Virus record (IMG/VR): IMGVR_UViG_3300032245_000791
Coordinates: 1 to 26,284 of that record
Strand: one strand, 5' to 3'
DNA length: 26,284 nucleotides
From: a virus
A model generated the notes under the pieces. The model was not told where the DNA came from, did not search any database, and was given only the letters and a program-made list of their open reading frames with translations. This document shows positions 1-26,284 of the stretch, piece by piece. Each line of letters opens with the position of its first letter. Position 1 is the stretch's first letter. The translations under genes and the position numbers were made by a program.

Positions 1-1
1 A

Positions 2-661
2 GGACAAGTGCGTTGGTATAAACGACCCACACGAGGACATCAGTATTGTGTGGGGCTAGATCCTAGTTTAGGCACCGGTGGCGACTATGCGGCCTTGGAA
101 ATAATTGAAATACCCACAATGATGCAGGTAGGCGAGTGGCAACACAACAAAACACCAATACAAAGGCAAATTGTCATCATGAAAGAAATTTGCGATTATC
201 TATATGAAATCACCGGATCAGATACAGACATATACTACAGCGTGGAAAACAACACCATTGGTGAAGCATCGTTGATTGCCATTGCTGAAATTGGTGAAGA
301 GAACATACACGGCACCTTCTTAACAGAGCCTAAAAAAGTGGGCAATGTACGAACTTATCGCAGAGGATTCAATACCACACACAAAAGTAAACTAACAGCA
401 TGTGCCAAATTGAAGAGCTTGATTGAAACCAAACGTATGCACATTGCCAGTAAAAACTTAATCAGTGAACTAAAAACATTTGTTGCCACTGGCAATACCT
501 TTAAGGCCAAGATTGGTGAAACCGATGATCTAGTAATGTCTTTGATCTTGGTACTGCGCATGGTGCAAATGCTACAAAGTTATGATGCTGAACTAGACCA
601 GCATCTTAGGGACGGATTAGACGACTTTATTGAGCCTATGCCGTTTATAATGACCATGTAA
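2..661 (+). CDS. Terminase large subunit, C-terminal nuclease part (5' truncated by window)
   Basis: The frame is open to the left edge, so this is the 3' part of a longer gene. The visible 219 residues match the RNase H-like nuclease domain of phage terminase large subunits (T4 gp17 type), which cuts concatemeric DNA during packaging into proheads. Three acidic catalytic positions are visible in the usual order: the Asp in VGLDPSLGTGGDYAAL, the Glu in YYSVENNTIGEA, and the Asp pair in ETDDLVMSLILVLRM. The ATPase domain with its Walker motifs should lie upstream of the window. The next gene follows after 32 nt and has its own late-promoter box. Assignment is by motif and domain order. Confidence 0.85.
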   Translation, partial: GQVRWYKRPTRGHQYCVGLDPSLGTGGDYAALEIIEIPTMMQVGEWQHNKTPIQRQIVIMKEICDYLYEITGSDTDIYYSVENNTIGEASLIAIAEIGEENIHGTFLTEPKKVGNVRTYRRGFNTTHKSKLTACAKLKSLIETKRMHIASKNLISELKTFVATGNTFKAKIGETDDLVMSLILVLRMVQMLQSYDAELDQHLRDGLDDFIEPMPFIMTM

Positions 662-680
662 TATGCAATTATTCTATACA

Positions 681-688
681 GATAAATA
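681..688 (+). promoter_or_regulatory. Late-promoter box GATAAATA, 5 nt before ATG
   Basis: GATAAATA matches the T4/cyanophage late-promoter core (T/NATAAATA) read by a gp55-type sigma factor. Only 5 nt separate it from the ATG at 694, and no Shine-Dalgarno sequence is present. With T4-like spacing the transcript would start at or next to the start codon. Confidence 0.6.
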
Positions 689-693
689 ACATT

Positions 694-2181
694 ATGAGAG
701 AAATAGACAAAATTGCAGAAAACCTGTTTGACAAAATACGTAGCCGATTTAGTAATGTAAATCTTGGTGATAACACAGCCAAGCGCACTCAAGAACCGGG
801 CAAAGCTAGATTTTTTAACTTTGATTTTGATGTTGACAGCGAAGTATTGGGCAATGTTACCATTAGTCTAATAGATGAAAAATCAATGAAAGTATATTTT
901 GGTAGCGACATTGCAGATAATATCAAACAGTCAGATGAAGGTGATGATACCAAGCAAACAGCCTGGTACGATTTCCTAAGAAACTTGCGTAAGTTTGCCA
1001 AGCGCAACATGTTGAACTTTGACACTAGGGATATTGCCAAAAGCAACTTGCAGATCAAAGATATTAAACAACAGACTAAGGCAGATGACACCGTGGACAA
1101 AGACGAAATTAATGTAACTGAAAGCCGACTTTATGGAACTAGCCGTCATAGCTTTATGGAAGTTGGTCCTTGCAAGTTGAGAATCATACACAGCGACAGC
1201 ATTGATGAAGAAAAACACGGTGCCCGTGGACGTAAGATTGATCAGATCTTTATTGAGACACCGCACGGTGAGCGTTTCCTAGTGCCACACAAACACCTAG
1301 GTTGTGCGGCTGCATTGGCAACACACATTGCACACGGCGGTGAGCACAATGATGACATAGCCGAGTGCATGAATGGTATGGTTACCGAAATGGGCAACAT
1401 GAGCCATTTTGTACGATCCATTAAACGCCGTACAGACCTTGATGACGAAACAGGTCAAATGGCTCATGCAGCCATTAACAGATATAACGAACTTAAAAAT
1501 CAACTAAAGCGGTTAAGAAGTCCACGCCACTATTTGGATTTTGTTGAAAATTACATGCCAGAAGTTGCAGCCGAAGACGAATACGATGTTGACGCATTGC
1601 GTGAGCGATTTGTTAAGAAGATGTATGATGAACGGTTTGACGCCGCGTTACCATTTGTGTATCGTGCTCATAAACGACAGCAAGAAAGTCTAAACACTCC
1701 AATGGCAGAAGAATTTGAAAGTTGGGCCAACGGCATATTAGAAGGTACTTGGGCAATGCCTGAGTCAGAAGAAGAAATCCGCCGGTTGGTTGAACTAATG
1801 GGCAAACCGTTGCAAGTTGGAGTAAACGGTGGAGACGCTACTAGTGCATTGTATGATGTTATCGGTGATGATCAATTGTTTGACGACATCCACAATATGG
1901 CCGACATCAAAGGTGAAGACTACGATTGCCGACCAGAGGTACTAAAATGGGTAAAACAAAACATGCCCGCAGTAGTTCCACAAATCGAAGCAGTTATGCA
2001 AAATGACAAAGCAGAACCACAACCCGGAGCAGAACCAGTGTTGGGCACAACCCAACCTGCCGAGCAACCTGCTCCAGCGGCAACACCACCTGCTCCAGAA
2101 CAACAGCCGCCTGCACAACCAGTGATGCAGAGTGCTGATCCATTGGACTTTATTAGATCGTTGGCTGGGCTTAAACGATAA
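694..2181 (+). CDS. Phage protein of unknown function, 495 aa, Pro/Ala-rich linker
   Basis: I do not recognise this family. The N-terminal third is mixed and charged. The middle has a His-rich stretch (VPHKHLGCAAALATHIAHGG, about residues 203-222) followed by predicted helices rich in Arg/Lys and Glu. Residues about 445-480 form a low-complexity Pro/Ala/Gln linker ending in a short hydrophobic tail, DPLDFIRSLAGLKR. The gp32-like protein encoded next has a similar plan: a Pro/Ala linker and a tail with the same I-R-S spacing. The gene lies between terminase and gp32 and has its own late-promoter box, which suggests a virion or packaging role, but this is only context. The ATG at 694 is the first start in the frame. 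Confidence 0.75.
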   Translation: MREIDKIAENLFDKIRSRFSNVNLGDNTAKRTQEPGKARFFNFDFDVDSEVLGNVTISLIDEKSMKVYFGSDIADNIKQSDEGDDTKQTAWYDFLRNLRKFAKRNMLNFDTRDIAKSNLQIKDIKQQTKADDTVDKDEINVTESRLYGTSRHSFMEVGPCKLRIIHSDSIDEEKHGARGRKIDQIFIETPHGERFLVPHKHLGCAAALATHIAHGGEHNDDIAECMNGMVTEMGNMSHFVRSIKRRTDLDDETGQMAHAAINRYNELKNQLKRLRSPRHYLDFVENYMPEVAAEDEYDVDALRERFVKKMYDERFDAALPFVYRAHKRQQESLNTPMAEEFESWANGILEGTWAMPESEEEIRRLVELMGKPLQVGVNGGDATSALYDVIGDDQLFDDIHNMADIKGEDYDCRPEVLKWVKQNMPAVVPQIEAVMQNDKAEPQPGAEPVLGTTQPAEQPAPAATPPAPEQQPPAQPVMQSADPLDFIRSLAGLKR

Positions 2182-2196
2182 AACCAAAATTTGATA

Positions 2197-2230
2197 AAAG
2201 AAACGGGCAAATTAATTTGCCTTTTCTTTT
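2197..2230 (+). terminator. Intrinsic terminator after the 495-aa gene
   Basis: A GGCAAA stem (2206-2211), loop TTAA and TTTGCC (2216-2221) are followed by TTTTCTTTT. The left flank is A-rich (AAAAGAAA), so the hairpin could work in both directions. It sits 24 nt after the stop codon and just before the gp32 late-promoter box. Confidence 0.75.
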
Positions 2231-2237
2231 GACTTAT

Positions 2238-2245
2238 CATAAATA
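2238..2245 (+). promoter_or_regulatory. Late-promoter box CATAAATA upstream of gp32
   Basis: CATAAATA lies 74 nt before the gp32 start and just after the preceding terminator, so it can start an independent gp32 transcript with a leader of about 68 nt. Confidence 0.6.
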
Positions 2246-2250
2246 CTACT

Positions 2251-2319
2251 GTACAATGCAACGAGTGCATTATACATATTAAGGCACACAATTAAGGCAC
2301 ATTTTTAAGGAGAACTATT
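2251..2319 (+). promoter_or_regulatory. gp32 mRNA leader: hairpin, direct repeat and strong SD
   Basis: The leader holds a hairpin (AATGCA 2255-2260, loop ACGAG, TGCATT 2266-2271; three more pairs form outside a C-A mismatch). Two direct copies of ATTAAGGCACA follow (2278-2288 and 2291-2301), then the Shine-Dalgarno AAGGAG (2307-2312). T4 gp32 represses its own translation through a leader pseudoknot followed by an unstructured tract. This leader could be an equivalent operator, but that is inference. Confidence 0.45.
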
Positions 2320-3315
2320 ATGGCCATGACTTTAGCAGAAATTCGCGCAAAACTACAATCTCAAGACAACCGTAAAACCGGTAATCAACAAGGCGGTGAC
2401 AACGCCATTTACGCACACTGGAACATTCCAGAAAACACAACAAGTCGCGTAAGATTCCTCCCCGACGCAGATCCAAAGAACAGTTTTTTCTGGGTTGAAC
2501 GCCTAATGATCAAATTGCCATTCGCCGGAGTTAAAGGACAAAGCGACAGCAAACCTGTTGTTGTTCAAGTACCTTGTGTAGAAATGTATGGAGACGCTTG
2601 CCCAGTATTGGCCGAAGTCCGTACATGGTTCAAGGACCCCAACTTAGAAGAAATGGGTCGCAAGTACTGGAAGAAAAAATCTTACTTGTTCCAGGGCTTT
2701 GTTCGTGACAACCCAATTGGCGACGACAAGACACCGGAAAATCCAATCCGTCGCTTTGTTATTAGCCCACAGATCTTTAACTTGATCAAGAACGCACTGA
2801 TGGATCCAGAAATGGAAAACTTGCCCACAGACTATGCGGCAGGACTAGATTTCTCAGTTAAGAAAACCAGCAAAGGTGGTTATGCTGACTACAGTACCAG
2901 CACTTGGAGCCGCAAAGAGTCCGCACTCACAGCAGTAGAAGCGGCCGCGATTGAGCAATACGGACTTCACAACTTGGGTGATTTCTTGCCCAAGCGTCCC
3001 ACTGATGTGGAGTTAAAAGTCATCAAAGAAATGTTTGAAGCATCCGTTGATGGACAGCCTTACGACCCAGATCGTTGGGCCAACTACTACAAGCCATATG
3101 GCTTACAAGCAGGTGCTGGTAGCACCGGTGACGAAGTTGCCGCACCAGCAGTTAAGGTTGCTGTTCCAGCAGTGGCCAAGGCCGAAACACCGGCCTGGGA
3201 AGACGATGCCGCAGAAGCCGCAGAAGCTCCAGTGATTGCACCACCAACAGCAAAGCCTTCTAGTCAAAAAGCCGAGGACATCTTGGCCATGATTCGCAGT
3301 CGTAAAACAAACTGA
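2320..3315 (+). CDS. 32: gp32-like single-stranded DNA binding protein
   Basis: This protein coats single-stranded DNA during phage replication, recombination and repair and would work with the UvsX/UvsY proteins encoded just downstream. The 331 residues follow the T4 gp32 plan. A short basic N-terminal arm for cooperativity (LAEIRAKLQSQDNRK) is followed by the OB-fold core. The core has a Cys-containing segment (VPCVEMYGDACPVLAEV) at the place of the gp32 zinc site and an aromatic/basic stretch (GRKYWKKKSYLFQGFV). The C-terminal tail is acidic and Ala/Pro-rich and ends in AEDILAMIRSRKTN. T4 gp32 is about 300 aa, so the length fits. The ATG at 2320 has the SD AAGGAG 7 nt upstream. Gene order SSB-UvsX-UvsY supports the call. 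Confidence 0.85.
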   Translation: MAMTLAEIRAKLQSQDNRKTGNQQGGDNAIYAHWNIPENTTSRVRFLPDADPKNSFFWVERLMIKLPFAGVKGQSDSKPVVVQVPCVEMYGDACPVLAEVRTWFKDPNLEEMGRKYWKKKSYLFQGFVRDNPIGDDKTPENPIRRFVISPQIFNLIKNALMDPEMENLPTDYAAGLDFSVKKTSKGGYADYSTSTWSRKESALTAVEAAAIEQYGLHNLGDFLPKRPTDVELKVIKEMFEASVDGQPYDPDRWANYYKPYGLQAGAGSTGDEVAAPAVKVAVPAVAKAETPAWEDDAAEAAEAPVIAPPTAKPSSQKAEDILAMIRSRKTN

Positions 3316-3317
3316 TT

Positions 3318-4136
3318 TTGAAACTTGAAGTTAATTTAGGAGCCTCTTCGGAGGCCTCCTTTGAAATATTACTTAATAGCAATCCGTTTGTATTTAAATG
3401 GCTTGATGAAGTTAGTTGGTGTACACAAAATTGTAGTTTTAATCAACAAGAAGCGTTTGCATCGTTTATAACTCTTGATCAGGCCATTGTAAATCTAACC
3501 AACGCTTGTTATGTTATCAATCGGTATCTTAAAGGATTTTTAGATATTCGAAGTGATATGCGTGATCAGCCACAAGAATATTTCAATTACCTTCATGAAA
3601 AGTTTGAACAACTAAGCGGAGAATTTGAAAAACCAACCAAGCTGTTTTTGATCGCCAATGACGAACTTAAAACAGCCATTCGTGATTTGAATTTTTATAT
3701 CCACAGAGTTGAAACTAAACTAGAAACGGGAAATTTGTTTTATATCAGCTTCAATAAAGATCAATATCGCAGGAGCACCATGCAACAAGAAGATTATCAA
3801 TATGCAGAGTATGATATTCCAGCAGGATCTTTATTTGTTCATTATTCAGAATTAGGTAAAGATTATTATGACCTGTTTAAAGATGGGCTAACTATAGGAT
3901 ATCAGGGTAATAAAAATTTACACAACTATTCTGGAGAGGCCAGTTTGGCATTAGAGGACTTGCCCATGCTTGGCGACGATCGGTATAAAATCTGGTTGCA
4001 AGAACAAGGCATAGATCCGTATAATAAGTTTTTAGGACATGGAAAAATAATACTGGGTAAAGTTAGTAACTTGCCAGATGCAGTATACAAATTAAAGACA
4101 CATCAGTGTTTACATAGTATTTTAATTAAGGATTAA
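3318..4136 (+). CDS. Phage protein of unknown function, 272 aa, TTG start
   Basis: No family recognised. The frame opens with TTG at 3318, 2 nt after the gp32 stop, and reads KLEVNLGASSEASFEILLNSNPFVFKW. There is no good Shine-Dalgarno sequence and no in-frame ATG before about residue 80, so translation probably depends on coupling to gp32. The N-terminal beta-like segment, a helical middle (residues about 60-135) and an aromatic-rich C-terminal half with several Tyr and Asp give no known motif. The UUCG hairpin that ends the gp32 message lies inside codons 8-14, so transcription past it should be reduced. It lies between SSB and UvsX, 2 nt before uvsX. Confidence 0.7.
   Translation: MKLEVNLGASSEASFEILLNSNPFVFKWLDEVSWCTQNCSFNQQEAFASFITLDQAIVNLTNACYVINRYLKGFLDIRSDMRDQPQEYFNYLHEKFEQLSGEFEKPTKLFLIANDELKTAIRDLNFYIHRVETKLETGNLFYISFNKDQYRRSTMQQEDYQYAEYDIPAGSLFVHYSELGKDYYDLFKDGLTIGYQGNKNLHNYSGEASLALEDLPMLGDDRYKIWLQEQGIDPYNKFLGHGKIILGKVSNLPDAVYKLKTHQCLHSILIKD
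3339..3362 (+). terminator. UUCG hairpin after gp32, inside the next reading frame
   Basis: GCCTC-TTCG-GAGGC is extended by GGA/TCC around one bulged C and followed by TTT. It lies 24 nt after the gp32 stop. If the downstream gene starts at TTG 3318, the hairpin encodes its residues 8-14 (GASSEAS). The U-tract is short, so it may act as a weak terminator, an mRNA 3'-end stabiliser, or both. Confidence 0.55.
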
Positions 4137-4138
4137 TT

Positions 4139-5218
4139 ATGGCAACTAAACCATTTGACGTAAGTAAATTTAGAAAATCAATCACCAAAAGTATTGATGG
4201 AATCAGTGTTGGCTTTACTGACCCAGATACTTGGATCTCAACCAACAACTATGCACTAAACTACCTCATTAGCGGCGACTTTACTCGGGGTATCCCAATG
4301 GGCAAGGTCACTGTGTTTGCAGGTGAGTCGGGTGCAGGTAAAAGTTTTATCTGTAGCGGCAATTTGATCAAGAACGCACAAGAGCAAGGCATTTATCCCA
4401 TACTGGTGGATACAGAAAACGCTCTTGATGAAGCCTGGCTACAGGCCCTGGGTGTTGATACCAGCGAAGACAAATTGTTAAAACTCAACATGGCCATGAT
4501 TGATGATCTTGCCAAAATGATCAATGACTTTGTTAAAGAATACAAAACAATTCCCGAAGATCAACGCCCCAAGGTGTTGTTTGTTGTGGACAGCCTGGGT
4601 ATGTTGCTGACACCCACAGACGTTAATCAATTTGCTGCCGGAGACTTAAAAGGTGACTTGGGACGCAAGCCCAAAGCACTCACAGCATTGGTGCGTAATT
4701 GTGTGAACATGTTTGGAGACTTAAATATTGGACTGGTTTGTACAAACCACACATACGCCAGTCAAGACATGTTTGATCCAGATGACAAAATATCAGGCGG
4801 ACAGGGCTTTATCTATGCGTCAAGTATTGTAGTTGCCATGCGTAAACTAAAACTCAAAGAAGATGAAGACGGTAACAAGATCAGCGAAGTAAAGGGTATC
4901 CGTGCCGCATGTAAAATCATGAAAACACGCTATGCCAAACCCTTCGAAAGTGTACAGGTCAAGATTCCTTATGAAACCGGAATGAATCCATATAGTGGGT
5001 TAACTGATCTAGTAGAAGGTAAAGAACTTCTCAAGAAAGAAGGTAACAGTTTGGTATATACGTTGTCAGATGGTGAGATCATTAAAAAGTTCCGCAAAGC
5101 ATGGGAACGCAACGATGATGGGTGCTTAGATAAAGTTATGGCCGACATTACCGCAAATCCGCACCGACTTGAAAAATCTGTTGTGCGAGAAGATGTAGAT
5201 GTTGAGATAACCGAATAA
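4139..5218 (+). CDS. uvsX: UvsX-like RecA-family recombinase
   Basis: This is a RecA/UvsX strand-exchange ATPase that forms filaments on single-stranded DNA for recombination-dependent replication and repair. At 359 aa it is slightly shorter than T4 UvsX (391 aa). The Walker A motif GESGAGKS is at residues 62-69. The Walker B strand VLFVVDS is at 146-152, with Asp151. The loop-2 region has ISGGQGFIYAS at about 218-228. The ATG follows the previous stop after 2 nt, and the upstream ATTAAGGATTAATT provides an AAGGA Shine-Dalgarno sequence. UvsY lies two genes downstream in the same transcription unit, as expected for partners. Its stop codon TAA is part of the late-promoter box at 5214. Confidence 0.93.
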   Translation: MATKPFDVSKFRKSITKSIDGISVGFTDPDTWISTNNYALNYLISGDFTRGIPMGKVTVFAGESGAGKSFICSGNLIKNAQEQGIYPILVDTENALDEAWLQALGVDTSEDKLLKLNMAMIDDLAKMINDFVKEYKTIPEDQRPKVLFVVDSLGMLLTPTDVNQFAAGDLKGDLGRKPKALTALVRNCVNMFGDLNIGLVCTNHTYASQDMFDPDDKISGGQGFIYASSIVVAMRKLKLKEDEDGNKISEVKGIRAACKIMKTRYAKPFESVQVKIPYETGMNPYSGLTDLVEGKELLKKEGNSLVYTLSDGEIIKKFRKAWERNDDGCLDKVMADITANPHRLEKSVVREDVDVEITE

Positions 5219-5221
5219 ATA
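5214..5221 (+). promoter_or_regulatory. Late-promoter box AATAAATA overlapping the uvsX stop
   Basis: The TAA stop of uvsX (5216-5218) forms part of AATAAATA. The next start is 25 nt downstream and has its own SD (GTGAGGA). Confidence 0.5.
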
Positions 5222-5246
5222 ATTCAATTAACCAAGTGAGGATAAT

Positions 5247-5471
5247 ATGAGTATCGAAGTAGATGTACTAAGTGAAGCGTACACGATCTTAAAGCAGTAT
5301 ATTCCGCAAAAAGATCAACAAGAAGCCGCAGACAATTTAATGAGCGTTATGGTAGATTATTTAAATGATCTAGATCTTAATGAATTTGGGGCAACTGATG
5401 CTAAACTCAAAAAGGCAATGAAAGAATTTGCTGTTGACGACGAAGAGTATAACGAAGATTACGAAGATTAA
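5247..5471 (+). CDS. Small acidic phage protein between uvsX and uvsY
   Basis: A 74-aa acidic protein with a predicted helical N-terminal part (VDVLSEAYTILKQYIPQKDQ) and a tail of almost only Asp, Glu, Tyr and Asn (VDDEEYNEDYED). The ATG has a GTGAGGA Shine-Dalgarno sequence at a proper distance. It sits between the recombinase and its mediator and is separated from uvsY by 2 nt. Acidic tails of this kind occur in phage proteins that compete for single-strand binding proteins, but I know no specific function. Coding confidence comes from the RBS and the close packing of the operon. Confidence 0.75.
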   Translation: MSIEVDVLSEAYTILKQYIPQKDQQEAADNLMSVMVDYLNDLDLNEFGATDAKLKKAMKEFAVDDEEYNEDYED

Positions 5472-5473
5472 AC

Positions 5474-5926
5474 ATGTGGTATAATCGCATTGTACAAAAT
5501 CTTGGCGAGATTCCAGACTTTATTAATTTTTACGAAAACGAGTTAGTTGAAGCCAAATACGATTGTACAGTCAAAGGAAATCTTGAAAAAAATATTGCAA
5601 GCCTGCCTGGCATAACAGAGCATAGGTTTAATCAATTGCAAGAGATTGAAGCGGTTTTGAATTATCTCAACATACAGTTACGCAAAATTCGTAGAAAACA
5701 TTTCCAAAAATACTTAGAAGCATATGCCCGTGCATTGACTAGTAGAGATGCAGAAAAATATGTTGACGGCGAAGACGAAGTGATTGATTTCGAAACCATC
5801 ATTAACGAAGTTGCCCTAGTACGCAATAAATGGCTAGGCTTGCTTAAAGGCATTGAATCAAAGAATTTTATGCTAGGGCATGTGGCTAGGTTGCGTACAG
5901 CAGGCATGGAAGATGTTGTGGTATGA
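5474..5926 (+). CDS. uvsY: UvsY-like recombination mediator
   Basis: UvsY loads UvsX onto gp32-coated single-stranded DNA. The 150-aa length is close to T4 UvsY (137 aa). The sequence has the family's helical layout, with a basic segment (QLRKIRRKHFQKYLEAYARAL, about 69-89), then ..DAEKYVDGEDEVIDFE, and a conserved-looking C-terminal helix with Trp (NKWLGLLKGIESKNFMLGHVARL). The gene starts 2 nt after the acidic small gene and overlaps the next by ATGA, so it belongs to the uvsX operon. Assignment rests on these sequence features plus synteny. Confidence 0.8.
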   Translation: MWYNRIVQNLGEIPDFINFYENELVEAKYDCTVKGNLEKNIASLPGITEHRFNQLQEIEAVLNYLNIQLRKIRRKHFQKYLEAYARALTSRDAEKYVDGEDEVIDFETIINEVALVRNKWLGLLKGIESKNFMLGHVARLRTAGMEDVVV

Positions 5927-6168
5927 CAGATTGGAAACAACATGCTGATGAGTTGTTGAGTGAGTTTGATATGTGTTGCAAAGCTCGCCCAATGAACAAC
6001 ACAGTAGAAGTTCAAATAGCCAAGGATTCTGCAGGTAAATGGGCAGTTCATTTAAACAATATGCGAGCCTGGGGCACCGACTTCGAAATAGCAGAAGCAT
6101 GCCACCAACTTGAACCTAGATTGAAACAACTCAAAGAAAAAATAGTATTAGAAGTATTAACAAAATGA
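5923..6168 (+). CDS. Small phage protein of unknown function, 81 aa
   Basis: An 81-aa protein, not recognised. It starts with an ATGA overlap on uvsY and ends with an ATGA overlap on the methyltransferase gene, so it is translationally coupled on both sides. It reads as a small alpha/beta protein: a helical start (WKQHADELLSEFDMCCKAR), a beta-like middle (NNTVEVQIAKDSAGKWAVHL) and an amphipathic C-terminal helix (ACHQLEPRLKQLKEKIVLEV). No catalytic motif is visible. The overlaps make it very likely to be a real gene. Confidence 0.75.
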   Translation: MTDWKQHADELLSEFDMCCKARPMNNTVEVQIAKDSAGKWAVHLNNMRAWGTDFEIAEACHQLEPRLKQLKEKIVLEVLTK

Positions 6169-6920
6169 CACAATTTGCAAATCCTTATTATAGTCACGAT
6201 CATAGTTTAGAAATATTAAATTTACTATATGGGTATGACAGTTTTCTAGACAGTCTAGAGGTAATTTGTGACATGGGCTGTGGCTCAGGACTGGATGCCA
6301 AGTGGTGGGCCACTTTAGAAACTCGGGACGATCCCCCAGAGCCAAGAAACTACAAAGTTTTTGCAGTAGATCGGGATTTGAGCAAAGTTGAGCCAGACAC
6401 ATTTGATACCCCGGGTATCAAATGGTTAAGTTATAATTTTGAAGATGAAAACATATTGCCAATGGCAGTGGATCTGATATGGAGTCACGATAGTTTTCAG
6501 TATGCACTGAATCCGGTAAACACACTGGCCAATTGGAACAGGCAAATGAATATCAATGGTATGTTGGTAATGGCCTTGCCGCAGAGTATGAATTATGTTT
6601 ATAATCGGTTATCCTTTAAGACTGAAAGTTACAACTACTTTAACTACAATATATCTAATTTGGTGTACATGCTTGCAGTAAATGGATTTGATTGTCGTGA
6701 TGCTTTTTTCTATAAAAATACCACTAACGATTGGATTTATCTTGGTGTCTATAAAAATGAAGAACCAATGGATCCAGCAAATACTAGCCTGCATGATCTA
6801 GTGGACAAAAATTTATTGCATGATAGTGTAGTTGACAGCATAAACAGATTCGGTCACATTAGACAGCAGGATGTAATTTATCCTTGGTTAGATAAAGATT
6901 TCTACCAAGCTAAAACATGA
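6165..6920 (+). CDS. Class I SAM-dependent methyltransferase
   Basis: A 251-aa Rossmann-fold methyltransferase. Motif I, the SAM-binding glycine loop, is VICDMGCGSGLD at residues 33-44. The acidic end of strand 2 is VFAVDRDL (65-72). Motif IV-like DLIWSHDSFQY (103-113) is followed by a helix and the strand NGMLVMALPQS. The acceptor cannot be read from the sequence. A small molecule, sugar or protein is as likely as nucleic acid, and no DNA methyltransferase DPPY/NPPY motif is present. It overlaps the 81-aa gene and the cytidylyltransferase-cupin gene by ATGA, which suggests a shared sugar-modification step with the latter, though this is only context. Confidence 0.85.
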   Translation: MTQFANPYYSHDHSLEILNLLYGYDSFLDSLEVICDMGCGSGLDAKWWATLETRDDPPEPRNYKVFAVDRDLSKVEPDTFDTPGIKWLSYNFEDENILPMAVDLIWSHDSFQYALNPVNTLANWNRQMNINGMLVMALPQSMNYVYNRLSFKTESYNYFNYNISNLVYMLAVNGFDCRDAFFYKNTTNDWIYLGVYKNEEPMDPANTSLHDLVDKNLLHDSVVDSINRFGHIRQQDVIYPWLDKDFYQAKT

Positions 6921-7669
6921 AAATTGTAGTATGCACTGGCGGGTTTGATCCTTTGCACAGTGGACACCTCGATTACTTCCGTTCAGCCAAGCAGTTAGGC
7001 GACCAACTGTTGGTTGGCATCAATAGTGATGCTTGGCTAGAGCGTAAAAAGGGCCGTGCGTTCATGCCGTTTGCAGAACGTCGTGCTATTATTGGCAGTC
7101 TCAAAGATGTAGATATCACCTTACCGTTTGACGATAGTGATGGTAGCGCACGAGAATTGTTGTTGCAGATTAAAAAGAATTACTCCTATGCCGATATTGT
7201 GTTTGCCAACGGCGGAGACCGAACACAGGACAATATTCCCGAAATGACCGTAGACGGGGTAGAGTTTGTGTTCGGCGTAGGTGGGACCAACAAAGCCAAT
7301 TCAAGCAGTTGGATCTTACAAGAATGGAAAGCCCCTCGGACTGAACGCACCTGGGGTTACTATCGTGTGTTACACGAGGTATCGGGTACAAAAGTAAAAG
7401 AATTGACAGTCAATCCAGGTCAACGATTGAGTATGCAACGACACGAAAATCGTGCTGAATATTGGCATATTAGCCATGGGGCTTGTGGTGTGTTTAGTAT
7501 GACGCCCAATGGGCATTTGTTACCTGTGGTTTTATTAAAAGAACATATGAATTACAAAATACCCCAAGGTGCCTGGCACCAACTGACAAATCCATATGAA
7601 GTACCCTGTAAAATCGTAGAAATACAGTACGGAGTTGCCTGCACAGAAGAAGATATAGAGCGACGATAA
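6917..7669 (+). CDS. Cytidylyltransferase-cupin fusion protein
   Basis: The N-terminal domain (residues 1-140) is a nucleotidyltransferase of the glycerol-3-phosphate cytidylyltransferase/HldE type: GGFDPLHSGHLDY at 8-20 carries the HxGH motif (14-17), and SSSWIL near 130 fits the second nucleotide-binding signature. The C-terminal part (about 147-250) is a cupin like the C-terminus of mannose-6-phosphate isomerase/mannose-1-phosphate guanylyltransferase. It contains PGQRLSMQRHENRAEYWH and IPQGAWHQLTNP, which hold the expected metal-binding His and Glu. Such fusions occur in T4-like cyanophages and would activate a sugar or polyol phosphate, possibly for glycan synthesis. The TAA stop overlaps a late-promoter box. 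Confidence 0.85.
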   Translation: MKIVVCTGGFDPLHSGHLDYFRSAKQLGDQLLVGINSDAWLERKKGRAFMPFAERRAIIGSLKDVDITLPFDDSDGSARELLLQIKKNYSYADIVFANGGDRTQDNIPEMTVDGVEFVFGVGGTNKANSSSWILQEWKAPRTERTWGYYRVLHEVSGTKVKELTVNPGQRLSMQRHENRAEYWHISHGACGVFSMTPNGHLLPVVLLKEHMNYKIPQGAWHQLTNPYEVPCKIVEIQYGVACTEEDIERR

Positions 7670-7672
7670 ATA
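7665..7672 (+). promoter_or_regulatory. Late-promoter box GATAAATA, 5 nt before ATG
   Basis: It overlaps the stop codon TAA of the cytidylyltransferase gene (7667-7669) and ends 5 nt before the ATG at 7678. No Shine-Dalgarno sequence is seen, as at 681. Confidence 0.6.
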
Positions 7673-7677
7673 ACTAT

Positions 7678-9060
7678 ATGAAGATTTTTGAAGTTATTGC
7701 CACAGTATCAGAAGGCCGCGGGATTTATGCTCGTAAACCCACAGACCCTGCGTTTACTGCTGTACCCAACAACACATTTGGTGCTGAAGTGGGTGCACCT
7801 TATCAATTTGCTGGAACACAAAACTATCCAGAGCGTGGTCATTTTGCTGATTCTGCAGAACTACAAGCCAATGTACAACATGTGGACAAACAAGTGATAC
7901 AGCAAAGCGGTCGTCCTATCGTCTGGGCAAATCGCATGGGCCCGCGTCACCGTGGATTTGGTCTAGCACAATTTGTTGGCGGTGATGGCAAGCCGGTTTA
8001 CTTTGGCAAGTACTTTGAAGAAATTCTACCCAGCATGATGCACAAGTGGGACAATGATGAGTTACCCGGCCTACGTCCAGAACTAAAAGCCAGTAAAAAA
8101 GCTCGCGCCGGTTTCAAGCCACAAGACATTCTTGGCGCAGTAGACACAGCCACCAACGGTGCCGAACTGTTGAAACACATCAACGGTGTAACCACACTGC
8201 AACAAAACATCAAAGACGGCATCAACATGATGGCTCGCAAACAGTTGCCGGTGTTTGTGGGCGAAGCCGCAAACTTGGAAGCGGTGCGTGATAACCTGGG
8301 TGAAGTGCTACAAAGTATTGCCTTAACATATGGCATGGTGGGCGGCGAAGCTGATCAGGCTCGTAAAAAGATTCTTAACAATACGCCATGGCAGAAACTT
8401 GCTGTGCATTTCCCACAGGGCAAAACATTTGGCCTAGTAGACTTCTATCTTCGTGCAGGCAACTTCAGTCTTGGCGTCAGCAGTAAAGGAGCCAAAGGAG
8501 CTCCAGCCAGTGTGCGTAACCTGCTGGAAGGTATCGCTAATGCTAAAAAAGCCGGCCAGGATCTAGAAAGCGAATTTCCCATTGCGGCCACTATTGTCAA
8601 ACGCATTGCTGAATTAAACATGCAAGATGGCCCGTTGGAGTTGGCCAAAGACTACAAATTTATCACAGCAGATCAAGCCATTGATGTCAAACGCATGATC
8701 AAAGAACACACAACAGAAAATCCACCGGCCTGGACTCAGCCCTGGACCGACGCATTCAAGATGAAATCGGCTGCAGGATGGAACTATGGTTACTGGGTAC
8801 TGAGTGCCATTGCGGGTCGAGTTGCACAGCATGTCAACAGCACACCCGACTTCAGTGCAGGGTGTGTGCAATTCTTAAACTATGCCAGCATGATGCAGTT
8901 GTACACACAGGCCAAAGCAGTAGGTGATGATGTACAGATCACCGGATTTAATCCAGTGTACCCTCCAAATTTTGAAGGTTCAATAGCGTTGGTGGCTGGC
9001 AAGAGCTACTATGCAAGTGGTATCAATCAAAAATATGTTTTCGACTTCAAGCCTGCTTGA
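7678..9060 (+). CDS. Phage protein of unknown function, 460 aa
   Basis: Not recognised. The protein begins MKIFEVIATVSEGRG, a start style common among T4-like phage proteins. A segment near residues 250-290 (TFGLVDFYLRAGNFSLGVSS followed by KGAKGAPAS) has a D...S-x-K layout that loosely recalls PD-(D/E)xK nuclease cores and is followed by a helix. The acidic residue normally before xK is missing, so I do not assign nuclease function. Transcription should come from the late box at 7665, which suggests a late, possibly virion-associated protein. The TGA stop overlaps the -35 of the tRNA-Ile2 promoter. Codon use resembles its neighbours. Confidence 0.75.
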   Translation: MKIFEVIATVSEGRGIYARKPTDPAFTAVPNNTFGAEVGAPYQFAGTQNYPERGHFADSAELQANVQHVDKQVIQQSGRPIVWANRMGPRHRGFGLAQFVGGDGKPVYFGKYFEEILPSMMHKWDNDELPGLRPELKASKKARAGFKPQDILGAVDTATNGAELLKHINGVTTLQQNIKDGINMMARKQLPVFVGEAANLEAVRDNLGEVLQSIALTYGMVGGEADQARKKILNNTPWQKLAVHFPQGKTFGLVDFYLRAGNFSLGVSSKGAKGAPASVRNLLEGIANAKKAGQDLESEFPIAATIVKRIAELNMQDGPLELAKDYKFITADQAIDVKRMIKEHTTENPPAWTQPWTDAFKMKSAAGWNYGYWVLSAIAGRVAQHVNSTPDFSAGCVQFLNYASMMQLYTQAKAVGDDVQITGFNPVYPPNFEGSIALVAGKSYYASGINQKYVFDFKPA

Positions 9061-9085
9061 CAACTAAAGACTCTTAGTATATAAT
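9057..9085 (+). promoter_or_regulatory. Perfect consensus sigma70 promoter for tRNA-Ile2
   Basis: TTGACA (9057-9062), 17-nt spacer, TATAAT (9080-9085). The -35 shares the TGA stop codon of the preceding gene. The predicted start lies within about 2 nt of the tRNA 5' end (9094). Confidence 0.85.
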
Positions 9086-9093
9086 ACAACTCA

Positions 9094-9168
9094 GGGCCAA
9101 TAGCTTAATGGTAAAGCAGTCGACTCATAATCGATTGAGTGTAAGTTCAATTCTTACTTGGCCCACCA
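9094..9168 (+). tRNA. tRNA with CAU anticodon, likely tRNA-Ile2 (lysidine type)
   Basis: A full cloverleaf with encoded CCA. Acceptor GGGCCAA/TTGGCCC, anticodon loop CTCATAA. Pairs C4-G69 and C5-G68 and the anticodon stem GTCGA/TCGAT resemble bacterial tRNA-Ile2, which TilS converts to lysidine-34 to read AUA. The other non-initiator CAU tRNA (17373) lacks these pairs, so I assign Ile2 here and Met there. Confidence 0.85.
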
Positions 9169-9187
9169 AATTTCAATTAAGGTTACA

Positions 9188-9436
9188 ATGCTAACATACA
9201 TTATTACATTCTTTGCTGTGTTTGCAACAGACATACTTTATGTTTATTTCTTAAAGGCTGTGCAAAACGATCAATCAGTCAAGGCCAGTTTTTGGTCTGT
9301 GTTGGTCACGCTGACAGGAACCATAACTGTGATCAGTTATACCGAAGACCACTGGGCTGTGATTCCGGCACTGCTTGGCGCGGCTGTGGGCACTTATGCA
9401 GGAATGGCCTTAAGGCGAAGACAACAAGTGCTATAA
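9188..9436 (+). CDS. Small integral membrane protein, 82 aa
   Basis: The ATG at 9188 lies 19 nt after the tRNA-Ile2 CCA end and has a weak AAGG Shine-Dalgarno sequence. The frame extends upstream into the tRNA, so that part is not used. The protein has about three membrane segments: TYIITFFAVFATDILYVYF, a middle SFWSVLVTLTGTITVISY, and AVIPALLGAAVGTYAGMAL, ending in a basic tail RRRQQVL that would stay in the cytoplasm by the positive-inside rule. The N-terminal helix with an Asp and two Tyr recalls small phage membrane proteins of the DUF5698/DUF2179 type, but I cannot confirm this. The stop lies 4 nt before tRNA-Arg. Confidence 0.75.
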   Translation: MLTYIITFFAVFATDILYVYFLKAVQNDQSVKASFWSVLVTLTGTITVISYTEDHWAVIPALLGAAVGTYAGMALRRRQQVL

Positions 9437-9440
9437 GTCT

Positions 9441-9515
9441 CTGCCTGTAGTATAATGGATAATACACATGACTTCTAATCTTGCAATCCAGGTTCGATTC
9501 CTGGCAGGCGGACCA
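9441..9515 (+). tRNA. tRNA-Arg(UCU)
   Basis: Acceptor CTGCCTG pairs with CAGGCGG, discriminator A, CCA encoded. Anticodon loop CTTCTAA gives UCU, which reads AGA/AGG. One T-T mismatch lies in the anticodon stem. Confidence 0.9.
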
Positions 9516-9525
9516 ACTATATCGA

Positions 9526-10710
9526 ATGCAAACACTAGAACAAAATCCCAGACTTGGTTTTTACACCGTAGGTGATAAACAATTTTACAGCAAGCCACAG
9601 GCCCTGCTGGAAGCAACCACAACTGGCCACTTTCCGCACTTTAACTTTAATCGGGAAGTGTACAGCAAGATTGACACAACAATAGAACCGCAGACCAGTC
9701 TGCGTGAACTGTATCGTATGCGGGCTCAGCAACTACGAGATCGATACGATTATATTAGACTTGAATTCTCGGGCGGCAGCGATTCAACAACAGTCCTGTA
9801 CAGTTTTATCAACAACGGCATTCATTTGGATGAAGTTGTGTTCCGTTATCCTGCACAGGGTGACAAGAATCTTGGCCCCGATGCCAAGAACATGAAGGCC
9901 GAAAATACCTTGAGCGAATGGCACTTTGCAGCCAAGCCCATCCTGCAAAAACTAGCAGTAAGTCATCCCACGATCAAAATCACCATGCACGACTTTAGTC
10001 AAAACATACTGGACTATAAAGGCGATGAGTCGTGGGTAGAACGTGCTAGAGACTACCTGCACCCTGAGCACACATTCAAACACGATCCCTTGGGTCTAGA
10101 TGGGCACAAACAGTTGGCCGAGTCAGGCAAGAGCATTTGCGTACTCTACGGCATTGACAAACCAAAGATTTGTATTCGAGACGGTCGTTGGTACCTGTAC
10201 TTCTTGGACATACAGGCCAACCATAGTCAAGCCACAATAGGTCCTTACACCAACATGACCACAGAATACTTTTACTGGCAACCTGATATTCCTGAATTGA
10301 TTATCAAGCAGGCACATACTATTCGCAATTGGTTCCAGTTGCCGCATACCCGGCACTTGCAGTTTTTGATGCGTTGGCCTAACCACAGTCCTGCACAGCG
10401 CAATGCCTACGAACAGATTGCTCGTCCCCTGATATATGAAGACTACGATCCCACCACATGGCAGACAATGAAAAGTACCAACAACTTCTACAGTGAAATG
10501 GGCTGGTGGTTCTTCAAGAACTTTAGCGAGACTCGTTTTTATGAAGTTTGGAAAGCTGGTGTGGCACACATGGTGGACAAGATTGATCCCAAGTTCTTTA
10601 CCTACGAAATGGGACGGCCTGTGGGCTTCACTGGCTTTATGGACACCTTCTACGACCTAGGTCCTGCTGACTTTGTCAATAACGATGCCATGTTGGATCT
10701 AATGCGGTAA
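9526..10710 (+). CDS. PP-loop ATPase (adenine nucleotide alpha hydrolase), paralog 1
   Basis: A 394-aa protein with an N-terminal region of about 75 residues followed by the ATP-pyrophosphatase PP-loop FSGGSDSTTVLYSF (SGGSDS at 82-87). Enzymes with this loop adenylate a carboxylate or carbonyl and release PPi; examples are asparagine and argininosuccinate synthetases, TilS, ThiI and QueC. A conserved stretch shared with the next gene is GIDKPKI..RDGRWYLYFLD. The EGGDQMFG-type motif of asparagine synthetases is not seen, so the substrate is open. The ATG at 9526 is 10 nt after tRNA-Arg, and the only SD-like bases (GGCGGA) are in the tRNA 3' end. The stop overlaps the paralog start by 1 nt (TAATG). 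Confidence 0.85.
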   Translation: MQTLEQNPRLGFYTVGDKQFYSKPQALLEATTTGHFPHFNFNREVYSKIDTTIEPQTSLRELYRMRAQQLRDRYDYIRLEFSGGSDSTTVLYSFINNGIHLDEVVFRYPAQGDKNLGPDAKNMKAENTLSEWHFAAKPILQKLAVSHPTIKITMHDFSQNILDYKGDESWVERARDYLHPEHTFKHDPLGLDGHKQLAESGKSICVLYGIDKPKICIRDGRWYLYFLDIQANHSQATIGPYTNMTTEYFYWQPDIPELIIKQAHTIRNWFQLPHTRHLQFLMRWPNHSPAQRNAYEQIARPLIYEDYDPTTWQTMKSTNNFYSEMGWWFFKNFSETRFYEVWKAGVAHMVDKIDPKFFTYEMGRPVGFTGFMDTFYDLGPADFVNNDAMLDLMR

Positions 10711-11843
10711 TGGAACAATTTGGATTTTATCGAGTCGGTGATGCAAAGTTCTTCAGCAAGTTAGAAGCCGCACATGAACATGAGCGTGTGGGATTACCTT
10801 TAAAGTGGGATTTTAACGAGGCTGTATACAGCAGTTACGATTGGCGGATTGAACCAACTGAAACATTAGAAGAATTATATCGACAACGAGCACAACAGAT
10901 TAGAGACCGATATGATTATCTTGTGCTTTGGTTCAGTGGTGGTGCTGACAGTAACAATGTTCTCAATGCCTTTATCAACAACAATATCAAACTAGATGAA
11001 GTTGCCAGTCAAGTCAATTACGAGGCAACACACGATAAAACCAACTTCTTAAACGGGGAGATTTATCATGTGGCCAAACCCAAGATCGAAACTGCTAGGC
11101 TAAAACAACCTTGGCTCAAGCATACTGTTATAGATTTAGCAAAACAAACACTAGATCACTTTACTGCCAAAGAAACCAAGTTTGATTGGATATATCATAT
11201 GAATGGATATCTGAACCCAAATAATGCGGCCAAGCAGGACATTAAATTGCGTGAGCCACATTGGCGTGATATGATTGCGGCCGGTAAGCGTGTGGGCTTT
11301 ATACACGGCATTGACAAACCACGCATCAACGAAGTCAAGGGCAACTACTATTTCCGTTTCGTGGACATGGTAGACACTGCTGTCAGCGGGCAAGTACAGA
11401 TGTTAAATCGTCCCTGGGATTTTGATGAAATGTTTTATTGGAGCCCCGATTCACCCAAAATAGTGATCAAACAAGGACACGTGATCAAGCGTTATATGAA
11501 ATTGGCAACGCCAACTACAGACTATATCACTACGGATTCGAATAATGTTATATACAAAACAATCAACAATAAAAAGTATTTTCTAAGTGTTGATGGCATC
11601 AGTTACTTGATCTATCCTGGATGGTACCCGGTGCCGTACCAGGCCAAGGCACCTAGCTTGTTTTTTACTCCCAGGGACGAATGGTTTTTTAAATTGCCCG
11701 ATGATGATCCTGCTAAGTATTCTTGGAGAACAGGACTAGAACACATTTGGCGTATCATGCCCACCAAATGGAAAGAAGATCCTCAAGACATTAGACGAGG
11801 ATTTAAAAAGATGCACAGCAAGGTTTATAATTTAGGATCATGA
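10710..11843 (+). CDS. PP-loop ATPase (adenine nucleotide alpha hydrolase), paralog 2
   Basis: A tandem paralog of the preceding gene (377 aa). Both share the pattern GFYxVGDxxFxSK, IEP..(S/T)L.ELYR.RAQQ.RDRYDY and the PP-loop. Here it reads WFSGGADSNNVLNAFINN, with SGGADS at residues 76-81. Later motifs GFIHGIDKPRI and YYFRFVDM match paralog 1. The start overlaps the previous stop by 1 nt and the stop overlaps the Bug gene by ATGA, so the three genes form one translationally coupled unit. The duplication suggests two related substrates or a heteromer. A role in tRNA or cofactor modification is possible given the tRNA context but is not shown. Confidence 0.85.
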   Translation: MEQFGFYRVGDAKFFSKLEAAHEHERVGLPLKWDFNEAVYSSYDWRIEPTETLEELYRQRAQQIRDRYDYLVLWFSGGADSNNVLNAFINNNIKLDEVASQVNYEATHDKTNFLNGEIYHVAKPKIETARLKQPWLKHTVIDLAKQTLDHFTAKETKFDWIYHMNGYLNPNNAAKQDIKLREPHWRDMIAAGKRVGFIHGIDKPRINEVKGNYYFRFVDMVDTAVSGQVQMLNRPWDFDEMFYWSPDSPKIVIKQGHVIKRYMKLATPTTDYITTDSNNVIYKTINNKKYFLSVDGISYLIYPGWYPVPYQAKAPSLFFTPRDEWFFKLPDDDPAKYSWRTGLEHIWRIMPTKWKEDPQDIRRGFKKMHSKVYNLGS

Positions 11844-12736
11844 AAAGTTTAATTTTATCTTTGGCCATGCTATTTGGCTCGGCACAAGCAGAAACAATTC
11901 GGATAGTGGTGCCGTTTGCGCCCGGCGGCGCAGCCGATCAGGCCGCTCGTGTGCTAGAACGAGCTTTAACCACACATACACAGAACACGTATGTCGTAGA
12001 GTACCGTGCAGGTGCAGGCGGCGCCATAGGTGCCAATTATGTGGCAAAAAGCCGTGGTTCTGACACTGTTTTGTTGATTCATAGCCTGGCTGTGGTGGTA
12101 AACAGTCTCCAGGCTGATAGTGCGTACAGTTTAACAGAGTTTGAGCCTGTGGCCACCTTGGGCACTGTACAGCTGGCCCTGATCACCAATCCCAAGAGTG
12201 CGGTTAACACCATGCCCAAATTGTTGGCCACACGAGACCCGGTGTTCTTTGGCAGTAGTGGTCCTGGTGCGGCCACACACATTGCTGGAGAACTGTTTGG
12301 AATCAATACTGCGGTCAATATGACTCATGTACCTTACCGAGGTGAAGCGGCCGCACTCACAGACATACTTGGCAACAACATTACAGTACTGTTCACAGGC
12401 GTTGGCGTAGCCCGGGATCAACCTGTTACAGTACTAGCAGTCACAGGAACTCGGCGTAGTAGGGAATTTCCACAGGTGCCTACATTACAAGAACAGGGTG
12501 TACGAGGTTTTGAAACTAGTCCAAATTGGTTAGTGCTGTTGGCCAACCCAACAGCAGATCAGCGCACACTGGCAGTGATCCGAACCGCACTCGGACGAGC
12601 ACTTCAAGAAGATTCGGACTTGTTTGCTCGAATAGGTGTTGACACAGACCGCCAACAGTTGTATAATACACAACAGTTTATGAACGCTGAGCGACAACGA
12701 GTTCAAAAGATTTTATCCCGAATTCAAATAAAGTAG
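11840..12736 (+). CDS. Bug/TctC-family periplasmic solute-binding protein
   Basis: A tripartite tricarboxylate transporter substrate-binding protein (Bug family). It has a signal peptide MKSLILSLAMLFGSAQA with likely cleavage before ETIRIVVPFAPGG, so the mature protein should be periplasmic. Family signatures are present throughout: IRIVVPFAPGGAADQAARV, RAGAGGAIGANYVAK, FGSSGPGAATHIAGELF, HVPYRGEAAALTDILG and VTGTRRSREFPQVPTLQEQG. It has 298 aa against about 320-330 for most relatives. Bug proteins bind dicarboxylates, amino acids or other carboxylated ligands and are abundant in Betaproteobacteria. No TctA/TctB membrane genes are in the window, so it would have to serve a host transporter. 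It overlaps the PP-loop gene by ATGA. It is most easily explained as a gene acquired from a host. Confidence 0.93.
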   Translation: MKSLILSLAMLFGSAQAETIRIVVPFAPGGAADQAARVLERALTTHTQNTYVVEYRAGAGGAIGANYVAKSRGSDTVLLIHSLAVVVNSLQADSAYSLTEFEPVATLGTVQLALITNPKSAVNTMPKLLATRDPVFFGSSGPGAATHIAGELFGINTAVNMTHVPYRGEAAALTDILGNNITVLFTGVGVARDQPVTVLAVTGTRRSREFPQVPTLQEQGVRGFETSPNWLVLLANPTADQRTLAVIRTALGRALQEDSDLFARIGVDTDRQQLYNTQQFMNAERQRVQKILSRIQIK

Positions 12737-12765
12737 TTGACAACAAAAGATAAATAAACTATAAT
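12737..12765 (+). promoter_or_regulatory. Perfect sigma70 promoter with a late box inside the spacer
   Basis: TTGACA (12737-12742), 17-nt spacer, TATAAT (12760-12765). The spacer also holds the late-type box GATAAATA (12749-12756). The sigma70 start would fall at about 12772, next to the ATG at 12773. The unit could thus be used early and late. Confidence 0.85.
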
Positions 12766-12772
12766 AGAGACT

Positions 12773-12907
12773 ATGATGCAAACATTACCCTTACATTCAC
12801 TAAAACACTCGCCCCAACTAGGCATGTCAGCCTATTGGTGTTTGTTTGCGAATTTAAGTAATGATCGCACACCAGAGATTACCAGGGTCCAGGAGGACAT
12901 AGTGTAA
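12773..12907 (+). CDS. Possible 44-aa leader peptide
   Basis: Two ATG codons (12773 and 12776) open a 44-codon frame ending at TAA 12905-12907. It lies within 1-2 nt of the predicted transcription start and has no Shine-Dalgarno sequence, so if translated it would be from a leaderless mRNA. The peptide (MMQTLPLHSLKHSPQLGMSA... ending RVQEDIV) has no motif I recognise and no strong codon bias towards one amino acid. Its 3' end runs into the long inverted repeat that precedes the terminator at 12935, the arrangement expected of an attenuator leader peptide. It could equally be a chance frame in a non-coding leader. Confidence 0.35.
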   Translation: MMQTLPLHSLKHSPQLGMSAYWCLFANLSNDRTPEITRVQEDIV

Positions 12908-12969
12908 CTACCATAGTACACACAAACTCCAGGACCCTAGGCTTAAAACACCTAGGGTTTTTTGTTTTT
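12885..12969 (+). terminator. Intrinsic terminator with overlapping alternative stem
   Basis: The terminator stem is CCCTAGG (12935-12941)/CCTAGGG (12951-12957), followed by TTTTTTGTTTTT. Upstream, GGGTCCAGGAG (12885-12895) can pair with CTCCAGGACCC (12927-12937), with one mismatch. The two stems share the bases CCC at 12935-12937, so they compete. This is a candidate attenuator ahead of the 53-aa gene and the tRNA cluster. Confidence 0.7.
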
Positions 12970-12978
12970 AGGAATACA

Positions 12979-13140
12979 ATGACAGATAAAAAAGACATGA
13001 GTCTTAGAGAGATTGAGTATTTGCGTAAGCATACTCTAACACCTGAGCAACGACATGAGTTGATCAGGGACAAGTTAGAGCGTGCCGAGCGTATGCGACT
13101 ACGCCCTAAGATTCAAGAGCGTAAACAAATCTATACCTAA
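12979..13140 (+). CDS. Small basic phage protein, 53 aa
   Basis: A 53-codon frame starting at ATG 12979, with a possible Shine-Dalgarno sequence AGGA 5 nt upstream, just after the terminator. The peptide MTDKKDMSLREIEYLRKHTL... is highly charged and predicted to be almost all helix. It is rich in Arg, Glu and Lys (LRDKLERAERMRLR-like repeats near the C-terminus), as in small nucleic-acid- or RNA-polymerase-binding phage proteins. No family is recognised. It is the last coding gene before the structured RNA that leads into tRNA-Ser. Expression probably depends on read-through of the terminator at 12935. Confidence 0.55.
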   Translation: MTDKKDMSLREIEYLRKHTLTPEQRHELIRDKLERAERMRLRPKIQERKQIYT

Positions 13141-13150
13141 CCGTATATGT

Positions 13151-13388
13151 AGTGTGGGGAAACGAGGTCCCGGGCGCACTCTAAACATGCCTAAACGGGC
13201 GGACAGGATACATGGAGTTCCATTTGTGGAACAATAGACTCCTGGGCAGGGTATCAACCCTGTCATATCCTGCGGCAACGCAGGGTATTCATAAACACAT
13301 CGGATGACGAAAGCGGCGGGGACAAAGATAAAGTTCTGACGCGGATCCACCTGAAAGGATCGATAAGGACCAGTGTGTTTATGAATAC
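13151..13388 (+). ncRNA. Structured RNA domain abutting tRNA-Ser
   Basis: No reading frame is credible here, but helices are dense. AGTGTG/CGCACT (13151-13156/13175-13180) encloses a GGG/CCC pair set. CAGGATA/TATCCTG (13204-13210/13266-13272) encloses GTTCCA-TTTG-TGGAAC (13217-13232) and CAGGGT-ATCA-ACCCTG (13247-13262). CCTGCG-GCAA-CGCAGG (13269-13284) has a GNRA loop and overlaps the previous helix by 4 nt. A perfect 15-bp helix GTATTCATAAACACA/TGTGTTTATGAATAC (13285-13299/13374-13388) closes a 74-nt interior and ends exactly where tRNA-Ser begins. RNase P cleavage of the tRNA would free this domain. Function unknown. Confidence 0.65.
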
Positions 13389-13478
13389 GGAAGTGTGGCT
13401 GAGCTTGGCTTAAGGCAACTGTCTTGAAAACAGACGATCTGAAAGGGTCCGTGGGTTCGAATCCTACCACTTCCGCCA
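13389..13478 (+). tRNA. tRNA-Ser(UGA)
   Basis: Acceptor GGAAGTG/CACTTCC, discriminator G, CCA encoded, long variable arm, anticodon loop CTTGAAA. It follows a 15-bp RNA helix with no spacer. Confidence 0.92.
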
Positions 13479-13484
13479 TAACCT

Positions 13485-13560
13485 GGCAACTTAGCTCAGT
13501 AGGTAGAGCAACGGATTGAAAATCCGTGTGTCACTGGTTCAATTCCAGTAGTTGCTACCA
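13485..13560 (+). tRNA. tRNA-Phe(GAA)
   Basis: Acceptor GGCAACT/AGTTGCT, anticodon loop TTGAAAA, T-arm ACTGG/CCAGT, CCA encoded. Confidence 0.93.
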
Positions 13561-13561
13561 T

Positions 13562-13642
13562 GCCCCAGTAGACAAATCGGCAAAGTCGTCTCTCTCAAAA
13601 GGAGAAATTTTAATGTGGGTTCAAATCCCACCTGGGGTACCA
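13562..13642 (+). tRNA. tRNA-Leu(CAA)
   Basis: Acceptor GCCCCAG/CTGGGGT, anticodon stem TCTCT/GGAGA with loop CTCAAAA, T-arm GTGGG/CCCAC, CCA encoded. The variable region is short and A/T-rich for a Leu tRNA, so the class II arm looks reduced. Confidence 0.85.
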
Positions 13643-13663
13643 TGTTGCAAACAAAAGTATTAC

Positions 13664-13692
13664 TTGTTCATTAAAGGAATCATTGCTATACT
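13664..13692 (+). promoter_or_regulatory. Sigma70-like promoter P1 of a tandem pair
   Basis: TTGTTC (13664-13669), 17-nt spacer, TATACT (13687-13692). It is followed by GTTAA-GAAA-TTAAC (13701-13714), a hairpin or operator at about +2. The same module recurs 92 nt downstream. Confidence 0.6.
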
Positions 13693-13755
13693 AGAGGCAA
13701 GTTAAGAAATTAACTGAACCTGATGTAGCAACAACGCAACAGTTAAAAATAACAG

Positions 13756-13784
13756 TTGTCCAGAAATGGTAAAGGTGCTATACT
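13756..13784 (+). promoter_or_regulatory. Sigma70-like promoter P2 of a tandem pair
   Basis: TTGTCC (13756-13761), 17-nt spacer, TATACT (13779-13784). The 13-nt core TGCTATACTAGAG is identical to P1. It is followed by GTTAA-AAAG-TTAAC (13793-13806) at the same offset. Confidence 0.6.
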
Positions 13785-13790
13785 AGAGTT

Positions 13791-14188
13791 AAGTTAAAAA
13801 GTTAACCAGGTTGTCCCAGACAGCGAGACACGCAGAAATGCAAAAAGTCAAGCAAGGGACATTGAATGGGGTTGTGCCCCAGCCTAACTGTTCATTAAAA
13901 ATTTAATTTTCGTATAGATCTTGATCTAGCATCAAGATGCTATATGTAAACGCATTGGGTTACCAAGCCAGTAGGTGGCCTAGCAGTGAATCACCAGTTG
14001 ACGGACTGGCACTGGCTAGGCGGCACGAAAGATGGGCGTATCAGTGATGCAAATCACGAGTTACGGTAGTCACGCTGGAACAACTTGGCTCGTAATGTGG
14101 AGGATAGACAAGTCCGTGGACGGCACGGTAGGGCAGGATCAAAACTGTTTTTTCTATCCGACATCCCAATGTGTTTTCATATAGTTTT
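13791..14188 (+). ncRNA. Structured RNA domain between the tandem promoters and tRNA-Asp
   Basis: About 400 nt without a credible coding frame. Visible helices are TGGGG-TTGTG-CCCCA (13867-13881); a 15-bp hairpin with one bulge at 13911-13946 (CGTATAG.../...CTATATG around ATCTTGAT-CTAGC-ATCAAGAT); and a 12-bp long-range helix AAACGCATTGGG/CCCAATGTGTTT (13948-13959/14165-14176). Inside the last are GCCTAGC-AGTG/CACT-G-GCTAGGC (13978-13988/14010-14021), CCAGT/ACTGG (13994-14009), GTGAT-GCAA-ATCAC (14044-14057, GNRA loop) and GGATAG/CTATCC (14102-14107/14154-14159). It ends 12 nt before tRNA-Asp. Giant phage-associated RNAs such as GOLLD are a possible comparison, untested. Confidence 0.65.
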
Positions 14189-14264
14189 GCTTCGTTAGCT
14201 CAATCGGGAGAGCGCGACACTGTCACTGTCGAGGTAAGGGGATCGAAACCCCTACGAGGCGCCA
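14189..14264 (+). tRNA. tRNA-Asp(GUC)
   Basis: Acceptor GCTTCGT/ACGAGGC, discriminator G, CCA encoded, anticodon loop CTGTCAC. The T-loop begins ATCGA where TTCGA is usual. Confidence 0.92.
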
Positions 14265-14433
14265 AATTTGTCAAGGAACTCTAACCTTAAATAGAGGGTA
14301 GCACTGGACCTACGAAGTGGGCTATTGTATCGGCCAGAAGATGCAATGTCTGACACGCACAAAAAACTGTCTTACAATGAATTAAACGTTCAATTAGGGG
14401 CTTGCTGACAAACAAGTAGCCTATCCAAATTTT
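14265..14433 (+). ncRNA. Spacer RNA between tRNA-Asp and tRNA-Glu, probably structured
   Basis: No reading frame. AATTTG (14265-14270) and CAAATT (14426-14431) can pair across the whole spacer, with a further AGG/CCT step inside, so the segment is closed by a helix that ends 2 nt before tRNA-Glu. Inside are a small CTCTA/TAGAG hairpin near 14279-14297, CACT/AGTG (14303-14320) and CTTG/CAAG (14401-14415). The closing helix is A/T-rich, so support is weaker than for the neighbouring domains. Confidence 0.4.
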
Positions 14434-14509
14434 GCTGGGTTCGTCTATCGGTTTAGGACACATGCCTTTCACGTATGTAAGACGGGTTCGATTCCCGTAC
14501 CCAGTACCA
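14434..14509 (+). tRNA. tRNA-Glu(UUC)
   Basis: Acceptor GCTGGGT/ACCCAGT, anticodon loop CTTTCAC, T-arm ACGGG/CCCGT, CCA encoded. Confidence 0.92.
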
Positions 14510-14776
14510 AGTTTGAAGCCACACCGCCTGGATACTTCCTCTTCGGAGCACTAGGTCCTGCAACCGTGGCTTCTCCCTTACGTTCCAGCGTCACTGGATA
14601 CTCTGGTCCCGGAGGATGAGAAGTGTGATGACACACACGGGCGGTTCTGAAGAGTTGAATCTTCACAGTAGCAATACTGCGGTCTAGCCTCAACCGGCGT
14701 TAGCAATACGAGAACGGTCCCTGTCGGGAAGCGGGTGGAGGGTGTAAGTGATGAATAGACTAGTTGGGGCAACTTG
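14510..14776 (+). ncRNA. Structured RNA domain after tRNA-Glu
   Basis: About 265 nt without genes and with many compact hairpins. A perfect GAAGCCAC/GTGGCTTC helix (14515-14522/14566-14573) encloses CTC-TTCG-GAG (14539-14548, UUCG loop). Also present are CCAG-CGTCA-CTGG (about 14583-14595), GTGT-GATG-ACAC (about 14626-14637), GAAGA/TCTTC (14649-14664), CAGTA-GCAA-TACTG (14666-14679, GNRA loop) and another GCAA-loop hairpin at 14698-14710. Repeated GNRA and UUCG loops are typical of structured RNA rather than coding sequence. It ends at the promoter-like element at 14774. Confidence 0.6.
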
Positions 14777-14800
14777 ACGAAATTTCTGATACACTATAAT
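14774..14800 (+). promoter_or_regulatory. Sigma70-like promoter with short spacer
   Basis: TTGACG (14774-14779), 15-nt spacer, consensus TATAAT (14795-14800). The spacer is shorter than the usual 16-18 nt, so strength is uncertain. It would transcribe the next RNA domain and the Cys-Tyr-Pro-Ser tRNAs. Confidence 0.5.
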
Positions 14801-14806
14801 TACCGC

Positions 14807-14991
14807 CGAGGGACGCAGAGCATTTTTGTTGTTATTGATAAGTGTTTGAGATGAAAAATAGGAATCGTCGGCAGACGTGTCGACTATGCGGGCCTAACTG
14901 GCGTGGAACAGGTCCTGATATAACTAGCCATACGCTGTTGCCGGGAAGCACCCGACGCATAAATTGGTACTCAAACATTTTTCAATAACAA
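14807..14991 (+). ncRNA. Structured RNA domain abutting tRNA-Cys
   Basis: A two-step long-range helix closes this domain: TTGTTATTGA (14829-14838) with TCAATAACAA (14982-14991), then TGTTTGAG (14843-14850) with CTCAAACA (14970-14977). The internal loop is about 4 nt per side. Inside lie CGGG-AAGCA-CCCG (14942-14954) and an ATGCG/CGCAT pairing (14886-14890/14956-14960). The helix ends 3 nt before tRNA-Cys. No credible reading frame exists. The layout repeats that of the domains before tRNA-Ser and tRNA-Asp: a long closing helix ending at a tRNA 5' end. Confidence 0.65.
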
Positions 14992-14994
14992 TAT

Positions 14995-15072
14995 GCAACG
15001 GTGGCCGAGCGACCCAAGGCAACGGATTGCAAATCCGTAAAACCGCTGGTTTGAATCCAGCCCGTTGCTCCA
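14995..15072 (+). tRNA. tRNA-Cys(GCA)
   Basis: Acceptor GCAACGG/CCGTTGC, discriminator T (U73, a Cys identity base), CCA encoded, anticodon loop TTGCAAA. The T-loop starts TTTGA instead of TTCGA. Confidence 0.9.
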
Positions 15073-15076
15073 AATT

Positions 15077-15161
15077 GGAGATGTAGGAAAATTGGTAACC
15101 CCAGTGGACTGTAAATCCGCCGCCTCTGGCACTACTGGTTCGACTCCAGTCGTCTCCACCA
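15077..15161 (+). tRNA. tRNA-Tyr(GUA)
   Basis: Acceptor GGAGATG/CGTCTCC, discriminator A, CCA encoded, anticodon loop CTGTAAA, long variable arm as in bacterial Tyr tRNAs. Confidence 0.93.
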
Positions 15162-15168
15162 ATTTATT

Positions 15169-15247
15169 CGGAGTGTAGGAAAGTCTGGCTTAATCCGCCT
15201 CGTTTGGGACGAGGAGACCGAAGGTTCGAATCCTTCCATTCCGACCA
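15169..15247 (+). tRNA. tRNA-Pro(UGG)
   Basis: Acceptor CGGAGTG/CATTCCG, discriminator A, CCA encoded, anticodon stem CCTCG/CGAGG with loop TTTGGGA. Confidence 0.92.
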
Positions 15248-15257
15248 AGTTTTATGC

Positions 15258-15345
15258 GGAGCATTGGCCGACCGGTTAAGGCAACAGATTGCTAATCTGT
15301 CATTCAGCAATGGGTGAGTAGGTTCGATTCCTACATGCTCCGCCA
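15258..15345 (+). tRNA. tRNA-Ser(GCU)
   Basis: Acceptor GGAGCAT/ATGCTCC, discriminator G, CCA encoded, anticodon loop TTGCTAA, long variable arm. Confidence 0.93.
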
Positions 15346-15372
15346 GTTATGCTATAGAGAATACCTAAATTG

Positions 15373-15380
15373 CATAAATA
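15373..15380 (+). promoter_or_regulatory. Late-promoter box CATAAATA before the HNH gene
   Basis: It lies inside the inverted repeat TTGCAT-AAATAA-ATGCAA and 22 nt before the HNH start codon, which has its own SD (CGGAGA). Confidence 0.5.
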
Positions 15381-15402
15381 AATGCAATAGCGGAGACCTC
15401 TA

Positions 15403-15849
15403 ATGAATAATGGTAGATATAACACAGACTCGTATAAAGCAGGACAAACAGCAAAAGTAGACAGACTTTTTGGTCCTATACTAAGTCACTCTAAAGTATG
15501 CGAGTGTTGTGGAAAAGATTATGTATGGGAAGGTAGACTGAATACTAAAGCATACAGAGAATCGAAGTTTTGTAGTAGAAGTTGTGCTAACAATAGAAGT
15601 GAATGGTGGAAAGATAATGCTACGAGATATACAACTATTGCAAAACAGAATCATGAATATAAGTGTGTAGTATGTGGGTTTGATAAGATTGTTGCTATTC
15701 ATCATATTGATGAAAACAAGAAAAATAATAAACCTAATAACTTAATACCGCTATGCCCAAATCATCACGAAATGGTACATAGCAAATGGAAAGACGAAGT
15801 TATTCCGCATATAACGGAATGGCAAAAGAAATATGGGCTGTTGGTATAG
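15403..15849 (+). CDS. HNH endonuclease (probable homing type) inside the tRNA cluster
   Basis: A 148-aa HNH nuclease. The C-terminal core has zinc Cys pairs (CVVCG at about 88-92; LCPNHH at 117-122) around the catalytic HNH pattern: HH at 100-101, Asn in NNLIPLC at 112-113, HH at 121-122. The N-terminus carries another Cys cluster (CECCGKDY and CSRSC), probably a zinc-binding DNA-recognition part. Free-standing HNH enzymes of this kind in phages are often homing endonucleases that spread into neighbouring loci. The gene is more A/T-rich than its surroundings, which agrees with separate acquisition. The last 15 nt, including the TAG stop, lie within tRNA-Ala. RBS: CGGAGA, 7 nt before the ATG. 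Confidence 0.88.
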   Translation: MNNGRYNTDSYKAGQTAKVDRLFGPILSHSKVCECCGKDYVWEGRLNTKAYRESKFCSRSCANNRSEWWKDNATRYTTIAKQNHEYKCVVCGFDKIVAIHHIDENKKNNKPNNLIPLCPNHHEMVHSKWKDEVIPHITEWQKKYGLLV

Positions 15850-15909
15850 TTGGGAACACAGTGGCTTTGCAAGCCTCAGTCCCCGGTTCAAACCCGGGAC
15901 GGTCCACCA
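15835..15909 (+). tRNA. tRNA-Ala(UGC)
   Basis: Acceptor GGGCTGT/ACGGTCC with G-U pairs, CCA encoded, T-arm CCCGG/CCGGG, anticodon loop TTTGCAA. One T-T mismatch in the anticodon stem. The 5' 15 nt overlap the end of the HNH gene. Confidence 0.87.
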
Positions 15910-15915
15910 AGATGC

Positions 15916-15990
15916 CGCGGGATGGAGAAGCGGTAACTCGTCAGGCTCATAACCTGAAGATCGGCGGTTCGATTCCGTCTCCCGCAACCA
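15916..15990 (+). tRNA. Initiator tRNA-fMet(CAU)
   Basis: Acceptor CGCGGGA/TCCCGCA leaves the C1 x A72 mismatch that marks bacterial initiator tRNAs for formylation. D-stem A11-U24 and the sequence closely follow E. coli tRNA-fMet. The anticodon stem TCAGG/CCTGA has only two of the three initiator G-C pairs next to the loop; the third is A-U. Confidence 0.92.
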
Positions 15991-15994
15991 ATAT

Positions 15995-16070
15995 TCCCCG
16001 ATGGCGCAGTCGGTAGCGCGACGGACTGTTAATCCGCAGGTCGGTGGTTCGAACCCACCTCGGGGAGCCA
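15995..16070 (+). tRNA. tRNA-Asn(GUU)
   Basis: Acceptor TCCCCGA/TCGGGGA, discriminator G, CCA encoded, anticodon loop CTGTTAA. The first anticodon-stem pair is A-C. Confidence 0.92.
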
Positions 16071-16090
16071 AATTTTTAAAAGGGTATATT

Positions 16091-16294
16091 ATGTCAAACA
16101 GTAGAAACACATCAGAGTTAGCAGTATCGCAAGTTGGTAACAGATATGATCTAGTTCTTATCATGTCCAAGCGTGTTCGCGAGCTCAAAGCTGGTCACAG
16201 ATCCAAGATCACTGGTGCAGGTGGTATCACTGCCACTGCACAAATGGAAGTTGAACAAGGCCACATTGGCCGTGAGTACTTGAAGAAAATTTGA
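16091..16294 (+). CDS. RNA polymerase omega-subunit-like protein (RpoZ-like)
   Basis: A 67-aa protein starting at ATG 16091, 20 nt after tRNA-Asn, with an AAAAGGG Shine-Dalgarno sequence. Residues 15-42 (QVGNRYDLVLIMSKRVRELKAGHR...) match the omega core pattern NRFELVLLAAKRARQL in spacing and chemistry. The later part, ATAQMEVEQGHIGREYL, matches the A-x-x-E-I-x-x-G-K-I helix. Omega folds around the C-terminus of the beta-prime subunit, aids RNAP assembly and carries a ppGpp site in proteobacteria. A phage copy could bias host RNA polymerase. It is shorter than E. coli omega (91 aa). Its stop is just before the next gene (TGATCATG). Confidence 0.75.
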   Translation: MSNSRNTSELAVSQVGNRYDLVLIMSKRVRELKAGHRSKITGAGGITATAQMEVEQGHIGREYLKKI

Positions 16295-16296
16295 TC

Positions 16297-16605
16297 ATGC
16301 GCCGGGTAATTCGAGATGGTCAAGTAGCAGTGGTATATAGTCCTGGCTATGGTGCAGGGTGGTCAACTTGGAACACCGACCTGCCTGACATGATTTTTGA
16401 TCCTGGCCTGGTTGATCTGGTACTAGAAGGCAACAAGGAAAAGATACTGGCCTATATTGTACTACGATGGTCTGATGCTACCATAATGGGTGTTGACGAT
16501 CTTGCAGTGGAGTGGATACCTGAAGGTGCCGACTTCATTATCAACGAATATGATGGCGCTGAGACCATTGTGTTGAAAGATCAAATGAAATGGATAAAAG
16601 CGTAA
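16297..16605 (+). CDS. Small phage protein of unknown function, 102 aa
   Basis: The ATG at 16297 follows the omega-like gene's stop after 2 nt; an upstream in-frame TTG at 16291 is less likely. The 102-aa protein begins MRRVIRDGQVAVVYSPGYGAGWSTWN and ends AETIVLKDQMKWIKA. It is acidic and rich in Trp and aromatic residues (W at several conserved-looking sites, VEWIPEGADFIINEYDG). Proteins with this GYGAGWSTWN start recur in phages without a known function. Coupling to the omega-like gene suggests co-expression. The stop lies 3 nt before tRNA-His. Confidence 0.75.
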   Translation: MRRVIRDGQVAVVYSPGYGAGWSTWNTDLPDMIFDPGLVDLVLEGNKEKILAYIVLRWSDATIMGVDDLAVEWIPEGADFIINEYDGAETIVLKDQMKWIKA

Positions 16606-16608
16606 TAT

Positions 16609-16683
16609 GTTGAAGTTAGTTTAGTGGCAAAACCGCGGGTTGTGATTCCGCTATCATGAGTTCGATTCTCATACTTCGACCCA
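16609..16683 (+). tRNA. tRNA-His(GUG)
   Basis: Position -1 (16609) is G facing C73, the mark of tRNA-His, with acceptor TTGAAGT/ACTTCGA and encoded CCA. Anticodon loop TTGTGAT. Confidence 0.92.
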
Positions 16684-16689
16684 AATTGT

Positions 16690-16763
16690 TCGGGAATGGT
16701 GTAGCGGTAACACAACAGACTTTGACTCTGTCGTCCTAGGTTCGATCCCTAGTTCCCGTGCCA
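16690..16763 (+). tRNA. tRNA-Gln(UUG)
   Basis: Acceptor TCGGGAA/TTCCCGT with a U1-U72 mismatch (a weak first pair is usual for Gln), discriminator G, CCA encoded, anticodon loop CTTTGAC. Confidence 0.92.
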
Positions 16764-16781
16764 AACACAAAGGAGGGCAGT

Positions 16782-17288
16782 ATGCCTTGGATTCAAAATG
16801 TAGCACGGAGTGATATCTCAACCGGATATCATATTGACCCTGGCCCCAACGCCATGTTGATTCAAATTGCAGATCCGCCCGGAGACTTTCCCGAGCCCTT
16901 GCCAGCGTACCGGTTCAGAGAGACTCACCAGTTTGAGTTTTTGGATGTAGAGGAAAAGGATCCGGTGCTGGATGAAGAAATGCGTTGCAGTCCGGAACAG
17001 GCCGCAGAACTTGCTCGCTTACTACAACATGCACTAGAGAATCGTATGAATGTGATAGTGCATTGTCATGCCGGGCTGTGTCGATCTGGCGCAGTTGCAG
17101 AGGTTGGCGTACAGTTGGGGTTCAATGACACTGAAAAATTTCGTGCCCCTAACCTGCTGGTCAAGCATCGCATGATGCAGGCCCTGGGGTGGACTTACGA
17201 CAGCAACGAACGGCCGTACGAAGTCCATGGGTCGGTCAATGAGTGGGGATTCATAATTCCCAACAACCGATATGAAGGTGATATTTAA
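16782..17288 (+). CDS. Cys-based (dual-specificity/tyrosine) phosphatase-like protein
   Basis: The ATG at 16782 follows a strong AAAGGAGG Shine-Dalgarno sequence; the frame upstream is tRNA-Gln. The 168-aa protein carries the P-loop HCHAGLCRSG at residues 94-103, which fits the HC-x5-R signature: nucleophile Cys95, phosphate-binding Arg101. A general acid is probably one of the acidic residues around EEKDPVLDEEM (57-67). Substrates of phage enzymes of this family are mostly unknown; protein phosphotyrosine, RNA 5' ends or small phosphates are possible. The stop is 3 nt before tRNA-Lys. This gene, flanked by tRNAs on both sides, has an unusually strong RBS for the region. Confidence 0.85.
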   Translation: MPWIQNVARSDISTGYHIDPGPNAMLIQIADPPGDFPEPLPAYRFRETHQFEFLDVEEKDPVLDEEMRCSPEQAAELARLLQHALENRMNVIVHCHAGLCRSGAVAEVGVQLGFNDTEKFRAPNLLVKHRMMQALGWTYDSNERPYEVHGSVNEWGFIIPNNRYEGDI

Positions 17289-17291
17289 TTT

Positions 17292-17367
17292 GGAACCGTA
17301 GCTCAGTCGGTAGAGCAGTGGACTTTTAATCCATTGGTCGCGAGTTCGAATCTCGCCGGTTCTACCA
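17292..17367 (+). tRNA. tRNA-Lys(UUU)
   Basis: Acceptor GGAACCG/CGGTTCT, discriminator A, CCA encoded, anticodon loop CTTTTAA. Confidence 0.94.
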
Positions 17368-17372
17368 ATACA

Positions 17373-17448
17373 GGTAGTGTAGCATAGCGGCTAATGCGAC
17401 TGCTTCATACGCAGTTTATCGCTGGTTCGAGTCCGGCCATTACCACCA
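17373..17448 (+). tRNA. tRNA-Met(CAU), elongator
   Basis: Acceptor GGTAGTG/CATTACC, discriminator A, CCA encoded, anticodon stem ACTGC/GCAGT with loop TTCATAC. It lacks the C1 x A72 mismatch of initiators and the C4-G69/C5-G68 pairs seen in the Ile2-type tRNA at 9094. Confidence 0.87.
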
Positions 17449-17603
17449 ATTTGTGGCGGCAAGCCATCTGCTCGAAAAGCCGGACGGCCCTTGTTGGGCC
17501 ATGTGTCACCAAACTCTGGTATGCAGGTGTGAGTCGCACCAATCACATACTCGCCTTGTGCGGCCTGGTATAGTGGTATTAGTGCTTGGTCTGCTGTGAT
17601 CAT
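17391..17603 (-). CDS. Possible small gene or gene remnant, antisense into tRNA-Met
   Basis: The minus-strand ATG at 17601-17603 lies 4 nt after a late-promoter box (17608-17615). The first ~52 residues (MITADQALIPLYQAAQGEYV...FGDTWPNKGRPAFRADGLPP) look protein-like. The remainder (GRTRTSDKLRMKQSH) is only the antisense of tRNA-Met, a common source of false protein ends. Either a short gene lost its 3' end when the tRNA was placed here, or this is a chance frame. It follows the 73-aa minus-strand gene in the same direction. Confidence 0.35.
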   Translation of the reverse strand: MITADQALIPLYQAAQGEYVIGATHTCIPEFGDTWPNKGRPAFRADGLPPQIGGNGRTRTSDKLRMKQSH

Positions 17604-17607
17604 ACAG

Positions 17608-17615
17608 TATTTATT
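17608..17615 (-). promoter_or_regulatory. Late-promoter box AATAAATA on the minus strand
   Basis: It overlaps the TAA stop (17611-17613, minus strand) of the 73-aa gene and lies 4 nt before the ATG at 17603. Confidence 0.5.
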
Positions 17616-17832
17616 TGCTTTGGTCTTGAGTTTGTTGGCGTTCTTTGATTTTTTTGTCCAGTATGCGTTTTAGATCTCCGTACAATTTGCTGTCCTCGTT
17701 GGCAAGTTTTGCCAGCAGACCAATCAAGTAACCCAGTTCGTACACAAGTTGTTCGTGGGAATCTTTATAATCTTTTTTGTCGAGATTATGCAGTATTTGT
17801 TTGACTAATTCTATATTCCGTTGAACACTCAT
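17611..17832 (-). CDS. Small helical phage protein, 73 aa
   Basis: A minus-strand frame beginning at the ATG complement of 17830-17832. The product is highly charged and predicted to be helical: MSVQRNIELVKQILHNLDKK, then YELGYLIGLLAKLANEDSKLYGDLKRILDKKIKERQQ. The heptad-like Leu/Ile spacing suggests a coiled coil or helical hairpin. No family is recognised. The gene lies in opposite orientation between tRNA-Met and tRNA-Ile, starting 13 nt from the tRNA-Ile 5' end on the other strand. Compositional coherence and length make it more likely than a shadow frame, since there is no plus-strand gene here. Confidence 0.6.
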   Translation of the reverse strand: MSVQRNIELVKQILHNLDKKDYKDSHEQLVYELGYLIGLLAKLANEDSKLYGDLKRILDKKIKERQQTQDQSK

Positions 17833-17845
17833 TTATGTATTTAAT

Positions 17846-17922
17846 GCCTCCATAGCTCAGTTGGTTAGAGCATCCGCTTGATAAGCGGAAGGTCCGTGAT
17901 TCGAGTTCACGTGGCGGCACCA
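17846..17922 (+). tRNA. tRNA-Ile(GAU)
   Basis: Acceptor GCCTCCA/TGGCGGC with one T-C mismatch at pair 4-69, CCA encoded, anticodon stem TCCGC/GCGGA with loop TTGATAA. The T-loop begins ATTCGA. Followed by a run of A. Confidence 0.88.
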
Positions 17923-17944
17923 AAAAAAAAAGCAATCTTTTGCT
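17922..17944 (-). terminator. Intrinsic terminator read on the minus strand
   Basis: On the minus strand, AGCAA-AAGA-TTGCT is followed by about ten T. It would stop antisense transcription entering the tRNA-Ile and 73-aa gene region from the right. On the plus strand the A-run precedes the hairpin, so it is not a terminator in that direction. Confidence 0.55.
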
Positions 17945-17987
17945 AAAACTAAATATTAGTTCTTATATTATTTCAAGGAACCATTGA

Positions 17988-19340
17988 ATGGAAAATATTT
18001 TACTCTCTACATCTATCTTTTTGCTTGCCATGCTCGGAGCACTAATGGTAGTTGGCAAGAATTGGAATTCGTCTTTTATTTCGTTTTTGTTTGCCGACAA
18101 GTCATTGAAAATTGGATCCGCAGGCCTGGCAATTTCATGCCATTGGTTTTGGGCCATTGCTATTTTTGTAGGCCCGGCTGTTGCATATAATTGGGGAATC
18201 ATTGGGTTACTGTGGTTTGTGATACCTAATGCACTTAGTCTACTGGTAGTTGGTGCAATCACTCACAGTATACGAGAAAAATATCCCAATGGATACAGCA
18301 TCACACAGTACATAAAAGAAAACTTCAGCACACGTATCAGTGGATTATATCAATTGGAATTCATGTTAATTTCCTTTGCGGCACTGATATTGGCTTTTAC
18401 AGCCATTGGTAAACTGTGGGCATTCACCGGACTAACATCTATTATAGAACCAATCTATGCTAGTCTTGTAGTTGGCATCGTCACTTTGTTGTTTACATTA
18501 AAGGGTGGTATCCGCACAAGTATTTTTACAGGAGCCATTCAGTCTGTGCTATGGTTGGTGTTGGTATCAGCCATTGGTGTATCAATTTACAGTAGTGACT
18601 TGGCATTTGTGTCTTTTGGCAAAAATGAGCTAACAACATTTTTTAACGAGAAATTTATTACAAACTTTGCATTGGCCTGGTTTATCACAGTCATGGCTGG
18701 AGCGACCGGACATGGCATGATGTGGCAAAAAGCATTTAGTATGCCAAAAGAAAATATATTGCCATCGTTTGGCCTGGCAAGTGTAGTATTTGCCATCGTG
18801 GCATTTGGAGTAGCCTGCCTGGGCATGGTTGCATTTGCCAATGGATTTGAAATAAAATCTCCCGACACAACACAAATGACAGGGTTGATAACACTACTGG
18901 GCACCGGTGCATTGATATATTTTGCCACAATTTTAGTGGGACAAACAAGTAGTGTGATTGATTCTGCACTAAACTATGTTGCCAGTTTGGTGGGCCCAGA
19001 GTGGTTGCATAAAGAAAAAGTAACAACATCACAAATTGTAATGGTGGTCTTTATGTTGTTTGCTTGGGTTGTGTCATTGGCCAGGATTGAAATTTGGTCA
19101 GTGGTCATGCTCATGGGCTGTTTACGAGTAAGTATGTTTGCTCCTATTGCACTACATGCGTTTAATTTTAAACTCAAAGAGTCAGTTATATTCTTTGCAT
19201 CGATTGTGGCTGTTGTTGGCAGCTTCACACTTTCCTACATTGCTAGGACAGATAAATTACCAATCTTTGACATGTACAGTGCATTGTTTGCGTTACTGGT
19301 GCCAACAGTGGCATTGTTGTTGACCAAGACTAAAGAATAA
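17988..19340 (+). CDS. SSS-family sodium/solute symporter
   Basis: A 450-aa polytopic membrane protein with about 12-13 hydrophobic segments, the size and shape of the sodium:solute symporter family (PutP/Panf/SglT). Family-like features are the early segment with IGSAGLAISCHWFWAIAIFV, a charged loop with THSIREKYPNGYSITQYI, and TLKGGIRTSIFTGAIQSVLW, which corresponds to the GG..A..WTD..Q signature. It would import a solute with Na+ across the host inner membrane; the substrate cannot be read. The ATG at 17988 has SD AAGGA 8 nt upstream. Transport proteins are uncommon in tailed phages. Together with the Bug receptor it suggests uptake functions gained from hosts. Confidence 0.85.
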   Translation: MENILLSTSIFLLAMLGALMVVGKNWNSSFISFLFADKSLKIGSAGLAISCHWFWAIAIFVGPAVAYNWGIIGLLWFVIPNALSLLVVGAITHSIREKYPNGYSITQYIKENFSTRISGLYQLEFMLISFAALILAFTAIGKLWAFTGLTSIIEPIYASLVVGIVTLLFTLKGGIRTSIFTGAIQSVLWLVLVSAIGVSIYSSDLAFVSFGKNELTTFFNEKFITNFALAWFITVMAGATGHGMMWQKAFSMPKENILPSFGLASVVFAIVAFGVACLGMVAFANGFEIKSPDTTQMTGLITLLGTGALIYFATILVGQTSSVIDSALNYVASLVGPEWLHKEKVTTSQIVMVVFMLFAWVVSLARIEIWSVVMLMGCLRVSMFAPIALHAFNFKLKESVIFFASIVAVVGSFTLSYIARTDKLPIFDMYSALFALLVPTVALLLTKTKE

Positions 19341-19358
19341 CACAGCCGTGGGCTGTGT
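19340..19358 (+). terminator. Strong hairpin after the symporter gene, no U-tract
   Basis: ACACAGCC-GTG-GGCTGTGT forms an 8-bp stem that begins at the last base of the stop codon. No run of T follows (CAACTAAG), so it is more likely a 3'-end-stabilising or processing hairpin than a classic terminator. Confidence 0.5.
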
Positions 19359-19373
19359 CAACTAAGTATTAAC

Positions 19374-19952
19374 ATGAGCCCAGACTTTGAATATTTTTTT
19401 CGGGCAACTCCCGACCCATCTAAGGACATGTATGCATTATATGATGTATTAGATGGGCATTTTTTAATACAATCAGACAATTATGATAATCTTTATAGAT
19501 TGATGATGTACATCAGGTCCAAGACCTATCTGGAGATTGCAAAACTTCCCAAATCCAATTTGGACAACAGTCAAATTGAGCAATGGTATATTAAAAAATT
19601 ACCAAACGAGTGGTTCAATGACCCACATCCTGTTAAACGACAATTTAACCCAACACGGCATCGTGACGTTTGGACCATAAAAAATATCATACTAGGCAAG
19701 CATGTAGATTTTACACTTGACGAGTTTAAAACAGATTTACAAAAGCAACTATTTTTCTTCTATCACTGCATAGATTTGTTGAATCAAGATTTTGATTCAG
19801 ATCTGGCCAGTGTGATTATACGCACCATGGAATTATGCACAACTTACAACGACGCAATAGATGTCATGCTAGATAGTATATCAATTTCTTCCCCCGAGGG
19901 AAGATTGGGAGTCTATACATTTCTTCGTCGTACTGGACTATTCTATGAATGA
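19374..19952 (+). CDS. Phage protein of unknown function, 192 aa
   Basis: Not recognised. The protein begins MSPDFEYFFRATPDPSKDMYALYDVLDGHF and is rich in aromatic and charged residues. A central loop holds LPNEWFNDPHPVKRQFNPTRHRDVW, and the C-terminal half is helical (FKTDLQKQLFFFYHCIDLLNQDFDSDLASVIIRTMELC). No Cys cluster or catalytic motif is visible. Its 3' end overlaps the asparagine-synthetase-like gene by 8 nt, so the two are coupled and may work together, for example as a partner or substrate-recognition subunit of that enzyme. The start codon lies 16 nt after a hairpin and has no clear Shine-Dalgarno sequence. Confidence 0.72.
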   Translation: MSPDFEYFFRATPDPSKDMYALYDVLDGHFLIQSDNYDNLYRLMMYIRSKTYLEIAKLPKSNLDNSQIEQWYIKKLPNEWFNDPHPVKRQFNPTRHRDVWTIKNIILGKHVDFTLDEFKTDLQKQLFFFYHCIDLLNQDFDSDLASVIIRTMELCTTYNDAIDVMLDSISISSPEGRLGVYTFLRRTGLFYE

Positions 19953-21147
19953 CTTGATATTTGTTGATCATATTATATTGGCAGTGACCGATTTCAATGT
20001 TTTTCATAACGAGGAGTATCGGGATTACTTTGGGCTATATCGCAGATGGAACATTCCACCGGGAATTGAATTTTTAATACCGCGTAATGCTCCATTGGAA
20101 ATAAAAAATCCCTGGAACATAACTACTAGCAGTTTCCCACTTCCTGGTCCCAAGGATATGTCATTTGTAGATGCGGCGGATTCTTTTGGACAATCCATTG
20201 CTGATGAGATGGATGCTGGAAAACATATATACATGCTTTGGTCTGGTGGCATTGACAGTACATGTGGTGTTGTGAGTGTGTTAAAAAACTGCAAGCCCGA
20301 ACATCATGAGCAGATACATGTTGTCATGTCTGACAGTAGTCGTCAAGAAAATCCAGTGTTTTATGAAAAATATCTAAAACATTATGATCGTATTGAGTTT
20401 ACAACCTTGGATTTTGCAAACATTGATATTAAAAATATCTTGGTATTAGATGGTGAGGGCGGTGATCAAATGTTTGGATCAAGCCTGGCCAATAAAGCGT
20501 TTTCAATGTACCCGGACATAATAAATGCATCGTGGCAATCACAAATTGACTTTATAACCAAGTTGCTACGCAAGGACTGGGACACTGATCATACCTGGGA
20601 CGTTTTTATAAATCTCATGACCGGTACAATTCCTGACTACGTGCGTGTCGAAACACTTCAAGAATTCTTTTGGTGGATGAACTTTAATTTTAAAGTTGAT
20701 GCAGTATTACAAAGAACCCCACTGTATTACGGAACCACTTTGAGCAATGCTGATTTTGGATATTTTGTAAAAAATTGTGTTAGACGGTTGTTTGCTCATA
20801 AAGAAATTCAGCAGTGGAGCATGTCGGCTAGTTCAAATGAAAAAACAGAAGGTGGCAAACAAACCAAAATGCCTGCTAGACGTTATATCTATGAATTTGA
20901 TCACAATGAATATTATTTTAGAGAAAAACGCAAAGAGTTAAGCACACCGATGTTTAATCGCAAGTACTTTGCAATTGATAAAGAGTACAATCGTTATAGT
21001 CTTGATGATCGTACAGTCAGGCAACATATTAGACAATCGTTGTATCCCAATGCTGTTGGCAAAATACCGTTTGACCAACACAGCGTCCCCGGACCAACAT
21101 ATGACACAAACTTAAAATTTTGGAAGTCCAATCCAATTAACAAATAA
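19945..21147 (+). CDS. Asparagine-synthetase-like ATP-dependent enzyme
   Basis: A 400-aa protein with the two hallmarks of the asparagine synthetase/beta-lactam synthetase synthase domain. The PP-loop WSGGIDSTCGVVSVL has SGGIDS at residues 100-105. The motif LDGEGGDQMFGSS (168-180) corresponds to SGxGGDElFGGY. The N-terminal glutaminase domain with Cys1 is absent; the first 95 residues are a different short domain. The enzyme probably adenylates a carboxylate for amide or lactam formation without using glutamine through its own subunit. It is a third, more distant PP-loop protein of the window. The TAA stop forms part of the late box at 21143, and tRNA-Gly follows. Confidence 0.85.
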   Translation: MNDLIFVDHIILAVTDFNVFHNEEYRDYFGLYRRWNIPPGIEFLIPRNAPLEIKNPWNITTSSFPLPGPKDMSFVDAADSFGQSIADEMDAGKHIYMLWSGGIDSTCGVVSVLKNCKPEHHEQIHVVMSDSSRQENPVFYEKYLKHYDRIEFTTLDFANIDIKNILVLDGEGGDQMFGSSLANKAFSMYPDIINASWQSQIDFITKLLRKDWDTDHTWDVFINLMTGTIPDYVRVETLQEFFWWMNFNFKVDAVLQRTPLYYGTTLSNADFGYFVKNCVRRLFAHKEIQQWSMSASSNEKTEGGKQTKMPARRYIYEFDHNEYYFREKRKELSTPMFNRKYFAIDKEYNRYSLDDRTVRQHIRQSLYPNAVGKIPFDQHSVPGPTYDTNLKFWKSNPINK

Positions 21148-21150
21148 ATA
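21143..21150 (+). promoter_or_regulatory. Late-promoter box AATAAATA overlapping a stop codon
   Basis: The TAA stop (21145-21147) of the asparagine-synthetase-like gene is part of this box. The next element is tRNA-Gly, 15 nt downstream. Confidence 0.45.
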
Positions 21151-21165
21151 ATAGTATCAAATATC

Positions 21166-21239
21166 GCGGGTATGATGTAAAGGTAACCTGAAACCTTGCC
21201 AAGGTTTATTTGCGAGTTCGATTCTCGCTACCCGCTCCA
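21166..21239 (+). tRNA. tRNA-Gly(GCC)
   Basis: Acceptor GCGGGTA/TACCCGC, discriminator T, CCA encoded, anticodon loop TTGCCAA. Confidence 0.93.
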
Positions 21240-21245
21240 ATTAAT

Positions 21246-21956
21246 ATGACAGAAAAAACCAGACCTAAAGCATTTTGGCGCAGACATGAATTGCCTGTTG
21301 CAGAATTTCTGATGAAACATCAGCAGGCTCTGCTCGATGATTTCATGCGAGGGTACACAACGTTGGAAGACGCCGCAAGAGCACAGTGCGGCAATACCCT
21401 GGACCGTACACATTTAGGCATTCCCATTGCAGAAACAGAGCACTATATAAAAACCGACAGCCGTCCCAATATCGATTCGTGGAAAGCATTGAACTTTCGC
21501 TACGAGCGACATGACGAACGTGCCAGTGTGCGTAACTTCATGGACTTTAAGGATATGGGACGGTACCCCACTATGCGTAAGTTGTTGATGAAATACGACA
21601 AGATTTGTCCCATTGCCAACTACAGCGTCCTGGCACCACATAGTGTAATTGAACGACACACCGGTCCCGAGAACAGAGATGGTCGATATATTCGTATACA
21701 CATTCCCTTGATCATTCCCAAAGGCGATGTATTTTTTGAAGCCGCAGGCGAAGTAATTGACTGGTCCGACATTTGGGCTTTTCACAATCAGTTTGCACAC
21801 TCAGCACACAACTACACAGACGAATGGCGCTTGTGTTGTCTAATAGATTTAGATCGTGCGGCAATAGGCATGGAGCCGGGAGCACCGTATGATCCTGCTT
21901 ATGAAGCACAAAACTTGCCACCGTTTGTGTGGAACAAAGAACAAACGCATCCTTAG
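21246..21956 (+). CDS. 2OG-Fe(II) oxygenase of the Asp/Asn beta-hydroxylase family
   Basis: A 236-aa protein with the aspartyl/asparaginyl beta-hydroxylase core. NYSVLAPHSVIERHTGPENR carries the first iron-binding His (138). RIHIPLIIPKGDVFFEAAGE is the double-stranded beta-helix strand. FAHSAHNYTDEWRLCCLIDL carries the second His (185 or 188) and the 2-oxoglutarate-binding Arg195. This family binds iron with two His and no carboxylate, as seen here. It would hydroxylate an Asp/Asn-like residue or a small substrate using O2 and 2-oxoglutarate. The ATG is 6 nt after the CCA of tRNA-Gly and has no SD. The TAG stop is U8-A9-G10 of tRNA-Val, so the gene fills the gap between two tRNAs exactly. Confidence 0.87.
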   Translation: MTEKTRPKAFWRRHELPVAEFLMKHQQALLDDFMRGYTTLEDAARAQCGNTLDRTHLGIPIAETEHYIKTDSRPNIDSWKALNFRYERHDERASVRNFMDFKDMGRYPTMRKLLMKYDKICPIANYSVLAPHSVIERHTGPENRDGRYIRIHIPLIIPKGDVFFEAAGEVIDWSDIWAFHNQFAHSAHNYTDEWRLCCLIDLDRAAIGMEPGAPYDPAYEAQNLPPFVWNKEQTHP

Positions 21957-22022
21957 CTCAGTTGGTAGAGCGTCGCCTTTACACGGCGAATGTCGGCGGT
22001 TCGAGCCCGTCAGGATGTACCA
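21947..22022 (+). tRNA. tRNA-Val(UAC)
   Basis: Acceptor GCATCCT/AGGATGT, discriminator A, CCA encoded, anticodon stem TCGCC/GGCGA with loop TTTACAC. The first 10 nt are also the end of the hydroxylase gene. Confidence 0.92.
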
Positions 22023-22028
22023 ATTATT

Positions 22029-23180
22029 ATGATATGTAGCATTGACTCATCTGTTGACCCAACTAATAGAATGACCTTTTTATTAGATTGGGAAATAACA
22101 AAACTCTGTAATCTTGATTGTAGTTATTGTGGCCCAGAAAGTCACAACAACAGCACACCGCATCCACCACTGGATCGTTGCCTGGCAACTATTAAATTTA
22201 TGTTTGCATACGTTGACCTGTATATGCAACATAAAAAGAACAAAGATGTTATTTTAAATATCTATGGTGGTGAGAGCTTATTTCACCCCAACATCATCGA
22301 AATACTGGCGGCTGTTCGGGACGAGTATTCATTGTATCAGGATCGGTGGAGATTAACCACAACTTGTACCACCAATGCTGTGGTAGGAAAGAATTTACTA
22401 ACTAGAATATTGCCTTACATTGATGAGTTTACTGTTAGTTTTCATGCCGAAGCTCTGGCCAAACAGCAAACACAAACATTGGACAATTTGTTAACTATCA
22501 AACAGGCCGGCAATCGTGTCAAGTGTGTGGTCATGATGCACAATAATCCTGTATTGTGGCAGGCCAGTATGAATGCAGTTGCCTTTTGCCAAGACAATGA
22601 AATTGCCTACATATCAAAGGCATTTGATAACTCGGGACCTGAGTGGGCGTATAATGATGCACAGCAAAAATATATGAAAATATTTTGGGCATCAAAAGAC
22701 ACACTGACCAACAAGCCAATTATTGAGCAAGGCCGTGCCTGCTGTGGTGGTCGTAAGTTATCTGTCAATAACAATTTGCGTGAACGTCAGACTTTTGTGC
22801 CACGAACCAATTTTGAAGGTTGGCAATGCAGTGTCAATTGGTTTTTCTTGTACATTGATCAATTGAATGAGGAAATCTACACAAACAAAGATTGTCGTAC
22901 CAGCACCACCGGTCGTGTTGAGCCACTGGGCACTCTTGAATCCAGTGACACCATATTAGATACGCTGTCAACCCAGATGCAAACAGGCCAACTACCGGTT
23001 ATACAATGTATCAAGCCCACATGTCGCTGTGGATTTTGTGCGCCCAAGGCACAAGATGCAACACAATTTTTACAAATTGCCAACAGGCATTTTGATACCT
23101 CGGTCCTTAGTTCAATGGATAGAATGCTTGGCTTCGAACCAAGCGGTGTGGGTTCGATTCCTGCAGGACCGGCCAATTAA
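22029..23180 (+). CDS. Radical SAM protein with C-terminal Cys cluster; tRNA inside its 3' end
   Basis: A 383-aa radical SAM enzyme. C-x3-C-x2-C (CNLDCSYC; Cys27, 31, 34) binds the 4Fe-4S cluster that cleaves SAM. ILNIYGGESLFHP is the GGE motif. C-terminal Cys residues (ACCGGRK and CIKPTCRCGFC) suggest a SPASM/twitch-type auxiliary cluster domain, common in peptide- and protein-modifying enzymes. The start could be 22029 (6 nt after tRNA-Val; SD-like AGGAT lies in the tRNA) or 22071. The frame stays open through the whole of tRNA-Arg, which encodes residues ~358-382, and stops just after it. The tRNA-coded tail is unlikely to be ancestral. The stop overlaps the convergent gene's stop at TTAA. 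Confidence 0.85.
   Translation: MICSIDSSVDPTNRMTFLLDWEITKLCNLDCSYCGPESHNNSTPHPPLDRCLATIKFMFAYVDLYMQHKKNKDVILNIYGGESLFHPNIIEILAAVRDEYSLYQDRWRLTTTCTTNAVVGKNLLTRILPYIDEFTVSFHAEALAKQQTQTLDNLLTIKQAGNRVKCVVMMHNNPVLWQASMNAVAFCQDNEIAYISKAFDNSGPEWAYNDAQQKYMKIFWASKDTLTNKPIIEQGRACCGGRKLSVNNNLRERQTFVPRTNFEGWQCSVNWFFLYIDQLNEEIYTNKDCRTSTTGRVEPLGTLESSDTILDTLSTQMQTGQLPVIQCIKPTCRCGFCAPKAQDATQFLQIANRHFDTSVLSSMDRMLGFEPSGVGSIPAGPAN
23101..23175 (+). tRNA. tRNA-Arg(UCG), embedded in a radical SAM gene
   Basis: Acceptor CGGTCCT/AGGACCG, discriminator G, CCA encoded, anticodon stem CTTGG/CCAAG with loop CTTCGAA. The whole tRNA lies in the open 3' end of the upstream radical SAM frame. Confidence 0.92.
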
Positions 23181-24349
23181 ATATACGGCTCAAACAGCTG
23201 GTAAACTTCGGGGAATACATCTGCAAATTTTTGATTTCGCAGTTGATCTAAATCTTGAGTATGTTGCCAAAATTTAGGCCAATTCACATCACAGCCAGGA
23301 ATAGTTTGCATCAACAAGTTATCTATTCCTTGAGATTTGATTATTTTATTTTTTGATATACGACGGTATATTTTTTTTCGCACATCAACTGGTATGTGTC
23401 GTATATCATATTCACTGGGTGTATTGACAGCATTGAGTGCAACTGGTAATTTTAATTGACTTAGATTATCAACAATACGATCAAGCTGAACAATGTTTAA
23501 CGGCGTAACAGTGGTTGTAATGACTAATTCTACATTTTTATGTGGTTTAAAAAACTCTGTAATTTTGACAAGATTAGACAATATAGTCTTGGCATTTGCT
23601 GGGTAGCGGATATAATTTAACTCGTCTTCGTTGTCGCTGTCTATGCTGACAGCAAATCGGACTTTGGGGTATTTGGTTAATATGTCTAAATACTTGGGGT
23701 TAAAGATAGTTCCGTTGGTGTGTAGTTGTATTTGTGCATTGGCCTCAGCGGCACGACCTAGCGAATCAAACAGAGCTGGATTTAACATGGGCTCCCCGCC
23801 GTAGATATCCAAGTATACCAAATTTGGCAACCATTCGGTGAAGGTATCCCAGTAGTCTACATTGCTGGCATTGAAACTGTTTCGTATATGCTCAAATTCT
23901 TTGGTATATTCTTGTGAGGTGCCTGCGTATCCTTCTCGCTTTACAGCAATGTTGTATGAATCTTTATACCAACCCGAGCTGGTCTCGGCATTGCACATAC
24001 GACAGGCCAGATTACAAGTATTTCCGGGTTTTAAAACAAACACTCTTGGTTGTGCGGCCATAGGTACTACATCTTTAAATAAAGTGTTGAACTGTATTCT
24101 AGGACTAGAATCATTGGCCTTCTCTAAATCAGTGCAGTGAGTACATTCATTGAGTTCCCGTCCGCGATCAAGTGCAGTGGCAATCATACGCCTGGTATAA
24201 CTGCCCCATGCATCTTTAAGTTTGTCTTTATGCACAAACATTACTTGTTGTTGATTATTTTTAAAACTCATTGTGTTGACATTACAAACACAAAAATCTC
24301 CGTTGTTTTGTAATGCTAGTCCAATGTGTGGCATAATGCATTTAGTCAT
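23177..24349 (-). CDS. Radical SAM protein with N-terminal twitch-like Cys, 390 aa
   Basis: The radical SAM signature CNLACRMC (Cys112, 116, 119) is followed by LDIYGGEPMLNP, the GGE motif, and later strands with LHTNGT and AVSIDSDNE typical of the partial TIM barrel. N-terminal Cys residues (4, 20, 22, 69, 72: CIMP, CVC, CTHC) could hold an extra Fe-S cluster, so the protein looks like a twitch-containing radical SAM enzyme with the cluster domain in front. Its gene overlaps the upstream 410-aa radical SAM gene by ATGA and its stop overlaps the convergent plus-strand gene. The reaction is unknown. Confidence 0.88.
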   Translation of the reverse strand: MTKCIMPHIGLALQNNGDFCVCNVNTMSFKNNQQQVMFVHKDKLKDAWGSYTRRMIATALDRGRELNECTHCTDLEKANDSSPRIQFNTLFKDVVPMAAQPRVFVLKPGNTCNLACRMCNAETSSGWYKDSYNIAVKREGYAGTSQEYTKEFEHIRNSFNASNVDYWDTFTEWLPNLVYLDIYGGEPMLNPALFDSLGRAAEANAQIQLHTNGTIFNPKYLDILTKYPKVRFAVSIDSDNEDELNYIRYPANAKTILSNLVKITEFFKPHKNVELVITTTVTPLNIVQLDRIVDNLSQLKLPVALNAVNTPSEYDIRHIPVDVRKKIYRRISKNKIIKSQGIDNLLMQTIPGCDVNWPKFWQHTQDLDQLRNQKFADVFPEVYQLFEPYI

Positions 24350-25578
24350 AGTAGTTTTTTTATTTCTGGGAATGTTTTACGATAATCAGTTCCGCGGCGA
24401 CGATCTAATTCAGTTAAATAAATTTTTAATTTTTCTTGCAACTCAATACTGGGATCGGTGTTGGCAATTTCAGCACCGATTCCTTTAATGTACTCCAAAT
24501 AAGATATTTTTTCTGGACTGTCGGCAATGAAGATATCAACAGCTTCGTTGAATCCCAACTCAAGCAATGCGGGCCCAAATATAGTCGGATGCAAAAATGA
24601 TTTCCCCGCAGTCTTCATAATAGTCCAGTTTACTGATTTTGTTTTGCTCCAGTGATTTATTTTTTTAACCAGGGCTGGCATTTCGGGTATGCCCAAACAA
24701 CTCAAACTACTATTGATATTGAGTACAAAATCAGTGTGCTCAACCAAGTAGGTGTAATTGCGATCAAACAATTCCAAATCAAGTCCGTTGCGTAGATATT
24801 CAGCACCAGGCCCCCAGCAGTCTATGCTGCCAATGATGGTGATTTGATTTAGATTGTTGATTTTTTTTAGTTGATCGATTTGTTTAACAAACTGAGCATG
24901 TTCAATCATCATGTTACTAAAAATAACCAAGTCAAGATTGGGCAACGATTTATTTTTTAAAAATTCCAACAGGCGTTGAGTTTCTTTTTGTATAAAGGGT
25001 TCTCCGCCCAATACCAACAGTTGGTCCAGTGTGTGAATATGTTGATCTAACCAAGTAAACATTTTTTCTGTGGCGACTGGATACTCTTCGGGTATGGGCA
25101 AGAAGGGAGGTATGTGTACTCCATCTTTAAAGAAATGTCCAAATTTTTTATTTTCGTTGTTGATTTGACTGCTGAACTGCGGAGAACAATACACACATTT
25201 TAAATTGCAAACATTACTGAAATATATTTCAAGAATTCGCGGAGTCACTTGAGTGGCCATTGGTGTATGGTCAAGTTCAGGCGGAGCCCGATAGCCGTGA
25301 AAATCAAGATGCAACATACGGTCACTGGTGCCGCCTGCATCTTCAATGTTTTTACAATGTTCGCATCCGCGGCCAGGCCACTTGCCTTCAAGCATGAGTC
25401 CACGGTCGTTTAGTTTTTCTTTTGTGTTATGGAAATCAAAAGTATCAAGGTCAAACTTATTATGATTAACACGGTGACAACTTGCTGTTGTGAGTTCGGT
25501 TAGAAATACTGTACTATGTGACCATTTGAGTTGACAAGCAGTTTCGGTCTCTATTGGGAATTTTTTGTAGGTTTTCAT
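24346..25578 (-). CDS. Radical SAM protein with N-terminal Cys domain, 410 aa
   Basis: This is the first gene of the minus-strand pair. The signature is CNLKCVYC (Cys124, 128, 131), followed by LLVLGGEPFIQKE (GGE motif), NMMIEHAQF and IGSIDCWGPGAEYLR in the barrel. Four N-terminal Cys (15, 34, 72, 75: ACQ, SCH, CEHC) parallel those of its downstream partner, so the two are probably paralogs with the same domain order. Translational coupling by ATGA suggests a two-enzyme complex or successive steps. Transcription is likely from the minus-strand half of the palindromic late box at 25591; the leader would be only a few nt and no SD is seen. Confidence 0.88.
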   Translation of the reverse strand: MKTYKKFPIETETACQLKWSHSTVFLTELTTASCHRVNHNKFDLDTFDFHNTKEKLNDRGLMLEGKWPGRGCEHCKNIEDAGGTSDRMLHLDFHGYRAPPELDHTPMATQVTPRILEIYFSNVCNLKCVYCSPQFSSQINNENKKFGHFFKDGVHIPPFLPIPEEYPVATEKMFTWLDQHIHTLDQLLVLGGEPFIQKETQRLLEFLKNKSLPNLDLVIFSNMMIEHAQFVKQIDQLKKINNLNQITIIGSIDCWGPGAEYLRNGLDLELFDRNYTYLVEHTDFVLNINSSLSCLGIPEMPALVKKINHWSKTKSVNWTIMKTAGKSFLHPTIFGPALLELGFNEAVDIFIADSPEKISYLEYIKGIGAEIANTDPSIELQEKLKIYLTELDRRRGTDYRKTFPEIKKLL

Positions 25579-25590
25579 TAGTTGACTAGA

Positions 25591-25608
25591 TATTTATTGC
25601 AATAAATA
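25591..25608. promoter_or_regulatory. Palindromic divergent late-promoter box
   Basis: TATTTATTGCAATAAATA is a perfect 18-bp palindrome made of two back-to-back CAATAAATA late boxes. The minus half faces the radical SAM pair (ATG 12 nt further on). The plus half faces the tRNA-Gly/Leu/Trp unit. Confidence 0.55.
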
Positions 25609-25609
25609 G

Positions 25610-25638
25610 TTGACATTATAATACATATATGTTATATT
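25610..25638 (+). promoter_or_regulatory. Sigma70 promoter for the tRNA-Gly/Leu unit
   Basis: TTGACA (25610-25615), 17-nt spacer, TATATT (25633-25638). It directly follows the late-box palindrome and would start transcription just before tRNA-Gly (25649). Confidence 0.75.
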
Positions 25639-25648
25639 ATAGTCTTAT

Positions 25649-25722
25649 GCGGGATTGGCATATTGGTTGTGTCCTAGCCTTCCAAGCTAGTTAAAGGAGT
25701 TCGATTCTCCTATCCCGCTCCA
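25649..25722 (+). tRNA. tRNA-Gly(UCC)
   Basis: Acceptor GCGGGAT/ATCCCGC, discriminator T, CCA encoded, anticodon stem CTAGC/GCTAG with loop CTTCCAA. Confidence 0.93.
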
Positions 25723-25729
25723 AAAGATT

Positions 25730-25813
25730 GCCCCGGTGGTGTAATGGTAGCCACGCTGGTCTTAGAAGCCAGTGCAGAGATGCGTGTCGGTTCGAGTCCG
25801 ACCTGGGGCACCA
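25730..25813 (+). tRNA. tRNA-Leu(UAG)
   Basis: Acceptor GCCCCGG/CTGGGGC, discriminator A, CCA encoded, anticodon loop CTTAGAA, long variable arm. Confidence 0.93.
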
Positions 25814-25817
25814 AATT

Positions 25818-25845
25818 TTACAAATAAAGAAATCGATTGTATAAT
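25818..25845 (+). promoter_or_regulatory. Sigma70-like promoter before tRNA-Trp
   Basis: TTTACA (25818-25823), 16-nt spacer, consensus TATAAT (25840-25845). The predicted start is right at the 5' end of tRNA-Trp (25854). Confidence 0.5.
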
Positions 25846-25853
25846 ACACACAT

Positions 25854-25930
25854 GGCTCGGTAGTTCAGTCTGGCAGAACGTTGGTCTCCAAAACCAAATG
25901 TCGGAGGTTCAAATCCTTCCCGGGTCGCCA
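25854..25930 (+). tRNA. tRNA-Trp(CCA)
   Basis: Acceptor GGCTCGG/CCGGGTC, discriminator G, CCA encoded, anticodon stem TTGGT/ACCAA with loop CTCCAAA. Confidence 0.92.
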
Positions 25931-25950
25931 AGTAACTTGAAAGGTACTCC

Positions 25951-26124
25951 ATGGCTGGCAAAGCAAAATCGGTTTATTTAACAATAACCAAAAAAGGTTC
26001 GTTAAAAACAGAATTCAAAAAAATGTTTTTTGATGCAAAAGGTTATAACGAATATGTCAAATCAGATGAGTTCAAAGCCCAATGGCCTGCGGAAGAGTTT
26101 GATATTGTAAAAGAAGTTTATTAA
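25951..26124 (+). CDS. Small basic phage protein, 57 aa
   Basis: The ATG at 25951 has a GAAAGG Shine-Dalgarno sequence 7 nt upstream and lies 20 nt after tRNA-Trp. The 57-aa product starts MAGKAKSVYLTITKKGSLKT and ends EFDIVKEVY. It is rich in Lys and aromatic residues, with a beta-like start and a helical middle (FKKMFFDAKGYNEYVKSDEFKAQW). No family recognised. It lies 15 nt before a phosphoesterase gene and is probably co-transcribed with it. Confidence 0.65.
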   Translation: MAGKAKSVYLTITKKGSLKTEFKKMFFDAKGYNEYVKSDEFKAQWPAEEFDIVKEVY

Positions 26125-26139
26125 AGAAAGGAGGCGAAT

Positions 26140-26284
26140 ATGCCCGGTGTATTCTTAGTAAGCGACACGCACTTTGGACACACAGGTGTATGCCGCTTCA
26201 CACGTAACGACGGAGTTACAAAATTGCGTCCGTGGGATGACCCAGATGAAATGGACGAAGCAATGGTCAAGGCCTGGAACGAAC
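26140..26284 (+). CDS. Calcineurin-like metallophosphoesterase, N-terminal part (cut by window end)
   Basis: A strong AAAGGAGG Shine-Dalgarno sequence precedes the ATG at 26140. The 48 residues visible begin MPGVFLVSDTHFGHTGVCRF. SDTHFGH is motif I (D-x-H) of the calcineurin-like phosphoesterase fold, where Asp and His bind the first metal. The remainder, including the GNHD motif, is beyond the window. Phage members of this family hydrolyse phosphodiesters or phosphomonoesters; the substrate cannot be told from this fragment. Confidence 0.85.
   Translation, partial: MPGVFLVSDTHFGHTGVCRFTRNDGVTKLRPWDDPDEMDEAMVKAWNE

Follow-up and report, generated by a model that had tools for sequence, protein, structure and literature searches.

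We conclude that the overlaps between protein-coding genes and tRNAs in this stretch of phage DNA are real and more general than the sequence-only reading had supposed, yet ordinary: they are probably the outcome of everyday gene packing that makes use of stop codons carried by the tRNAs, without a dedicated switch. The geometry of the overlaps, their recurrence in unrelated phages and their prediction by the tRNA sequence are all matters of direct observation. The window, that is, the whole of the DNA analysed here, and its relevant features are as follows:

Whole IMG/VR contig IMGVR_UViG_3300032245_000791, 26,284 bases: lake phage DNA, densely packed.
15403..15849, + strand: HNH endonuclease gene, the TAG stop of which is nt 13-15 of tRNA-Ala (phrog_2255, 3.7e-15).
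15835..15909, + strand: tRNA-Ala(tgc) (ARAGORN).
21166..21239, + strand: tRNA-Gly(gcc), CCA encoded (ARAGORN; Rfam RF00005, 58.0 bits).
21246..21956, + strand: Asp/Asn beta-hydroxylase-like gene, 236 aa (PF05118, 1.8e-13; translation).
21947..22022, + strand: tRNA-Val(tac), intact cloverleaf, CCA encoded (ARAGORN; RF00005, 66.3 bits; fold).
21954..21956, + strand: hydroxylase stop codon TAG, which is U8-A9-G10 of tRNA-Val (ARAGORN and translation).
22029..23180, + strand: radical SAM gene, 383 aa (PF04055, 3.3e-6, slightly under the Pfam cut-off; relatives 51-57% identical over residues 2-360).
23101..23175, + strand: tRNA-Arg(tcg), entirely within the radical SAM ORF, CCA encoded (ARAGORN; RF00005, 63.1 bits).
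23177..24349, - strand: convergent radical SAM gene (PF04055, 3.6e-13).

The gene order, coordinates and tight spacing that had been described for positions 21166-23180 are all borne out: on the + strand, tRNA-Gly, the hydroxylase gene, tRNA-Val, the radical SAM gene and tRNA-Arg follow each other with spacers of 6, -10, 6 and -80 nt. One part of that description has to be amended, namely that the radical SAM gene precedes tRNA-Arg; the two do share a strand and have no spacer between them, but the ORF contains the whole tRNA. A third gene/tRNA overlap in the window involves the HNH gene at 15403-15849, which ends at nt 13-15 of tRNA-Ala. The 6-nt spacers are too short for any promoter or terminator; between the genes, the search for internal promoters yielded matches that barely exceed those in shuffled sequences (29 vs 21.7, sd 4.8), and that for terminators remained at the background level (6 vs 5.7). 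At 23177, 1 nt past tRNA-Arg, the stop of the convergent - strand radical SAM gene overlaps that of the + strand radical SAM gene, and because the two genes end on the same bases, no space is left for a terminator at this point either. The involvement of an integrase and an attP site, as in tRNA-dependent lysogeny (PMC10865867), was considered as a cause of the overlap and rejected, given that the neighbouring genes scanned include no integrase.

The hydroxylase ORF extends from the ATG at 21246 to the TAG at 21954-21956, and tRNA-Val begins with GCATCCT-TAG-CTC, so that the stop codon occupies nt 8-10 of the tRNA; the proposed identity of this TAG with U8-A9-G10 is thus confirmed by the tRNA sequence together with the ORF translation. 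In other words, the gene runs into the acceptor stem of a tRNA on its own strand and terminates at nt 8-10, as in the cpeT/tRNA-Val overlaps discussed below, and both partners appear intact, judging by the scores of the hydroxylase (PF05118, 1.8e-13) and of the tRNA (RF00005, 66.3 bits). Cleavage by RNase P at the mature 5' end of tRNA-Val would, as the sequence-only reading anticipated, strip the hydroxylase mRNA of its stop codon, leaving a message that ends in ...ACAAAC. Given an ORF that reads into a tRNA in this frame, the coincidence itself is not rare, because 208 of the 389 distinct tRNAs surveyed, about half, carry TAG at nt 8-10. The start of the hydroxylase gene, 6 nt 3' of tRNA-Gly, has no visible Shine-Dalgarno sequence; this cannot be taken as a special trait of tRNA-proximal genes inasmuch as the radical SAM relatives without a nearby tRNA mostly lack an obvious one, too.

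Could the overlaps simply result from sequencing or assembly error, or from degeneration of the genes? The junction comes from a single metagenome contig, and the comparison with related phages that had been proposed gave nothing for the hydroxylase: neither viral contigs nor phage isolates contain a relative detectable by sequence, no second contig with this junction was found among the viral contigs, and the distant PF05118 genes have no tRNA within their 3.3-kb loci. Nevertheless, such an artefact is very unlikely, considering that all three tRNAs of the region, tRNA-Gly, tRNA-Val and tRNA-Arg, are intact (58-66 bits against RF00005), that the radical SAM protein retains the CxxxCxxC motif and its identity with relatives extends to the tRNA boundary, and that the same geometry is found in finished isolate genomes.

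The radical SAM gene (ATG at 22029, TAA at 23178-23180) is not of the nt 8-10 type and instead runs through the tRNA: its last 26 residues, 358-383, are encoded by tRNA-Arg, and its stop codon lies just 3' of the tRNA, giving a predicted C-terminal tail ...SVLSSMDRMLGFEPSGVGSIPAGPAN. The homologues end near residue 360-365, and the relatives with 51-57% identity, none of which has a tRNA within 1.5 kb, terminate 1-10 codons beyond the match, the end of which lies around residue 360. In the C-terminal alignment, native ends such as ANHFDVGVLST* line up with a window sequence where ANRHFDT leads into the tRNA-encoded SVLSSMDRMLG...; tRNA-Arg has therefore replaced the final few codons and the stop. 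At another locus (L004), a relative of this gene adjoins uvsX, so the gene moves independently of tRNAs. Furthermore, an unrelated radical SAM gene (locus L206, 614-1813, - strand) also spans a complete tRNA-Arg(tcg), read in the frame that the gene in the window uses.

The arrangement had been considered unusual for a phage, and this view does not hold: isolated cyanophages from eight Kyanoviridae genera, and several unrelated phages, have the identical 10-nt overlap. The cyanophage cases were found by a BLAST search with tRNA-Val, as isolates with an annotated CDS overlapping a tRNA, and were then inspected. The stop codon of cpeT coincides with nt 8-10 of tRNA-Val in Syn33, S-CAM8, S-RIM2, S-BM1, S-M1, Syn2 and Syn30, of tRNA-Gly (with TAA) in S-RIM8, and of tRNA-Thr in ACG-2014b, that is, in tRNAs of three identities. 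A query consisting of the cpeT end and the tRNA is covered at 80% or more in 173 phage records, so for cpeT the comparison of junctions across phages revealed conservation of the overlap. The CpeT profile phrog_488 matches residues 1-151 of 152, and because the match reaches the end of the protein, these ORFs can be considered real genes. The arrangement can change, as follows from the overlap of only 1 nt in ACG-2014a. The cpeT overlaps of these marine cyanomyoviruses (Syn33, NC_015285; S-RIM2; S-CAM8; S-RIM8) resemble that of the hydroxylase in that an accessory gene and a tRNA on one strand share exactly 10 nt; they differ in the gene and the phage group, in that the junctions usually occur singly and not in series, and in that the tRNAs mostly have no encoded CCA, unlike the three at 21166-23180. 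In Stenotrophomonas phage Mendera, where an HNH gene overlaps tRNA-Arg by 39 nt, accessory and homing-endonuclease genes are likewise packed between tRNAs, the stop codon being located deeper inside the tRNA. Annotators should be warned that one of two overlapping genes tends to be dropped, be it the gene or the tRNA: among the records at L169, L171, L170 and L172, the cpeT CDS is missing where it overlaps tRNA-Val in S-BM1 and S-M1, and the tRNAs are missing at the cpeT overlap in ACG-2014a and ACG-2014b.

A broader sample was obtained by searching viral contigs with a pattern for a common tRNA core; the resulting 80 loci contain 481 tRNAs, selected irrespective of any overlap. ORFs of at least 100 aa ending no more than 30 nt from a same-strand tRNA, or inside it, were counted, with overlap defined as at least 3 nt and with the artefactual tRNA-reading ORF of L184 excluded. 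The 48 close gene-to-tRNA junctions in this sample comprise 15 overlaps, of which 7 measure exactly 10 nt, and the genes involved include those for a 2OG-Fe(II) oxygenase, GIY-YIG and HNH endonucleases, CpeT and serine hydroxymethyltransferase. Genes with family support show the 10-nt overlap both in the sampled loci (2OG-Fe(II) oxygenase/tRNA-Thr, GIY-YIG/tRNA-Leu and HNH/tRNA-Ala) and elsewhere (phrog_741/tRNA-Arg in S-RIM44, AAA_33 kinase/tRNA-Arg and DUF7448/tRNA-Ile). Of the 389 distinct tRNAs, 218 have a stop codon at nt 8 in the nt-8 frame, and 181 are free of any stop in the frame from nt 3; given these counts, an ORF that enters a tRNA is apt to terminate after 10 nt or else to continue through the whole tRNA. 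These two likely outcomes, predicted by tRNA sequence alone, are the two cases seen in the window. Thus, a simple tRNA rule, TAG at nt 8-10 in about half of the surveyed tRNAs and one frame that is often open, explains where run-in genes end. Selection for the -10 position is not established, with 7 such overlaps among the 15 against 4.0 expected under a null drawn from each tRNA's own sequence (P = 0.07); the sampling pattern contains TTAG and accordingly favours tRNAs with TAG at nt 8-10, a bias that is allowed for because the null uses each tRNA's own sequence. The slight excess (7 vs 4) may still leave room for some selection.

Packing with tRNA-borne stops can be pictured as follows. A large T4-like phage, related to RaK2, GAP32 and Atu_ph07, would pack small accessory genes spacer-free into an array of 25 tRNAs, and a gene that has lost its own stop codon, or never had one, would continue into the tRNA that follows. 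One frame meets the near-invariant U8-A9-G10, which supplies a TAG after 10 nt, as for the hydroxylase and tRNA-Val; in another, the tRNA is often stop-free, so that the ORF spans it and ends just past the CCA, as for the radical SAM gene and tRNA-Arg. We infer that genes and tRNAs share a transcript, on which ribosomes trailing the polymerase would reach the TAG, terminate and meanwhile keep the acceptor stem open; later, the freed tRNA would fold and be released by RNase P, which would end the life of that mRNA, and ribosomes stuck on cut messages would presumably be cleared by host rescue of the tmRNA or ArfA type. The termination step is compatible with the finding that bacterial PURE ribosomes terminate at a stop codon supplied by a flanking tRNA fragment, albeit a fragment and not a whole folded tRNA (PMC9674279). 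The suggestion that tRNA maturation and complete translation exclude each other on one transcript is correct for one order of events only: translation after the cut would fail, but full translation, even repeated, would be possible before it.

A more elaborate possibility is that cleavage by RNase P is a regulatory switch, whereby early, uncut transcripts would make the hydroxylase and the radical SAM protein until tRNA maturation becomes dominant, yielding nonstop mRNAs and shut-off. This scenario draws on the fact that both genes have their stop codon on the 3' side of the RNase P site, and on the retention of the cpeT overlap in eight cyanophage genera notwithstanding the change of the tRNA from Val to Gly to Thr, which could indicate that the overlap is useful rather than merely tolerated. 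We nonetheless consider it unlikely: the frequency and position of the overlaps are close to what the tRNA sequence alone predicts, the genes affected are unrelated and include those for HNH and GIY-YIG endonucleases, and cpeT of ACG-2014a deviates, with its 1-nt overlap. The more specific proposal, that processing of tRNA-Val and tRNA-Arg is a timed shut-off of accessory enzymes via nonstop mRNAs and that the cyanophages use the same device for cpeT, appears less probable still. The cpeT/tRNA-Val overlap in Synechococcus phages offers a cultured system in which the competition between translation and RNase P is measurable. A limited literature search, which provides weak evidence of absence, did not turn up any description of phage genes with tRNA-borne stops.

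The likeness to the tRNA punctuation of mitochondrial genomes, to which the sequence-only reading had also pointed, is partial. Genes do abut tRNAs in both systems, and an uncut transcript has a tRNA-formed stop that the cut one lacks; in mitochondria, the flanking tRNA supplies the in-frame stop in ND1/tRNA-Ile and ND2/tRNA-Trp (PMC9674279). If the same mechanism operated here, cuts at the tRNA ends would free the mRNAs, and poly(A) would complete the stops. Three features fit this mechanism: the genes of the region are directly flanked by tRNAs on either side; a cut at tRNA-Arg would leave the radical SAM mRNA with a terminal U, so that poly(A) would create UAA and the protein would end in ...NRHFDT; and other phages have 1-nt overlaps (TA|G). 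Completion by poly(A) fails, however, for the hydroxylase, where the cut mRNA would end in AC and the added A would give ACA (Thr), and it restores a stop in 0 of 25 distinct 10-nt overlaps, a test that is weaker than it looks because TA before an A or G at nt 1 already is a TAA or TAG stop. The restoration in the radical SAM gene (U+AA) is a curiosity rather than a regularity, being seen in 4 of 55 overlaps. In mitochondria, moreover, expression is non-coupled and the RNase P is a different one, unlike in the phage in question. In bacteria, poly(A) mainly promotes decay. Mitochondrial-type punctuation thus seems extremely unlikely. At three of the loci with 1-nt overlaps (L212, L233 and L170), the TAG stop of the gene takes its G from the first nucleotide of the tRNA behind it, and an RNase P cut would leave UA, the mitochondrial-like case.

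As for the phage itself, the UvsX protein encoded in the window shares 59-69% identity with its counterparts in RaK2, GAP32, CBB, Atu_ph07 and Phosso, whose genomes measure about 345-490 kb, which is why the contig is probably a fragment of a large T4-like phage; nearer UvsX relatives, with up to 92% identity, come from environmental viral contigs, several of which also contain tRNA arrays (loci L077, L078, L085, L086, L100 and L101). In two isolate relatives, Atu_ph07 and Vibrio phage 2.275.O, the surroundings of uvsX have no annotated tRNA. ARAGORN detects 25 tRNAs in the window, every one on the + strand; they lie between 9094 and 25930 and cover 19 amino acids, tRNA-Thr being the one not found in this fragment. 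Among the other genes are one for a TctC/Bug-type tricarboxylate receptor (11840-12736; PF03401, 1.6e-29), possibly host-derived, and a 450-aa ORF (17988-19340) without a Pfam match that resembles a multi-pass membrane transporter. Finally, an Asn-synthase/QueC-like gene, the hydroxylase gene and three radical SAM genes are grouped among the tRNAs at 19945-25578, and it is possible that they constitute a modification pathway.
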